From a bacterium (GTDB lineage Bacteria > AUK180): a stretch of DNA of 64,000 bases. The DNA lies in NCBI GenBank assembly GCA_023144005.1, contig JAGLGN010000031.1, positions 27,086-91,085 on the forward strand, read 5' to 3'. Numbering within the stretch: position 1 is the stretch's first letter; each line of letters begins with the position of its first letter. The translations under genes were made by a program, and so were the position numbers. This document shows positions 1 through 64,000 of this stretch, in pieces. Below the pieces are notes generated by a model. It saw only the letters and a list, made by a program, of their open reading frames with translations, had not been told where the DNA came from and searched no databases.

Positions 1-3000
1 AATTCATAATCTCCAGTGGAATTGCCTAAATTGTCCACGGCGCTGTAAGTGATAGTGTATAGGCCGGTCGCAGCAAGTATAAACTCCACTTCATCACTGT
101 CAGTGATGATAGAAGACCCTCCGTTTATCGAATATGTAATATTGTCGATCCCGGAACCAGTGTCGGCTGCGCTTATTGTATAGGAGTAACCTGTAATGGT
201 CTCGGCATAATTTCCCTCTCTGTTTATATAGAAGCCGTTAATCGTGAAATCCAGGGAAGGAGCGCTTTCATCAAGTATCGAATTCACAGAGACGATTTCG
301 CTGAAGTTACCTACATTGTCCACTCCTCTGAAATAAAGAGGAGTTCCCGCTTCGGAATACCCGCCGGGATACTGAACGGAGTTTACCCAGAAAATGCCGT
401 CCGTTGAATACTGGGTTGATTTCACGCCCGAACCCGTATCGGTGGCGCTCAGATCGAATGTTGTGGAATCTTTGACATAGATCGGACCATCGTCAGGAGA
501 GTAGTTATCCCCTACGACCGCATAATTTATTTCGGGATCGCCGATATCTACATTAAAGGAGAAGTCTTCAGTCGCGCTTGTGTTCCCTACTTTATCAATA
601 CCGTAATAGGAGAGCAGATAGTCACCCTCCTGCGCAATACTAAGAGGTGCGCAATAATCACCGAACTCCCCTGCAGCGCCCATTCTGTACTTTATCACAT
701 CCGGGAATATATCCGTTGCCGACAAAGAAATGCGGGCGGTTCCGCTGATCCAGTTATAGCCCGTGCCTGCATCATTATATACATACGGGATTACCGAGTG
801 TGTTACAGCAGGAGCATCGTTGTCTATGTAAAGCGGGAATATCCTCTCATCTTCCATATTTGACAGGTTATCAATACTATGATATCCGATCTCGTGAAGT
901 CCGCTTGAAAGCGAAGCCAGATCGATCACGGAATCCTGCACATAGTCAATCCAGGCAGCATCATCAAAACGATATTGCGTCAAATCTACTCCGGTCGTAA
1001 TTGTACCCGGATCAGAAGATATGAAGCTGAAGCCGTTGCTTCCCGAAGTTACCCTTAGCCCTTGCGGGGTGGCAGCGACAATTCCCGTAAAACTGATATA
1101 TGTCAGAGGCGGAATCCCGTCAACGGAATAGGTTTCATTATAACTCTCTTCATTTCCCACATTGTCAACGATCGTATAATCTATTTCCTCGATTCCCGAA
1201 AGAATATACGGATGGAATCCCGCAGTATAGACAACATAGTTACCCTTGTTGATACTGTACTGGATTTCCTTTACTCCGCTGTTTTTCACATCAGCCGTAT
1301 CCGTACCGGTCAGAGTGATATCCGTAACGGATGAAGCGTATTGCACTGTCTCTATAATGTAATCAGGATCAAATGCTATACTGCCGGACGGCGGAGTATT
1401 ATCAACATATACCGGCCATGTCTTCTGATAGATGAGCGTCGAGGTAGCGTCCCAGGCCTTTACTTCAATAGTGTGTGCTCCGGCGGATATCAGCTGAAAT
1501 TCCGCATCTTCTACATAAGGCGTAAACCCGGAAGCGTCAATCTGATATTCGACAAATCCTATTGAAGCATCGGTCCAGTTCAATTTGAATATATTGTCAA
1601 GCGATGAAAATACATCGTCCGTAGTGATATGCAGGGGTTTACTGCAAGTGAGGGTTACAAGAGGTATCTGCAAGTCACAGATTACGCTGACCTCTTTCTC
1701 CACTTCGACATTTCCAAGAATATCGGTCGATCTGAATGCGAAAGTGTAAGTTTCCTCAGTATCGAACAATACTCCGGCAGATTCGTCATAAACGATCTCA
1801 TCACCGATGTCAATGCGGTATTTCGTATATGCGGTCAGGCTTTCATCGGATACACTGAGAAATACCGAAGTACCCGGAGTGACATAATAATTCACACCGT
1901 CCGTATGGATGTCATCATATTTAGCGATAGAGGTAACGGGAGAATTATCATCTACATAAATGACCGTTGACTTGACGGTTTCCAGATTCCCCACATTGTC
2001 CAGTGATCTGTATTCGAGGAATGTTTCCTCAGAACCTATCAAGGGCACGTTCCCGTCTGTCCACTCCATGTTATTGATGCGCCATTCTGTATTCGCGATT
2101 CCTGAAGTCATATCGGTCGCGCTTATCGAAAGAACCGTTGAGGAAGTGATGTACAGGTACCCGCTGCCGGGATCATAGGATGCTCCGCTGACACTAATGC
2201 TTGAGACCGGAATGTCGCTGTCCACGGAAATCGTTCTCTCATACTGGGATTCGTTATTCAGAAGGTCAATACCCTTGTATCCGATACGGAAACCGTCTTC
2301 GGCAGGAGAAGGTATCTGCATTCCATCACTGTAATCGGAGCCGCCGATTGGGTATCCGTCTATTGTATAGGTGATTTTATCTATACCGGATACATCAGTA
2401 CCGGAAATGTAAAATGAATTATCTGGAGAAGAATAGTCATAACCGTCTTTTTCGTAAATACCCATAGAGCTGCTTAGATATAGCTGCGGTCCCTGATTAT
2501 CGGCGATTATCTGTCTTTCAGATATTCCCGTACTGTTTCCCACATTGTCATCCGCGAAATAGTAAATCCTTGTATTCTCGGTAAAATCTGCGAAGTTGGC
2601 CGAAAAGATATTCCACGCGCTGCCATCTTCTGGCAGATCATACAGGTAATAAATGTTTCTGACACCGGAGCCGGTATCGGAAGATGTAAAGCCGAGCTCG
2701 AATAAACCCGATACATACACCTTACCCGAAGCATTGTCAAACAAATAATTTCCGGAAACGCCAGATAATTCCACTATAGGCGGCAGGCGGTCTATATCAA
2801 GTGTTATCGATTTTATAGGAGATTCGATGTTTGCGGTATTGTCTTCACTATAGTAGTGATATGTAACGGACTCCTCGGAAGGCCCCGTCAGAAGCGGGAT
2901 CGTATAGGGTTGATACTGATCTGAAGTCCCTTTTGCATAGAGGATCTCTTTCACACCGGAAGCTTCATCGAGCCCTTGATCAACAGATGTGAATATCACT

Positions 3001-4190
3001 CCGGTCGAGCCCGATATGTAATTATTGAAATGTTCGCCCGTGAATGCCACCGTTGTGACTGGCGACAAGTCGTCGACATAGATCGTATAAGTTCTTTCAT
3101 CTTCGAGCGAGGCGGCGGCTAAATTGTCATACGAATAAAACGATATTTTCTGCATACCCGGATTCGGCAGTGTGAACGGACTGCTTGAACCATCGAAGAA
3201 AGTGTAATCTGTGGTGGGATGTATCCGGTACATAACCCCAGTTGCGGGAGGATCCCACGTAAACCCGATCAGCGCGTCTTTGACAAATATTCTGCCGAGT
3301 GCGTCGATGTACGGCGCGGGATCTATGGTTATCGCGGAATACGGAATGGAATCCGTGATCTCGAATGCGGTCTCGAAAATACGGGTGACATTTCCCACAT
3401 TATCGGTCGCCCTGTATGAAATAACATGCGAGTCCAAAGTAAACGGCCCGATCGCGCCGGTGTATTCATTCCAGGAAACATCGGCATCAAGCTTGTATTC
3501 TACTATTTTTACACCGGAAGCGCCGTCCTCGGAAGACATTTCACAAATGACATCATCGCCCGTAAAGAATTTCGTGATCCCGTCAAAATACTCGGTGGCA
3601 TATCCGGAAAAAGTGATATTCAACGCTTCAGGAGGATCGGGATCCAACAGTATGACCTGTTGCTGAACCGTTTCATTATTGATAAGGTTGTCGCCCGCAT
3701 AGAATCTGATTAATCTGTTTCCCCTGCCGGTAACAACTACGGGCGTATCATAAGTCAGATCTCCGCTTGACCCAATGCTGTATCTGATGTATTTCACCCC
3801 GCAGCCGGTATCGGTAGCGTTAAGGGTGAAATTCGCGCCGTCAGCAAAAAAGAGATTTGAGTCGTCAAAATAAGTTTTTCCGGATTCGGAAGTAAATAGG
3901 GTCACCGGAGCGATATTGTCCCCAATGAGCGGTTCTCCGTATACCGAAGTATAATTTCCGGCATCATCAATGGCCTTGTACTGGAAATTGAAACTATTCG
4001 CGGGAACATCGAATTTAAATTGACTTGCACCGGACTCGATCCATTCTGAAGCCGGATCGGTACGGTAATAAATATGCTGAAGTTGTGCGAGAGAATTGCC
4101 CGCATAACTTCTGTTTATCTTGAATACAGTATTATTATTTACGAATACACCGTAATTTCCACTGAGTGCAAGAGAAAGTGTCGGGGCCTC
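1..4190 (-). repeat. about 15 OmpL47-like protein repeats of ~93 aa
   Basis: Within the giant gene a recurring motif (S/T)xDNxGN marks each repeat end. It occurs near positions 38, 318, 595, 877, 1166, 1455 (degenerate), 1720, 1999, 2270, 2545, 2833, 3112 (degenerate), 3400, 3691 and 3965, a spacing of 265-291 bp. Each unit also holds a 'DTGSGVKxIxY' type strand and a 'PxTxIxxxG' start. This resembles the OmpL47-type beta-domain repeats found in large bacterial surface proteins. The copies diverge at DNA level, so this is an old array and not a recent expansion. It continues beyond the window edge. Confidence 0.8.
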
Positions 4191-7100
4191 TTTCTGAACT
4201 GTGACCTTCACAGTTTTTCTGATCTCTTCTCCTGTTTCTTCGCTTCTTGCTGTGATCACAAACGAATATATCCCTGAAGGTACTATTCCGGCGGGATCGG
4301 CATCATTGTAACCGTGCCAGGCAAGTCTGTAACTCCCGCTCTGGTATTTGGCGTTTTCAAAAGAAGGAAATACGGTATTACCCGCGGCGTCCAGAATGTC
4401 AACGGTTATCCAGACTCCGTCTATCGAAATGGTAAAATACAGCTCGGTAATATCCTTTATACCGTCGTCATTCGGTGAGAACACCGCAGGTTCCACATAG
4501 AGGTTCTCAAGATCGAACATCGAAAGTACCCAGATATTCCATTCCCCGCTTCTTGAAGACTGGAAATAAATATTCTTTCCGTCGGGAGAAGAAGCTGCGC
4601 GGCAGTCATCTGTATTTGATGTGTTCTCAAGTATCCTGTATTTTATCATGTTTTCAAGGTCAGATGTCCACAGCCGGTAAAATCCGCCCTCTTTCCGTGA
4701 ATACAAAAGACCCGAATCACCGGGAAGCCAGGAGGGATGAAAATCAAGCGGGCCTGTGGTAACCTTCTCCAATGATTTATTATCGACATTGAATATTCTG
4801 ATGGTGTCGTCATATATGGATTTACGAAGCGCAATTCTGTCCAGCTCATTTGAAACGCTTGGCTCTCTAAGGTCTCCGTAAGATTCATAATGCAGGATTT
4901 CAGGTACTCCACCAGTGAGCTTCTGCTTCCACAGCTCACCGTCTTTCTCAAATACAATAGTATCATTTGACAGCCATGTCGGCTCCGAAAGGTCAAGTGT
5001 TGAATTTGTAAGGCGTATTATTTCCAGAGGTTCTGCCAATCTGACAGTATATACTTCCCTGATCCCGGCGGCATCTGATGTAAAAGCTATCCTTGTCCCG
5101 TCCGGTGACCACGAGGGCTGCCCTTCACTTGAGAGCAGAGCCGGGTCACTTTCTCTGGCCATGCTTCCCGTCAGGGATACGGCGGTATTTTCCAGCTCCT
5201 CGATATCATTTGATTCGATCAGCCAGATATCATCGTTTCCACCTCTCAGGGATACAAATGCGATCTTGCCGCCGGCAGGACTGACCGCTGGTTCGCGGCC
5301 TTCCCTCACGGTCAGTAGTTTGAGAGAGCCGCCTGTACTGGAACTGTAATCCACTCTCCATTCCCAGATGGTCGGGTTTTGAAGGAGGTTTCCCGCCCGG
5401 TCAGATGCAGATGTAAGAGAAATACGCACATATTCGCCGTTAGTAACAATGAAATCCTTTGTTTTGAGCAGATTCACGGTCAAAAGTCCTGAAAGACCGT
5501 CATATTCAATGCCCGGATCGTCAATACCTCTCGCAGCAGCTTCGCTGTTCAGATATACGGATATCGTAGAAGGATCGACACCAAATCCATTACCGTCCGT
5601 AATATGGATAGTGCCGATCGCGCCCCCATCCGTTACCGGAGCCGGATCGTAGGCATAAGGTCCCTGTCTGTCAACCCGTACCCGATAAGGATATACACAT
5701 GATCTGTTGCCTGCTGGATCAATTGCTGCAAGGTTCAGATAATAAAACAGTTCATTGCCGATCAACTGATCTGAATACCCTTCAAATGATGTATTCGCAT
5801 TCATCAGGGAGAAATCCGGTTCCAGCCCCCTGATCGTCGAGAATACCGAAGCATACTTCAGGCCGTCCTCGTCCCCCGTCCAGAATATCTTTATATCTGC
5901 GGCATCCCCGATGCTGAGAGGATCAGCGGATTCCATTATAAAATTGTCTATGTCGAAATAGGATCCGGTTTGATTCTGACTCTTGTAGATGAAGAAATTG
6001 TCGCATATCCAGTCACCGAGATATACTTTTTTTATCGTATAATTATTATCCAATATCTCATCTGCCGGAGCTGTTCCTGCATTTTCAATTACATACTTAT
6101 GCAAAAGCGAGTAGATATCAAATTCATAGTTATGCCAATAATTGTCAATTATCAATTGTCCATTGTCAAATGTCTTTAGGCTATACATCATCTCGTCGCC
6201 GGTTTCGTCTCCAGTAAGTGGTATGAAGTACAATTTTGAGCCGATCTCAAGGTATAAGTTAAACGAAACTCCCTGCTCCGTCCTGTAATCAAAGCTCCAG
6301 ATCGGGTATTCTCCGCAATCAACAGCGGCTTCCGAAATGATATAAGAATAATCGCTTCCTTCCTCGCCCTTTACAAATCTGAGGAAATTGTCGCTTGATC
6401 CCTCATCCGAGATATTCAATATTACATCTCCATCATCCGGGGTCCTCGAATACCAGCCCATATTCGAGCCGGTGAAGTGGTATTGCGCAAATGACGGATG
6501 AGTTGTAGAATAGATATCCTTGATCTTCGGAGGACTTGAATCGATATATGCGATATCGGAATACACAGCGGGATCGCTGAGGAGCGCGACAGTGATCTTT
6601 TCCCCATGAGGCCCGGCATAGATAGTGTTTCTGCCCTTCAGGGAATCTGCGATCAATTGAGAGATGTCTTTAACAGTAATACTGCCCCGGTAATCCCCTG
6701 AGTCCACCGCGGTCTCTTCAAGTCTTACTATAATTCCATCCGGATCAGTTGTCTCGCTGCTTACCCTGACTTCTATGGTATCGATCTCTGCGATATTCTG
6801 CTGGTCATTGATCGCTTCAATATAGAATTTTTCTCCAGATGAGATCGAGATTATCGGTTGTGCAAAGGTCTCTTCGAAGATCTCAATATTATTTATCGAA
6901 TTGGATATGTCGGGAACATTGATATACATCGGATTCGATTCATCCGACTGCCAGCCGAATTCGTCGGTAAGGGTCGCGTAAATGTGGTTTCCGCCGGGGA
7001 ACAATTCAACATTACTGAAAAAGAACCAGCCGAGTTTTCTGATGTTCTGATTGGTATAATGCTTTTCTTCATCCGTATCTTCACTCACTACCCTCAATGC

Positions 7101-10100
7101 GACCGTACCCTTTCTTTCGGCCCAACCGAAGATGTGCGTGCTGTGGTAGTTGTAATCTTCTTTGTGTTCATAGAGATATGGACTGTCGGGCCGCTCCTTG
7201 GGAGCCATTACGGTGAAGTATGCGGAATACGGAGGGAGATCTCTAAGATATCCGGTTACATTCAAATCACCGGTATCCGGATCGCCTGTTATCACCGTAT
7301 CTTGACTTCTAACCGGATGCCATTCTCTGAGGATGGTATCGAATAGACATATTTTTGCATGGTTAAGAGGTGTCTCCTCGTAGATTATGCCTTCTTCGAA
7401 CTCGAAATAATCATAATATTCAGTGTCGTCAATAACTTCCTCGGCAATATCAAATGTGGATGCCGGAAGCGTTATCGAGAAAACTCCGGTATCATGGAAT
7501 ATTTCTCCCGGAGGACGCAGTTCAAAGATATTCCCGCAGACATAGTCATCGGATGGAGTTACAGCGACTTCTTCAGGTGCATATTCCACAATGGACATTA
7601 AGAGATAGGAGTGGTCCAGAGCGGCAAAAGGCAGCGAGAAACTCGCTTTTTTTGATTCTGATATCGTCATACACTCATTGAACGAGCTCATTTTCCTGCC
7701 GACGGTGATGATCTTTTCGTCGGAAGTGGAATTGCCCGATCTGTCCCAGACTTCAAGTTTCAAGGTATATTCACCGTTAAGGCCGTCATCAAGCACTTCC
7801 TCGCCCCACCAGAGATCGCCGCCTACATTCCACTGACCGAGATTGCCGAAGACCGTTGTAACATTATCCCTCATGGCAAGTCCTGATATCATATGTTCCT
7901 GCGATGAATCCACTATTTCCGTCCAGGATGTGGGATTATTCCCTTTGCCGTATGAAATAACATAACGCGCAAAATCCCTCGCCGAAGCAATGCCGGCAAT
8001 CGGTATACTGGCCCTTATCAGGCTGTTTTCAGCGGGAACCGTTATTTCGGCATCAAGATTGTTAACAAAAACCACCTTTGAATCATAAAGCGTGGAATCA
8101 GACGCATCCTTTAGATTCAATGTGTAGAACCCGTTATCTACAAATGCATCAGCATCGTCTTTTCCGTCCCAAATGATGGTTGAGATATAAGTATCACACA
8201 GATCCACACTTAGGCTTCTTATCACAGTGCCGTCTAATTCTATCTCTGCTACAAGATCGGTCAAGGGATTATTTTTAAAGTAGGTAAAAGTGAAAGTAGT
8301 ATTGTTGTCAGGTACATCACTTTCCGGGATCGGATAGATATCGGGAAGAGAATCGTTTATCTCTGTGCTCAGGCAGGTCTTGTCCCAAACCACATCGCCG
8401 CCATGATGGCCGAAAAGGATACCTTTCACCTTTTTGTTTACAAGGCCGACTGCGGAGGTCGGTATCTTTAATCTGACCCATTGATTAACCGGAATTTCAG
8501 TAAAGATACCACCGAGTCTCATAAGAGACGGTGTATTGTTCACTCCACCAGTGGGGATCAGGTCTGCGCCGAAGTAGCAGCGGTGTTCACCGTTTCCATT
8601 ATCGGTGTAAAACTGCATCATTATCTCATGCGGCAGGGATTTCAGATAGATGTATTGAACAATGTATTTTTCAACGCCGTATCCGTCCTGCTCGATAAGG
8701 ACTCCATCGCTGGGAGCGAGGTAATAGTGAGAGTGCCAGGCTGAAGTTGTGTTGTTCTGGTGGGCTGAGCCTCCCGAAAACACAGGATCCGTGATCCATG
8801 AAAAGCTTCCAGTTAATGTAGATGATGCAGGAAAATCATCTTCGACAATATAACCTGGAATATCAGGAATAGGTATATATTCTCCGGTAATGAGCTGATC
8901 CGAGTGCGATAAATAATCCCCTGCATCATGATACTCTGCCAGATTGTCAACGCTTCTGAACCTGCTTTCAGCTTCCCATTCTACGCCTGCAATGCTGCCG
9001 TATTGCGCAGAAGTGCCTCCGTTTAATACAACAGTTGTCTCTGTGGAAATATAGTTACCGGCATAATCATATGCACTGATTCGCAAGACATATTCTCCGG
9101 GTGGATAGTTTTTTCCGTCCAGTTCACCGAGCAGGCCATCCTTGGACATATAATCCATGTTAATAAAATCATATGATCCTCCGGTTATGTCGGATATCTC
9201 GTAATACTTCAAATATTTGTCATTTATGTTTCCATAAATACCATAGAATCCGGGCTTATCTTCGATTGGCTTGACTTCCAATGTATCTATTGTGGGAAGT
9301 GTTTTGTCAACAATTACTCTTCCCTCTTTGCATATTTCTTCGTCGGTTTCTGAGGAATATTTCATTACAAATGTGTATTCTCCATCAGAAACATAATATC
9401 CGTAATTATCTCTGCCGTTCCATTCCGCCTTGTTTATTCCGGGGATAATCGGCTCTTTGTCCCAGATGCTCTTTTGTTCATCTCCAAGGGAGTCATATAT
9501 ATGAAAATCCGCAGTCCCCTGATCCGAGAATTCCGAAAATAATTCGATGATATCATAAACCCCGGGAGAACTGACCGGAGAAAAAGAGTATTTCGCAATA
9601 GTCGGTAACTGCTCTGAATATGCGGCATCATTAAAAGAAAGGCCTGAAGGACCGATATTATTGATATAATATTCTTCGTATTTTTCATATAAATAATTTT
9701 CTGCTTCATATGGTTGGAGGCCCGACCAGTCCAATTCATAATCCAACAACTTTATTTTTTCAGGTGAAATATCCGTAATAAGGATCTTCTTTGATTGTTG
9801 CACGAAGGTAGGATCGGGTGTCACAATTGTGTGAATCTCATGGCAATCTTTCGGAATTGCCTTTATCACTCTTCTTGCCTTCGCACTTTTTTTGTCTGAA
9901 CTTGTCGCTTCAACGATAACCAGTCCCAGAATCGTTGTGCCTTCAATAACTACTTCTTTCCCGTAGGGCTTCTTGGGAGAGGTTTCACTTTTAATTGGAC
10001 ATTCATAACTTTCTATGCTGCCTACATCAACGGTAATTGTAACCTCGATCTTGGCAGGAGTTTTTAATGTACATTCAGGAGTAAGGATAATGGGAGTTGA

Positions 10101-12227
10101 ATTGATGACTATTTCAGGAACTCCCTTCTCGTATGACAATGATACAGGTTGATCAACTGTCTTTTGGCAAGCATCACCTGCTTCTCTGATCCTAATTATT
10201 GTTGAAGCGGTAATTTCATCACCCGCAACCAGAACACTTGCGGAAAACTTGGTTTCCCCATCTGCATCGATCTCAAAACTAATGGATTTTCCAATTTTAT
10301 CGCCCTCACCATATTGAACATTACTTACTTCCTCGTTATCATCATCGCTCCATCCGATATTGATAGGATTATTAAGGTCTTCTATGAACAATTCAATATG
10401 TAGCTTTTGGGTGCCTTCATTTCTTAAATAATATGTTTCTTCAACTGTAATTACACCACTTGGTGGTCGGTTAACGAAATTTGATTCACAACCGGTAGCA
10501 ATCGGCAGTTCCACATCCTTTAGAGTGAACTCTTCCTTTTTATCATCTCCTGTTTCATAATTCCAGCTGCCATCATCTTTTCTGTCCGGTTTGTCGTCTC
10601 TCTTGGGATTGATCTGATTTCCCGCAAGGTCCTTTGTATCCTTTGAGATGATTACCTTATACTCCTCGCAAGGTATCACCAAATACGCTGGAAGCGTACC
10701 ATGCCATGTATCATCCTCAAATTCGGTCTCATCCCATCCTTTTGTTTCAGTATGGGCAGTTGAGATATCAAGTATCCATTCTTCATCAGGAACATCATCA
10801 TCGCTGTTTTTGATCGTAACGGTGAGTTTGGCGTCTTGATTGTCCATGCTTTCATTGAACTGGATACTGAAATCAAGAGGTTCGGTGGGATCGACATTTA
10901 GGAATTGATCTTCATCGGAATATATCTCGCTGCCGTACTGACTGATTGTTATGTTGTGAACTATCGGGACGGTATTGTCAACAGATACCTGAATAAATCC
11001 ATCTTTCTTATGCCCTAATACACCTGGAGTTGGATAACCGGGGAATAGCATTGATGTAGGCATCTGTAAATCCGATACCTCAAATTGCAATTCGTAGAAT
11101 CCATCAGGATAATTTCCGCTCAGGGTATCCCACACGCCATCATTAATGTTTGATTGATGTATCCCATTAATGTAACCGGCATCTTTGTACAATTCAAACC
11201 AGTTCTTTTTTTCCCTTAGTGAGACAAAGGGTGGTGTAGCTCTATATATTTTATCCCAAGCCCAATCCGAGACAGGGGAATCAGTACCATCTCTAGGTGA
11301 TGAATTGAATTGCATCCAATAATATAACTCATTGTATCGATGTTCTTTATCCTTATTCACATAGAACTTTAAGTCATATGGTGCTGCGGTTTTTTTCTCG
11401 TCTCCGAATTGATCATAAGCATTTATTAAAAATTTTATTTTCCCATTAACGCTAATCCAAGGATCATCGTCAATGTTGCCGGTTACAGTGGGCATAAATA
11501 TTATCGCTGCTTTTAATCCCGATTCTGTAGCTGTAAGGGTACTTGCGCCCTCTACAACTGCAGGCATTTGGGAATGATATTTGATATTTGATGATTTGTC
11601 TTCACTCAATATCCCTACATACTTTATAATGGGTTCTTCAACATCAACTGGACGATTTAGGAAAAAGAGTGGATTCTCAAACTCATCTGACGAATTCCTT
11701 ACACCGAAATGCAAATGATCAGCTCTAATTGTCTTTTCTTTATTACTATAATATATGCCAACTTCGCACATCTCCGTGTTCCACGGAATCTTAAGATAAT
11801 CAATATTAGGACCAGGAAGGACTTGAACATGAGTTACTTCTGTAACCTCATCGGTAAATATATCGCCCACTTTTATTTGCCGTATTTTGGGGATGCCAGT
11901 GTCAGGATCAATATATGTAATCTCTTTCGGATTTTGTATATGCACATACATTATTTCGCGCCCTGAATCATTTTGAATTATAATATATTTGCTGTATTCA
12001 GATGTTAAAATAATTCCCTCAATTATGCCTGATTCAGCTACATACACTTTGTCTTCTTCAGTTGCTCGTATATCAATACCAGAATGAATATGCGTCGGCC
12101 TATACTCGCCGAATGTACCTGTAATTATTTTTGGACTATCATTTGTATCCAATGGCCATCTTGTGGCTATTAACAACATTTGTAAACAAAATATTATTAA
12201 TAGTACAAGGAGTTTTCTACTCTTCAT
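1..12227 (-). CDS. giant M23-peptidase-like, multi-Ig surface protein (partial, 3' end off window)
   Basis: One open frame runs from an ATG at 12227 to the window edge (4,075 codons plus 2 nt) with no stop, so the C-terminus is missing. Residues 1-22 look like a signal peptide. An M23/lysostaphin-type domain follows with the zinc-ligand pattern HxxxD (H48, D52) and HxH (H171, H173). Then come Ig-like domains (the first after a 'VDNTVP' junction near residue 350), two FlgD-type Ig segments (about residues 940 and 1358), a PD40/TolB-like propeller with 'SPAGGKIAF' and 'SPDGTRIAF' blades (about 2300-2560), a FlgD-type domain starting 'FSPNDDGIKD' (about 2580-2680), and about 15 OmpL47-type repeats. 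It overlaps the upstream propeller-like gene by 11 bp. Likely role: exported or cell-surface peptidoglycan-associated adhesin-like protein (inference). Base composition is visibly more A/T-rich over the N-terminal 800 residues. M23 activity is predicted only from ligands. Confidence 0.85.
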   Translation of the reverse strand, partial: MKSRKLLVLLIIFCLQMLLIATRWPLDTNDSPKIITGTFGEYRPTHIHSGIDIRATEEDKVYVAESGIIEGIILTSEYSKYIIIQNDSGREIMYVHIQNPKEITYIDPDTGIPKIRQIKVGDIFTDEVTEVTHVQVLPGPNIDYLKIPWNTEMCEVGIYYSNKEKTIRADHLHFGVRNSSDEFENPLFFLNRPVDVEEPIIKYVGILSEDKSSNIKYHSQMPAVVEGASTLTATESGLKAAIIFMPTVTGNIDDDPWISVNGKIKFLINAYDQFGDEKKTAAPYDLKFYVNKDKEHRYNELYYWMQFNSSPRDGTDSPVSDWAWDKIYRATPPFVSLREKKNWFELYKDAGYINGIHQSNINDGVWDTLSGNYPDGFYELQFEVSDLQMPTSMLFPGYPTPGVLGHKKDGFIQVSVDNTVPIVHNITISQYGSEIYSDEDQFLNVDPTEPLDFSIQFNESMDNQDAKLTVTIKNSDDDVPDEEWILDISTAHTETKGWDETEFEDDTWHGTLPAYLVIPCEEYKVIISKDTKDLAGNQINPKRDDKPDRKDDGSWNYETGDDKKEEFTLKDVELPIATGCESNFVNRPPSGVITVEETYYLRNEGTQKLHIELFIEDLNNPINIGWSDDDNEEVSNVQYGEGDKIGKSISFEIDADGETKFSASVLVAGDEITASTIIRIREAGDACQKTVDQPVSLSYEKGVPEIVINSTPIILTPECTLKTPAKIEVTITVDVGSIESYECPIKSETSPKKPYGKEVVIEGTTILGLVIVEATSSDKKSAKARRVIKAIPKDCHEIHTIVTPDPTFVQQSKKILITDISPEKIKLLDYELDWSGLQPYEAENYLYEKYEEYYINNIGPSGLSFNDAAYSEQLPTIAKYSFSPVSSPGVYDIIELFSEFSDQGTADFHIYDSLGDEQKSIWDKEPIIPGINKAEWNGRDNYGYYVSDGEYTFVMKYSSETDEEICKEGRVIVDKTLPTIDTLEVKPIEDKPGFYGIYGNINDKYLKYYEISDITGGSYDFINMDYMSKDGLLGELDGKNYPPGEYVLRISAYDYAGNYISTETTVVLNGGTSAQYGSIAGVEWEAESRFRSVDNLAEYHDAGDYLSHSDQLITGEYIPIPDIPGYIVEDDFPASSTLTGSFSWITDPVFSGGSAHQNNTTSAWHSHYYLAPSDGVLIEQDGYGVEKYIVQYIYLKSLPHEIMMQFYTDNGNGEHRCYFGADLIPTGGVNNTPSLMRLGGIFTEIPVNQWVRLKIPTSAVGLVNKKVKGILFGHHGGDVVWDKTCLSTEINDSLPDIYPIPESDVPDNNTTFTFTYFKNNPLTDLVAEIELDGTVIRSLSVDLCDTYISTIIWDGKDDADAFVDNGFYTLNLKDASDSTLYDSKVVFVNNLDAEITVPAENSLIRASIPIAGIASARDFARYVISYGKGNNPTSWTEIVDSSQEHMISGLAMRDNVTTVFGNLGQWNVGGDLWWGEEVLDDGLNGEYTLKLEVWDRSGNSTSDEKIITVGRKMSSFNECMTISESKKASFSLPFAALDHSYLLMSIVEYAPEEVAVTPSDDYVCGNIFELRPPGEIFHDTGVFSITLPASTFDIAEEVIDDTEYYDYFEFEEGIIYEETPLNHAKICLFDTILREWHPVRSQDTVITGDPDTGDLNVTGYLRDLPPYSAYFTVMAPKERPDSPYLYEHKEDYNYHSTHIFGWAERKGTVALRVVSEDTDEEKHYTNQNIRKLGWFFFSNVELFPGGNHIYATLTDEFGWQSDESNPMYINVPDISNSINNIEIFEETFAQPIISISSGEKFYIEAINDQQNIAEIDTIEVRVSSETTDPDGIIVRLEETAVDSGDYRGSITVKDISQLIADSLKGRNTIYAGPHGEKITVALLSDPAVYSDIAYIDSSPPKIKDIYSTTHPSFAQYHFTGSNMGWYSRTPDDGDVILNISDEGSSDNFLRFVKGEEGSDYSYIISEAAVDCGEYPIWSFDYRTEQGVSFNLYLEIGSKLYFIPLTGDETGDEMMYSLKTFDNGQLIIDNYWHNYEFDIYSLLHKYVIENAGTAPADEILDNNYTIKKVYLGDWICDNFFIYKSQNQTGSYFDIDNFIMESADPLSIGDAADIKIFWTGDEDGLKYASVFSTIRGLEPDFSLMNANTSFEGYSDQLIGNELFYYLNLAAIDPAGNRSCVYPYRVRVDRQGPYAYDPAPVTDGGAIGTIHITDGNGFGVDPSTISVYLNSEAAARGIDDPGIEYDGLSGLLTVNLLKTKDFIVTNGEYVRISLTSASDRAGNLLQNPTIWEWRVDYSSSTGGSLKLLTVREGREPAVSPAGGKIAFVSLRGGNDDIWLIESNDIEELENTAVSLTGSMARESDPALLSSEGQPSWSPDGTRIAFTSDAAGIREVYTVRLAEPLEIIRLTNSTLDLSEPTWLSNDTIVFEKDGELWKQKLTGGVPEILHYESYGDLREPSVSNELDRIALRKSIYDDTIRIFNVDNKSLEKVTTGPLDFHPSWLPGDSGLLYSRKEGGFYRLWTSDLENMIKYRILENTSNTDDCRAASSPDGKNIYFQSSRSGEWNIWVLSMFDLENLYVEPAVFSPNDDGIKDITELYFTISIDGVWITVDILDAAGNTVFPSFENAKYQSGSYRLAWHGYNDADPAGIVPSGIYSFVITARSEETGEEIRKTVKVTVQKEAPTLSLALSGNYGVFVNNNTVFKINRSYAGNSLAQLQHIYYRTDPASEWIESGASQFKFDVPANSFNFQYKAIDDAGNYTSVYGEPLIGDNIAPVTLFTSESGKTYFDDSNLFFADGANFTLNATDTGCGVKYIRYSIGSSGDLTYDTPVVVTGRGNRLIRFYAGDNLINNETVQQQVILLDPDPPEALNITFSGYATEYFDGITKFFTGDDVICEMSSEDGASGVKIVEYKLDADVSWNEYTGAIGPFTLDSHVISYRATDNVGNVTRIFETAFEITDSIPYSAITIDPAPYIDALGRIFVKDALIGFTWDPPATGVMYRIHPTTDYTFFDGSSSPFTLPNPGMQKISFYSYDNLAAASLEDERTYTIYVDDLSPVTTVAFTGEHFNNYISGSTGVIFTSVDQGLDEASGVKEILYAKGTSDQYQPYTIPLLTGPSEESVTYHYYSEDNTANIESPIKSITLDIDRLPPIVELSGVSGNYLFDNASGKVYVSGLFELGFTSSDTGSGVRNIYYLYDLPEDGSAWNIFSANFADFTENTRIYYFADDNVGNSTGISERQIIADNQGPQLYLSSSMGIYEKDGYDYSSPDNSFYISGTDVSGIDKITYTIDGYPIGGSDYSDGMQIPSPAEDGFRIGYKGIDLLNNESQYERTISVDSDIPVSSISVSGASYDPGSGYLYITSSTVLSISATDMTSGIANTEWRINNMEWTDGNVPLIGSEETFLEYRSLDNVGNLETVKSTVIYVDDNSPVTSIAKYDDIHTDGVNYYVTPGTSVFLSVSDESLTAYTKYRIDIGDEIVYDESAGVLFDTEETYTFAFRSTDILGNVEVEKEVSVICDLQIPLVTLTCSKPLHITTDDVFSSLDNIFKLNWTDASIGFVEYQIDASGFTPYVEDAEFQLISAGAHTIEVKAWDATSTLIYQKTWPVYVDNTPPSGSIAFDPDYIIETVQYASSVTDITLTGTDTADVKNSGVKEIQYSINKGNYVVYTAGFHPYILSGIEEIDYTIVDNVGNEESYNETYSVDGIPPLTYISFTGIVAATPQGLRVTSGSNGFSFISSDPGTITTGVDLTQYRFDDAAWIDYVQDSVIDLASLSSGLHEIGYHSIDNLSNMEDERIFPLYIDNDAPAVTHSVIPYVYNDAGTGYNWISGTARISLSATDIFPDVIKYRMGAAGEFGDYCAPLSIAQEGDYLLSYYGIDKVGNTSATEDFSFNVDIGDPEINYAVVGDNYSPDDGPIYVKDSTTFDLSATDTGSGVKSTQYSTDGIFWVNSVQYPGGYSEAGTPLYFRGVDNVGNFSEIVSVNSILDESAPSLDFTINGFYINREGNYAETITGYSYTISAADTGSGIDNITYSINGGSSIITDSDEVEFILAATGLYTITYSAVDNLGNSTGDYE

Positions 12228-13746
12228 TCTCCGCCCTTTCTATCATTTTGTTCATTCTTTCCTTTAGTGATTTTGAGGATCTTCGGATTATTATCTTCTG
12301 TTTGTTTTCACCAATTTGTGCAATTTCGGAATATAAATTTTTAGAGTAATTAATCTTATTCGCATAATAACTCGCAAGCTTTTCGTTAAAATTCTGGCGA
12401 ACATGGTCGCCTTTCTTATTTATCATTGGAATCATATCTTGAAAGACAAAAAAAATATTGCCATCATTCAATACTTTAACATCTCCCATTCCAAAGAATT
12501 TATTGAGATTGTTCCAGGTTTTACTTTCCATGTTTATTAGATATCCCATTGAACTGGTAGGGGAAGGTTTCATTAGCAGATATTTACTATTTTCGCTAAT
12601 ATAGTAAATGCTACTTATTGAGGGTACATCCAATATTTCTTCACCATCTATTGTATAAATGTTTGTATAGCCTCTGTAAATTACAGGCTTATGGATAGAT
12701 AATGCGAATTTATCCTCATCAGGAAATACATAAAAACTTGGATTACCTGATCGGGCAATGCCATCTTCTCGTATTTTCGCTACAATGCTTCCATTATAAT
12801 TCAACACATAAAACTCAACATAATTTTTTTTAATATCCTTTTCATGTGTATTATCATAGATCATTACAAAAGCATACTTCTCGCCTAAGTATGCGGTACC
12901 AACCTTTTCCGAAGGCATTTCATCATATTCAGGATCTGGTGTACCATAATATTCTATTAGGTTGCCCTTGATATCATATAACTCTATCAATCCCTTTTCT
13001 CCACTGAAACCAAGAAAGTATTTTCCGGCAGGGCTTACAGCATTTCTCCAGCCAACATATTCCTTGTTTAAAATTAAATTCAATTTTTCATCATATATCC
13101 TTACGCCATTATGCACTCTATCACTTCTATCTTTCCATATTCCATAAGTCAATACCGTATATTTTTTACATGAAGAAATACTTAGATGATCATTTCCTTC
13201 TCGTTCAACTTTCTTAACATATATTATCTCACCTTTTCCATTAAATTCAATTACCTTAAGATAATGCTTATATCTCTTCTCCTTTACCTTAGTTTTTACA
13301 AATATTCTTTCCGGGTACTCGAAATCGTCTGTTTCCTTCCACCTTATATTTATTATCTCTCCATCTATTTCTGCACTTTCCCAGACCTTCTCCATTTTGA
13401 AATCCGGCATTGCTTTATATGTGATCCTGTTTCTTCCTTTTTCTACCTTCTCTACGATCCATCCGTTCTTGTCTATCATCGTTCCGTCTTTCAACACTTT
13501 GATATGCTCTTTTTCTAAGAATTCCTTGTTCGCATCGAAATTATCTAAGTGTACTTCCTTCTTGATACCGGACTGCTTGACAGCTTGCTGCTTCTCAGTA
13601 TTCACTTCTGCTATTGAAGTTTTGACTTCTTTGTTGGCAACCTTTTTTCCACTAAATAAATTATTATCTCCCCTCACAAAGATGATCACAGCAACGAAAA
13701 TCACAACCGCCGCACCGAACAATGACAGGAAAAGCTTCTTTTTCAT
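12217..13746 (-). CDS. membrane-anchored beta-propeller-like protein
   Basis: A 509-aa protein with one N-terminal hydrophobic segment (about residues 5-24) preceded by MKKK and no lipobox Cys, so it is an inner-membrane anchor or signal peptide with a periplasmic body. The body is rich in short beta-strand motifs such as 'VSPAGKYFLGFSG' and 'YDIKGNLIEYYG', typical of WD40/PQQ-like propellers. The last ~40 residues are basic and charged, possibly helical. SD GGGAG lies 6-7 nt before the ATG. It is a distant paralogue of the lipoprotein at 16290-17621, with the same promoter/leader DNA, and overlaps the giant M23 gene by 11 bp, so the two are probably co-translated. The function is not known; the pairing suggests a partner or anchor for the M23 surface protein. 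Confidence 0.75.
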   Translation of the reverse strand: MKKKLFLSLFGAAVVIFVAVIIFVRGDNNLFSGKKVANKEVKTSIAEVNTEKQQAVKQSGIKKEVHLDNFDANKEFLEKEHIKVLKDGTMIDKNGWIVEKVEKGRNRITYKAMPDFKMEKVWESAEIDGEIINIRWKETDDFEYPERIFVKTKVKEKRYKHYLKVIEFNGKGEIIYVKKVEREGNDHLSISSCKKYTVLTYGIWKDRSDRVHNGVRIYDEKLNLILNKEYVGWRNAVSPAGKYFLGFSGEKGLIELYDIKGNLIEYYGTPDPEYDEMPSEKVGTAYLGEKYAFVMIYDNTHEKDIKKNYVEFYVLNYNGSIVAKIREDGIARSGNPSFYVFPDEDKFALSIHKPVIYRGYTNIYTIDGEEILDVPSISSIYYISENSKYLLMKPSPTSSMGYLINMESKTWNNLNKFFGMGDVKVLNDGNIFFVFQDMIPMINKKGDHVRQNFNEKLASYYANKINYSKNLYSEIAQIGENKQKIIIRRSSKSLKERMNKMIERAENEE

Positions 13747-13749
13747 ATA

Positions 13750-14570
13750 TATCTCCCTTTTATAAATTAACCATTTACTGAAAACAACTCTTTAATAATT
13801 TCCCTTTGTGTTTTTGTTTCGTGAAAAGTAATGACATCCCTTTCACTTATCTCTCGCATGTAATATTGTATCATTTAAGCATTGATATTCAAAGAATATC
13901 TATCAATTATTCCATTGGTTTCTATAACAACCCTTGTGTTGGGAAATGCATTTTTCTATATTTCGCAATATCTCTATTTTACCCTATTTCCCCTTCTTCT
14001 ATTCTGATTTCCCGCACTACCGCGAGTCAATATTGTTGAGCAACCATATTGGGGACGGTTGTTGCATCTGTTGCATAACTATTCCTCACTCTTCAATATC
14101 CTCCCCACTGTCGACCGGTTTACTTCCATCAGACGAGCAATGCCTGCTCTCGAAATTCCCTCCTTCAACAGTAGGAGAAAAGCATTTCGCAATGTCTTTC
14201 TATTTTCACCAAAATTCTTCATACTTTTAAGTACTTTCAAATCGTAGCCATTCTCCTTAAAAAGAATATTACATTTCTCTTGGGTCTTTTCAATCTCCCT
14301 CCGCTTCTCAATGTACTTCCCTTTCTCTCTCCCTTCTTGTCTCTTGTCGAAATTGATATACGCTATCTCATTCCCGATCGAATCCTTGAAGGTGGGAAAT
14401 TCATCAGGCCCGGCCTCCATGAATTCTAGATAATCCTCCGTTGATCTGAAAACTGGCAAGTTCCTGAGTCCAGAAATATTCTCTTCCTTGTTGCTTTCAT
14501 AATATGAAGCGCTTGAATATTCGTACTCAGAAGGTTCATCACATATTTTTGCCTTCACAGGATTCATATG
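13750..14570. repeat. long direct repeat, copy A (~810 bp)
   Basis: This stretch is nearly identical to 17625-18450: upstream leader of the propeller gene, promoter, RAYT left end and the 3' half of the transposase gene. The offset changes by only 5 bp at the junction around 14035-14050. Identity falls sharply beyond about 14570. It documents duplication or homogenisation of the module. Confidence 0.9.
13865..13892 (-). promoter_or_regulatory. sigma70-type promoter for propeller/giant-M23 operon (module copy 2)
   Basis: On the minus strand TTGAAT (13887-13892), a 16-nt spacer and TACAAT (13865-13870) stand about 110 nt before the ATG at 13746. The same boxes occur in the sister module at 17740-17767. 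The leader between promoter and gene is A/T-rich and conserved between the modules. Confidence 0.5.
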
Positions 14571-14975
14571 TATATACTTGATCAGGTGCATCAAATAAGC
14601 TTCATCCAGAACTATCATGGATTTATACCTGTCCTGGAAAACATGTCCAGTGAGGTCGTAATGATGATTGAAATACATTGCATATCGTATATTTAAACGC
14701 TTCATAAAACTATGTAGAAGCATCTTGTTTCTCTTCACAAGAAGATGAACATGATTTGTCATCAGGCAATACGCATAAATATCTAAATCATGTTCTTCAA
14801 AGATCTCATTGAAAATCTCGAAATACTTCTGTCTGTCTTCGGGTGAAAAATACAGAGGGTTCTTCCTTTGTCCACGACAGGTTATGTGGTAATAAAAGCC
14901 TTCGACATCAAGTCGAGCAGTTCTTGGCATATTTGGTTATACTACATTTATGCAACAAATGCAACAACCGTCCCC
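14051..14975 (-). mobile_element. RAYT (REP-associated tyrosine transposase) element 1
   Basis: The transposase gene is bounded by a 27-bp inverted repeat, GGGGACGGTTGTTGCATCTG plus TTGCATA at 14051-14077, matched in reverse complement at 14949-14975 with one mismatch. No exact target-site duplication is visible. The right end lies 8 bp from the stop codon of the truncated M23 gene (14983). RAYTs normally mobilise short REP palindromes bearing GGGGAC-like motifs. Confidence 0.75.
14079..14930 (-). CDS. RAYT-family Y1 transposase with C-terminal HTH
   Basis: A 283-aa HUH single-strand transposase of the REP-associated (Y1_Tnp, IS200/IS605-like fold) family. The HUH motif is 'TNHVHLL' (H60, H62) and the candidate catalytic tyrosine is Y119 in 'KYIHMNPVKAK'. 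The C-terminal ~45 residues form a helix-turn-helix ('ISRAGIARLMEVNRSTVGRI'). All catalytic residues are intact. Compared with the copy at 17959-18810, residues 1-117 differ at about 26 sites but residues 118-283 at only 2, a mosaic pattern. It nicks and joins DNA at REP-type hairpins (family knowledge). Confidence 0.9.
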   Translation of the reverse strand: MPRTARLDVEGFYYHITCRGQRKNPLYFSPEDRQKYFEIFNEIFEEHDLDIYAYCLMTNHVHLLVKRNKMLLHSFMKRLNIRYAMYFNHHYDLTGHVFQDRYKSMIVLDEAYLMHLIKYIHMNPVKAKICDEPSEYEYSSASYYESNKEENISGLRNLPVFRSTEDYLEFMEAGPDEFPTFKDSIGNEIAYINFDKRQEGREKGKYIEKRREIEKTQEKCNILFKENGYDLKVLKSMKNFGENRKTLRNAFLLLLKEGISRAGIARLMEVNRSTVGRILKSEE

Positions 14976-14982
14976 GATATTC

Positions 14983-16293
14983 CTATTGTACATTGAATAC
15001 AAGATTTTCATTTATTTCGGATATTATTTTAGGAATTATCTCCTGAATTGTTCCTGCTATTTTATCAGTATAGGTGTTGATTTCTTCACTAAACTGAATT
15101 TCGAAATAGAGTTTGTTTACTTGAGGATCAACACTGATTAATGATTCAGTAGCATCGGGAAATATTTCAAAATCATAAATTCCTTCTTGAACTCCCACTT
15201 CAACTGAAGAGACGCAAGGTAGTGTGTTATCAATTACTATTGGAAATGCTTCCTTTGCTACATTCATATTATAATCATATGCATATACTTCAAAGTGATA
15301 GAAACCATCATCATATTCCCTAGAATTAAAACTTTCTGGCTTATCTTTTGAATCTAGATATTGATCATCATTTGTGTTTGTAATAATATATACCATATAG
15401 TGCTGACTTGAAATATCCCAATAGATAGTGTGAAGGTATTTGTCTTCTATCCCAGTAGTAAGTTTGGGCGAAAATATTGTCTTTGATATTATATTTTTCT
15501 CTTTGTCTAATACTGCATATCCATATCTAAATACTCCAGGCTTGCTTTTATTCGTCGACACGGAACTTTGGTTAATAATGTCATAAATTCCAAAATAACC
15601 GTCTACGTTATGCCGTACTATTGTCTCGCTAAGATTATTTTCACTATAGCCTTCTTCAAAGGGGAGAGAAGTGAAGAAGTGCTCGGGGTCATAGTAACAT
15701 CGATAAAAATACTTAGCATGTTCCTTCATAATAACCGGAGGATCCTCATCAGAGATAGGCCTACCTATATTGTCGAAATATTCATTTGGATCATGCGCCC
15801 GAAATTGGGATTTTAGTATCGTTTTACCCGTATCTTGATCGGTTTCAGGTACAAATATTAATTTTTTATAAACAAAATGAACATGGTAGAATGAATCATC
15901 TCGAGGAAATAACTTTTCCGCAATTACATCACCTGTTTCTACTAGAACACCATCAATTTCGGAATCCCCAGGTTTTCCTTCTAAATATGTAATATCAACA
16001 TGACCGTAACTAAATGTCTTAGTCCCATCATTAACATAGATATAGTCATAATATGATCCCCCGGTTGAGTCAACTGTGAATGCAAGTCCAGAAGACACAC
16101 TTATTACATCCTCAATATAAATTGGAGAATGGAAATCCATTGCTTTATGAAATACATTTGTTCTGATATCTCCGTATATTCCTGATATTAGATCATCATT
16201 CTCTATTGGTCGATTTCCACTATATTCTCCGAATGCGTTATAACCGAGAAATATACATAATAATAACCCAATAAATAATCTATAACGGATCAT
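14983..16293 (-). CDS. short M23-peptidase-like exported protein, probably truncated paralogue
   Basis: A 436-aa protein with an N-terminal signal sequence (about residues 1-22) and an M23-like domain with HxxxD ('FHKAMD') and HxH ('YHVHF') ligand patterns. An Ig-like segment follows, introduced by 'VIDNTLP', the same junction as in the giant protein (VDNTVP). The sequence stops inside what corresponds to the start of the giant protein's next Ig-like domain ('FEIQFSEEI' against 'FSIQFNESM'). The stop is 8 bp from the inverted repeat of RAYT element 1, so the gene was most likely cut short by insertion or recombination there. SD AGGAAA precedes the ATG, and the ATG overlaps the stop of the upstream lipoprotein gene by 4 bp. 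It could still make a functional small M23 protein. Confidence 0.75.
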   Translation of the reverse strand: MIRYRLFIGLLLCIFLGYNAFGEYSGNRPIENDDLISGIYGDIRTNVFHKAMDFHSPIYIEDVISVSSGLAFTVDSTGGSYYDYIYVNDGTKTFSYGHVDITYLEGKPGDSEIDGVLVETGDVIAEKLFPRDDSFYHVHFVYKKLIFVPETDQDTGKTILKSQFRAHDPNEYFDNIGRPISDEDPPVIMKEHAKYFYRCYYDPEHFFTSLPFEEGYSENNLSETIVRHNVDGYFGIYDIINQSSVSTNKSKPGVFRYGYAVLDKEKNIISKTIFSPKLTTGIEDKYLHTIYWDISSQHYMVYIITNTNDDQYLDSKDKPESFNSREYDDGFYHFEVYAYDYNMNVAKEAFPIVIDNTLPCVSSVEVGVQEGIYDFEIFPDATESLISVDPQVNKLYFEIQFSEEINTYTDKIAGTIQEIIPKIISEINENLVFNVQ

Positions 16294-17621
16294 TCTTGTT
16301 TCCTAGAATATTTCCAAATCTCATTTTCACTTTTTATTATATAGATTTCGTTATTAGATTTTCTGAAAAACGGATACTTCTTATCTAAGATATCGATATT
16401 AACTATCTCCTCAAATACCGTTTCAAACATTTCATTCAATATTTTGAATTTTTCTATTGTTCTATTATTACTAAGAAATATATACGTTTCTCTATTCTCC
16501 TCACTGAATATTACATCATGTATAGATAATTCTCCTTCATTAATCTTCACATTAGAAATAATATTTCCATCCTCAGTATCTATGAGAAATATCTCATCTC
16601 CGATGCCTAAGATTACTCTTCCATTTTCCATTGTTTCGTATCTCTTTTTTCCTTCTTTTGGCAATTTTAATACTTCCTCTCCTGATAAATCTAAAATGTA
16701 GAAGTTATGTTGTGTTTTCAGGAGAATCCTGTTATTGAAAAATAGAAAAGGATAGTAATCCTTAAAACCATAATAGATACCGTGACCAGGAATTATTTTT
16801 GACCATAATAAATTCCCTTTTGCATCAAATAGATAGGTATACAATTTACAATCTTCTCTTTTTTGCGTAGGAGAATCGCTTTCACCAAACACAAAAACAT
16901 ACAAGTCATCACTAATAAAATTCGCTACCATCCTATCAAAGCTTATATTTATCTTGTTAAGTAAATCAATCCTTTGCTTTCCATTTGTACTAACAATCTC
17001 TATACTTTCCTTAAAATATGGGTTGTGTTCTCCCGCCCAGGAAATGAAATATTTATTGTTTTTAGAAATTTCATAATTTGCCAATGTTAATTTAGTTGAT
17101 CTCGTTTCTCCATAACTGTCATAAATAGTAACATAGTTGGTTTCAAAATCTCTTTCAATATATAAATCCAAATTGAATAGGGGTGAATAGAAGCATGTTT
17201 TTCTGGGACTCTTCACTTTAACAACATTATCTTTCGCGAAATTAGTAAAAACGTAATTATGAGAAAACACTATATTGTTACCAGAAGAGATTATTGAAAG
17301 AGGTTTTGATTTGTCTAAAGATGAGTATTGCTTCATCTTTTTAGCGTAAATTCTGTCCTTATAAACTATATCAATTGACTTAATTCTCTCGTTGATCTCA
17401 TCTGTAAACTTATTAACTCCTAAATTTTCCTTACTGGCTCCATCATTTCCCTCGTGGAATATGGATTCTCCCTTTTCTTCAGCTTCTATCTTACTAGTTT
17501 GTTTAGTCCCAGCTGTTTCCTTTTCAGTAATTATCTTCTCGTTTTTCTTCTTCCCACAAGAAACCAGTCCGACAAGCAACAATAAAACTATAAGCAGTGC
17601 AACAAAAAATCCCTTCTTCAT
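16290..17621 (-). CDS. beta-propeller-like lipoprotein
   Basis: The start is set at the ATG at 17621, not the one at 17627, because the SD GGGAG is 6 nt upstream of it. The product (443 aa) begins MKKGFFVALL and has a lipobox LVSC, so it is an exported lipoprotein. A charged linker of about 60 residues follows. The rest resembles a propeller, with repeated strand pairs such as 'YEISKNNKYFISWAGE', 'NFYILDLSGEEVLKL' and 'GDEIFLIDTEDGNII'. It is a divergent paralogue of the anchored protein at 12217-13746 and sits in the same position, directly upstream of an M23-like gene with a 4-bp overlap. The function is unknown; the co-duplication suggests the two products work together at the cell envelope. 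Confidence 0.75.
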   Translation of the reverse strand: MKKGFFVALLIVLLLLVGLVSCGKKKNEKIITEKETAGTKQTSKIEAEEKGESIFHEGNDGASKENLGVNKFTDEINERIKSIDIVYKDRIYAKKMKQYSSLDKSKPLSIISSGNNIVFSHNYVFTNFAKDNVVKVKSPRKTCFYSPLFNLDLYIERDFETNYVTIYDSYGETRSTKLTLANYEISKNNKYFISWAGEHNPYFKESIEIVSTNGKQRIDLLNKINISFDRMVANFISDDLYVFVFGESDSPTQKREDCKLYTYLFDAKGNLLWSKIIPGHGIYYGFKDYYPFLFFNNRILLKTQHNFYILDLSGEEVLKLPKEGKKRYETMENGRVILGIGDEIFLIDTEDGNIISNVKINEGELSIHDVIFSEENRETYIFLSNNRTIEKFKILNEMFETVFEEIVNIDILDKKYPFFRKSNNEIYIIKSENEIWKYSRKQE

Positions 17622-17624
17622 ATA

Positions 17625-18450
17625 CATCTCCCATTTATAAATTAACCATTTACTGAAAATAACTCTTTAATAATTTCCCTTTTTGTTTTTTGTTCGTGAA
17701 AAGTAATGACATCCCTTTCACTTATCTCTCGCATGCAATATTGTATCATTTAAGCATTGATATTCAAAGAATATCTATATATTATTCCATTGGTTTCTAT
17801 AACAACCCTTGTGTTGGGAAATGTATTTTTCTTTCTTTCGCAATATCTCTATTTTACCCTATTTTCCCTTCTTCTATTCTGATTTCCCGCACTACCGCGA
17901 GTCAATATTGAACTTCGGGGACGGAACTTCGGGGACGGTTGTTGCATCTGTTGCATAACTATTCCTCACTCTTCAATATCCTCCCCACTGTCGACCGGTT
18001 TACTTCCATCAGACGAGCAATGCCTGCTCTCGAAATTCCCTCCTTCAACAGCAGGAGAAAAGCATTTCGCAATGTCTTTCTATTTTCACCAAAATTCTTC
18101 ATACTTTTAAGCACTTTCAAATCGTAGCCATTCTCCTTAAAAAGAATATTACATTTCTCTTGGGTCTTTTCAATCTCCCTCCGCTTCTCAATGTACTTCC
18201 CTTTCTCTCTCCCTTCTTGTCTCTTGTCGAAATTGATATACGCTATCTCATTACCGATCGAATCCTTGAAGGTGGGAAATTCATCAGGCCCGGCAGCCAT
18301 GAATTCTAGATAATCCTCCGTTGATCTGAAAACCGGCAAGCTCCTGAGTCCAGAAATATTCTCTTCCTTGTTGCTTTCATAATATGAAGCGCTTGAATAT
18401 TCGTACTCAGAAGGTTCATCACATATCTTTGCCTTCACCGGATTCATATG
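17625..18450. repeat. long direct repeat, copy B (~810 bp)
   Basis: Partner of 13750-14570. It carries one local difference near the RAYT left end: the motif AACTTCGGGGACGG is present twice in tandem (17911-17938) where the other copy has a single GGGGACGG. Beyond about 18450 the two copies diverge. Confidence 0.9.
17740..17767 (-). promoter_or_regulatory. sigma70-type promoter for lipoprotein/short-M23 operon (module copy 1)
   Basis: Minus-strand TTGAAT (17762-17767), 16-nt spacer and TACAAT (17740-17745), identical to the promoter of the sister module. The leader to the ATG at 17621 is about 110 nt. Confidence 0.5.
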
Positions 18451-18855
18451 TATGTATTTCACCAAATGCATAAGGTATGATTCATCCAGAACTATCATCG
18501 ATTTATATCTGTTCTGAAAGACATGACCTGCAACATTATATTTGTGATTAAAATACATTGCGTATCTGGTATTCAGACGCTTCATGAAATTGTGTAGATG
18601 TATCTTGTTCCTCCTTACGAGCAAATGAACATGATTTGTCATCAGGCAATACACATGGACAGCAAGATCATGCTCTTCTAGGATCTCGTTGAACATTTCA
18701 AAATACTTCTGTCTGTCTTTAGATGAAAAGAATAAAGGATTCTTCCTCTGTCCCCGGCAGATTAGGTGATAGTAAGATCCTTCAATATCAAGTCTTGCTG
18801 ATCTTGGCATATGACACTATATTATAATTTTGCAACAAATGCAACGACCGTCCCC
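17931..18855 (-). mobile_element. RAYT element 2
   Basis: Same organisation as element 1: left inverted repeat at 17931-17957 (identical to that of element 1) and right inverted repeat at 18829-18855, with the GGGGAC/GTCCCC ends. The right end is 6 bp from the stop codon of the secretin gene, so the element sits exactly at the end of the pil operon. An extra GGGGACGG copy precedes the left end. Confidence 0.75.
17959..18810 (-). CDS. RAYT-family Y1 transposase with C-terminal HTH (second copy)
   Basis: A 283-aa paralogue of 14079-14930 with an intact HUH motif 'TNHVHLL', catalytic tyrosine context 'KYIHMNPVKAK' and C-terminal HTH. The C-terminal 166 residues are almost identical to the other copy (2 changes), while the catalytic N-terminal 117 residues differ at about 26 positions. 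It lies between pilQ and the lipoprotein gene, on the same strand as both. It appears to be a complete gene and not a pseudogene. Confidence 0.9.
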   Translation of the reverse strand: MPRSARLDIEGSYYHLICRGQRKNPLFFSSKDRQKYFEMFNEILEEHDLAVHVYCLMTNHVHLLVRRNKIHLHNFMKRLNTRYAMYFNHKYNVAGHVFQNRYKSMIVLDESYLMHLVKYIHMNPVKAKICDEPSEYEYSSASYYESNKEENISGLRSLPVFRSTEDYLEFMAAGPDEFPTFKDSIGNEIAYINFDKRQEGREKGKYIEKRREIEKTQEKCNILFKENGYDLKVLKSMKNFGENRKTLRNAFLLLLKEGISRAGIARLMEVNRSTVGRILKSEE

Positions 18856-18861
18856 ATTCTT

Positions 18862-20646
18862 TTATTCTTCTACCTTACGCGGCTTTTTGAATTTTAAGAT
18901 ACCATAGCAGGTGAGATCATAGAGAGAAACCGATAGCATTACAGTCCCTAAGCCGGCTGTAACATCCCTACCGATCGCATAGTATTTTGCATTGTCTTTG
19001 TCTCTTTGAAGGCCGCTTATCTGCCAGTCGGAATCGTAGTCATTGCTGATTTTGTTGAAGTACAGCGATGTTCCGGTATAAATTGCCGTCCAAAGAAGGT
19101 TTTTGCCAGCGGAAAACAGATGCTTCTTTGCATCGTTATGGCGGAAATCCTTCCAATTGAATTCCGGCTTTTTCCCGTCTTCTGGTCTTTCGAGCTTGAC
19201 GAAGTCCCTGATGATCGTCGGCCTGATATAGAACACCAGCTCGCTGGAATCATCGGTCTTTGATCTATTTGAGAACAGGTTTCCTATAATAGGTATGCTG
19301 CCCAATATAGGGATCTTATCCCCGGCCTGTGATTCAGTCCTTTTTGTAAGCCCGCCGATGATAACGGTCTCACCGTCTTTCACCCTGAGCGTTGTATTAG
19401 CGTTCTTCTGGCTGGTAGCGGCTGTACCGGAGCCGGAAGTAGTAACAAAATCACTGACCTCGGGATTCAGTTCCAGGATGATCTCATCTTCCGCAGTTAC
19501 CCAGGCGGTCATCTTCAGTATCACGCCTGTTTTGATCTTCTGTAGAGAGGTCAGAGGAGTTTCGACATTACCCGTTGTTACTTCATAATATTCATCCTGA
19601 CCCACGGATAATTCGGCGGGATACCCGGACAGCGACGAAATTCGCGGATTGGCAACTATCTTCGCCTTATTCTCACTGATCAAATATCTGAGGTTAGCAA
19701 CGAACTCGCCTGTATTCCAGCTTCCTTCTGAGAACTTGGCAGAAAAGAAACCGCCCTGCTGTGAAGAGGTGGAGCCGGGCTGCATTGTGACATCATTGAA
19801 CTGCCCGAAAGCGCCAGTCAGGGAAAAATCCCTCGTATCTTTATAGCCCTTTTTATACTCTACCACAAGGACATCGATCGCGATCACAGGTGATTTGATA
19901 TCAATATTTGAGATATACTCTTTGACCTTGAATATCTCCTTTTGAGATCCCATTACTATTATGCCGTTGTCTTCCTTGATGACCTTTACATTGACATTCG
20001 GGGAAAAGGATTTTACGATATCAGGAATATCATCCGCCTTCAAGTATTTCATCCTTATCAATTCGCTCGATGCAAGCATCGGAGCGGCGGGAGATTGCGT
20101 AGATGGGTCACCGACCAGATATATGCCTTCTTTCGTCCGCTTCATGGTGTATTTGGTGCCGCCGAGCAGATAGTTAAGGCCATCCTCAAACGGCACAGCG
20201 GTCAATGTAGCGTCAACCGTGCCTACAAGATTTCCATAGACGACAATGTCTATCTTTGACTGGTCCGCGACTTCTTTGAATACATCTTTGATATCCGCAT
20301 TTTTAAGATCACAGGTAAATGTTTTTCCGTCAGTGATCAATTGAAGGCGGCCGCCTTCTCTTCTGGGTATCGAGATCAGATAAACGCTTCCTCTTTTTTT
20401 GTAAATGTATCCATTCGGCTCCAGAATGTTTTTCAGGGCCTCTTCCAGGGTTAGATCTTTTATATTCACATCGATATTGCCTTTGACCGAAGCATCGGGG
20501 ATGATGTTAACCCCGCTTTGCTGGGAGATCAATCTCAGAATATCCCGGACATCGGTATTCTTGGCGGAAACCGATACTCCGAAAACAGTAATAGTGAAAA
20601 CGAATAAGAGAATAATTATGAAAAATATCTTTAATTGCCTTGCCAT
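18862..20646 (-). CDS. pilQ: secretin (PilQ/GspD family) with C-terminal extension
   Basis: A 594-aa outer-membrane secretin that forms the pore for a type IV pilus or type II-like secretion machine. It has a signal peptide (residues 1-28), STN/N-domains (about 30-105 and 115-180), an N1-like KH-type domain (about 195-250) and a secretin core (about 260-490) with 'VANPRISSLSGYPAEL', 'LRVKDGETVIIGGL' and the signature 'IPILGSIPIIGNLFSNRS'. After the core comes an 85-residue tail (about 510-594) with two hydrophobic stretches that is not part of the usual secretin. SD AGGAG precedes the ATG at 20646. It is the last gene of the pil operon and overlaps the preceding prepilin by 16 bp. No AMIN domains are evident, so the protein is shorter than classical PilQ. 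Confidence 0.9.
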   Translation of the reverse strand: MARQLKIFFIIILLFVFTITVFGVSVSAKNTDVRDILRLISQQSGVNIIPDASVKGNIDVNIKDLTLEEALKNILEPNGYIYKKRGSVYLISIPRREGGRLQLITDGKTFTCDLKNADIKDVFKEVADQSKIDIVVYGNLVGTVDATLTAVPFEDGLNYLLGGTKYTMKRTKEGIYLVGDPSTQSPAAPMLASSELIRMKYLKADDIPDIVKSFSPNVNVKVIKEDNGIIVMGSQKEIFKVKEYISNIDIKSPVIAIDVLVVEYKKGYKDTRDFSLTGAFGQFNDVTMQPGSTSSQQGGFFSAKFSEGSWNTGEFVANLRYLISENKAKIVANPRISSLSGYPAELSVGQDEYYEVTTGNVETPLTSLQKIKTGVILKMTAWVTAEDEIILELNPEVSDFVTTSGSGTAATSQKNANTTLRVKDGETVIIGGLTKRTESQAGDKIPILGSIPIIGNLFSNRSKTDDSSELVFYIRPTIIRDFVKLERPEDGKKPEFNWKDFRHNDAKKHLFSAGKNLLWTAIYTGTSLYFNKISNDYDSDWQISGLQRDKDNAKYYAIGRDVTAGLGTVMLSVSLYDLTCYGILKFKKPRKVEE

Positions 20647-21020
20647 GGATCTCTCCTTTTTAACAGTTCTATTTTAATGTTATATTTTTTAATGTCAATC
20701 TCATACAGATCATATCGATCTTTTCTTTCCTTCGGAATAAGGGAAACTCCGCTGAAGATAACCTTATCACCATAGTAAAAAGCATCGCTTTTAAAGGATA
20801 GCGGCTTTCCTCTGAGTGAAAAAGAATTCTCCTTCTCTTCGTATTCCGCCTGTGTGAGCAGAGTCAGCATCCGGGAGATCTCAAGGTTTCTCTGTGCGTT
20901 GACCTGAATCTTCTCAACGGTCTTTCTCATGGAAACGGTGGTAGTCCAGAAGACCGCACCGAGAAGGAGCGACAAAGAGACCGCGACCATTAATTCAATC
21001 AAGGTAAGAGCTTTTTTCAA
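20631..21020 (-). CDS. type IV prepilin-like protein (minor pilin/pseudopilin)
   Basis: I place the start at a TTG at 21020 because a strong SD (GGAGGGAG) lies 4 nt before it; a start further upstream at 21056 would lack one. The product (about 129 aa) begins MKKA|LTLIELMVAVS, a prepilin leader with Ala instead of Gly before the cleavage site and the conserved Glu5. A single hydrophobic helix and a short globular region follow. It overlaps the upstream prepilin gene by 26 bp and the secretin gene by 16 bp. Probably a PilW/GspJ-position minor pilin that helps initiate the pilus or pseudopilus. Confidence 0.75.
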   Translation of the reverse strand: MKKALTLIELMVAVSLSLLLGAVFWTTTVSMRKTVEKIQVNAQRNLEISRMLTLLTQAEYEEKENSFSLRGKPLSFKSDAFYYGDKVIFSGVSLIPKERKDRYDLYEIDIKKYNIKIELLKRRDPWQGN

Positions 21021-21384
21021 ATATCTCCCTCCGCAAATTATACCTTGTTCTTCCACCTTTGATCCCGCCCTCTATGATAACAGTTCTAATTCCCCTTTCC
21101 GTCTTGAGGGTTTCTATGAAAAACTGCATTTCGATCTTTCCTGATATTCTCTCGAACTCCTCGTCCATTTTCTCGCCGAGGGCGTACTTCTCCATCAGAA
21201 CTTCCGTCTGGTGAACAAGGACCAGTCTTTCAAGATCATTATCCAAAGCCGTTCTCTTGACACCGAGATAGTTAATAAATCCGATAAAGAGTATTTCCAG
21301 AATAAGCAGGGAAATTACAATTTCGACAAGGGAAAAGCCGTGCCTTTTAGTGTTCGGATTCGTAATTAAAACATTAGAAGACAT
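20995..21384 (-). CDS. type IV prepilin-like protein (PilV/GspI-position)
   Basis: The start is chosen at the ATG at 21384, with SD AAGGAG 7 nt upstream; a longer frame reaches 21432 but has no better signal. The product (129 aa) carries a prepilin leader 'NTKRHG|FSLVEIVISLL' with Gly-1 and Glu5, a hydrophobic helix and a C-terminal domain ending 'YNLRREIFEKSSYLD'. It overlaps the upstream PilX-like gene by 11 bp. The role as a minor pilin is inferred from leader and position; exact orthology is not assignable. Confidence 0.75.
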   Translation of the reverse strand: MSSNVLITNPNTKRHGFSLVEIVISLLILEILFIGFINYLGVKRTALDNDLERLVLVHQTEVLMEKYALGEKMDEEFERISGKIEMQFFIETLKTERGIRTVIIEGGIKGGRTRYNLRREIFEKSSYLD

Positions 21385-22567
21385 CAATGACTCCTTCTGC
21401 AATACCGAGCATAAAGAAATCATCCGGCTCAATCGACCGGCATACGGTCACTCCGGATAAGGTTTGCTCAACCCCCATTGATTCAAAATCACGGGAGTAT
21501 ATCGAACCTTTCATATTTCCCTTTATCTGAGAGACTCCGAGATTGACTACTTTTCCTGAAAATGCAGCATCCTTGTACTTTTTGAAATGCAGAAGGCCGG
21601 GAGAATCAAAACTCTTAATTGTTTCAGGGAGTAATAATATATTTCCCATGAAAGAGGCGTTGTCTCTTAGAGTTATACTGCATGAGCCGAATTTATTCTT
21701 ATGCTTCCGGGATATCCCAAGTATATTGGTCCTTGTTAGATGAGATTCATCCGATGCCTCGAATTGCTCAAAGCAGACGATCTCGGTGTTCACAGCGCGG
21801 CTCTGCTTGAGAAAAAATATCCGCGGCGCTACAATGCAGGAATCACGGACCAATGTATTTTCAGAAAAGTATATATCCTTGTCCGAGATGATCAATGCAT
21901 TTGAGATCTCATTATTTTTTGAAAAACGCGCACCCTCACAATAATACTCCTCGCCCGAAATGATGATACTTTCTTTTTCACTTGAATATGTTTTCGCTAC
22001 CGTATGCAGGATTACATCTTTACTTTCCCTCTTTCCGTGGAATAATGAAAGGAGCATTTCTATGAACCTCTCATCAACACCTTCAAAAAGATCGTCCGCT
22101 GTCCACCTGTGACACGAATCTACATCAGCATCGGACTTTCCCTCATATACCGACAACGGAGAAGCTACACCACCGGAAATATGCGTATCATTGCCAATAT
22201 TCAGGGGTTTGACATCATTTCCCGATACTATCGCATATTGAAATGGATACCTGCTGAATACAAGATGTCTATCTCCCTTGTCATTAATAATATGAAGATT
22301 TCCGCCGGGAAGGAAATTGAGATCATCTATTTTCTCACCTTCATAGAATTTTTTCAGCATCCGGCTTATGGAGGAATGAGCCTTGTTTTTATCTTCTATG
22401 ATCTTAATATTTTTCCGCATGACCGCTCTTTTGGTATTTGTGATATTATTGATCAGGATGAAAGACAGTGAGAAGAACACCAGAGCGAGAAGGATGAAAA
22501 TATAGCTGAATCCGCTTCTACCAGACACTGAGCTTCTTCCTGAATCCTTCTTTTTCCAGAATAACAT
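21374..22567 (-). CDS. PilX/GspK-like minor pilin with large ectodomain
   Basis: A 397-aa protein. The N-terminus has a prepilin-like leader ending SGRSG, followed by a hydrophobic helix 'FSYIFILLALVFFSLSF' that lacks Glu5, as is usual for GspK and some PilX proteins. The remaining ~350 residues form a large exported domain without a family I can name. It overlaps pilP by 50 bp. Position between PilP and two Glu5 prepilins supports a tip-complex minor (pseudo)pilin. Confidence 0.6.
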   Translation of the reverse strand: MLFWKKKDSGRSSVSGRSGFSYIFILLALVFFSLSFILINNITNTKRAVMRKNIKIIEDKNKAHSSISRMLKKFYEGEKIDDLNFLPGGNLHIINDKGDRHLVFSRYPFQYAIVSGNDVKPLNIGNDTHISGGVASPLSVYEGKSDADVDSCHRWTADDLFEGVDERFIEMLLSLFHGKRESKDVILHTVAKTYSSEKESIIISGEEYYCEGARFSKNNEISNALIISDKDIYFSENTLVRDSCIVAPRIFFLKQSRAVNTEIVCFEQFEASDESHLTRTNILGISRKHKNKFGSCSITLRDNASFMGNILLLPETIKSFDSPGLLHFKKYKDAAFSGKVVNLGVSQIKGNMKGSIYSRDFESMGVEQTLSGVTVCRSIEPDDFFMLGIAEGVIDVF

Positions 22568-22952
22568 GGTCTTGGCCGATATGTATGATCAGCCAGTCCG
22601 TGAGAGTATCTCCTTCTGAAACCGAAATAGTCAATCCGGTCTTATTCTGTTTGAACATCGCGTTCATCTTGCCGTTGACCTTGGAGATAGCGGACAAGGC
22701 ATAATCAAATAGCGGCATTTCACTATCTGCTGAACCTTTGTACTTGGCAGGCAATAAAAATGGATTTCTATTCATATTGAGCCGGATGGGAATGCTCGGT
22801 TTCATTTCTGTAATATCTACAACCGAGGGATGATGGAATTGCGCGGAAGGATTATTTTCGCGGGTCAAAACGGCAAAGCAGAAAAAGGTCTCGACCAGCA
22901 TAAATACCACGATGGATAGAAATAAGGCCGTGAAGAAGATCTTTGTTCTCAT
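22518..22952 (-). CDS. pilP: PilP/GspC-like inner-membrane protein
   Basis: A 144-aa protein with an N-terminal membrane anchor (residues 5-27), a Pro-rich linker, an 'NRNPFLLP' motif like the NPF/DPF of PilP and a C-terminal beta domain (about 80-144) resembling the homology region of PilP/GspC ('AISKVNGKMNAMF', 'VSEGDTL', 'DHVILEKEG'). In type IV pili PilP bridges the PilN-PilO complex and the secretin PilQ. The ATG overlaps the pilO stop by 4 bp. No lipobox Cys is seen, so it is closer to GspC-type anchoring. Confidence 0.65.
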   Translation of the reverse strand: MRTKIFFTALFLSIVVFMLVETFFCFAVLTRENNPSAQFHHPSVVDITEMKPSIPIRLNMNRNPFLLPAKYKGSADSEMPLFDYALSAISKVNGKMNAMFKQNKTGLTISVSEGDTLTDWLIIHIGQDHVILEKEGFRKKLSVW

Positions 22953-23428
22953 TCCAGATCAACCTCCAGTACAAAGACAGTATTCAATCTGCCCTTGCGC
23001 ATTTTCATTGTCAGATCTTTGATCCTGAGGGTCTTTTTACAATTCGCGATGGCTTCGAGACATTCAGCGGTTTTACTGAAGCTCTCTTCCAATTGTACGG
23101 TGATCATTCCGCTCTGCTTGTCTTTCAGCTGAGACATGCCCTTCGGCACTATATTATTACTTCCCAGCAGATTTGAGATGGCCGTCATCGCGTCAACGAT
23201 GGACCCGAAGGTCCTCTTTTCAATGTACTCCGAAATGGCGGTGTTCAGCTTCTTCTCGTCTTTCTCTATTTCTTGCGTCTGCTTCAGGGCGTAAGACATG
23301 CGGGATAATGTATCCGTATTAGCATAAAAATCATCCTTATAACTTCTATATAGATTGGCCGCCAGCAGAAGAAGAACGAACAGCGCAATATTTATTGCAG
23401 TAAGGATACTAACCGTTTTTCTATTCAT
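22949..23428 (-). CDS. pilO: PilO-like inner-membrane alignment protein
   Basis: A 159-aa bitopic protein with one TM helix (residues 8-27), a coiled-coil segment (about 35-70) and a C-terminal ferredoxin-like domain. This architecture and its place between pilN and pilP match PilO/GspM-type alignment-subcomplex proteins. It overlaps pilN by 8 bp. Sequence similarity in this family is low, so the call rests on architecture and synteny. Confidence 0.65.
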   Translation of the reverse strand: MNRKTVSILTAINIALFVLLLLAANLYRSYKDDFYANTDTLSRMSYALKQTQEIEKDEKKLNTAISEYIEKRTFGSIVDAMTAISNLLGSNNIVPKGMSQLKDKQSGMITVQLEESFSKTAECLEAIANCKKTLRIKDLTMKMRKGRLNTVFVLEVDLE

Positions 23429-23969
23429 CTTGTGCTAATTTGAGCGATAACGAGAAGTTTATCCCGTCATCGGTCTTCTCGATGCTGCCGGGTTCAAGTT
23501 CTTTGAACTGCTTATATTCTTTCAATCCCGAAAGAAATGTTGTCAGATTTGGCATCTGCGTGCATAGGCCGTATATTACGAGGATATGCTCATCTCTTAT
23601 CCGGGACACTTCCAGCGATTGAAAAAATATCTTTTTGTCCGTTATATTGATAACGGCTTCAATCGCCTTTAATACTTTTTTTGATTCTCCATCGATCATA
23701 GTTTCTTCCGATAGTTTCTGATTGAGATCCTTAATGGAATCCACCGATATTAAATAATTCTCATATCGAGGGGTTTTTGCGGCGATCTGCTTATTTGATT
23801 CTGACAATTTGATCTTTGCGGAAATACAAAATCCTGAGATCACAGCAAAGAGTATCAACTGAACAATGGCCAGGATGGAAAGCAATTTGCCGAATTTCTC
23901 TGAATATAACTCAAGTAAGGTACGACGCTGCGCCCCTTGGGGAACAAAGTTAATAGCAAATTTCATCAT
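23421..23969 (-). CDS. pilN: PilN-like inner-membrane alignment protein
   Basis: A 182-183-aa protein starting at tandem ATGs at 23969/23966 (a TTG at 23972 is also possible). It has the PilN-type N-terminus 'FAINFVPQ', a TM helix (about residues 30-50), a coiled coil and a C-terminal ferredoxin-like domain. PilN normally contacts the cytoplasmic actin-like PilM, but no pilM is in the window. First gene of the pil operon, 63 bp from tdk, with its own promoter. Confidence 0.7.
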   Translation of the reverse strand: MMKFAINFVPQGAQRRTLLELYSEKFGKLLSILAIVQLILFAVISGFCISAKIKLSESNKQIAAKTPRYENYLISVDSIKDLNQKLSEETMIDGESKKVLKAIEAVINITDKKIFFQSLEVSRIRDEHILVIYGLCTQMPNLTTFLSGLKEYKQFKELEPGSIEKTDDGINFSLSLKLAQDE

Positions 23970-23986
23970 CAAATACCATCAGTTTT

Positions 23987-24015
23987 GTCATATTGCATAT
24001 TAAAATCATTTTCAA
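23987..24015 (-). promoter_or_regulatory. putative sigma70 promoter of the pil operon
   Basis: Minus-strand TTGAAA (24010-24015), a 17-nt spacer and TATGAC (23987-23992), 18 nt before the pilN start. The -10 box is imperfect. No -24/-12 sigma-54 site was found here despite the nearby sigma-54 activator. Confidence 0.45.
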
Positions 24016-24035
24016 CTTAACGATTTAAATGAACT

Positions 24036-24599
24036 TCAAGCTTCCGGTGCCTCAAAACAATTGCGGCAACGGGCCTCATATAGCTCATTCGCCCCGACAA
24101 GTATCTGGGCATCGTTCTTTACTATTCTCTGTGTCTTTGTCGCGGGATTGCCGCATCTCATGCAGATGGCCTGTGTTTTCAACACATCGTCGGCGATCGC
24201 GGTCAGCTCCGGCATAGGCCCGAACGGTTTCCCTTTATAATCCTGATCGAGGCCGGCGATAATTACACAAATACCTCTGCTTGCCAATTCTCCGACCACA
24301 TCTACGATCCCCCTGTCAAAAAATTGCGCCTCGTCAATGCCTACCACTTCTGTGGTATCTTTAATATATCTTGCTATTTCATTAGAATTTCTTATATTTA
24401 TGGCTTCGATCTTCTGGGCGGAATGCGAGACAACATACGCCTCGTCATAACGGTCATCTATCTCGGGTTTAAAGACGACAAGTTCCTTTTTTGCTATCAC
24501 TACCCTGCGCAGTCTTCTTATGAGCTCTTCCGATTTGCCTGAGAACATGCAGCCGGTGATAACATCTATCCAGCCCATTCCTTTTGGAATATATTTCAT
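24036..24599 (-). CDS. tdk: thymidine kinase (type II)
   Basis: A 187-aa cytosolic enzyme that phosphorylates thymidine with ATP in the nucleotide salvage pathway. It has a P-loop '[14 protein letters not shown]', the DExx-type motif 'GIDEAQFF', and zinc-binding cysteines in 'CMRCGNP' and 'ARCRNC'. Length is normal for TK1-like bacterial enzymes. The start ATG overlaps the stop of the sigma-54 regulator by 4 bp, so it is the last gene of the long hisS-led run before the pil promoter. Confidence 0.95.
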
Positions 24600-25960
24600 A
24601 ATTCCTCCTCATTTATTTCGTATAATTTGATCTTCTTCAATAATGTCGGACGGGAAATCCCGAGAACTCTAGCTACTTTCGTATGATTCTTCTTGTATTC
24701 GATTAAATTGGCTATGATCGCCATTTTCTCTATTTCCTTCAATTCTACCGAATGCGGCAGGGCGGAACGGGTAATATCCGGTGCGGCATTGCCGGTTTTA
24801 ATATTCTCCGGGAGATGCGAACATGTAATCGATTCGGAGGAGTTGAAGATAACGATATTCTCAATGATATTCTTTAATTCCCTCACATTTCCCAGCCAAT
24901 TGTAATTTTCTAATTTTTCGATCGCTTCGGATGAGAAATTCATCAATGCCTTGCCGTATTTTCTGCAATACTCGATCATAAAATGATTTGCCAAGGGGAA
25001 AATATCCTCTCTTCTCTCTCTCAAAGGAGGAATGTGAAGGTTCACTACCTTGATACGGTAATAAAAATCTTCCCTGAACTTCTTATTTTCGATGGCCGCC
25101 TTCAGGTCGGTATTCGTCGCGAATACCAGCCGGGTATCGACCTTGCTCACATGTGTCCCGCCAATGGGCATGATCTCTTTTGTCTCGAGAAAACGCAGCA
25201 GTTTGACCTGGGTAAACAATGACAGCTCACCGATCTCATCAAGAAATAATGTGCCGCCTTCAGCCATTTCAAATTTGCCCTTTTTATCGGCGGAGGCATC
25301 CGTAAACGCCCCTTTCTTGAATCCGAAGAGCTCACTCTCCAATAATGTATCGGGAAGCGCCGAACAGTTGATCGGCATGAGCGGGCCGTCCCTTCTCAAT
25401 GAATTGTAATGGATTGCGCGGGCGATCAGTTCTTTTCCGACTCCCGATTCACCCGTAATAAGAACACTTGCGTCGGTAGGAGCGATCTGCTTTATCTTCT
25501 GGAAAATACTTTCCATAACGGATGAGACCGCAATGATATTATTAAAATTGTACTTGTCGATCAATTTTTCGCGAAGTGAGCTTACTTCCTTCTCCAGGCC
25601 AAGTTTTTCATAGGCCTTTTCGATGAAGAGCTCCAATTCCTCAAGCTTAAACGGCTTCATCAGGTATTGGAACGCCCCTGCGCGCACGGCTTCGATCGCG
25701 ATATCAATGGATGACATACCGGTGACAACGATTATCTCGATATTCTTTTTGCTTGATTTCACGATCTTTATAAGTTCGATCCCCGAGCTCTCCTCCAGTT
25801 TCAGATCGGTAATAACTATGTCGAAACGATCCTTTTTCAAGAGGTCCAATGCGCCTTTGACACTGGTGGAGCCCTTAACGAAATCCCCTTTCATCTTGAA
25901 GTAATCCATTACCGTTTCCCTCAGGGAGGAATTATCTTCGACGATTAAGAGTCGCCTCAC
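24596..25960 (-). CDS. sigma-54-dependent response regulator (NtrC family)
   Basis: A 454-aa activator: REC domain (1-120) with phospho-acceptor D52 in 'DIVITDLKL' and 'MKPF'; AAA+ domain (about 140-375) with Walker A '[15 protein letters not shown]', the sigma-54 contact 'GAFTDA' and Walker B '[10 protein letters not shown]'; C-terminal Fis-type HTH ('[19 protein letters not shown]'). Start is GTG with SD GGAG. It overlaps the kinase gene by 4 bp, so the two form a two-component pair. It should activate RpoN promoters; target genes are not apparent in the window, although the pil operon lies immediately downstream. Confidence 0.95.
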
Positions 25961-26616
25961 TTCAAGCTCCCCGGAAATGTCAGAATGAAATATGTCCTTG
26001 TATCACTTGAATTCACCTTGACACTGCCTTGAATATTTTTCGCGAAACGATTGACGATGGCAAGACCCAGGCCGGTTCCTGTTTTTTTCGTGGTGAACAT
26101 CGGCTCAAATATCTTTTTTATTAATTCCTCGGGGATGATCGGCCCGTTGTTCTCAACGATGACCGATACCGCTCCGCCCGCGACCGAAGTGGACAATTTG
26201 ATCGTACCTGATCTCTTTGATGCCTCGATGGAGTTTTTGAGCAGGTTTACAATAATGGTCCTGACCTTGAATTCATCCTGAATGACATTTCGTATCGTAA
26301 GGTCGTATTCCGTCTGTATATTGGTGTTTCCGGAAGTCAGAAACGGTTTATATTCGTCAATGATATCATTGATCAAGGCATGCAGGTCAAAGGTCAGAGG
26401 GAAATTTTCTTCTCTGAAGTAAAGCCCCGCATCTCTCACTTGATCGTATAGCGCCTCTGCCTGATCGCCGAGCCGGGATACCAATTTAAGTACCGACTCT
26501 TTGGGGAATTCATCCCTAGTCATCATTTTTTTCATTATACCGGCGCTGAGGACGATCGACTGCGAGGAATTCTTTATTTCGTGGATAAGATAGTCAAATA
26601 TCTCTTTTTCTTTCAT
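25957..26616 (-). CDS. soluble sensor histidine kinase (no input domain)
   Basis: A 219-aa protein that consists of only a dimerisation/phospho-acceptor helix ('LIHEIKNSSQSI', H12) and a HATPase_c domain with N-box 'NLLKNSIEAS' and G-box 'GTGLGLAIVNR'. There is no TM segment or PAS/GAF domain, so the signal must come from a partner protein or from the cytoplasm. Partner: the adjacent NtrC-type regulator. Its own promoter lies at 26626-26653 within the end of the upstream gene. Confidence 0.9.
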   Translation of the reverse strand: MKEKEIFDYLIHEIKNSSQSIVLSAGIMKKMMTRDEFPKESVLKLVSRLGDQAEALYDQVRDAGLYFREENFPLTFDLHALINDIIDEYKPFLTSGNTNIQTEYDLTIRNVIQDEFKVRTIIVNLLKNSIEASKRSGTIKLSTSVAGGAVSVIVENNGPIIPEELIKKIFEPMFTTKKTGTGLGLAIVNRFAKNIQGSVKVNSSDTRTYFILTFPGSLK

Positions 26617-26625
26617 ATGAAAAGT

Positions 26626-26653
26626 ATTATACCGTTTTAAGCTTCTTTTTCAA
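26626..26653 (-). promoter_or_regulatory. promoter of the two-component pair, very short leader
   Basis: Minus-strand TTGAAA (26648-26653), a 16-nt spacer and a consensus TATAAT (26626-26631). Only 9 nt separate the -10 from the ATG at 26616, so transcription should start about 3 nt before the gene. The -35 lies in the 3' end of the O-antigen ligase-like gene. No SD precedes the ATG. Confidence 0.55.
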
Positions 26654-27779
26654 CCGCATCAGCTCCATATCCCGCAGACAGTCCCAGCATCACTCCCAGA
26701 AACATAGATACCTCCGCATCAAAAATATTATACTCAAATATGCCGATAAGCAGGGCGGCAACGCAAAAGCAAAGCAATCCCGCGGACAGGTCGTCACCAT
26801 TGCGCAAATATCCCTTTATCGGGAAATACAGCATGAACAGCAGATAAATGAGAAAGAAAATGCCCCCCAGAACTCCCATTGTCGTGAGTAGATGAACTGG
26901 AACACTGTGCAGGTGGACCATATCCCTTCTTGCCTGCGTTGACAGTCCGGCAGGCTGAGAATTTCTCAAGGTCTTCACCATATTCGGCCCGATGCCGGTT
27001 ATCGGATTTTCCTTGAAATGCTTCATCCCCCATTTCCACATTTCCACCCTTCGGCTCCCTGTTTTACCGCCGCCTGAGAATATGGACAATCCCCTGTCGC
27101 GTATCCCGGAAGGCAGAAGCAGAAATACGATGATACCGATAACCGCGAGGGGGAGCAGAAGCTTCCGGGAGCGCAATAAAAGAAAGAGAAATATGCCGGC
27201 TCCGGCACCGATCCAGCCGCTTCGTGTAAATGAAAGCGCAAGGGCGAGCAAGCATATAAGCAAGGGTATAATGAACCACCGCTGTTTCAGGCAAAGCCCC
27301 AGACTGAGAATTACGCCGGCGGCGCCGAGTGTTCCGAATGTCATATACCCGCCGGGAACGGTCAATCTATGCTTCAGGTCAAATTGGAATCCGCTCTTGA
27401 TCAAATGCATCACGAGGGTATAGGAGATGATTATCAGTAAACCATAGACGAAATACTCTGCCAGCTTCTTTGTGTATCCTCTTGCGGACAAGGTAAATGC
27501 GGGTATAAAGGTCATGAATATGAACATCTCTTCAGATTTTCTGAAAGAAAGGCCGGGATCAAGTGATGCTATCGTTGTGATCCCTCTTATAATGATCCCG
27601 GAGATCATGAATATCCAGAATACCCCTGGAAGGTGAAGAATTTCTTTTTTATAATAATAAAGCGCCAGCACTACCGCGGCAAAGGCATATATCTGAGCGG
27701 AGAGAACAACCGATGCCGACAGTAGATACAGGGAAAGCAGTATATATATCTGCTTATCGCGTTTAATCTTCCTGAGCAT
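26637..27779 (-). CDS. O-antigen ligase/polymerase-like membrane protein (Wzy_C)
   Basis: A 380-aa polytopic protein with about 10-12 hydrophobic helices. It has the family features 'SFTRSGWIGAGAG' and 'KENPITGIGPN' followed by a periplasmic loop with 'HLHSVPVHLL', typical of WaaL/Wzy_C enzymes that transfer or polymerise surface glycans. No glycosyltransferase gene is nearby. It overlaps the FecR-TPR gene by 17 bp. The exact substrate cannot be told; ligases acting on pilin or other acceptors share this domain. Confidence 0.8.
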   Translation of the reverse strand: MLRKIKRDKQIYILLSLYLLSASVVLSAQIYAFAAVVLALYYYKKEILHLPGVFWIFMISGIIIRGITTIASLDPGLSFRKSEEMFIFMTFIPAFTLSARGYTKKLAEYFVYGLLIIISYTLVMHLIKSGFQFDLKHRLTVPGGYMTFGTLGAAGVILSLGLCLKQRWFIIPLLICLLALALSFTRSGWIGAGAGIFLFLLLRSRKLLLPLAVIGIIVFLLLPSGIRDRGLSIFSGGGKTGSRRVEMWKWGMKHFKENPITGIGPNMVKTLRNSQPAGLSTQARRDMVHLHSVPVHLLTTMGVLGGIFFLIYLLFMLYFPIKGYLRNGDDLSAGLLCFCVAALLIGIFEYNIFDAEVSMFLGVMLGLSAGYGADAVEKEA

Positions 27780-28761
27780 CTTCCAATAGCGTCCTCAGGT
27801 ACTCCAGATCAGGGTCGGTAGCCATCGATTCAAAATATTTATCCGTGAAGACCTTCTCCGCGGCTCTATACCACAATAAGAGATCGGCCTCTTCCTCATT
27901 TACCGAATATATGCACATAATATTATAATGCGCCGAAGGATCTGTCGGGTCATATTTAAGGACTTTCTTATACGCCGCCAGAGCCTTATCATATTCCCCT
28001 AATTGATGATGCATGACGCCGATATTATTCAAGAAGCTCGTTTCCTGAGGTGATTTCTTCAGGCCGTCAAGAAGTATCTTGATCGCCTCTTTGAATTCCT
28101 TTGCCTGTGCTTTTGCGAGGGCTTTCTGATTGATCTTGTTCTTTTCTTCAGTTGTCAGAAGATCTTTCTTCTTTTCTTTCTTGATCTCTGTTGGAACCGG
28201 AAGCTCTTCCACGACAAGCTCCATCTCTTCGACCGGCTGCGCGACACCACCTTCAGGTGTTCCTGGAACGGCGATCGAACCCGAAGTTTCATCAAGGTCA
28301 ACGGTGGCACCCTTCTTATGGTCCTTTCCGTGTAATTTGACCTCTCCATCGGTTATTTCAAGGAGCTTGTGCCCGTTATTCGCAAAAAATATGAATCCGC
28401 ATATGGAGGAAAGGTCATGAAATTCTTCTCCCGCTTCAAAACCGAGATTAAAATTCACGAGATATATTCTTCCCTTTTTTAAAAGGATGCCTTCATTCTT
28501 TATACATAACTCGGAAGTTGAAAAGACCTCGAAGTATGCTTCTTCCGTACCGATTATGGCGCTTCCGCTGTCGCCGGTATCTATTATGTCACCGGGATAT
28601 ACGAAAAGTCCGTAGGATTGCTCTCCGAGGACGATAGCAGACTGAGTATCTTCAGATGTCCTCAGGAAGATCTCTTCTCCGATCTCCATGATACGCAGAG
28701 AATTTGAAGATGCCGCAGTTAAAACCAGAAACAGTGTAACGATCAAGATCCCTCTTTTCAT
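27763..28761 (-). CDS. FecR-like and TPR periplasmic protein
   Basis: A 332-aa protein with a signal peptide (about 1-19), a FecR-type beta domain (about 30-155, with 'YPGDIIDTGDSGSAII' and 'ILLKKGRIYLV'), an acidic/basic linker and a TPR pair (about 215-290, 'FLNNIGVMHHQLGEYDKALAAYKKVLKYDP'). SD GAGG precedes the ATG. FecR domains often sit in envelope signalling or surface-polymer loci. It follows TonB by 4 bp. Its specific role is unknown. Confidence 0.75.
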   Translation of the reverse strand: MKRGILIVTLFLVLTAASSNSLRIMEIGEEIFLRTSEDTQSAIVLGEQSYGLFVYPGDIIDTGDSGSAIIGTEEAYFEVFSTSELCIKNEGILLKKGRIYLVNFNLGFEAGEEFHDLSSICGFIFFANNGHKLLEITDGEVKLHGKDHKKGATVDLDETSGSIAVPGTPEGGVAQPVEEMELVVEELPVPTEIKKEKKKDLLTTEEKNKINQKALAKAQAKEFKEAIKILLDGLKKSPQETSFLNNIGVMHHQLGEYDKALAAYKKVLKYDPTDPSAHYNIMCIYSVNEEEADLLLWYRAAEKVFTDKYFESMATDPDLEYLRTLLEDAQED

Positions 28762-28765
28762 TTCT

Positions 28766-29491
28766 TTACCTCACTTTGAAATAGAATATTATCTTAGCTT
28801 CAATATTTGTGCCATCGGGTGCTTCTTCCCATTGGAATTCCCCGAGCATATTAATGGCGATGTCCAGATTCGCGCCTGATATTATTGTTTCAGGAACGAT
28901 ATTTTCCACATTACCATTGGGTTTGACAATAAATTTCAATATGATCTTTTCATTCTTTGAGAAGACCAGCCCCGATGGAGCGGTACCGGTTCTGATGAGC
29001 TTCCGTCCCTTCAGGTCTTCCGATATGATCTGATAATCCCGATCTGCCTGTACCTTTTTTTCTTCTTTGTACTCTTTCTCTATCCTTGAGAACTCCTCCT
29101 CGACAGAAGGGGGAATGATATCCATGCCCTGAGGAAGCAGAATACTCACCTTCTTCTTATGGTATTGCTCTTTGTAACTTGATATAGGTACGGAGAATTC
29201 TTCTAAAGGTGTCAACGGGTTGTCATCGGATGTAAATCCGGTCCCGATAATGTCTGAATCGAATATCGGATCATCGTACTGCATCAGATTCTCCCTGTTC
29301 AGAAAACTATTGTCAGGCGAGCCCTTTGTTGAAGTATCAGGGAACGCGATATCACTCATGGTAAGGAGTTCAATTTCAACAGGTACGGGTTTGTCGAAAT
29401 GTGAATTTTTCAGCGCGCCGTAAAGGCAGAGAAATAGGATGATATGAAAAATAGTCGAAATGATAAGGAATCTGCCGAATCTATCTTGCAT
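28766..29491 (-). CDS. tonB: TonB-like energy transducer
   Basis: A 241-aa protein with an N-terminal TM helix (about 8-26, 'IISTIFHIILFLCLYGAL' carrying the His typical of TonB), a long periplasmic spacer and a C-terminal domain with 'FIVKPNGNVENIVPET', as in TonB C-terminal domains. It would couple the ExbB-ExbD proton channel to outer-membrane transporters. It overlaps exbD by 11 bp. No TonB-dependent receptor is in the window, and the spacer lacks the usual Pro-Glu/Pro-Lys repeats. A TolA-like role is the main alternative. Confidence 0.75.
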   Translation of the reverse strand: MQDRFGRFLIISTIFHIILFLCLYGALKNSHFDKPVPVEIELLTMSDIAFPDTSTKGSPDNSFLNRENLMQYDDPIFDSDIIGTGFTSDDNPLTPLEEFSVPISSYKEQYHKKKVSILLPQGMDIIPPSVEEEFSRIEKEYKEEKKVQADRDYQIISEDLKGRKLIRTGTAPSGLVFSKNEKIILKFIVKPNGNVENIVPETIISGANLDIAINMLGEFQWEEAPDGTNIEAKIIFYFKVR

Positions 29492-29897
29492 ATTCTGTTT
29501 TTGTCGCTATCAGCACCCTCTTTAGGCCGGTTCTTTTTACGGTATCAATTACTTTGACGATATTCTCATACTTCGAATCCTTGTCTCCCCGGATTAGTAC
29601 TACCCTTTCCGGGTCCCTTTCAAATTCTCTCCGCAATGAGGAGAAAAGCTCATCGGTTGATTCAACTCTCTTTTCAAAGAGAAATATGTCGCCGCTGCGG
29701 TCAATGGAGATGGAGATGTAATTCCTGTTTACATTCACCGGCTGTGAAGAACCCGGAAGGTTGATGGTGATAGAGGGCTGATAAACGAATGTAGTGGTAA
29801 CCATGAAAAATATTATCAGAAGGAATACAACATCTACAAGAGGCGTCAGGTCAAATCTGACAAAATCATCCTCTTGATCGGCAGGTGTAAATCTCAT
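29481..29897 (-). CDS. exbD: ExbD/TolR biopolymer transport protein
   Basis: A 138-aa protein with one TM helix containing the conserved proton-path Asp ('LTPLVDVVFLLIIFFMV') and a periplasmic domain ending 'VLIATK'. It works with ExbB as an inner-membrane proton-driven motor. Its ATG shares one base with the exbB stop (TAATG), so translation is coupled. Confidence 0.9.
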   Translation of the reverse strand: MRFTPADQEDDFVRFDLTPLVDVVFLLIIFFMVTTTFVYQPSITINLPGSSQPVNVNRNYISISIDRSGDIFLFEKRVESTDELFSSLRREFERDPERVVLIRGDKDSKYENIVKVIDTVKRTGLKRVLIATKTEYAR

Positions 29898-30535
29898 TAA
29901 ATATCCTCCGCTCTCATTCCTTTCAGGTATTTCATTATCTGGCCCATCTTCTCTTCCATATCTATCGTCAGCAGCCGGTTCTTGCCTGCAAGGATACTGT
30001 AGAAGATAATAACGGGAATGGCGACCGTAAGTCCGGCGGCTGTCGTGAAGAGAGCTTCGGATATTCCGCCCGCTAAGGCCTCAGGATTGCCCATGGTGTT
30101 CGCAATTACCATAAAGGCGCGTATCATACCGGTTACCGTGCCCAAGAGCCCCAGAAGCGGTGCGACCGTTCCGATCGTGGAAAGCGCTGTCAGCCGTCTT
30201 TTCATATAATACGATTGCCTGAATCCTTCGTCTTTGATGATCTCTTTCAGCTCATCCATATCCACATACGGCGCCTGCTCGATACCCGCCTTGAGGATAG
30301 TGGCCAAAGGCAATTTCCCATATGACTTGATCAATGCAAGAACCTTATCGTAATCCTTTGCCGCGAGTGCCAGCTTGATCTCTTTAAATGCCTTGTCCAT
30401 AAGGATCTTGACCCTTCGGTAATAGAAGAACCGCTCGAGGATCACCGCAATTGCGATGATCGATAGAATTCCGATAAATATTACTATTATACCGCCAAGT
30501 GAAAATAGTTCAAATGAGCCCGAGATATTGTTCAT
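29897..30535 (-). CDS. exbB: ExbB/TolQ proton channel
   Basis: A 212-aa MotA/TolQ/ExbB-family protein with three TM helices. The conserved pore segments are 'GTVAPLLGLLGTVTGMI' and 'GISEALFTTAAGLTVAIP'. It forms the pentameric channel of the ExbBD motor. The ATG overlaps the dxs stop by 4 bp. Whether the motor is Ton- or Tol-type cannot be decided from ExbB alone; the TonB-like third gene favours Ton. Confidence 0.9.
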   Translation of the reverse strand: MNNISGSFELFSLGGIIVIFIGILSIIAIAVILERFFYYRRVKILMDKAFKEIKLALAAKDYDKVLALIKSYGKLPLATILKAGIEQAPYVDMDELKEIIKDEGFRQSYYMKRRLTALSTIGTVAPLLGLLGTVTGMIRAFMVIANTMGNPEALAGGISEALFTTAAGLTVAIPVIIFYSILAGKNRLLTIDMEEKMGQIMKYLKGMRAEDI

Positions 30536-32403
30536 AGAACCTCCCTAATATATTTTTCCAGTGTTTCATAATTTATCTGATAATTGTCAAAAAGTTCGTC
30601 TATTGTCCCCGCGGTGGGAAAGATATCCTGCCAGCCGAACATTCTGACGGGAACGCCGAGATCATTTCTTGAAAATAAGGACGCTACCGCTTCGCCGAAT
30701 CCACCGGGTATGGCGTTATCCTCCGCAGTTATCACCATCTTAGCGTTTTTTGCTAGCTCCAGCAGAGCAGATTCATCAAAGGGCTTGACCCATAAAATAT
30801 CAAATAGCGAAATATCGCTCCCTTTATTGCGCATCTTCTCCACCCAGGGCATGAAAAGCGATGTCATCCTGCCGACGGATATCACAGCGGCCTTGGCGTT
30901 TTCATCACCCAGGATAAATCTGCCCTTTCCCTCTTCCAAGGAAGTAAGGCCCTCGAACTTCATTAATTCACCTGCAAGAGAACCCCTGGGATAACGCACG
31001 GCGATCGGCCCTGAATTTTCCTCATAGGCTGAGATAACTGCACGCTGCATCGTAGTATTATCCGAAGGGGCGATTATCTTCATGCGGGGGATCGAGCGCA
31101 GATAGGAAAGATCGAAAACGCCGTGATGTGTTTCCCCGTCATCACCTACTATTCCTCCGCGGTCCAGAAAGAACCTCACCGGGAGGCTCTGAATCGCCAC
31201 ATCATGCGAGATCATATCATAGGCCCTTTGGAGAAATGTCGAATATATAGCTACAAAGGGCTTTATCCCCTTTACTGATGCGCCTGCGGCGAAGGTGACG
31301 GCATGTTCTTCCTCTATACCGACATCGTAGAAATTTTTCGGAAATCTTTTACAATAATCCGCCAGTCCCGTACCATAGCCCATGGCGGCGGTGATCGCGA
31401 TTATGCTCTTATCCTTTTCTGTGAGCGAGGAGATCGTATCTCCAAAAACAGAAGAACAGCTCTTGCTTTTTTTCACGGATAGAGATTTTCCGCTTTCAAT
31501 ATTAAAAGGCGATACGCCGTGATATGCTACGGGATTATCGAATGCAGGAAAGTACCCCAGGCCCTTTTTTGTGACCACATTCAGTATCTTCGCGCCCTTC
31601 AATCCTTTTATTCTCCGAATCATATTCTCCGTAGTACAAATATCATGCCCGTCAACCGGGCCGAAATATCTGATACCGAGACTCTCGAATAATTTACCCG
31701 GCACCATCATCAGTTTCAGTATAGCTGCCGAACGCAAAAGGAATTTCACAACGGTACCGCCCTTTGATCTATATTCCAAAAGCTTGTCGATCAATGAATG
31801 GACCGTCTTATTATAGGTCGGATTGGTGATCAATTTAGAAAGATGTGTCGAGATCGCTCCTGTATTCTTTGATATGGACATCTCATTGGTGTTCAGGATG
31901 ATCAATATGTCCTCATTGTCATGCCCGATATTGTTCAAGGCCTCCAGCGCGATACCCGAGGGCAATGCCCCGTCGCCTATTATGGCGACCACAGCGCCCT
32001 TTTCCCCTTTCATACGCTTGGCGATCCTTACCCCATGCGCGGCCGAGAGCGAAGTTGAGGAATGCCCGGCTCCGAAAATATCATATGGGGATTCTTCCCT
32101 CTTCAGATAGCCGGAGATACCGCCGAATGTTCTTAATGTATGAAAATCCTTGTACCTGCCCGTTAAAAGCTTAAATGAATATGCCTGATGCCCGACATCC
32201 CATATCACCTCATCCTCCGGCATGTCCAATCCTCTCATCAGGGCAACCGTCAATTCAACGGTTCCAAGATTTGAAGCGAGATGGCCGCCGTTCTCTGAAG
32301 TGGTCTTTATTATCTTCCAGCGCAATTCCCCGCAGAGCCTTTTCAATTGGCCCGGATCCAATGCCTTCACATCTTCAGGGCCTTTAATATTATCAAGTAA
32401 CAT
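30532..32403 (-). CDS. dxs: 1-deoxy-D-xylulose-5-phosphate synthase
   Basis: A 623-aa thiamine-diphosphate enzyme that makes DXP from pyruvate and glyceraldehyde-3-phosphate, the first step of the MEP isoprenoid pathway. Start is set at the ATG at 32403 (MLLDNIKGPEDVK) because GGAGG lies 8 nt upstream; a 24-residue longer frame lacks a signal. Visible motifs: 'GHQAYSFKLLTGR', the ThDP-binding 'GDGALPSG' through 'LNTNEMSIS' (usual form NDN), and the transketolase segments 'DVGIEEEHAVTFAAG' and 'DRGGIVGDDGETHHGVFD'. It overlaps ispA by 11 bp; the dxs-ispA-xseB-xseA order is common. Confidence 0.95.
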   Translation of the reverse strand: MLLDNIKGPEDVKALDPGQLKRLCGELRWKIIKTTSENGGHLASNLGTVELTVALMRGLDMPEDEVIWDVGHQAYSFKLLTGRYKDFHTLRTFGGISGYLKREESPYDIFGAGHSSTSLSAAHGVRIAKRMKGEKGAVVAIIGDGALPSGIALEALNNIGHDNEDILIILNTNEMSISKNTGAISTHLSKLITNPTYNKTVHSLIDKLLEYRSKGGTVVKFLLRSAAILKLMMVPGKLFESLGIRYFGPVDGHDICTTENMIRRIKGLKGAKILNVVTKKGLGYFPAFDNPVAYHGVSPFNIESGKSLSVKKSKSCSSVFGDTISSLTEKDKSIIAITAAMGYGTGLADYCKRFPKNFYDVGIEEEHAVTFAAGASVKGIKPFVAIYSTFLQRAYDMISHDVAIQSLPVRFFLDRGGIVGDDGETHHGVFDLSYLRSIPRMKIIAPSDNTTMQRAVISAYEENSGPIAVRYPRGSLAGELMKFEGLTSLEEGKGRFILGDENAKAAVISVGRMTSLFMPWVEKMRNKGSDISLFDILWVKPFDESALLELAKNAKMVITAEDNAIPGGFGEAVASLFSRNDLGVPVRMFGWQDIFPTAGTIDELFDNYQINYETLEKYIREVL

Positions 32404-33202
32404 TCTTTGTTTCCTCCAAAGCCGACCAGATCTCCTTGAAACATCCCCGGGCGTTTTGATTATGAATAAGCTCAAATATCCCTTGAGCTTTCTTTATGTA
32501 TTTCTCGTATTCCCCGGATGCTTCTTCTCGATTCAATATCTTCAGTATTCCCTTGTCCCCGTCCTTGGACTTCAGGTCATTGTGTATTTGAAATGCTATG
32601 CCGAAGGCCTTGGCGGATTGCGTGGCCAGCTCGACCTCACTCTCCAATTCGGCAATTATATAGGGTATTGAAAAGGCGATCTCAAAGAGCTTACCGGTCT
32701 TGAGGCCGTACATCTCATAAAGGTCTTTCAGCTCGGTGAAGCTTCTTTCCATATCGAGATATTGGCCCATCAATAATCCCTTGAATCCCGCGGCATTATT
32801 TACAAGCCCCATTATCCGCCCCGAATACGGAAGGAGCGCAAAAAGGGACATGGCCTCCGTTATCAGCACATCCGAAGCCAGTATCGCCTTGTACTCACCG
32901 AATTGCTTGTGTACGGAGGGTCTTCCGCGTCTATATTGATCATCATCAAAAGCAGGCAGGTCATCCTGTATCAATGAATAATTATGTATGAATTCAATCG
33001 CGAGAGCACCGGGAAAAAGAAGCTGCTCATCAATACCCAGGTCCTCTCCCAGAACGGCCATCATCACGGGGCGCAATCGTTTTCCTCCGGACATCAAGGC
33101 ATATTCAATGATCTCGCCCATTTCTCCGCTATAACGGGAATGAATGAAATCAATCATCTTCTTTTCGAAGGATTTTCCGTACTTATCAAGATATAGCGTC
33201 AT
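32393..33202 (-). CDS. ispA: polyprenyl (farnesyl/geranyl) diphosphate synthase with altered second Asp motif
   Basis: A 269-aa trans-prenyltransferase that should condense IPP with allylic diphosphates. The first Asp-rich motif is intact ('QDDLPAFDDDQYRRGRPSVH'). The second one, normally DDxxD after 'AFQI', reads 'AFQIHNDLKSKDGD', so only one of its three aspartates remains. The usual C-terminal 'LGK' segment is also absent and the chain is shorter than typical IspA (about 295-300 aa). Neighbours xseB and dxs are the classic context. It may have altered product length or low activity; a second prenyltransferase elsewhere is possible. Confidence 0.85.
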   Translation of the reverse strand: MTLYLDKYGKSFEKKMIDFIHSRYSGEMGEIIEYALMSGGKRLRPVMMAVLGEDLGIDEQLLFPGALAIEFIHNYSLIQDDLPAFDDDQYRRGRPSVHKQFGEYKAILASDVLITEAMSLFALLPYSGRIMGLVNNAAGFKGLLMGQYLDMERSFTELKDLYEMYGLKTGKLFEIAFSIPYIIAELESEVELATQSAKAFGIAFQIHNDLKSKDGDKGILKILNREEASGEYEKYIKKAQGIFELIHNQNARGCFKEIWSALEETKNVT

Positions 33203-33456
33203 TCATCGTCCTCTTGCTGAAAATTCTCCTCGGAATATTCACTTGCCAGGCCCTTCTTTATTAATTTGATCCTGTTCTCGATCCCAGACAGTTTTTCCCT
33301 GGCTATCTTGTTCAGCTCCGCTCCACTGGAGAAGAGTTCGACAGCTTCTTCCAGAGGGAGTTCCTCATCCTCAAGTTTATTGAGTATCTGATTGAGCTTT
33401 TCAATAAGTTCTTCCAGGGACAGTACATTTACATCATTATCTTCTTTCTTTGGCAT
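33199..33456 (-). CDS. xseB: exodeoxyribonuclease VII small subunit
   Basis: An 85-aa protein with the XseB helical core 'LEELIEKLNQILNKLEDEELPLEEAVELF' region, binding the large subunit to form ExoVII. Overlaps xseA by 20 bp and ispA by 4 bp. The acidic C-terminal tail is normal for the family. Confidence 0.9.
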   Translation of the reverse strand: MPKKEDNDVNVLSLEELIEKLNQILNKLEDEELPLEEAVELFSSGAELNKIAREKLSGIENRIKLIKKGLASEYSEENFQQEDDE

Positions 33457-34852
33457 CTTTTACCTCCAGAGTAAGTTCTCCGCTATGGAGAATTGCCTTT
33501 AATATTTGCGACCGCTTTACCTGTGAGCTGTTCTTGACAGGTTTTCCGTCAAGATACAAGATCGAGTATCCCCTTTCCAGAATGGATAGCGGGGACAGCG
33601 CGGAAAGACGCTCCCCCAAACGTTCAACAGTTATCAGCTTTCGTCTGAATTGTTCATTCGACTTATTTATCAGTTCCGCCTCTGCTGGAAGCTCTCCCTT
33701 GCGCATGTCAAAGATCCGTTGCGCGCTATGCGCCATTCCCTGCATCACCCTTTTCAATTCAGCGCGGTTCTCACCGGTCTTTCTAAGCGACAGGGCTTCG
33801 CGGAATCTGTTCAGAACATGTGTAAATTCGCTTTGCTTCAGATAATTCATACGATCGGCAAGGCCTTCTATCCTGGCGGAAAGCTCCCCTACTCTTGTGG
33901 AGGCATTCCCCGATCTTATTCTAAGGCCTGAGGCCGCAGCCGTGAAGCTATTGGCCTTCATCCTGCTATTGGCCAATCGCCTGGTCAATATCGAATAATT
34001 GCTGATAAGGCGCCTTTGTATCTCTTCCCAGAGCTGTTTATTATCTGTTGAAAATAGTTCTGCCGCCGCTGTGGGCGTGGCAGCGCGAAGATCCGCGGTA
34101 AGATCGCTTATACTGAAATCCCTCTCATGTCCTACGGCGGAAACCACAGGCAGCCCGGATGAGAATATCTTTCTCGCCAATTTCTCATTATTGAACACCC
34201 AGAGGTCCTCCAGAGATCCGCCGCCTCGAGTGATAACTATCATATCCAGCCCGCCGGAATACTCATTATTGAAGAAATCTATACCGCCCATCAATGTCTC
34301 CACCGCACGATCTCCCTGCACCTGTGAGGGATATACGATAATCTCCACCTGGGAACGGTTCTTTCTGACAACGGATGTCATATCCTTGATGGCGGCGCCC
34401 GTAGGTGAAGTTATCACTCCAACCCTTTTTATTATCCTGGGAATATCTTTTTTGTGCTCCTGGTCAAAAAGCCCCTCTCTTGAAAGCCGGCCCTTGATCT
34501 CTTCGTAAAGAAGCTTCCATTTACCGCTGCCTTCGAGAGGAATGACCTTTTTAACGACAAGCTGAAAACTTGAGGAATAAGAGTATATATTCAAACTGCC
34601 GAATAAGATCACGCGTGCGCCTTCCTTGAGCTCATTTATCTCCGTGGAACCCTCGCCGATCCATTTGAAGGCAACGGCTCTGAGAAGATTCCGTGATTCA
34701 TCCTTTATCGAAATGTAAACATGGCCTTCCTTTGAACGCCTGATCTCGGATATCTCACCCTCCACATAGATACGCTCGTAATTTGTCTTAAAAAAGTGGT
34801 TAACTTCCCTGATGAGTTCGCCAACCTGGAATACCCGCGTATCTTTCTGCAT
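33437..34852 (-). CDS. xseA: exodeoxyribonuclease VII large subunit
   Basis: A 471-aa nuclease subunit that degrades single-stranded DNA. It has an N-terminal OB domain (about 8-105, 'VEGEISEIRRSKEGHVYISIKD'), a catalytic domain with 'GVITSPTGAAIKDM', 'VYPSQVQGDRAV', 'RGGGSLEDLWVFN' and 'SAVGHERDFSISDLTAD' (about 150-270), a long coiled coil and a C-terminal segment 'LSILERGYSIL'. Length is typical. It lies 10 bp after the transglutaminase gene. Confidence 0.95.
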   Translation of the reverse strand: MQKDTRVFQVGELIREVNHFFKTNYERIYVEGEISEIRRSKEGHVYISIKDESRNLLRAVAFKWIGEGSTEINELKEGARVILFGSLNIYSYSSSFQLVVKKVIPLEGSGKWKLLYEEIKGRLSREGLFDQEHKKDIPRIIKRVGVITSPTGAAIKDMTSVVRKNRSQVEIIVYPSQVQGDRAVETLMGGIDFFNNEYSGGLDMIVITRGGGSLEDLWVFNNEKLARKIFSSGLPVVSAVGHERDFSISDLTADLRAATPTAAAELFSTDNKQLWEEIQRRLISNYSILTRRLANSRMKANSFTAAASGLRIRSGNASTRVGELSARIEGLADRMNYLKQSEFTHVLNRFREALSLRKTGENRAELKRVMQGMAHSAQRIFDMRKGELPAEAELINKSNEQFRRKLITVERLGERLSALSPLSILERGYSILYLDGKPVKNSSQVKRSQILKAILHSGELTLEVKDAKERR

Positions 34853-34862
34853 TTACACTCCT

Positions 34863-36344
34863 CTATTGAATGTGAATCATATTTTCACGATCAGCACTGT
34901 CTTTAAAACGAAATGCGATCTTGCGCTTGCTCAAGCCGAAGATATAGAAATATTCGGAATTATAGTCCAGAAAAAGAGGAACTTCCGTGGAGAATTGTAT
35001 ACCGTCCACCGTCAAAAACCCCCTGCGGTAATTATCAAAGCTCATTTCGCCGAGATCTTCGAGAACTATGTCCACGGATTTAAAATTGCCTTTTTCCAGA
35101 AGATAATTCACATTCAGGCGGGCAAAGCCGCCCTCTTTCCCTGAAACGCTGAGCTTATAAACAGCGACCGGCAGAGAACTTCTCTGATAGAACATGAAAT
35201 AAGTGCCGTCACCAAGCCCGAAAATACGCTTCTGCCTGCCGTCATCGTAGATATATATGACAGAAGAATCCTTCGCCGAATATCTTATCAGATCCTTGTC
35301 TTTCTCATACTCCAATTTAAAGAGCTCATTGGTGTCTTTATTCAGCATTATATACTCAGAGTACTCCATAGAATTCGGAAGCGTAACGGAACTCAGAGCA
35401 CTTTTTGCCTGAATGGGATTCTCGGAAGTAATGTACTTATAATCGGTATCCGCGGCAATGCCGGTGACCTTATAGCCCAAGGTCTCTTTCTTCTCCTTCC
35501 CGTCTTTGCCTGATTTGAGAAAAATGTCAAGAAATTGATTTTTGCGGTAACTTGTCTCATCCTCACCGGTGACGAACTCCATTCCCCCGTCCCCACCCTT
35601 ATCAAAGTAGTGCACGACACTTTTAGGCTGTGTTTGCTCATTGTAAATAGGGATATGATCGGTAGTTACATTTAGAAATATCTTTTGCGGCTCCCAGAGT
35701 ATCCATCCGTGTTCGGGATGCTGGACAGAGACCAGTGAATGAAAGTAATCACCCGAGATCCCTTCCGTCTCGCCCTTATCAAAGAGATATGAAAATACGG
35801 ATTGCGCGGGGATGCCGCTTAAGCGCAGAAGGTAAACGGTGAGGACGGTATAGCCGTAGCAATCACCCGATCTGCCGGCAAAAACGAATTCAGGGTCCTC
35901 TCCCTCATTGCCGGGAACTATCTTGTACTTCACATTTGTATTAAGCCAATCGAAGATCTTGAATACCCTTTCCAGATATGTGTCCTTGTCCGAAAAGATG
36001 TTTCGGCTGAAATAGTCATCTATCTTGGAATAACTTACAGGGTTCCGGGCAAATCTCCTGGTTTCCTTTGTGATCAATGATTTCCAATCCTTGGAATCTT
36101 TGATCGGCTTATATGAAGATATTACATTTACCGCCAATTTGCTGTGATCGATCCTTGAAAATACGGCTCTGTAATTGTAATACTCCAATGTCTCGGGCAG
36201 AAGGTCGAAATTTCCTTCAATAGTAATAACCGCATTTTCGCTTCCGCTTCTTATCTCTCCGGCAGCGGCGGCATCATTTCCCGAAAAGAAGATCGTAGAT
36301 CCTAATAAAAGAATCAAGATCAAATTCTTCAGGTCTTTTTTCAC
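34863..36344 (-). CDS. secreted transglutaminase-like cysteine protein
   Basis: A 493-aa exported protein. It begins at a GTG (36344) with an AGAGG SD and has a signal peptide ending near AAAA (residue 28). The transglutaminase core (about 125-225) shows the triad C162 ('GRSGDCYGYT'), H202 ('YFHSLVSV') and an acidic residue near E218 ('WILWEPQ'). The C-terminal half is beta-rich and without an obvious family; a segment near residue 420 reads like a lipoprotein-carrier fold. It overlaps rsmA by 71 bp, unusually long, so expression is tied to rsmA. Possible roles are peptidase, amidase or protein cross-linking in the envelope. Confidence 0.75.
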   Translation of the reverse strand: MKKDLKNLILILLLGSTIFFSGNDAAAAGEIRSGSENAVITIEGNFDLLPETLEYYNYRAVFSRIDHSKLAVNVISSYKPIKDSKDWKSLITKETRRFARNPVSYSKIDDYFSRNIFSDKDTYLERVFKIFDWLNTNVKYKIVPGNEGEDPEFVFAGRSGDCYGYTVLTVYLLRLSGIPAQSVFSYLFDKGETEGISGDYFHSLVSVQHPEHGWILWEPQKIFLNVTTDHIPIYNEQTQPKSVVHYFDKGGDGGMEFVTGEDETSYRKNQFLDIFLKSGKDGKEKKETLGYKVTGIAADTDYKYITSENPIQAKSALSSVTLPNSMEYSEYIMLNKDTNELFKLEYEKDKDLIRYSAKDSSVIYIYDDGRQKRIFGLGDGTYFMFYQRSSLPVAVYKLSVSGKEGGFARLNVNYLLEKGNFKSVDIVLEDLGEMSFDNYRRGFLTVDGIQFSTEVPLFLDYNSEYFYIFGLSKRKIAFRFKDSADRENMIHIQ

Positions 36345-37050
36345 AATTTATTTCCTCTTTTTTCAACTTTGCAATTATATCACTTTTGGGTATATTATTA
36401 AAATACAGCGCTAAACCGTTATACAGTTTTTTCCTTCTCTGACTGAAGAGCGCTTTGATAAATCTGTGGAAATTGTCGTCGACCTCATGCTTGATATCAT
36501 TTCTGAACGAGACAAAGCAAGAATCAACTTTCGGAATGGGAGTGAAGACCGTCTTCGGAACCTTCTGAAATCCGGTAACGGTGAAATTATTCTGGAAAAA
36601 TACGGATAATGAACCATATACACGGCTACCCGGGGGGGATTTCAGCCGGCTGCCGTATTCATATTGCAGCATCATATGGTATTGCTCGAATTTATCGGAA
36701 TCGCAGATCAGTTTTTCTATGATAGGCGTGCTGATATAATATGGTACATTCGCGATAAACAAGTATTTGTCATCTGAGGGTTCTGGTATACTGAATTTCA
36801 GAAAATCCCGGCAATGCAAATGAAAGTTCTCATTGTCGGAAAAACGGGAATTCAAGCGAGCACAGAGCTCTTTATCCAATTCAATGGAGATGAGATTTCT
36901 GCAGTCCTCCAGAAGTATGGAAGAAAGTGTGCCCTTTCCGGGGCCTACTTCAATGATGTCCCTGTCCTTATAATCGATCTTCTTTACAAGATTGCGTATA
37001 TAATTAGGGTCATTAACGAAATTCTGGCCTCTGAAACTCTTTATCACCAT
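36274..37050 (-). CDS. rsmA: 16S rRNA (adenine(1518/1519)-N6)-dimethyltransferase
   Basis: A 258-aa KsgA-type enzyme that dimethylates two adenines in helix 45 of 16S rRNA. It has the N-terminal 'GQNFV', SAM motif 'EVGPGKGTLSSIL', motif IV 'NVPYYISTPIIEKL' (usual NLPY) and C-terminal 'PKVDSCFVSF' and 'FSQRRKKL'. The next gene starts 71 bp before its stop. It overlaps the Mut7-C-PdxA gene by 7 bp; pdxA-rsmA adjacency is common in other bacteria. Confidence 0.95.
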   Translation of the reverse strand: MVIKSFRGQNFVNDPNYIRNLVKKIDYKDRDIIEVGPGKGTLSSILLEDCRNLISIELDKELCARLNSRFSDNENFHLHCRDFLKFSIPEPSDDKYLFIANVPYYISTPIIEKLICDSDKFEQYHMMLQYEYGSRLKSPPGSRVYGSLSVFFQNNFTVTGFQKVPKTVFTPIPKVDSCFVSFRNDIKHEVDDNFHRFIKALFSQRRKKLYNGLALYFNNIPKSDIIAKLKKEEINCEKRPEEFDLDSFIRIYDLLFGK

Positions 37051-38453
37051 ATGATACTGTCCATTCCCCCGTCAAGGATATACTCAAGGGACTCCTCCGA
37101 GGCGGAAAAGTCATCAACCGTGCTCCATGCTGTGCCGTGCGATACAGAGATCCGCTTCACATCTATACCCAAAGAGGCCTGAAAGGACTTCTTGAAGAAT
37201 GAATTCTTGAATAACGGCAGCAATTGATCATGATATATCGAAAGGTAGATATCGCGGTCTCCGTCCATGAAGAATGTATCCGGTATCATCGGGCCCGCGA
37301 CATCGATCCCTTCTGCTGCGGCCGCCTCAAGAGCGGGAATGATGATATCCTTCTCCTCATTTCCGATAATCCCGCCCTCGGATGCATGAGGGTTCAGCCC
37401 CAATACTCCGATACGGCCGTATCCCCGTAATATCCTCAATGCCGCGAGCAGCATGTCCTTGTTTATCGTTTCGCTTACTTGCGCGATTGGAATATGCCTG
37501 GTCAGAAGCGCTAATTTCATACCCGGAGAGAAAAAGGTCATCAATGCGTCACTGCCACCTGAATAGAATTCGGTCGCGCCCTTCAGTGGAAATCCAGCCA
37601 GATTCAGTGACTCTTTGGAATTGGGAGTATTCACGATAAGGTCAATTTCCCCTGATAGATGCAGCTCCAGCGAACGCTCCAATGTCCGATGCGTCACCTT
37701 TCCGCTGTCATCGGTAGGACTGCCGGGTTTGAGTTTCTCATTTTTTCGCATGCCGACATCGATCAAATTCAACTCCCCCGGATAGTATCTTTTGGTATCC
37801 TTTACGATATTGAGCACTGATTTTGAAAGTTTCTTTGAAAATGACAGGTATTTTTTCCTATAGAACTCCATCACATCATAACTGCCGATGATGAATATCC
37901 TCTTCTGTCTGAAGAGGTCCTTCCTCTTTACAAAAAGTTTCCAGATGATCTGAGGGCCCGCGCCGTTGATATCACCCGCGGTAACACCGATATTTATCAG
38001 GGACCGCGCCTCTACAGATCTCTTGATCTTCTCTTCTATCTTCAGAATATGCGACGCCTTCCAATAGATCTTTTTACATGAAGGGCAGATCAGAAAGTTC
38101 TTTTGTGTTTTAAATACATATGGCGGCACGGAATCCTTCACTTGCCCCTTATCCGCCTGCTCGAGTTCGATATTACAGATCGTACATCTGCTGAACGCGG
38201 CTTCGTTTATCTCGATCATACCCCTTTTTGAAAGAAAGTAAAGCTGTGTCTCCAGTCCTTCGAAGGGAATATACAGAAGATTCGAATGCTCCTCGCGGTA
38301 TTTGCAGAATTTCGCATTCCTGGAGAAAAGGGTAAATTCCTCACTACCGAGCAGCGCCTCTATATCCTCAAGCGGGAGAACTTCGGTATCATATCCCAGC
38401 ATTCTCAACCACCGCGCAAGTTTATTCAGGTTCGGGCCTACTTTAAATCTCAC
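37044..38453 (-). CDS. pdxA: Mut7-C domain fused to PdxA-type dehydrogenase
   Basis: A 469-aa fusion starting at GTG 38453 (SD AGGGAA). Residues 1-145 are a Mut7-C (PIN-like plus zinc ribbon) domain: 'LNKLARWLRMLGYDTEV', Cys pairs C90/C93 and C123/C126. The acidic residues usual in this domain are replaced (G6 for the first Asp, N46 for the 'TRD' Asp), so nuclease activity is doubtful. Residues 153-469 are PdxA, which oxidises 4-phosphohydroxy-L-threonine in vitamin B6 synthesis. Metal-binding H320 ('LLTRHIPI'), H356 ('GLNPHASEGG') and H408 ('YHDQ') are present. The substrate-contact HTE motif reads A293-T-E, and 'GDINGAGPQ' replaces 'GDPAGIGPE'. Both changes suggest a shifted substrate or weak activity. 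Confidence 0.9.
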   Translation of the reverse strand: MRFKVGPNLNKLARWLRMLGYDTEVLPLEDIEALLGSEEFTLFSRNAKFCKYREEHSNLLYIPFEGLETQLYFLSKRGMIEINEAAFSRCTICNIELEQADKGQVKDSVPPYVFKTQKNFLICPSCKKIYWKASHILKIEEKIKRSVEARSLINIGVTAGDINGAGPQIIWKLFVKRKDLFRQKRIFIIGSYDVMEFYRKKYLSFSKKLSKSVLNIVKDTKRYYPGELNLIDVGMRKNEKLKPGSPTDDSGKVTHRTLERSLELHLSGEIDLIVNTPNSKESLNLAGFPLKGATEFYSGGSDALMTFFSPGMKLALLTRHIPIAQVSETINKDMLLAALRILRGYGRIGVLGLNPHASEGGIIGNEEKDIIIPALEAAAAEGIDVAGPMIPDTFFMDGDRDIYLSIYHDQLLPLFKNSFFKKSFQASLGIDVKRISVSHGTAWSTVDDFSASEESLEYILDGGMDSIIW

Positions 38454-40111
38454 TTCCCTTTTTTACCCAAAAGGTCCCTCGCGACCTTCAGAACATTCAT
38501 CGAGCTTTCTTCGCCGCCCAGCATCCTGGCTATCTCGCTTATCCGCTCATCATGTGAAAGGTTTTTCATGGTCGAGGTGGCCATACTGTCATCTGTCTCT
38601 TTGTCCACCATGAAGTGTGTGTCAGCGAAACGGGCGATCTGATGCAGATGCGTGATCGCGATCACCTGCTTCCCTCCCCCGCTTATTGCCTTGATCTTCT
38701 CCCCTACCGCATTGGCGGTTTCGCCGCCTATACCCGCATCTATCTCATCAAATACAAGGGTTTCCGTTGAATCATCATTCAGATTCATGCTTTTCAAGAC
38801 GAGCATTATCCTTGACAGCTCACCGCCTGAGGCGATCAGATTCAATTCCATGGGCTTCCTGCCGATCGTGTCCAGCATGAAACATATCTCTTCCATTCCA
38901 CCCGCGGAAAATGGCTCATCCGCGCTGTTTGGAATTATCTTCAAGGAAAATTGCGAACCCTTCATCGCCAGCGTATCCAATTCCGAACTTACATGCTCCT
39001 CGAATCGTTTCTTGCCTTTGAGTCGCTTTTGAGTAAGCACTGAACCCGATTTCCGCAGATCCTTTGCCTTCTTTTCCATCTCCTTTTGCTTGGAAGCGAT
39101 ATCCAGCGTGGAACCGTCAAAAAGAGACAATTTCTCTTCCAGCTCCGAGAAGTATTTCAGGATGTCATCCATCGTCTGCCCGTATTTTCTTAAATTCTCC
39201 AGTGCGGATAATCGCTCCTGAACAGCATCAACGGACATATCTTCCTCATCTCCCTCCAGATCATATTCGGTATCTCTGTATATTGAAGCTATCTTCTCCT
39301 TCATTTCCTCGATCTGGTCCAGATGTTCTTTGAATGAATTCTTGAATTGTGAAAGTGATGACAGGAGCGAAGCGGCATTGTCAAGTTTGGAAAGTATGCT
39401 CGCGTCCCCTTCGTAAAGGGTTTCCCGTAAGCTGAACATCGAGCTCTGATACTCCTCCATACCCTTCAGTATCTTTAATTTCTGCTGAAGCCGCTCATAC
39501 TCACCGGCAAGCGGAGAAACTCTCTTTATTTCGTCAAATTGGAACTTGATGAAGTCAAACTCCTTATTGATGGACTCCTTCTTTGAAATAAGTATTTCAA
39601 GCTCATTTCTTTCTTGAATATACCCGTAATACAGCTTTTTGTACTTGGAAAGATCGTCGTCAAGCCCCAGGAAATCGTCAAATAATTTCAGTTGATTACT
39701 CTCCAGCAGAAGGGATTGATTCTCATTCTGACTGTGTATGTCCATCAAGGAGGAGCAAATATCATCAAATGTGGACTTTGTAACAAGTGTATCGTTGATA
39801 TAATATCTTTCTCTGGAACCGGGCCGATGTACCCTGCGTATTATTATCTCGCCCGGGCTGAATCCGTATTTCTTCATCTTCTCAATGGTATTTCTGTCAT
39901 TTTCCATTTGAAAAATACCCTCGACCTCGCCGGAATCCTCCTTCAGGAAATTTCTTGCGATACGGGATGAGCCCAGCAGGAATTTCAGCGCGTTTACGAG
40001 GATCGTCTTTCCAACTCCTGTTTCACCGGTAAATACATTCAGACCGCTTGAAAATTCAAGCTCCGTATCTCTGATCAAAATAAAGTTCTTTACCCTCAGA
40101 AGGATCAGCAT
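38450..40111 (-). CDS. recN: DNA repair protein RecN
   Basis: A 553-aa SMC-like ATPase for double-strand-break repair. Walker A is 'GETGVGKTILVNALKFLLG'; the ABC signature 'ASGGELSRIMLVLKSM' and Walker B 'LVFDEIDAGIGGETA' lie near the C-terminus; a coiled coil spans about 160-370. Length is normal. SD AAGGAG precedes the ATG. Neighbour nadK is a common recN partner. Confidence 0.95.
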   Translation of the reverse strand: MLILLRVKNFILIRDTELEFSSGLNVFTGETGVGKTILVNALKFLLGSSRIARNFLKEDSGEVEGIFQMENDRNTIEKMKKYGFSPGEIIIRRVHRPGSRERYYINDTLVTKSTFDDICSSLMDIHSQNENQSLLLESNQLKLFDDFLGLDDDLSKYKKLYYGYIQERNELEILISKKESINKEFDFIKFQFDEIKRVSPLAGEYERLQQKLKILKGMEEYQSSMFSLRETLYEGDASILSKLDNAASLLSSLSQFKNSFKEHLDQIEEMKEKIASIYRDTEYDLEGDEEDMSVDAVQERLSALENLRKYGQTMDDILKYFSELEEKLSLFDGSTLDIASKQKEMEKKAKDLRKSGSVLTQKRLKGKKRFEEHVSSELDTLAMKGSQFSLKIIPNSADEPFSAGGMEEICFMLDTIGRKPMELNLIASGGELSRIMLVLKSMNLNDDSTETLVFDEIDAGIGGETANAVGEKIKAISGGGKQVIAITHLHQIARFADTHFMVDKETDDSMATSTMKNLSHDERISEIARMLGGEESSMNVLKVARDLLGKKGK

Positions 40112-40113
40112 AT

Positions 40114-40947
40114 CTACTCCTTGTTAAAAAGTTTTTCCCTCAAAATATCATTTATGTTCTTATCCTTGAAGAGAACAAGATTGCAGGTGGCATCTTTCAT
40201 AAGGCCTACGTTTATCCTGTCCCCCGGCTTCATTGAACTCGTCCTGATTCCGTCAATGGTATAGATGATCGGGAAGTCATTGCGGTTCACCACTTCAAAT
40301 GCGTGATCCCCGTTGAAAACGACGGAGGGCTCACAATTGAATTGCGGACTGATCGCCTTATAGACGATGAGGTCCAGCCCCACTTCGACGATCGGGCCGC
40401 CTGATGAGTAGCAGATGGCGGAAGAACCGGTCGCTGTGGACAATACCAGCCCGCTGGCTCTCAAAGAATGGTAAAAACTCCCGTCAACATGGAGCTCCAG
40501 TCTGAGCAGGCGGGTCTTGCCGTCATTCTCGAATACAATATCGTTAATGGCGAATTGCTGGCCGTCAGCGCCGGCAATGGAGAGGATCGGCAATCGGATG
40601 AAGCTGTTCTTGCGGTCCAATATATTCTTAAGGTCAGCCAGGAATTCCCCCAGCGTAAACGATGACAGAAAGCCCACATAACCGATGTTTACGAGAACAT
40701 ACTTACCGCCAAGCGCACCTGTATCCTGAATTAGCTTCAAAAAGGTCCCGTCACCGCCCACGACAATGACGACATCTTTTCCGGAAACAAGGGTCGCCGG
40801 GTCTTCATAGGAAAATTCATCCTTGAAATACTTCCGCATGCCTGTGTTCAAAGTGAATCGGAGCTTATTCTCATCCATCTTGACGAAAAGGTCCTCCAGC
40901 TGCTTTTTGAACTCTATCTTCTCGGGGTTTATGTATATTCCTATCAT
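40114..40947 (-). CDS. nadK: NAD kinase
   Basis: A 277-aa cytosolic kinase making NADP from NAD. It shows 'VVGGDGTFLKLI' (GGDG motif), 'NIGYVGFLSSF' and 'LSTATGSSAICYSSGGPIV', all diagnostic. Normal length. The start overlaps the stop of the DUF3857-transglutaminase gene by 4 bp. Confidence 0.95.
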   Translation of the reverse strand: MIGIYINPEKIEFKKQLEDLFVKMDENKLRFTLNTGMRKYFKDEFSYEDPATLVSGKDVVIVVGGDGTFLKLIQDTGALGGKYVLVNIGYVGFLSSFTLGEFLADLKNILDRKNSFIRLPILSIAGADGQQFAINDIVFENDGKTRLLRLELHVDGSFYHSLRASGLVLSTATGSSAICYSSGGPIVEVGLDLIVYKAISPQFNCEPSVVFNGDHAFEVVNRNDFPIIYTIDGIRTSSMKPGDRINVGLMKDATCNLVLFKDKNINDILREKLFNKE

Positions 40948-43900
40948 TGTTCTAATATCACCTCCATATCCATCATCTCCTTGAACTTCAAAAGAGAGTT
41001 CTTCAATAATTCGTAATCCTCGGGAACTATCAGGTCCTTTTTGAATCTAACCGAATATTTCAATGTGATGATCTGATCTTTTCTTGAAATACCGACCTTT
41101 ACAGACATAAGTTTATTCTCAATATCAGTATATTTAGGAAGAGACGCTATCTTGAAGTCATCCGGCAGAACGATCTCGGTCTCGGTTCGGCTTGTGGAGT
41201 TCAATCCCAGTTCAATGGGTTTATCTATCGTATCCAGAAGCGCGTATGTTTCATAAAAGGAGATCGGATAAATAAAGGGCGAAAATTTCATTGTATCAGC
41301 GCTGACAAAGTTCCAGATGTCCACTCCGTATCTGTATTTGACCGGGCTATCCCAGAGTTCGGACAATAATTCGATATCCTTCACCACTGCCCTCGCATAT
41401 CTTCCCGACCAAATTGACTGCAGGTCTTCCTGAGCGGTCTGTTCATTTTCCATCAGGTGACGGGCGCGGAAGGCCTCATAGCCGGATTTCTCAAAAGAGC
41501 GTACAAAGCTCAATTTAAGATCAGAAGAAAGAACACAGCGATTGCTTATTATTGTTTGATCGGTCTGGCCGGGATTCTTCTTCACTTTTTTCATACGGAA
41601 CCCGTTATCGTCCATCTCCATCGCGAAGGCATCCAGAAGAGATCTCGGCAATTCCCATGGAAGGCCCCATTCAACGGTCGGATCCACGACATACGGCAGG
41701 CCCTTCGGAGAATAGACCGTCAGTACCGCATGATTAAAGACGGTCAGGACGGGTAATGTCTCGATATCTCCGATATCCTTTGTCCTGATAAGAGTGATAT
41801 TGGAATCTATTCCCGCCATCTTCAGGAACACCTTCATCAGCGTTGCCTTATCCTTACAGTCACCGAATTTCTCCCTGATCACCTTTGAGGGGAATCTTGG
41901 CTGATATCCGTTCAATCCGTATTCTATTCCCAGATAATGAATATCCTGTGAAACATATTTGAAGATCTTCTCCACCTTCTGCTTGAAGCCTGAATCCGGG
42001 GCAATGCCCAGTTTCGCATACTCGTCCTTCACTGCTTTCGTGGGTTTTAATCTCTCTTTAAACAGGGATTTGACCCAGTCATATACCTCATTCCAACCCT
42101 TGAACATAGTAATGCTCAGATACGGGCCGTATTCCGAATAAGATGCCATATTGGGGATATATGCTATCTGCTCCTGGTCTTTCAGCTTCCATGAAACAAC
42201 ATTGAAGCCCTCACGGACTGATTTCTGTGTTTTTACTTTTGTATTGTAGAATTTATGAACCAATCTTTTGCCCTTGGGGTATAAAAGAAAGTACTCCTTC
42301 AGCAATGATGGGAAATCGTCCTGAATATTCAGGATCTCGCCGGGAAAATGGTCCTTGAACGACCGGTTTGAGAATTGTATGGTCCTGAATTTAATATAAA
42401 CCCTGCTGCCTATCGAAAGATCATCTATATAGATCCCTAAACGCCTGTAATCGCTGTAAACATTACCGCTTGCGCCAACGGAGCCGGAACGGAATTTATT
42501 CACTGGAAAGAGCGTACCGTCAGGAGCGATCACCAGAACGCTGTCTATCTGGACATATTCCGATGAGCCGTTGTAATATATCGGATAATAATTCAATCTC
42601 TCAATACCTGAAACCCTGTTGACCTGAAAGAGCATTTCCTTGAAGGTGATCATCAGATTCGAGGGTTTTACCTCAAGGATATTCCGCTCGTATAATTGAA
42701 CGATATCGGAGTTTCTAAACTTTTCAGGTATCTCATACTCTCCGTTCAGATCAATCGAAGCGTGGTCATAATAATTATACGCCAGGTCTTTTTGTTCACT
42801 CAATTCGGAAACAAGCTCGATGACTTCAACATCCTGGGGTTTCCACGAAAGAAGCGAACGGAGTTCTTTCAATGCATCTTCCTTTTTTCCCATGGTCAAT
42901 GCCCTGTCCGCCAGGATCTTATGGTATTCTTCCTCGTACAGAAAGGTCTTTCTCATCTTTCCAAGCAATTCCATCAACTCGGCATCCATTCCTAAACTCT
43001 GATATGTCCGCGCGAGAGTGATCAGATTACTTGAATTATACGGATAAAGCTCCATATTCTTTTTGAGCATTTTCAAATATACGGGGTTCCGGCGGTCAGA
43101 ACTCTCCAATAACAAACGCAGAGAGTAACTTACATCATAGAAAGAGTAGGGTTCCTCCTCAAGTATCAATTCCGCTTCAGAGAGGAGGTCTTTCAGCGTT
43201 CGGGTCTTTGTGAGCCTGTCGAATATTGATTTAAAAAGCCCGCTGTGAAACTCTTTTTCAGAGAGAGAAGAGTAAAATTTCTCATACTCTGAATCCCAAT
43301 TCAATGAGCTGAGAGTATCCAGAGCGAGGCGGGAGGCATATTCATTCCGTTCCGTCCAGGGGGCTATTCTTTCCCATGCAAGATTATAATCCCTGCTGTC
43401 ATAGAAAAGCCTTGCCGTTAATAGGCCGTACATGAAGGGATGCGATCGCTTGAGCTTGGAATAATAATGAAACGAATCATTGGTGTCCTCGGATAATTGT
43501 CCCAGAATGAAATATCCCCAGGAAAAATCCGGGTCTGCGGTCAGGAGTTCTTCAACAATATGAACATCGACCTTCTCTTCCTTGTTAAAATGCTTCATAT
43601 AACGATTTGCCAGTAGCCACATCACCTTTTCCTGCTGATCCGCGGGAGAGAAATCCTTAAAGAGCTCTGTCACGGCCCAGCCGTTTATTTTTCCGCTTAT
43701 TCTGGATTTCGGGCGATCTATCTTTAATCTCTTATCAAAGGACAGATTGACGAACCAGGAGGTCTGCTCAACCGCGGAAAAGATCCGGAGTCGGTGAAGG
43801 CCCTTTGAAAGCTTGACCTTGGCGGTATAGAGGAATGTTCCCTGATTGTTCAATATCTCACCGGAAAATATCTGTTTTCCATCAATGAAGATCGCCACAG

Positions 43901-44495
43901 CGCCGGAGAAAGAGAATCTGATCACAAATTCACCCGAAGAAGCAGCGGAGAAATAATGATCCGCCCTGGCGCGTGTAAAGCTTCCCTCGCCTGTAATATC
44001 ATCGAAGTATAGTTTTGGATAAGGGAAGTTCACGGCTTGAGGGACTACGACGCGGTTCTTGCCCAATATCCCCTCTTCACCTTTTTCTATCTCTGTGATC
44101 CCGGAAAGTCCCGCATGATCCAGCGGGCCCAGTATCACATAATTCCGAGGGATATTCAATTCGGTAAATATTTCATTATCCGGCTCACCTCTTGAGCGCT
44201 TCAGATAAAAGAGAAAGAATCTGGCATGTATGTCATTGTCCTTTATTTGTGAAAAGAATTCCTCGGCCTGCTGCTTGCCTCCGTTGAATTCATAGGCAAG
44301 ATCGTATATACGGTTGACAGCGACATATTTATACATCTCGCTTTCACTTCCCCTATATAGTTCTCCCCATGCCTTCAGCGCTTGCTTGAAGTTACCGGCC
44401 ATTTCCAATTCCAATATCTGGTCGAGTTCAATAGCGAATGCTGAAAATGCGAAAAGTGAAAGCATGAATACAAGTAGAACTTTTGATATTTTCAT
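40944..44495 (-). CDS. DUF3857/transglutaminase envelope protein with TPR and PA14-like domains
   Basis: A 1,183-aa exported protein with a signal peptide (1-22). A PA14-like beta-sandwich spans about 135-270 ('YFSAASSGEFVIRFSFSGAV'), helical TPR-like repeats about 290-570, a DUF3857 domain about 600-790, and a transglutaminase core about 820-960 with the triad Cys ('FGDCKDKATLMK', near 880), His ('FNHAVLTVY') and Asp ('VVDPTVEW'). A DUF3858-like beta tail follows. Start codon and upstream stop share one base (TAATG), coupling it to its paralogue. Homologues are envelope proteins of unknown substrate; an acyl-transfer or peptidase role is inferred. Confidence 0.85.
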   Translation of the reverse strand: MKISKVLLVFMLSLFAFSAFAIELDQILELEMAGNFKQALKAWGELYRGSESEMYKYVAVNRIYDLAYEFNGGKQQAEEFFSQIKDNDIHARFFLFYLKRSRGEPDNEIFTELNIPRNYVILGPLDHAGLSGITEIEKGEEGILGKNRVVVPQAVNFPYPKLYFDDITGEGSFTRARADHYFSAASSGEFVIRFSFSGAVAIFIDGKQIFSGEILNNQGTFLYTAKVKLSKGLHRLRIFSAVEQTSWFVNLSFDKRLKIDRPKSRISGKINGWAVTELFKDFSPADQQEKVMWLLANRYMKHFNKEEKVDVHIVEELLTADPDFSWGYFILGQLSEDTNDSFHYYSKLKRSHPFMYGLLTARLFYDSRDYNLAWERIAPWTERNEYASRLALDTLSSLNWDSEYEKFYSSLSEKEFHSGLFKSIFDRLTKTRTLKDLLSEAELILEEEPYSFYDVSYSLRLLLESSDRRNPVYLKMLKKNMELYPYNSSNLITLARTYQSLGMDAELMELLGKMRKTFLYEEEYHKILADRALTMGKKEDALKELRSLLSWKPQDVEVIELVSELSEQKDLAYNYYDHASIDLNGEYEIPEKFRNSDIVQLYERNILEVKPSNLMITFKEMLFQVNRVSGIERLNYYPIYYNGSSEYVQIDSVLVIAPDGTLFPVNKFRSGSVGASGNVYSDYRRLGIYIDDLSIGSRVYIKFRTIQFSNRSFKDHFPGEILNIQDDFPSLLKEYFLLYPKGKRLVHKFYNTKVKTQKSVREGFNVVSWKLKDQEQIAYIPNMASYSEYGPYLSITMFKGWNEVYDWVKSLFKERLKPTKAVKDEYAKLGIAPDSGFKQKVEKIFKYVSQDIHYLGIEYGLNGYQPRFPSKVIREKFGDCKDKATLMKVFLKMAGIDSNITLIRTKDIGDIETLPVLTVFNHAVLTVYSPKGLPYVVDPTVEWGLPWELPRSLLDAFAMEMDDNGFRMKKVKKNPGQTDQTIISNRCVLSSDLKLSFVRSFEKSGYEAFRARHLMENEQTAQEDLQSIWSGRYARAVVKDIELLSELWDSPVKYRYGVDIWNFVSADTMKFSPFIYPISFYETYALLDTIDKPIELGLNSTSRTETEIVLPDDFKIASLPKYTDIENKLMSVKVGISRKDQIITLKYSVRFKKDLIVPEDYELLKNSLLKFKEMMDMEVILEQ

Positions 44496-47400
44496 TATTT
44501 CACCTCCGCTCTGAGAAGTTTTTCTTCCTTTTTGTCCAGTTGCTCCGCCTTTTTAAGAATAATCAGTATTTTCGATGGGTAAAAGATCCCTGAATAAATA
44601 CTTACCGTTCTCTCAACTCTATACCCTTCCGGCGTTTTTGTAACTTGAAAATCATAATCATAGGCGCCGGGAACCTTCTCTTTATAGCCGCGCAGGTCCA
44701 ATTTCTTCTCCGTTTTGATATGTATCACATCCCTTTGATAGGTCGGCTGAGCTACTAAAAGCGGCATTTTCCTGGGGTAGTCGATACCGAAAATACCCGA
44801 GATCTCTATCGCTTTGAACGGCAGCTCATATGTTCCCTTGCCCAATTCCCTCATAAAACGGCCTTTAACAGAGATCTTCAATGGCTCATTATCTCTGTTC
44901 GCGATCGTCCGTATCTCATCAGTAGTAACATACGGAAAGAAGCCGCTTATGATCTGATTGCCGATATTCGAACTCGTTTTCTCATCGAACATATAGCTTT
45001 TATATGCGGAATATTCACCCCGGAAAACAAGAGAGAGGTCAATATCGCCCGTATCAAGGTCCCAGAAGTACTCTATGTCAAAGCCGGATTTGCCGCCCAT
45101 GACAAGATTGGAACGCAATTCGTAATCCTTGCCGTCCGAAGTCAGATATGCCGCTCTCATTGGAACTACTTCACCCCCAATAGGAATGAAGTTCTGTGAG
45201 AAAGCGACAAATTTCATCTCACCTTGATGCTGGACAAGTAAACCCTGCCCGGAGATCTTTTCCGGGAAAAATCCGCCCGTATTATCATCGGAAATGCCGG
45301 AAAATATAAGGAACTTATGAGGTACGCTCCAATATTCCAATGCCGCCTTAAAGAGGCGCATCTTGTCCAATTGTCCCGCCTTTTTGGAAATATAGATATT
45401 CAGAAGGCTTTTGTCCTTATCGGATTCGGTATCCTCGGTGTAATTCACGCTGAGATCATCATACAAGGCCTTTACTTTGTCATCCTCAGAACCGGGGAAC
45501 GAGTCGAAATATGTTAATATCGGCGCGGGAATGAGCTTATCCGTAAAGATCTCAAAATAAAAGTTCTTCAGAAATACTTCGGGGTCAAGGCCGCTGTTCA
45601 CAAATAATGAAGGCAAAAAGGTATATGGCGCGGGAATGGCTTCTTCGACCTTCAGCCTTTTGCCGGAGGGGGTTGTGTATGTATATGTCTTATAACCGGC
45701 TCTGGAGGCCTTCTTGGACGCCTTGGTGCCTGTATCCCATGCCTTTGAAGGGCTGTATTTCGGTTTTATCTTCAGGCCCTTGGGGATCTCATATCGTAAA
45801 ACAGCCTTATTGAAGGGTATTGTCATTTTTAAGATGGCGGGATAAAGCCCTGTATAGTAGATATTCATGAATTTTCTGGAGTAATATGAAATACTTACAT
45901 AATCGATAATGGATCCCGGAAGAAGCCCTTTCAGGGACAATTCGCCGCCGTGCGCCTCGTGGAAATAGTATTCACGCCCGGATGGGTTTGTAACCCTTGT
46001 ATAAACAGCATCACCGCCTACATTGAAATTCGTGAGCGCGGTAACGCCCTTCTGATTGTTTACTCTGATGGAGATCCTTGTAAGTTTCCTGTATGAAAGG
46101 TCTTTGAAAAAGGTTATCGTCTCGTCCTGCTCGATGATCTCCAGCGGATAATTGGATATGGGGTCCTTCTCGGGATAAACCTTTTTAGGAAGGGGTGTTC
46201 CGAATATTTTTCTATCCATCTCATCGTCAATGTCAGAAAACTTTTTCAGCATATCCTCCCGGATCGAGAGATATCTGTCATGATCACCCTTCTGAAGGTA
46301 GTGATCGGCTGCCAGTCCCATAATGTGCATATTCATGGGGAAAGAGCCCAATAAATATTTTAATGTCTCCTCAGCCCTTTCATCCGACAGCAGCCCCGCC
46401 TGCATCATCATTATCTCCAGCTTCTTTTTCAGAACGGGATGCTCCACCGTATCGATCAGGGCTAATGCGTCATCCATCTTTTTTGAACTGATCAGAAGAT
46501 CCAGTTTTCTGAAGATATACTCATCATTGAATATGCCCGCTTTCTCGACCTTATCAAGCGCTTCGACCGCCAATTCCACCTCGCCCGCGGATTTCAGAAT
46601 GTCATATATATCAAAAAGCATCGCAGTGCCCTTTGAATTGCGAATGAACTCCTTCAGTTTCAAAAGCGAATACGCCGCCATTTCCTGTTCATACCTCAAA
46701 CGGGCAATTGAAAGAGACAGGCTGTGGGAAGCGGACGGGATCTTATCCTCAAGGGCATAAATGTACTTCCTTGCCTCCTTGAAATTGCCTGATTCCAAAT
46801 ATGTCAGGCCCATGAAGTACTGCGCGGTATAATTATCACTCCAGCCGAGATTCGACCTGAGGTAGAAGTTATAGGAATAATTTCTGAATCCTAAAAGCGG
46901 GAAACGGCTGCATATATAGCCGGCAAAGAAAGAATCGATGGGAGAGTCATTTGCCGCGGCGGCAGCTGATATCATCTTGTAGCTGTCCTGCGGGATACCG
47001 TAGTTCATCAGTACATTGGCAAGCTTGAATGCCTTTCGGGAAACCTTTTCGTCAGCATATGTGTCATTTATAGAAATATTGCTGTGGGAAAGAAGCTTGC
47101 CTTTTTTATGAGTCTCGGAATTTGTATCCACCGGGTCACCCCTGCCGTCAAACACCTGCATCATAAAACCGTTAATGCCGCTCTCCAGGAAGTATCCTTC
47201 GAAATTATACGAACCGTCGGCCTTCACCATTACCGTATGCTCACCCTTGCCCAATTCAAGCTCGATAATATTTCTAACACCCTTATTCAGGTCCATATAG
47301 CGTCTTTCAAAGACCTTCTCGCCATCAATGAACACCTGTGAAGGTACTTGAGAAATATAATGGAGGTAATAAGTGCCTTCCTCGCCCGCCTTTATCCCGG

Positions 47401-48031
47401 AAAGGAAGTATGATATGCCGAAACTTCTGTCATAAATATCGTCCAGATTAAACCACCCTCTGACGTTCGACACCATTGCGGTAGGCTTATATTTCCCATA
47501 AAAGGTTTTATATTCGCCCTCGATCTTGCCCTTTTGCTCTATTTTAAATGCCTCGTCAATATCAATAATCCCATTTTTAATATATGGGCCGGAAGCATAG
47601 AAGCTGTCGATATAGCCGTGCTTAGCCGGAATAAAGCTATTGATATTAAGCTTGTCGATCAATCCCAGGGCATACCAGTATTCAATCCTGGTCAAAGGTT
47701 CTTTATCATCCGCAAGCCTATCCTCAAGTATCCCGCGTAACTCGTCGGCATACTCGCCTAACTGTGGACTTTCCATGATATAGAGCAATGAAAAGGTCTT
47801 GTTCAGCGGCGATTTGGCTTTTTTTATCGCCTTTAAGAGGATGTGATGGACCGCCTCATACCGCATTTCTGAATATAAGGCATAATCGATCAATTCATCA
47901 GCATTCAATTCACCCTTCTTCTCTAAACTTATCTTGAGCTCTTTGAATGAACTTTCCTCCGCGTAGAAGGAAACTCCAACTAAAATACTAATTATCGCTA
48001 ATAAGATCTTTGCCAAGAATGATCTGGACAT
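44495..48031 (-). CDS. DUF3857/transglutaminase paralogue lacking the catalytic cysteine
   Basis: A 1,178-aa exported protein (start ATG 48031 with SD GGAG; a TTG at 48034 is unlikely), signal peptide 1-24. The order of domains copies its downstream neighbour: PA14-like ('GTYYLHYISQVPSQVFIDGE'), helical repeats, DUF3857-like and a transglutaminase-like fold. Where the neighbour has GDCKDK, this one reads 'AGQLDKMRLFKAAL' near residue 885, so the Cys is gone and no replacement Cys is seen nearby. It is probably a non-catalytic partner or substrate-binding subunit of the neighbour. It overlaps the LCP gene by 44 bp. Confidence 0.8.
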   Translation of the reverse strand: MSRSFLAKILLAIISILVGVSFYAEESSFKELKISLEKKGELNADELIDYALYSEMRYEAVHHILLKAIKKAKSPLNKTFSLLYIMESPQLGEYADELRGILEDRLADDKEPLTRIEYWYALGLIDKLNINSFIPAKHGYIDSFYASGPYIKNGIIDIDEAFKIEQKGKIEGEYKTFYGKYKPTAMVSNVRGWFNLDDIYDRSFGISYFLSGIKAGEEGTYYLHYISQVPSQVFIDGEKVFERRYMDLNKGVRNIIELELGKGEHTVMVKADGSYNFEGYFLESGINGFMMQVFDGRGDPVDTNSETHKKGKLLSHSNISINDTYADEKVSRKAFKLANVLMNYGIPQDSYKMISAAAAANDSPIDSFFAGYICSRFPLLGFRNYSYNFYLRSNLGWSDNYTAQYFMGLTYLESGNFKEARKYIYALEDKIPSASHSLSLSIARLRYEQEMAAYSLLKLKEFIRNSKGTAMLFDIYDILKSAGEVELAVEALDKVEKAGIFNDEYIFRKLDLLISSKKMDDALALIDTVEHPVLKKKLEIMMMQAGLLSDERAEETLKYLLGSFPMNMHIMGLAADHYLQKGDHDRYLSIREDMLKKFSDIDDEMDRKIFGTPLPKKVYPEKDPISNYPLEIIEQDETITFFKDLSYRKLTRISIRVNNQKGVTALTNFNVGGDAVYTRVTNPSGREYYFHEAHGGELSLKGLLPGSIIDYVSISYYSRKFMNIYYTGLYPAILKMTIPFNKAVLRYEIPKGLKIKPKYSPSKAWDTGTKASKKASRAGYKTYTYTTPSGKRLKVEEAIPAPYTFLPSLFVNSGLDPEVFLKNFYFEIFTDKLIPAPILTYFDSFPGSEDDKVKALYDDLSVNYTEDTESDKDKSLLNIYISKKAGQLDKMRLFKAALEYWSVPHKFLIFSGISDDNTGGFFPEKISGQGLLVQHQGEMKFVAFSQNFIPIGGEVVPMRAAYLTSDGKDYELRSNLVMGGKSGFDIEYFWDLDTGDIDLSLVFRGEYSAYKSYMFDEKTSSNIGNQIISGFFPYVTTDEIRTIANRDNEPLKISVKGRFMRELGKGTYELPFKAIEISGIFGIDYPRKMPLLVAQPTYQRDVIHIKTEKKLDLRGYKEKVPGAYDYDFQVTKTPEGYRVERTVSIYSGIFYPSKILIILKKAEQLDKKEEKLLRAEVK

Positions 48032-49130
48032 CAAACACTCCTTTTTCTTCCCTTGGATATATTAATTCGATACCGAAATTGTTCTTTATCGCTTCAATGT
48101 CGCTGTGTTTTCCCGTATTATAAAAGACAACGCTTTGATCGTAATTCATGCGGTCCGCATTCTTGATGGAGACAACATCATAACCGAATTGCCTTAATTT
48201 AGTCGCGAACGCCTCACCGAAGCCGGGAACCCCGTTACCGTTCAGCAGCTCGACCAGGATCTTTTTCCGCTCTTCTTTCTGACCCTTTAAGAAACATTTA
48301 TCATAATCGAAATTCTTTTTCGGGATCCAATAACTTCCGCCCATTTCTTTCTCAGGGCCTCCGGGCAATGTCTTCATTATTACAGAGGCGCCATCAAAAC
48401 TCGCGAGAAGGTTCTTGATGTAAAATGCCTCCTTGATCCTAAAATTGGTTTTTAACTTCGACAATATTAATCTTATTATTTTCGGGTTTTTCATATACTC
48501 TCGTATTGAGTTTTTACCCAATAGAGAACTCATAAAATCCTTCTGTCTCTGTATGCGCCCAATATCTCCTCTACCGTCGCTTCTGTACCTGACGAACTCC
48601 AATGAGCGTTTGCCGTCAAAGCGATTGACCCCCTTTTTGATATCGATCAGAAGCTGGCCGTTCTTGTCAAAATAATACATATCCCGGGAGACATATACAT
48701 CCACTCCCCCCATCATGTCAATGACGCTTTCGAATACAGCGTAATCAAGAACAGCGTATCTCAAAGGCCGAATATGAAAATTCTCCTCCAGCACAAGAGA
48801 AAGTTTATCGCAACCGCCCTTGATCCCGCCTTTTGAGAATCCCCTGGCGAATACGCCGTTGATCCTCTGCTGCTTCCCGAGATAAGACACCTTGGTATCC
48901 CTAGGTATCGACATAAGGCGAAGAGAGCCCTGCGAAGACATCTTTCCCAAAATGATCGAATCGGCGCGGGAAAGATTCTCAACAGAATCCAATCCCACGA
49001 TAATGAAATATACATAACCGTCCTTTCTCATGCTTTTTTCCAGCGGGGATCGCGTGTATATGGAGAGCAGAACGATGCCGATGATCAAGGCCACAATAAT
49101 AAGAGCGATATATTTAATGTTCTTTTTCAT
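47988..49130 (-). CDS. LytR-CpsA-Psr (LCP) family protein with LytR_C domain
   Basis: A 380-aa bitopic membrane protein with a TM helix at 7-25. The LCP domain (about 45-215) has 'SRADSIILG', 'SIPRDTKV', 'INGVFARGF' and the Arg-rich 'VRYRSDGRGDIGRIQRQKDF', which binds polyprenyl pyrophosphate. A C-terminal LytR_C domain (about 288-378) begins 'VELLNGNGVPGFGEAFA'. In Gram-positives LCP enzymes ligate glycopolymers to peptidoglycan; in diderms the role is less clear. It follows yqeK with a 17-bp overlap; rsfS, which often completes this cluster, is not here. Confidence 0.9.
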   Translation of the reverse strand: MKKNIKYIALIIVALIIGIVLLSIYTRSPLEKSMRKDGYVYFIIVGLDSVENLSRADSIILGKMSSQGSLRLMSIPRDTKVSYLGKQQRINGVFARGFSKGGIKGGCDKLSLVLEENFHIRPLRYAVLDYAVFESVIDMMGGVDVYVSRDMYYFDKNGQLLIDIKKGVNRFDGKRSLEFVRYRSDGRGDIGRIQRQKDFMSSLLGKNSIREYMKNPKIIRLILSKLKTNFRIKEAFYIKNLLASFDGASVIMKTLPGGPEKEMGGSYWIPKKNFDYDKCFLKGQKEERKKILVELLNGNGVPGFGEAFATKLRQFGYDVVSIKNADRMNYDQSVVFYNTGKHSDIEAIKNNFGIELIYPREEKGVFDVQIILGKDLISDN

Positions 49131-49629
49131 ATTTGTCGATCAGTCCCTTGGTATTGGGATGTATTTCACTTTTGTTTTTCTCCAGGCAATTCAGCTTGGA
49201 AGAGGCCGTATAAAGGACGGCGGCGGTGATCTTACCATTCAACAATATCTCGCGTGCCTTCGTACTTTCTGAATATTCACGGTTATATTCGGCGAAATCA
49301 ATTACATATAGAAATTTCTCCAATGGTCCCGCGGCTGCTTTAATGGCAGGATGGGATCTGACCGCTTTTAATACCGCAGTATCCTTAATATTCAATTTTT
49401 CCTTTGCCGTCCGATATGAGATCTCCGCATGTTCCAATCTCCAAAAAGGCCGAGTTCTGTTCTTCTCATCACCTTTCCCGATATCATGAAGAAGTATCGC
49501 GTCCCTGAGTTTTTTTTCAAATCTCGGAGAAAAATGGAATACATTGGAACAATCATCACACAATCTCAGCATGCCTTCAATATGTGCCCAGCGGCTTCCT
49601 GAATACAAATGCCTTACCTTATCTTTCAT
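49114..49629 (-). CDS. yqeK: YqeK-like HD-domain hydrolase
   Basis: A 171-aa HD-superfamily protein. It has 'WAHIEGML' (first His), 'ILLHDIGKG' (HD), 'LEHAEISY', 'VRSHPAIKAAAGPLEKFLYVIDFAEYNR', matching YqeK, reported as a symmetric Ap4A hydrolase. The nadD-yqeK pairing (11-bp overlap) supports the call. Confidence 0.85.
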   Translation of the reverse strand: MKDKVRHLYSGSRWAHIEGMLRLCDDCSNVFHFSPRFEKKLRDAILLHDIGKGDEKNRTRPFWRLEHAEISYRTAKEKLNIKDTAVLKAVRSHPAIKAAAGPLEKFLYVIDFAEYNREYSESTKAREILLNGKITAAVLYTASSKLNCLEKNKSEIHPNTKGLIDKYEKEH

Positions 49630-50182
49630 ATAGGCCCTTTCGTAGAATGTATTTTTCCACCGCCTGCGGCACTAATCCGCTGATACTCCTTCCCTCCGCC
49701 GTCCTTTTTCTTATCATGCTCGAGGAAATGGGTAGAACCGGAAATGGAAAAATAGTGAAGTCCAGGATCTCTGCCAATGGTTCTCCGCGCGGTATAACAT
49801 GAAAAACAGCCATTTGAAGCAGTTCTTTCCATCTGTACCATGTCCTGAAGGCATTTGCCTGATCACTGCCGATCAGAGCATGTATCTCAAGATCAGGGGC
49901 ACGGAAGTGTTCCAGCGTATTGAAGAAATAGGCAGGACCTGTCTGATCCAGCTCGTGATCGGAGATCGTAATATCTTCTGCTTTCGGAAATGCCAGTTTG
50001 AGCATCTCCATCCTATCTTCAATTGATGTATCCGGTGCTTCACGATGAGGAGGCGTCCCATTGGGGATTATTATCAATTCAGCATCCAAATGCTCTTTCA
50101 GGCGAAGAACAGAGGCCAGATGGCCATTGTGTATCGGATTGAAGGTTCCTCCGTAGAGGAGCTTTCTGTTATTCAACGCCAC
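49619..50182 (-). CDS. nadD: nicotinate-nucleotide adenylyltransferase
   Basis: A 187-aa enzyme converting nicotinate mononucleotide to deamido-NAD. It has the nucleotidyltransferase motif 'YGGTFNPIHNGHL' and C-terminal 'ISSSMIRKR'. The start is GTG at 50182 or TTG at 50176; neither has a clear SD, and both overlap the OmpH-like gene (stop at 50169), so translation is probably coupled. Confidence 0.95.
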   Translation of the reverse strand: MALNNRKLLYGGTFNPIHNGHLASVLRLKEHLDAELIIIPNGTPPHREAPDTSIEDRMEMLKLAFPKAEDITISDHELDQTGPAYFFNTLEHFRAPDLEIHALIGSDQANAFRTWYRWKELLQMAVFHVIPRGEPLAEILDFTIFPFPVLPISSSMIRKRTAEGRSISGLVPQAVEKYILRKGLYER

Positions 50183-50774
50183 CCGCGGGAGTGCTGTCTT
50201 CTTCGGCGTTCTCTTCCTCGGGGTCTTGGAACTCCTCGGGATGCAATGTGATATAATCGCTGTTCAATTTCTCAATGATATAATCAGAGAGGTCCACATC
50301 GGGAGTGGAATAGTAGATCTCTTTCTTTTCAAGGATAATATTGAAGCCGTATTTCGAAGCGATATCCTTGATCGCCCTGTACACATTCTTCAATATCTCT
50401 TCATTGAGCTTCGACTCCTCCGTCATCAGGTTTTCATCGATACTTCTCCGCTTGATCTGGTATTCCCTTCTTAAACGCAGGATCTGAGACCATCTGCGGG
50501 ACAGCTCATCGCCGTAAAGGAACGGCTCGTCAAGCTTGAGCTGCATCAATGTAGAATCCAGGGATTCCTTCAGCGGATCCAGGCGCGAATATCTTTTGTT
50601 CCGCATTTCATCGAACAATCCCTGATAATTCCTTGCCAGAATGTAATTTGATATGATCTTCTGAATGTCCACATACCCCACCTTCACAAAGATCTTGGAT
50701 CTGAGGTCGTCCTTTCCGGCATATATTGTGAAGATCATCCCTACAATAGCGAACAGTATTAATGCTCTTTTCAT
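50169..50774 (-). CDS. OmpH/Skp-like periplasmic chaperone
   Basis: A 201-aa protein with a signal peptide (1-19), the OmpH family start 'KVGYVDIQKIISNY', a long charged coiled coil (about 60-135) and a C-terminal beta segment 'YGFNIILEKKEIYY'. An acidic tail (EEENAEED) ends it. Skp-type chaperones carry unfolded outer-membrane proteins. The ATG overlaps the hisS stop by 4 bp. Confidence 0.8.
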   Translation of the reverse strand: MKRALILFAIVGMIFTIYAGKDDLRSKIFVKVGYVDIQKIISNYILARNYQGLFDEMRNKRYSRLDPLKESLDSTLMQLKLDEPFLYGDELSRRWSQILRLRREYQIKRRSIDENLMTEESKLNEEILKNVYRAIKDIASKYGFNIILEKKEIYYSTPDVDLSDYIIEKLNSDYITLHPEEFQDPEEENAEEDSTPAGGVE

Positions 50775-52015
50775 TTCCCCTTCTCCTTGATGTCCTTGAA
50801 AAATGCTTTCAACTTCTTTGATATTTGACTTCTATCAGCCAAATCCTTTATACGGATCTCGTCTTTTTCTATCTCTTCATCACCAAGGATCACCGCTTTT
50901 TTGATCCCGTATGTATCAGCGTATTTGAATTGCTTTGTTAATTTCACATTTTCGGGATAATAGAGCGTAGAGTATCCCGCTTCGGTAAGTTCCTTCAAGA
51001 CCGCCAGTTCCTTCATTGTATTCCCTGAATTCATGATCATATAATCATAGGCCTGCCGCGCTCTTTCGCCCTTTTCAGACAAGATCTGATAAAGTCTTTC
51101 AAATCCGAGGGAGATCCCGCATGCCGGCACCTTCAGGCCCAGAAGATTCTCTATCAACCCGTCATACCTTCCGCCCGCTGCGACTGTCCCCATATTTTCA
51201 CCTGAGAGAATTATCTCGAATACGGTATCGGTATAATAGGAGAGCCCCCGCGCTAAAAGAGGCGAGAATTCAATGATCGAGGGATCGAAGAAGGCGGAGA
51301 AATACTTCTTTATGGAAGCGATGCTTTCTGGAACTTGATCCTTCGCGGAGGTCAATTCCTTGATTATGCCTGCAGGTTCCTTGGAAAGGCCCTTTTCCTT
51401 GAGGTATATGATAACCTTGTCCATACCCATCTTATCCGCCTTATCGATACCGGTCATGAATAATACCGCTTCATCCCCTTCTATACCAAACTTCTTTAAA
51501 AAATCATTGAGAAATATTCGGGAATTGATGAGTATCTTGAAATCTTTGAGTCCAAGCTCATTCAGAATACGGGTAGTGGCAATGAGTATCTCGGCATCTG
51601 ATAAATAGGAAGCTGAACCGATAACATCTATGTCGCATTGGTAGAATTCTCTGAAGCGCCCCCTCTGCGGATTGTCATATCTGTAAACCCTTTGGATCTG
51701 ATATCGCTTGAAGGGCAATTTCAATTTATTGAAGTTCATCGCGACATACCTTGACAGAGGAACGGTCAGGTCATAGATCATTCCCAGCGGCCTGCCCGCG
51801 CGGTCCTCAAAATTGTATATCAGCTTACTGCCCTCATCTCCGTATTTCTCCATCAGGAGATCAAGGCCCTCAAGTGTCGGTGTTTCGAGAGGTAAGAACC
51901 CAAAGGATCTGAAGTTCCTTCGGATTATCTCCATTATTTCTTCCCGTAAAAGCATCTTTTGCGGACCGAAATCCCTCATGCCTTTAACGGTGTTTAACTG
52001 TGCTTTTTTCATCAT
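50771..52015 (-). CDS. hisS: histidyl-tRNA synthetase
   Basis: A 414-aa class II synthetase. Motif 2 'RVYRYDNPQRGRFREFYQCDIDVIG' region, the histidine-binding signature 'LARGLSYYTDTVFEI', 'AAGGRYDGLIENL' and an anticodon-binding C-terminal domain are present. Tandem ATGs at 52015/52012 follow SD AGGA. First gene of the long minus-strand run, with a consensus promoter just upstream; no T-box leader is present. Confidence 0.95.
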   Translation of the reverse strand: MMKKAQLNTVKGMRDFGPQKMLLREEIMEIIRRNFRSFGFLPLETPTLEGLDLLMEKYGDEGSKLIYNFEDRAGRPLGMIYDLTVPLSRYVAMNFNKLKLPFKRYQIQRVYRYDNPQRGRFREFYQCDIDVIGSASYLSDAEILIATTRILNELGLKDFKILINSRIFLNDFLKKFGIEGDEAVLFMTGIDKADKMGMDKVIIYLKEKGLSKEPAGIIKELTSAKDQVPESIASIKKYFSAFFDPSIIEFSPLLARGLSYYTDTVFEIILSGENMGTVAAGGRYDGLIENLLGLKVPACGISLGFERLYQILSEKGERARQAYDYMIMNSGNTMKELAVLKELTEAGYSTLYYPENVKLTKQFKYADTYGIKKAVILGDEEIEKDEIRIKDLADRSQISKKLKAFFKDIKEKGK

Positions 52016-52033
52016 ACTTCCTATTTATTGTTT

Positions 52034-52062
52034 ATTATATTATAATAGGCCTTTGTTTTCAA
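52034..52062 (-). promoter_or_regulatory. strong sigma70 promoter for the hisS-led operon
   Basis: Minus-strand TTGAAA (52057-52062), 17-nt spacer, perfect TATAAT (52034-52039), 18 nt before the hisS ATG. It is the only clear promoter before an uninterrupted run of about two dozen genes. Confidence 0.75.
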
Positions 52063-52097
52063 GTTAAATTAGGGACAAGTGCACAAGGCATCAGAGA

Positions 52098-52125
52098 GTA
52101 CGAAGTACGAGGTGCGATGTACGAA
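52098..52125. repeat. 7-bp tandem repeat, four units
   Basis: Four consecutive 7-mers: GTACGAA, GTACGAG, GTGCGAT, GTACGAA. It is non-coding and lies between the hisS promoter and the MITE-like block. Confidence 0.7.
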
Positions 52126-52320
52126 GTGAAAACAAAAACAATATCCACATCCGTAACCGAAAAACCATAATTTCGATCCCTTTATTAAAATCATCCGTAG
52201 AAATATAGAACGCCGGAGCGATCAGCCTACGGGACGGAAGGTTGAATATTTTAACTTAATACATCCAATTTAGACAAATAAGTGGGTTGAAAAATTCACC
52301 ACCTCCGTCCCTGGAGGATG
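52126..52320. other. intergenic spacer with a terminator-like hairpin
   Basis: No gene seen. At 52297-52323 the bases CACCACCTCC and GGAGGATGGTG pair around a 6-nt loop with one bulge. On the minus strand the hairpin is followed by AATTTTTC, so it could stop leftward transcription before the hisS promoter. The rest is unremarkable. Confidence 0.35.
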
Positions 52321-52591
52321 GTGTTCTGAGTCATAAATATGATAACAATGGATTACTTAGATTTGAGCCAATTCCAACGAACAATGAGTGCGGCGTACCC
52401 TTGGTGGTACGCTAACGAAGAGAGAGGAAGAAATTGACCAAAGATGAGATTACCCTTCGGGCTGAAGCTCTTTCTATGTCTTCTGCGTTGCTCGTCGCTT
52501 ACAGACCCTCAGGGTATGCAGCGTTCCTCACGCCTTGAATACGGAGCAAAAGAGCATCAGCCATTGAAATCTTATTTATGACTCAAAACAC
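52321..52591. mobile_element. MITE-like hairpin element, copy A
   Basis: About 271 bp bounded by an imperfect 31-bp inverted repeat (left starts GTGTTCTGAGTCATAAATA; about 27 of 31 pair). The interior is about 80% like copy B and itself largely self-complementary, so the whole element could fold as one long imperfect hairpin. No transposase frame. Confidence 0.6.
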
Positions 52592-52809
52592 TTGGGCGGG
52601 TGGAGGGAGAATGGGTATAGAATCATGCGCAATCATTCTTCACACATCTTCGAATGTCATTCTGAAAGAGCGGTAGCGACTGAAGAATCCATCTCCTTTC
52701 TTTTCCCCACCTTTCAACCTTGAACCTTTGAACTTTTGAACAATCTTCTCCACTCCACACATTTTCTAATCCCATTCTGTTTGAATGTTCTTTAATATTT
52801 CTTTTGACC
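52592..52809. other. intergenic spacer with dispersed short repeats
   Basis: No gene seen. It contains a 'TGTCATTCTGAAAGAGCGG...GAAGAATCC'-type repeat (about 52654-52692) and the string CCTTGAACCTTTGAACTTTT (about 52719-52738), whose inverted relative recurs at 63803-63840. Confidence 0.4.
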
Positions 52810-53086
52810 TAGTGTACTGTTCCATAAATACCATGACAATGGAATGTTTAGATTTGAGTCAATTCCAACGAACAATGAGCGCAGTGTACCCTTAGTGGTC
52901 CATAAGCGAAGAGAGAGGAATGAATTGATCAAAGATGACGTTCCCTTCGGGCTGAAGCTCTTTTTCTGTCTTCTGCGTTGCTCGTCGCTTACATACCGCA
53001 GTGGGTATGCGGCGCTCCTCGCGCCTTGAATACGGATTGAAAATAGCATCAGCCATTGTTATGGTATTTATGGAACAGTACACTAT
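52810..53086. mobile_element. MITE-like hairpin element, copy B
   Basis: 277 bp with a 33-bp terminal inverted repeat (52810-52842 and 53054-53086, one mismatch) starting TAGTGTACTGTTCCATAAAT and ending ...CAGTACACTA. The TA at each end fits a TA target duplication of IS630/mariner-like mobilisation (inference). The interior matches copy A, and the arms differ from A by paired changes. Its right end lies 15 bp before the fusA promoter -35. Short open frames inside it are not genes. Confidence 0.7.
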
Positions 53087-53100
53087 GAACAGAAATCCTG

Positions 53101-53129
53101 TTGACTTTATTGAGAAAAGCGGGTATAAC
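53101..53129 (+). promoter_or_regulatory. sigma70 promoter of fusA
   Basis: TTGACT (53101-53106), a 17-nt spacer and TATAAC (53124-53129). The RBS AAGGAG (53149-53154) is 9 nt before the ATG. Confidence 0.7.
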
Positions 53130-53163
53130 TTGAGCTGGATTTAAGGCCAAGGAGAAAGAACGA

Positions 53164-55233
53164 ATGCATTCATTAAGAAAAATTAGAGATATTGGAATAG
53201 TTGCCCATATCGATGCCGGCAAGACAACAACAACCGAGAGAATTCTGTACTATACCGGTAAGACACATAAAATTGGTGAGGTTCATGAAGGTACTGCTGT
53301 AATGGACTGGATGAAACAGGAACAGGAAAGAGGGATTACAATTACTTCTGCTGCTACAACCTGCAGGTGGAAGGATCATACGATAAATATTATTGACACT
53401 CCTGGGCATGTGGATTTTACCGGTGAGGTTGAAAGATCTTTAAGGGTTCTGGATGGGTGTGTTGTTGTATTCTGCGGTTTCGGCGGAGTGGAATCTCAAA
53501 CCGAGACAGTATGGAGACAGGCCGATAGATACAATGTGCCCAGGATTACTTTTATCAATAAAATGGACAGAGACGGCTCTGATTTTATGGGTGTGGTGCA
53601 TGAAATGAGAGAGAGGTTAAAAGCTAATGATGCATGTCCTTTACAGTTGCCAATTGGAGAAGCTAAGGATTTTAAAGGGGTAGTGGATCTTATTGAGATG
53701 AAAGCTAAAATCTATAAAGATAAGGTTGGAGCAGAGATCTATATTCAAGAAATTCCTAGTGATTTAATCAAGCCTGCTGTTAAGATGAGGGCAGAACTGA
53801 TTGAGAAACTTGCCGAACATGATGACAGAATTGCAGAATTATTTTTTGATGAGAAACCGATCCCGGTGCATATTCTGAAAGATGCAATAAGAAATGCAAC
53901 TATAAATTTCAAATTCGTACCTGTTTTTTGCGGTGCTGCATTAAAGAACAGGGGGATACAACTGCTGCTTGATGCAATAATAGATTATCTTCCTTCACCT
54001 GCTGATGTTCCTGCGATGACAGGAATTAATCCGGAAAATGGTGAACAAGAGAGCAGGATTTCTGATCCGAATAGCCCTTTCTCAGCGATTGTATTCAAGA
54101 TTATGACTGATCCCTATGTAGGAAGACTTGCATTTATCAGGGTTTATTCAGGTAGCATTAAAAAGGGTTCATTTATATACAATCCTAATCGTAATAAAAG
54201 AGAAAGAATCTCCAGAATATTGGAGATGCATGCGAACTATAGAGAGGATAAAGATAAGCTTGTTGCCGGAGAGATCGCAGCAATAGTTGGTTTTAAAGAG
54301 ACCTCAACAGGCGACAGTCTTTGTGATCAAAATAGTCCTATCCTTTTAGAGCCAATTCATTTCCCGCTTCCGGTTATTTCTGTAGCAATAGAAGCAGCGA
54401 ACAAAGCTGAAGAACAAAAATTAGGAATTGCTTTAAATAAACTTATCTCTGAGGATCCCACTTTAAAACTAGGATTCGACGAAGAAAGTGGTCAGGTTAT
54501 TGTAAAAGGTATGGGCGAGCTTCATTTAGAAATTATAGTTGACAGATTAAAAGAAGAGTTTAATGTTGAATGCAAAGTATCCGTGCCCGTTGTAACTTAC
54601 AAAAAGACAATAACAAAGATTGTATCTGTGGAAGAAAAATACGTGAAACAGACCGGTGGGCATGGACAGTACGGTCATGTGGAAATGGAATTTATACCTT
54701 TAGGACTCGACAAAGGAATAGAGTTTGAAACAAGAGTTAGAGAAGGAAGGATTCCCAAAAAATATTTTCAGGCAATTGAAGAAGGAACAAAGGAAGCACT
54801 TTCAAATGTTACATCAGGTAATTTTGCTGTGACAGATATAAAAGCAATACTTCTTGACGGTTCATTTCATGAGGTTGATTCTTCGGTTAATTCATTTAAA
54901 ATTGCAGCAATTAGAGCAACAAAAAAAGCTTTGGAAAAAAGTTCACAGATCTTACTGGAACCTGTAATGAAATTAGAGATAATAGTTCCAAATGAATATT
55001 TAGGGAGAGTTTTAGAAGACTTCAGTTTAAGAAGGGGTAATGTGAAAGAGTTGATTAGCAGTGATAGTCAGCATATTATAAGGGGTGAGTCTCCACTATC
55101 TGAGATGTTTGGATATGCAACGGTGCTGAGATCATTAACTCGGGGGAGAGCAGTATTCAGTATGGAGCCGGCTCACTTTCAAAAGGTTCCAAAGCAGATA
55201 GCAGACAAGCTGGCTAATACAGAGAACAGTTAA
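53164..55233 (+). CDS. fusA: elongation factor G (orphan copy)
   Basis: A 689-aa translational GTPase that drives ribosomal translocation or recycling. G motifs: G1 '[13 protein letters not shown]', G2 '[11 protein letters not shown]', G3 'DTPGHVDF', G4 'NKMDR', G5 'FCGAA'; domains II-V follow with '[13 protein letters not shown]' in domain IV and '[15 protein letters not shown]' in domain V. It is complete. It is the only plus-strand gene here, away from any rpsL/rpsG/tuf cluster, between repeats, and by eye more A/T-rich at third positions than its neighbours. It is therefore probably a second EF-G of foreign origin; its sequence around the G2 region resembles the spd/mitochondrial EFG1-like group (inference). 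Confidence 0.9.
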
Positions 55234-55240
55234 AGTGTTC

Positions 55241-55261
55241 AATGCATGCTTTGCATGCGTT
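55241..55261. terminator. hairpin between convergent fusA and nicO-like genes
   Basis: AATGCATGC, loop TTT, GCATGCGTT: a 9-bp stem (one G-U) 7 bp after the fusA stop. There is no U-tract, so intrinsic termination is uncertain. A GGGGACG RAYT/REP-like half-site lies at 55283-55289. Confidence 0.35.
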
Positions 55262-55314
55262 CAAGTGCATCATTGATAATTCGGGGACGATAGATTTTCC
55301 TCTGCGGAGCCCTT

Positions 55315-56223
55315 TTATACACTCATCAACAGCATGAAAAGACCTACCAGTATGATCAGCATACTGCTGATTATCTCTGTCGCGGACTCAAAAGTTTTCA
55401 TACCTTTGCCGTCACTTCCGAATGCCTTCAATGCACCCTTTTTTGCAAGGATGGTCAGGAGACAGACCAATGAGAGGATCACAGCCATTCCCAGCGCTAC
55501 GAAAAGTGCGGAAACGACCCCAAGCCATACCAGATCCAGAGAAAGGAAAAAGAGGAGAATAATAGCGGCGCCGGGACAAGGAATGATCCCGATGGGAAGG
55601 ATCACAGATAGCATCTCTTTCATAGAGAGCTCCTGAATATCACCCGTACCGGATTTATTCGAAGCTTTTTTCCTAATTGACAAGATTGCGCTTATCAGCA
55701 TATATGCGCCAATAATACTTATCAGGCTGAAGCTGATTATCTTGATGAACCGGCTGAATCTCTCAAATGAGGAGAGATAGGCCTGTTTCACGATGAAATA
55801 TATTCCCAGTACCATAACCACGGCGGATAAGGTGTGGATGAAGGCGATGGCCGTCCCCACAAAGATGCCCTTCAGCATCTTAGCTTTCTTGGATAAAAAG
55901 AATGAGAATGAGATAAACTTCCCATGGCCCGGCCCGATTGCATGCAGCAGGCCGAAGATAAAGGAGAAAAATATCAGTGAAAATATCGCCTTGACATCGC
56001 CGTCCTTTACCCTTCGGGACAGATCGGTCAGTTTTCTATTGAGCTTGTGCTGGGCTGCGGCGACAGCATTGAATATCTTCCTGATGAATGTGGGATACTT
56101 GACTTTTTTTACTGCTTTCTTTTTTTCGGGTTGATTGACAAACGGATTATCAGCAGCATAAATAAGTGTAGGAAAAAAGAAAAACGGGATAAGAAGCAAA
56201 AGAGTGATCTTTCTCAATGCCAT
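55315..56223 (-). CDS. NicO-family nickel/cobalt transporter
   Basis: 302 aa from the ATG at 56223, 4 nt after the DUF1007 stop (a longer frame to 56295 overlaps that gene without a signal). It has a signal-like first helix ending in 'YAADNPF', a basic stretch, then about six TM helices with the family motif 'GLLHAIGPGHGKF' and 'IAFIHTLSAV', plus 'IGIIPCPGAAIIL'. NicO/RcnA proteins move Ni2+ or Co2+ across the inner membrane. Pairing with DUF1007 is a known arrangement for metal transport. Direction and metal cannot be decided. Confidence 0.85.
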   Translation of the reverse strand: MALRKITLLLLIPFFFFPTLIYAADNPFVNQPEKKKAVKKVKYPTFIRKIFNAVAAAQHKLNRKLTDLSRRVKDGDVKAIFSLIFFSFIFGLLHAIGPGHGKFISFSFFLSKKAKMLKGIFVGTAIAFIHTLSAVVMVLGIYFIVKQAYLSSFERFSRFIKIISFSLISIIGAYMLISAILSIRKKASNKSGTGDIQELSMKEMLSVILPIGIIPCPGAAIILLFFLSLDLVWLGVVSALFVALGMAVILSLVCLLTILAKKGALKAFGSDGKGMKTFESATEIISSMLIILVGLFMLLMSV

Positions 56224-56227
56224 AATA

Positions 56228-56821
56228 TCAATTCTTCTGGAATTTAAGCCAGATCTCAGTACGGGGACCTTGCCCATAATACATCCCCTCCTCATAATTA
56301 CTCACTACTTTATGAGAGTGCTTAATTGCCTCTGAATCCTCGAAATTAATGGGCTCATAATCAAGGAACAACATATCTACATAGAATGATTCGTCATAGA
56401 AAGCCAGCGTGATGGCTTTTTTCTTATTCTTGGCAGAAATCCTTATGGGAATGAAGAAGCTGTATTTCAGACGGTATCCCACAATGGATGCAGAAAAATT
56501 CTCTATATGATGGACCTGTATCTCATTCCCACGGTCCACAAGGTACAAAAAATAATTATGATGTTGGAGGTTTACGAAAGCCTTCTTTTTGATATTCTCA
56601 ATCTCTTCAGCATCGAGAATATTATCCTTATTTACATCATAATTTGGGATCGAGGCAGCGCTGAACATCTCATCGAAGATCCATTCTGTCCGTACTCCCG
56701 CGAAACCATCATCATCAAAAACAATTGTCAGCGTGTAGTCAATAAATATATGCGGATGGGTCCAGGCTGGAGCCACGGCGAAAATTAAGGATAGAAAGAT
56801 GAGGGCATATTTTATTCGCAT
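56228..56821 (-). CDS. DUF1007 periplasmic protein
   Basis: A 197-aa protein with a signal peptide (1-21, cleavage near AWT) followed directly by 'HPHIFIDYTLTIVFD', the hallmark of DUF1007. An EF-hand-like 'NKDNILDAEEI' occurs near residue 65-75. DUF1007 proteins sit beside NicO transporters and are thought to bind the metal in the periplasm. First gene of the pair, behind an operator-promoter. Confidence 0.85.
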   Translation of the reverse strand: MRIKYALIFLSLIFAVAPAWTHPHIFIDYTLTIVFDDDGFAGVRTEWIFDEMFSAASIPNYDVNKDNILDAEEIENIKKKAFVNLQHHNYFLYLVDRGNEIQVHHIENFSASIVGYRLKYSFFIPIRISAKNKKKAITLAFYDESFYVDMLFLDYEPINFEDSEAIKHSHKVVSNYEEGMYYGQGPRTEIWLKFQKN

Positions 56822-56838
56822 GCGATAGATGTAACCCT

Positions 56839-56868
56839 AAATTGTACAATTTGTACTGCAAATCACAA
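56839..56868 (-). promoter_or_regulatory. promoter with palindromic operator for the DUF1007-NicO operon
   Basis: Minus-strand TTGTGA (56863-56868), 16-nt spacer, TACAAT (56841-56846). A perfect 14-bp palindrome AAATTGTACAATTT (56839-56852) covers the -10 box and part of the spacer, a position suited to repression. A metal-responsive repressor is plausible but not shown. Confidence 0.5.
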
Positions 56869-57103
56869 CTTTTGCTAAAGAACTTCATTCTTAGTGCTTG
56901 GGAGAAAAGATGGTTCAACCCTACTTTAATCGGGACACATCTTTTTCAAAGGTATATCCCTCTTTTTTCTTACCCAACAGGTCATTTAAATGTTACCTTT
57001 TTTTTGGAAAAAGTCAAATTTATTAAAAAAGGAGTTTCGAAATAATAAATGAAATTATGAACGGAGTAGTTAGGGTAATTGGGGGTACTTGCAAGCGCTT
57101 TTT
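56869..57103. other. intergenic spacer
   Basis: A/T-rich DNA without a convincing gene. A plus-strand frame of 67 codons (56842-57045) has no homology signal. An AAGCGCTT palindrome followed by TTTT stands at 57094-57104, next to the stop of the following gene, and may be part of a terminator. Confidence 0.4.
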
Positions 57104-57898
57104 TCATAGCTTCAACTCCAATGTAAAACCAATGTACTCGGTATCACAAAGTTGGAGAAAAATCATTGCGTTAACTGATTTCAATATTTGAATTTCAGCG
57201 ATCCCGTAATTAAGCCCTATTAAAAATATCGGGTCATGATTTTCGGAAGGAATGAGACTTCTGTATCCTGCCTCAAATGCAAAGTATTTCAAGAAAGAAT
57301 ACTTGATCGTAAATGCGCTTGGCCAATAAAGAGTTAGTCCTACGTGAAAATCCCACTTCCCATTGTCCCAATCCAGCCAGAAATGTTCATCGGGAGATAC
57401 TATATGGTGAAATCCATAATCGAAATATTTTATACTCGGGAAATATCTAAGTGGGTACTGCATACCAAAGCGAAACCTATCAGATATCCTGAGCATTATC
57501 CCAGGAGTGAATCGATACATCAAATGCTTCTGTTTCTCATAAAAGGTTTCACGAAACTCCCACGAAGTAAAATCAGTAGAAAACTCTGTCCATTCCTGAA
57601 TAATGGTTTCTTCAAAATACTTGATTCCCCATTGCCCGTAAAGAGCTATCCTGTCAAAACGTTTTTTTACTGTAAGTTTAATCTCTCCTATTACTGCAGG
57701 ATCTTCAAGTCGAAGCCATGTCCTCGTCCACGTATCTGGCCACGAATCAGTATCAATAAAATCCTCATTTCGGATTTCATCATATCCCATGAAATCGTCT
57801 ATCAAGTAGTCGTTATAGGTAAATGCAAACTCGATATCCAAACTACTACATTGTGCTGTGAGGATTAAGAGAAAAATGAGTAGAATAAGCTTTTTCAT
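57104..57898 (-). CDS. putative outer-membrane beta-barrel protein
   Basis: 264 aa from the ATG at 57898. It has a signal peptide 'KKLILLIFLLILTAQ', then strands with alternating polar and aromatic residues ('RFRFGMQYPLRYFP', 'KWDFHVGLTLYWP', 'FAFEAGYRSLI') ending in 'YIGFTLELKL', a typical barrel C-terminus though lacking a final Phe. I do not recognise the family. It is a single-gene unit with its own promoter and a palindrome in its leader. Confidence 0.6.
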   Translation of the reverse strand: MKKLILLIFLLILTAQCSSLDIEFAFTYNDYLIDDFMGYDEIRNEDFIDTDSWPDTWTRTWLRLEDPAVIGEIKLTVKKRFDRIALYGQWGIKYFEETIIQEWTEFSTDFTSWEFRETFYEKQKHLMYRFTPGIMLRISDRFRFGMQYPLRYFPSIKYFDYGFHHIVSPDEHFWLDWDNGKWDFHVGLTLYWPSAFTIKYSFLKYFAFEAGYRSLIPSENHDPIFLIGLNYGIAEIQILKSVNAMIFLQLCDTEYIGFTLELKL

Positions 57899-57915
57899 AC
57901 AAACTTGTGAGTGGT

Positions 57916-57933
57916 AATTGCAGCGCTGCAATT
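57916..57933. promoter_or_regulatory. 18-bp perfect palindrome in the leader of the outer-membrane-like gene
   Basis: AATTGCAGCGCTGCAATT, between the predicted transcription start (about 57939) and the ATG (57898). It could be a repressor operator or an RNA hairpin. The core AGCGCT recurs in the promoter spacer (57956-57961) and beyond the 3' end of the gene (about 57095). Confidence 0.55.
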
Positions 57934-57945
57934 TTACCCCGTGAA

Positions 57946-57973
57946 ATTATACCATAAGCGCTACAAAAGTCAA
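57946..57973 (-). promoter_or_regulatory. sigma70 promoter of the outer-membrane-like gene
   Basis: Minus-strand TTGACT (57968-57973), 16-nt spacer, perfect TATAAT (57946-57951). The leader is about 40 nt and contains the 18-bp palindrome. Confidence 0.65.
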
Positions 57974-58053
57974 AATGAAGGGAGGTAAATAACGGTTTTA
58001 TAGAAGACATGGTCCCCTATCCATAATTTGGGAAAATGCTTCTTAACGGTGCA

Positions 58054-58308
58054 CTAAAATAAAAGCTTGAGAATAAATATGATCAGGACAATATAGAAGA
58101 TGGTCACGATCCCGCCGATCACCAGCCAGAAAGTTACCTTGATGAGAAGCCAGGCAATTGCGAAAGGGAGTAGAATTATACCGCCGACCAGCATAAACGG
58201 GATCGATAGAACGGCAAACACACCGCCCATTCCTGAAAGAACCAGAAAAAGAACCCAGCAGATAGCGCCCATTATCAAAAGCGAGAAGAATTTTAATATT
58301 CCGGACAT
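58054..58308 (-). CDS. small hydrophobic membrane protein
   Basis: An 84-aa protein that is nearly all hydrophobic, with two to three predicted TM helices (about 5-28, 30-52, 55-82) and few charges. SD AGGAGG precedes the ATG. I do not recognise a family. It lies 71 bp after DUF1844, possibly in the same operon. Confidence 0.65.
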   Translation of the reverse strand: MSGILKFFSLLIMGAICWVLFLVLSGMGGVFAVLSIPFMLVGGIILLPFAIAWLLIKVTFWLVIGGIVTIFYIVLIIFILKLLF

Positions 58309-58350
58309 CGTAGCCTCCTTGTATTAAATTCTACTTGAGTTTGGGTTATA

Positions 58351-58364
58351 ATATTTCGAAATAT
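58351..58364. promoter_or_regulatory. 14-bp palindrome before the small membrane protein gene
   Basis: ATATTTCGAAATAT in the 71-bp gap between the DUF1844 gene and 58054-58308. It may be an operator or a small hairpin; no clear promoter is joined to it. Confidence 0.3.
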
Positions 58365-58379
58365 CTTAAAACTCTGTTT

Positions 58380-58682
58380 TCAGGACTTTTTGGAATCAGT
58401 ATCTAACTTAATATACTCCATCTGAAGCTGAGTGACCATATCCCTGAGATACCTTGTCAGGATGTCGTTGAGGTTGCCTGATGTCTTGTTTTGGATCATA
58501 ATGATGATATCCAGATTAATACGGGCGGATTCCAGGTCAACCTTATCCTCTCCGGTGACGGGGTTCTTTTCCAGGCCCATTGAGCTTTTGACCGATAATT
58601 CGAGCATTTTGATAAGGTTTAAAAAGAGAATATCTTCTCTATCTACTTCTTGTTCTGGTGCTTCTTTCTTTTTATCGGTCAT
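58380..58682 (-). CDS. DUF1844 protein
   Basis: A 100-aa soluble protein: charged N-terminus, then 'ARINLDIIIMIQNKTSGNLNDILTRYLRDM', which matches the DUF1844 consensus (helical, with KT.GNL). Function unknown in the family. It starts 1 nt after the stop of the chemoreceptor gene. Confidence 0.8.
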   Translation of the reverse strand: MTDKKKEAPEQEVDREDILFLNLIKMLELSVKSSMGLEKNPVTGEDKVDLESARINLDIIIMIQNKTSGNLNDILTRYLRDMVTQLQMEYIKLDTDSKKS

Positions 58683-58683
58683 A

Positions 58684-60717
58684 TTATTCTACTATCTTGA
58701 TCAGGCCTTTGACCATATCTTCCAATTGCGCGATCTTGTCGGTGAGGAAGTTGGCCTGATTAACGATCTCGCTGTTCTTCTGCTTCACATCCTCAAGGCC
58801 TACGGTGGTACTGGTCACATCACTGAGTATCAGCGAAAGATCACCCATTGTTGACTTCAAAGTACTAAGCTGCCGGCTGAAATCGTGATTCTCCTTGATG
58901 GAATCGGTGATCATCTTCTCCACATAACCCTTCAAGGTGCCTACAACGGTCTCCGCCTCATCTGAGGTTTCTGACTGCTTTTTGAAGCTGTTATCCAAAC
59001 TGACAATAAGCTCTTTAATAGAATTAATGGTCGTTGTGGTTTCATATATATTCTTTTCTGATTTATTGACGAGTTCTTTGATATTATTGGCTACAACCGC
59101 GAAGCCCTTGCCCAATTCTCCGGCGCGGGCGGCTTCGATAGCGGCGTTAAATGAAAGGATATTCGTTCTTTCGGAAATATCTGTCAACTTAGCCAATGTC
59201 ATATTGATGCTCTCAAGTGACTCGAAAAGTTCCTTCACGCGCAGATGAGCTTCATCAACACTTGAAAAAATAAGTTTCAGTATGTCCATGGTCTCAAAGA
59301 AGCGGTTGTTCGTCATTTCAGCGGAATCGGCATTCTCTTCGATCCTGGCATTGATCTTTTCGATATTTTTGTCGATCATCACTTCGTTCTTGGCGATCTG
59401 GCCGATCCTTTCATTCAATTCATTGTTCTTAGAGGCGAATCCAGTCAATTTGTCATTTACCTGATTTACTTCTTCTTCGATCTGAATATATGATTGTCTT
59501 ACGGTCGCCGCAAGCTCCTGCACATTCATCAGAACATTCTTCACTTCTCCCGATTGCTTCTGAAGTTTGTCATTGATGATGGTATTGTTTATTATCAGGG
59601 CCAATTGTTTGGAGAGCTCCCTGAAAAGTTCTTTCAGGAACTCATTGAAATAATACTTATTATTGGATTCAAGATCGATGACACCGACAACTTTCTCATT
59701 GAATATCATGGGTATTGTCAATTCCGAACGAATACCTTTGACGCCCTCGTAATAATCCTTTTCCTTGGAGATATCCGGAATGTAAATAATTCTCTGCTCA
59801 TCAACGCATCTCCCGATCACACCTTGTCCGAAAGGCAATGTGTGAATATCATCAAAAAGCAATTCGCATGGTTGACAAACCTTTAGGATGTTCACTTCCT
59901 TCTCATTATCAGTAAGCCATATGGAGATAAAATGTATCTTGTAATTTGCCAATATGGCATCAATGATCTCTCTAAGCTGATCATTTAGCGAAGATTTTTG
60001 AATAATCCTCCCCATCATCGTCAGCAGAAGCTCATACTTCTTTCGCGTTTCAAGGTAATTGGTGAAATACTGCAGAAGCATCATCATTAGTGAGAAAATA
60101 ATTACAAAAAGGATTGCTCCTGTAGTTTGAAGATTCTGTGAGAAATAGAAATAGCCGGTGGTAAAGATCAGTGAGGCCAGAAAGAGAATTACAAAGGAGA
60201 TAAGGTCTCTCATGAAATGTGTTCTGGAGTACTTCTGACTGATCACAACGAAGGTCATATTCGAGATCTGTCTCATGATCAACACGGTCAAGGTCAATAT
60301 GAAGAGATACTTGAACGCTCCTGAAAGGTTTTGAAATACTATGATATCGCGATAATTCGAATAGACAAGGTCCCCGACAACAGCGGAAGCGGAAATAATG
60401 AACACCCTGCGCAAGATGTTAGGGAAAGGGATCTTGCGTAAGGCATCGAAGGTAATATAAGCGGTGAGAAGGATCAGTACGGGAAAATAAATGTTTTCGA
60501 AAACCAGAAATATTCCAAGAAGAGGAATGATCTCCGGGGTCAATGTGATATTGCCTCCCGCCATTTTTACATAGAATATCGCATAGGGAATAGAAAACAA
60601 GAGGACCAGCACGTATTTGAGCAAGGAGTCTGCCCCGTTGCCCCCTATCTTTGTCACCATAAAAACGATAAAGGCAAGATTAAAAATTAGTGTTATTGGG
60701 AATTTTTTTATTCTCAT
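58684..60717 (-). CDS. chemoreceptor-like protein with membrane N-domain and GAF
   Basis: A 677-aa protein. Residues 1-225 hold about six or seven TM helices with short loops. A GAF domain covers about 240-385 ('PFGQGVIGRCVDEQRIIYIPDI', 'GIRSELTIPMIFNEKVVGVIDLE'). The rest is a methyl-accepting coiled coil whose tip reads 'TNILSFNAAIEAARAGELGKGFAVVA', the conserved CheA/CheW contact hairpin. There is no periplasmic ligand domain, so it senses a membrane or cytoplasmic signal. No che genes are in the window. It follows the lipoprotein gene by about 20 bp. Confidence 0.9.
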   Translation of the reverse strand: MRIKKFPITLIFNLAFIVFMVTKIGGNGADSLLKYVLVLLFSIPYAIFYVKMAGGNITLTPEIIPLLGIFLVFENIYFPVLILLTAYITFDALRKIPFPNILRRVFIISASAVVGDLVYSNYRDIIVFQNLSGAFKYLFILTLTVLIMRQISNMTFVVISQKYSRTHFMRDLISFVILFLASLIFTTGYFYFSQNLQTTGAILFVIIFSLMMMLLQYFTNYLETRKKYELLLTMMGRIIQKSSLNDQLREIIDAILANYKIHFISIWLTDNEKEVNILKVCQPCELLFDDIHTLPFGQGVIGRCVDEQRIIYIPDISKEKDYYEGVKGIRSELTIPMIFNEKVVGVIDLESNNKYYFNEFLKELFRELSKQLALIINNTIINDKLQKQSGEVKNVLMNVQELAATVRQSYIQIEEEVNQVNDKLTGFASKNNELNERIGQIAKNEVMIDKNIEKINARIEENADSAEMTNNRFFETMDILKLIFSSVDEAHLRVKELFESLESINMTLAKLTDISERTNILSFNAAIEAARAGELGKGFAVVANNIKELVNKSEKNIYETTTTINSIKELIVSLDNSFKKQSETSDEAETVVGTLKGYVEKMITDSIKENHDFSRQLSTLKSTMGDLSLILSDVTSTTVGLEDVKQKNSEIVNQANFLTDKIAQLEDMVKGLIKIVE

Positions 60718-60737
60718 ACGATATTTTATGGTGTTTT

Positions 60738-61292
60738 TTAATATATTTCAAGTATTTTGACCCAAAAATATCCTTCTTTTTCTAATTTCAGGATAGCGTC
60801 AGACGGGTAACTGACCCGATAGGATTGTGGATAACGACCCGTAAATACAGATAGCTCCGTTGCTCTTCCTTTTGTGAACTCCAAACGGGCAACTTCCTTA
60901 TTGCCTCTTATATACGAATAGAATATTATTTCACCCCAATCGGTTCTGAGAAGATCATCCAGGTTCAAAGATAGAAGTTCCTCCAAAAGGTCTCTTGGCA
61001 GATCATCGGGTATATTCGACTTCTCAATGTCATTCAGGTCGATCTTCTGTGAAGCGCCTGTAAGGGGATGATAAACGATCAATGTGTGTTTTATCAGGTC
61101 CAGTTTAAAGGAAATGGCGACAGGGAGCCCTTCAGTGCTGCCCATCTTTCCGGATAGGGTCTTTTCCTTTACCGTTGAAATTATTCTGTCCATAAGCCGG
61201 TCATGGTCCGCAAGGGTCAATTTCAATGTACAACCGGTGAAAATACTTAATAATAATGCGGAGGTAAGAAAATATTTGATCAATTTAGTCAT
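60738..61292 (-). CDS. hypothetical lipoprotein
   Basis: Start set at the ATG at 61292 (SD AGGA), 8 bp inside the end of the Fe-S gene, giving 184 aa; the longer frame to 61376 lacks a signal sequence at its start. 'KYFLTSALLLSIFTGC' is a lipoprotein signal with Cys at residue 20. The mature part is beta-rich ('FKLDLIKHTLIVYHPLTG', 'DWGEIIFYSYIRGNKEVARLEF'), reminiscent of LolA/LolB-like lipoprotein-carrier folds, but I cannot assign it. Confidence 0.65.
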   Translation of the reverse strand: MTKLIKYFLTSALLLSIFTGCTLKLTLADHDRLMDRIISTVKEKTLSGKMGSTEGLPVAISFKLDLIKHTLIVYHPLTGASQKIDLNDIEKSNIPDDLPRDLLEELLSLNLDDLLRTDWGEIIFYSYIRGNKEVARLEFTKGRATELSVFTGRYPQSYRVSYPSDAILKLEKEGYFWVKILEIY

Positions 61293-61854
61293 CCGGATCC
61301 TGCTCATAATAATATTTTTGCTCAAACTCGCCTTCCTTCGAAAAATACCTTTCCATATACGAAGGGAGCGGACCACTCTGATCTTTTACAAAATTTATTT
61401 CGTATTCCTTTGAGAAATACTGCCTGTACTTGTACAGAAAGAGAAATAAAAAAGGTTCATTCGTTTTTATGATCTTAATTGAAGGGTCAAATCCCAACCC
61501 TTCCAAGGCCTCTTCCAGGCCGCTCACTTCAGTCCAGAGCAATTCGCTTGACTTAAGAGATAACATTCCCTTTTCTGCTATGGGTACTGTCTCGGCGCGA
61601 AAGAATGATTTAGGCCAATATTTAAGCAGTAGATACCCGGAAACATCTATCTTCAAAGGGCATTGGTCGATACAATTACCGCAATATGAGCATACCAGCA
61701 GCCTGTCATCGTGTATTCCTTCGCGCATAACTATGATCTTTCCGCGTACGGAGAACACCTGGTCCAATTCCTTCTCGTATAAAGGGCAATCATACATACA
61801 CTTGCCGCAGTAAACGCACTTTTCAATATCAATATTCTCTTCAAAGTGGAGCAT
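61285..61854 (-). CDS. 2x[4Fe-4S] ferredoxin-like protein (GlpC/HdrC-type N-terminus)
   Basis: A 189-aa protein with two cysteine clusters, CVYCGKCMYDCP (from residue 13) and CSYCGNCIDQCP (from residue 55), each able to hold a [4Fe-4S] centre. The ~120-residue C-terminal part has no CCG motif, so it is only the ferredoxin half of GlpC/HdrC-like proteins. It overlaps the Fmt-fusion gene by 14 bp and is translationally coupled to the lipoprotein. The electron partners are not visible. Confidence 0.75.
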   Translation of the reverse strand: MLHFEENIDIEKCVYCGKCMYDCPLYEKELDQVFSVRGKIIVMREGIHDDRLLVCSYCGNCIDQCPLKIDVSGYLLLKYWPKSFFRAETVPIAEKGMLSLKSSELLWTEVSGLEEALEGLGFDPSIKIIKTNEPFLFLFLYKYRQYFSKEYEINFVKDQSGPLPSYMERYFSKEGEFEQKYYYEQDPDD

Positions 61855-63247
61855 TGATATACCTCATTAGAACATCGGTCAGAGCACCCGGGCAGGATGT
61901 CCTTCTGGACTTCGCGAGTTCACCGTGTGAAAATATTCCTTTTATCGTCGCTCTCTCCTTCAAATTCCTGACAAGCGTGAGAAGAGAGTCGATTTGACGG
62001 GCCGACGGCAGATCAAGGTCGAAATCCCCGATAAGGGCTATACCGAGATTTCCCTGATTCTCCCCTTTTACATGAGCGCCGGGATCCACTGGAAATCTTC
62101 CCTTAAATATCTTCCCATCCCTGCCAATCAAGAAGTGATACCCTATGGAATCCCAGCCTCTTTTCAAGTGCAGTGCAGTGACCTGCCGAATAATTTCCTC
62201 GTCGGACTTTCTGCTGTCATTGAATGTATTGGTGTGATGCAATGTAATGCGGTCGAATATCTCACACCCTTCTAATTGCGGTATTTCGCTTCTTTTCGCG
62301 GGATCGGTCATTGTCAGTATATCACCAATATCAATATTCTTACCATTAATAAAATCCCTTGCTGCCATTGCGGCCTTCCCGAAGGGCTTAACCTCATGAA
62401 CTGCAATACTGCCCTTCCCCGTGCCGACTTCAAAATGATCCTTGCTCAATGAAAGTATCTGCCCCGGAAAAAAGTCACCTTCTGTTTTACAAACGGTAGA
62501 GTGAATAAATTTGATCTCACGGCCCGCAAGAAATGAAAAAGCTACGGGCCAGTCTGAAAAAGCTCTGATATGATTAACTATTTCAGTCGCGGGCTTGAGC
62601 CAGTTTATCCGGCCGTCTTCCCTGTCAAGAAGCGTTGTGTAGCAGCATTGTGAATGATCTTGCGAGACCCGGCATTCAATATAGTCCTCTAATTTCAGAA
62701 GGGTTGAATGAAGGGCGTTCTTGGCAAGATCCGTCAATCTCATTTCCAATTGTGAGTAGCTCTCTTCGGGATGGATCTTAATGCTTTTTTGAAAAAGGAT
62801 ATCCCCTGAATCCAGCTTCTCATTCATCTCGATCAGAGTGATTCCGGTTTCTTTCTGTCCGTTCCAAAGCGCGAAAGTGATAGGTGAAGCGCCCCTGAAG
62901 CGGGGAAGCAGTGAATAATGCACATTGATGGGCACCAATCTTGGAATAAGCAATATCTCCATAGGAATAATGCGGCCGTAAGCGATCACCACAAAGACAT
63001 CAGGGGTCCAGGACCTTAATTGCTCAGCCATTTCATCATCCATCAATTCAGGAGTAATGCAGGGTATGTCATTGTCCAAGGCATATTGCGCGACCGGAGT
63101 TTCAGTCATGATACGCTTTCTACCAAATGGCCTTGCGGGTTGGGATACCACGCCGGTAATATTGAATTCTTTATTATCTAAGGATTCTAAGATCTCCTTG
63201 GCGACATGAGGGCTGCCCCAGAATACAATATTGAGATCAGTTCTCAT
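61841..63247 (-). CDS. fmt: methionyl-tRNA formyltransferase fused to an AmpD/PGRP-type amidase
   Basis: A 468-aa fusion without signal peptide. Residues 1-205 are the formyltransferase domain with catalytic N108, H110 ('NVHYSLLPRFRGASPI') and D146 ('MNEKLDSGDIL'); about 206-312 is the usual Fmt OB domain. Residues about 328-468 are an N-acetylmuramoyl-L-alanine amidase (PGRP/AmpD/T7-lysozyme fold) with zinc ligands H337 ('ITLHHTNT'), H441 ('FSHGEL') and C452 ('SCPG') and catalytic Y370 ('IGYHFLIG'). Fmt formylates initiator Met-tRNA. The amidase would face the cytoplasm, as AmpD does in muropeptide recycling. Follows def with an 11-bp overlap. Confidence 0.92.
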   Translation of the reverse strand: MRTDLNIVFWGSPHVAKEILESLDNKEFNITGVVSQPARPFGRKRIMTETPVAQYALDNDIPCITPELMDDEMAEQLRSWTPDVFVVIAYGRIIPMEILLIPRLVPINVHYSLLPRFRGASPITFALWNGQKETGITLIEMNEKLDSGDILFQKSIKIHPEESYSQLEMRLTDLAKNALHSTLLKLEDYIECRVSQDHSQCCYTTLLDREDGRINWLKPATEIVNHIRAFSDWPVAFSFLAGREIKFIHSTVCKTEGDFFPGQILSLSKDHFEVGTGKGSIAVHEVKPFGKAAMAARDFINGKNIDIGDILTMTDPAKRSEIPQLEGCEIFDRITLHHTNTFNDSRKSDEEIIRQVTALHLKRGWDSIGYHFLIGRDGKIFKGRFPVDPGAHVKGENQGNLGIALIGDFDLDLPSARQIDSLLTLVRNLKERATIKGIFSHGELAKSRRTSCPGALTDVLMRYINAPL

Positions 63248-63749
63248 TCTTGTATCTTCTTTTAAGTTCCTTTAGGCCGGAATTGACCTTTATCCTTTCC
63301 ACAGGAGAAAGCCTGTGGATGAAGAGAAGCCCCTGTAAATGGTCATATTCATGTAGAAAGACCCTTGCGTTAAAGCCCTCCAGGTCTTCCTCTTTTAATT
63401 CCCCTTTCTCATTATAATAACGCACTCTGACCTTCTCGGAGCGTTCCACTTTGGCAAAAATCTCAGGAACGGAAAGGCAGCCTTCTTCGAAAGTAGCATT
63501 TTCTTCTGATGAGGAAATTATTTCGGGATTAATAACAAAGCGTTTGATCCCATCGGAAATATGTGAAGTATCAAAGCAGAAAAATCTCTCATTGATCCCT
63601 ATCTGAGGGGCGGCAAGGCCCATCCCGTCTTTTTCTTTCATTAGAGGGTAGAATTTTTCAACAAGAAATTCCTTGAACTCCTCAGTGATCTCTTCTACCG
63701 GCTCACTCATTATCTTAAGTCTGGGATCAGGATAAACTACGATTTCCAT
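63237..63749 (-). CDS. def: peptide deformylase
   Basis: A 170-aa metalloenzyme that removes the N-formyl group from new proteins. All three motifs are present: 'GMGLAAPQIG', 'EEGCLSVPE' and 'HEYDHLQG'. Length is typical. The ATG at 63749 has no SD; the promoter predicts that transcription begins at or next to it. Confidence 0.95.
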   Translation of the reverse strand: MEIVVYPDPRLKIMSEPVEEITEEFKEFLVEKFYPLMKEKDGMGLAAPQIGINERFFCFDTSHISDGIKRFVINPEIISSSEENATFEEGCLSVPEIFAKVERSEKVRVRYYNEKGELKEEDLEGFNARVFLHEYDHLQGLLFIHRLSPVERIKVNSGLKELKRRYKNEN

Positions 63750-63754
63750 GTTTA

Positions 63755-63783
63755 ATTATACCAAAATCTATTTGCTTATGCAA
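63755..63783 (-). promoter_or_regulatory. promoter of def, predicted leaderless
   Basis: Minus-strand TTGCAT (63778-63783), 17-nt spacer, perfect TATAAT (63755-63760), only 5 nt before the ATG. The start of transcription should fall at about 63748-63749. The inverted repeat TTTGC-TTAT-GCAAA (63771-63784) overlaps the -35. Confidence 0.65.
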
Positions 63784-63799
63784 ACTCTCCTGTGCGTGG

Positions 63800-64000
63800 A
63801 AAAGATCGTTCAAAAGTTGAAATGTTCAAAAGTTCAAGGTTGATAAATTCAGTGAACAATTGTAGAATATTCGTAGGGATAGGGCTTGACCTGTCCTTTG
63901 TCATTCCCAGGCGCATGACCTTGGAAACCCCGATTACATCGGGGATTCGACAATCCATCTTTTCATTATTCCATATGCTTTTCTCACATCATTTCATGAT
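63800..64000. repeat. intergenic dispersed repeats upstream of def
   Basis: No gene seen. GTTCAAAAGTTGAAATGTTC and relatives (63803-63840) are the inverse of the string near 52719. Around 63900-63955 there is a 'TGTCATTCCCAGGCGCATGACC' repeat with a perfect hairpin CCCCGAT-TAC-ATCGGGG (63928-63944), of the kind found scattered between genes in many uncultured bacteria. Confidence 0.5.

Follow-up and report, generated by a model that had tools for sequence, protein, structure and literature searches.

Formyltransferases in which a second enzyme follows the OB domain are known from ArnA, ALDH1L1 and HypX. The gene described here shares this arrangement, but none of the three is a methionyl-tRNA formyltransferase or has an amidase as its partner. 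It lies in a 64,000-nucleotide stretch of contig JAGLGN010000031.1, which is referred to below as the window. In this gene, the formyltransferase is a methionyl-tRNA formyltransferase (Fmt) and the second enzyme domain is an amidase of the PGRP fold. Consistent with the initial annotation, which knew of no description of the fusion, we found no report of it in the literature searched, which comprised open-licence papers. The gene, its parts and its neighbours are as follows.

58684-60717, minus strand: membrane-anchored GAF and MCP-signalling protein, 677 aa, the next gene after the group (domain search)
60738..61292, minus strand: small lipoprotein-like gene, no Pfam match, last of the group
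61285..61854, minus strand: 4Fe-4S dicluster (FeS) protein, 189 aa (Fer4_8), the start of which overlaps the 3′ end of the fusion by 14 bp
61841..63247 (stop included), minus strand: fmt-amidase fusion gene, 468 aa, ATG start, frame uninterrupted
61844..62257, minus strand: Amidase_2/PGRP-fold domain of the fusion, residues 331-468 (Pfam 3e-15; fold match)
62258..62329, minus strand: linker of the fusion, residues 307-330 (~24 aa), of low identity and near-constant length
62330..63247, minus strand: methionyl-tRNA formyltransferase part of the fusion, residues 1-306 (TIGR00460 over cutoff; Foldseek match to 2fmt)
63237..63749, minus strand: def, peptide deformylase (Pep_deformylase 7e-49), upstream, the 3′ end of which overlaps the start of the fusion by 11 bp

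A membrane N-terminus similar to that of the GAF protein also follows the lipoprotein in two further genomes, G001 and G004.

According to Pfam, the fusion protein comprises Formyl_trans_N (residues 6-182, 1.5e-41), Formyl_trans_C (residues 207-304, 6e-25) and Amidase_2 (residues 332-454, 3e-15), the last with 57.1 bits against a gathering score of 26. The Fmt part scored 234.3 bits with the NCBIfam equivalog TIGR00460 (fmt), for which the curated cutoff is 201.5. Both its N and OB domains were present, its catalytic residues N108, H110 and D146 were invariant across four fusion proteins, and the arginine of the tRNA loop, R43, was kept. In the amidase part, the zinc ligands H337, H441 and C452 and the catalytic Y370 were invariant in the four fusion proteins, and remained so across six proteins, fused and standalone. 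AmpD has an aspartate where the amidase of the fusion has its zinc cysteine. T450, the threonine before this cysteine, was not retained in one of the fusions (G003) or in the sister family described below, so that catalysis by the amidase is not assured.

No signal peptide was apparent on reading the N-terminus of the fusion. The fusion was the sole Fmt found in the genome, where the only other match was a 214-aa frame that matched weakly and partially, as other formyltransferases do. Its Amidase_2 domain was also the only one found; a search of the genome for a separate Amidase_2 or ampD gene, which the initial annotation had named as a check, returned none. These data bear out the initial description of the gene as a continuous-frame fusion of the housekeeping fmt, with def directly upstream, to an amidase, in which the catalytic residues of both halves are intact and no signal peptide is apparent.

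A second check, the occurrence of the architecture elsewhere, was positive: the same uninterrupted fusion was present in four assemblies that represent three genera, all within one family. The protein in the window was 95% identical to that of a congener, and 42% and 39% identical to those of the two other genera. Three of the fusion carriers (JAGLWT010000025, CALMGJ010000028 and JAGGYO010000236) are publicly deposited MAG contigs, each from a different project, and the last bears the isolate name AUK180. AUK180 is also the name of a GTDB phylum, Candidatus Uvuciota, which is known from sediments of the deep sea and of marine hydrothermal sites (PMC11382960) and to which the window probably belongs. 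Outside the family, the fusion was found neither in 386 genomes (E 1e-75), nor in a contig scan of 84,980 species, nor in amidase-first searches of 193 genomes, nor in viral contigs or plasmids; these scans were pattern- or threshold-limited, such that an unrelated, independent fusion could escape them. In G002, of the same family, def, fmt, the amidase and the FeS gene were absent all together, which we read as an assembly gap and not as a loss.

Between genera, identity was 39-43% in the Fmt part, 41-53% in the amidase part and 13-22% in the linker, with 34-35 residues separating G302 from H337. For the two closest species, dN/dS was 0.17 in the Fmt part and 0.25 in the amidase part, and synonymous change was in significant excess in both (p 9e-7 and 0.014, respectively). 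Judged from these rates, purifying selection acts on both halves. The fused Fmts formed a supported clade (100/99). A single-copy housekeeping enzyme has kept a wall-hydrolase domain while three genera diverged, which implies that both activities have long resided in one molecule.

An AlphaFold2 model of the full-length fusion had a mean pLDDT of 84.5, with lower values in the amidase half, for which four sequences were available. The Fmt part of the model superposed on the E. coli Fmt-tRNA complex 2fmt (Foldseek, TM by target 0.93). Modelled alone (pLDDT 72), the C-terminal half matched PGRP-SD, clostridial LysC and PGRP-LB at Z 15-16, T7 lysozyme at Z 13.2 and AmpD (2y2c) at Z 11.9; phage and clostridial endolysins (6srt, 7f5i and 6su5) were also among the nearest solved structures. 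PGRPs, LysC and T7 lysozyme outranked AmpD by sequence as well as by fold, and no NCBIfam family matched the domain. Of the AmpD/PGRP-type assignment originally given, the PGRP part therefore stands, and the AmpD identity was rejected on the ranking and the missing NCBIfam match. By sequence and modelled fold, the nearest relatives of the amidase domain are animal PGRPs, T7 lysozyme and endolysins.

We also examined the cell-wall genes of the phylum. PBP transpeptidases were encoded in all seven genomes and SLT transglycosylases in five of the seven, and wall fragments are therefore expected. AmpG and AnmK were each found in none of the seven, which are draft MAGs, and permeases other than AmpG are possible. 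A NagZ-like GH3 without a signal peptide was present, scoring 137.5 bits against the NagZ model cutoff of 207 and carrying an altered motif; from its sequence, it looks like a divergent cytoplasmic NagZ. The motif reads KHF/YFGYG...DPH in the family and KHFPGHG...DSH in the sister-family genome G006. This enzyme, the family's only GH3 (L092:1504-2403, in G000 C28; also L089, L090 and L091), is encoded directly after an rlmN-like gene. As AmpG and AnmK were not found and the NagZ-like enzyme is divergent, these genomes do not establish peptidoglycan recycling along the AmpD route, and the recycling part of the earlier proposal lacks support.

In a sister family of the phylum, the amidase has a gene of its own, encoding 164-170 aa without a signal peptide, and the gene order is recJ, amidase, 4Fe-4S protein, lipoprotein. 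The FeS gene of this cluster is homologous to that which follows the fusion (profile match, prob 97%). The lipoproteins of the two families had only their position in common, and their comparison established no homology. Among the sister genomes, fmt was detected in one, G006, where it stands unfused behind def. Two features of these clusters were observed in passing. The FeS protein of the fusion-bearing family (189 aa) is without the C-terminal cysteine-rich (CCG) half seen in the sister family (~290 aa; L093:1242-2111). The sister-family RecJ (744 aa; L093:2603-4834, minus strand, in G006 C75; also L036:1953-3368) contains a complete DnaQ-type 3′-5′ exonuclease (RNase_T, residues 223-378) between DHH and DHHA1.

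Because the other bacteria examined encode Fmt and the amidase separately, we infer that the fusion is the derived state. In the simplest history, a rearrangement in the ancestor of the family would have put def-fmt ahead of the amidase-FeS pair, and loss of the fmt stop codon would then have produced one frame in a single gene-fusion event. Small trees neither united the sister-family amidases with the fused ones in a supported clade nor resolved the source of the fused Fmt or amidase.

Overall, the fusion probably arose once, in an ancestor, and yielded a bifunctional cytoplasmic protein of two independent enzymes, with the amidase acting on soluble muropeptides. The N-terminal part would formylate Met-tRNAfMet, and the C-terminal zinc PGRP-type amidase would cleave the MurNAc-L-Ala bond of soluble wall fragments that reach the cytoplasm. 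With a flexible linker between them, the two would operate without cross-talk as parts of a single chain, which would ensure their production in equal amounts and place their translation beside that of def. Independence of the two enzymes is favoured because the linker is poorly conserved, and cytoplasmic cleavage of muropeptides by a non-AmpD route is preferred because a signal peptide is missing from the standalone relatives too. Against this explanation stand the failure to find AmpG and AnmK, a GH3 that lacks KHFPGHG and scores below the cutoff, the incomplete conservation of T450 and the missing joint amidase clade.

It is unlikely that the C-terminal domain keeps the fold and zinc site and targets another amide, or acts as an endolysin-like autolysin released on lysis. 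The endolysins among its nearest solved structures are consistent with such a role, as is the failure to find AmpG and AnmK. However, no phage genes occurred among the neighbours examined, the standalone sister genes lie in a conserved cluster, and the domain shares its purifying selection with a housekeeping enzyme.

Somewhat more doubtful still is a direct adjustment of initiator-tRNA formylation by a domain that senses or cuts wall fragments. Here the amidase/PGRP domain would be a sensor, and the binding or cutting of muropeptides would alter Fmt activity or access of the tRNA, so that wall turnover tunes formylation and is linked to translation initiation. PGRP-fold domains are often ligand sensors. 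T7 lysozyme, a close relative by fold, has a double role: besides its amidase function, it inhibits T7 RNA polymerase (according to the title of 1lba). The persistence of the fusion across genera in which it is ~40% identical also accords with a sensor. By contrast, the unconserved linker gives no sign of a tuned interface, and the catalytic residues, all of them retained, would be needless in a pure sensor.

The gene might also give rise to two proteins, through internal initiation or proteolytic cleavage of the linker, in which case the fusion would have no meaning at the protein level. The linker is indeed variable and probably flexible, and ATG codons occur at 294 and 313 in G000 and G001. 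However, no start codon in the linker was common to the four fusions, and codons 291-345 of G003 included no ATG, GTG or TTG at all. An internal start, which the initial annotation had named as a potential refutation, was rejected on these grounds, and we regard two separate products as very improbable. The other potential refutation, a sequencing error that removed a stop between residues 312 and 328, can be dismissed together with assembly error, chance and frameshift: although all are drafts assembled from metagenomes, the frame is open in each of the four genomes, which include independently assembled ones of other species and of which three are public records, each from a different project.

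If the two independent enzymes of the preferred explanation do not communicate, the locus shows cleanly how operon rearrangement can lead to gene fusion; if they do, it would provide a direct physical link between wall turnover and translation initiation. With respect to known systems, the N-terminal part resembles TIGR00460 Fmts, including E. coli Fmt (2fmt), in being full-length, in keeping the catalytic Asn, His and Asp and the tRNA-loop Arg, and in lying beside def. Unlike these enzymes, it is followed by 160 further C-terminal residues that hold a second enzyme domain. That domain has the fold of PGRPs, T7 lysozyme and LysC (1oht, 1lba and 6ssc; Z 13-16), with their His-His-Cys zinc site and catalytic Tyr. 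Unlike them, it is without a signal peptide, is not a lysis gene and forms the C-terminal half of a housekeeping enzyme. With AmpD, a cytoplasmic anhydro-MurNAc-L-Ala amidase, it shares the superfamily fold and an apparently cytoplasmic location, whereas it is more distant from AmpD than from PGRPs and its AmpG and AnmK partners were not found. The parts themselves are known; what is new here is the pairing of a wall amidase with the only Fmt of the genome, a housekeeping enzyme.
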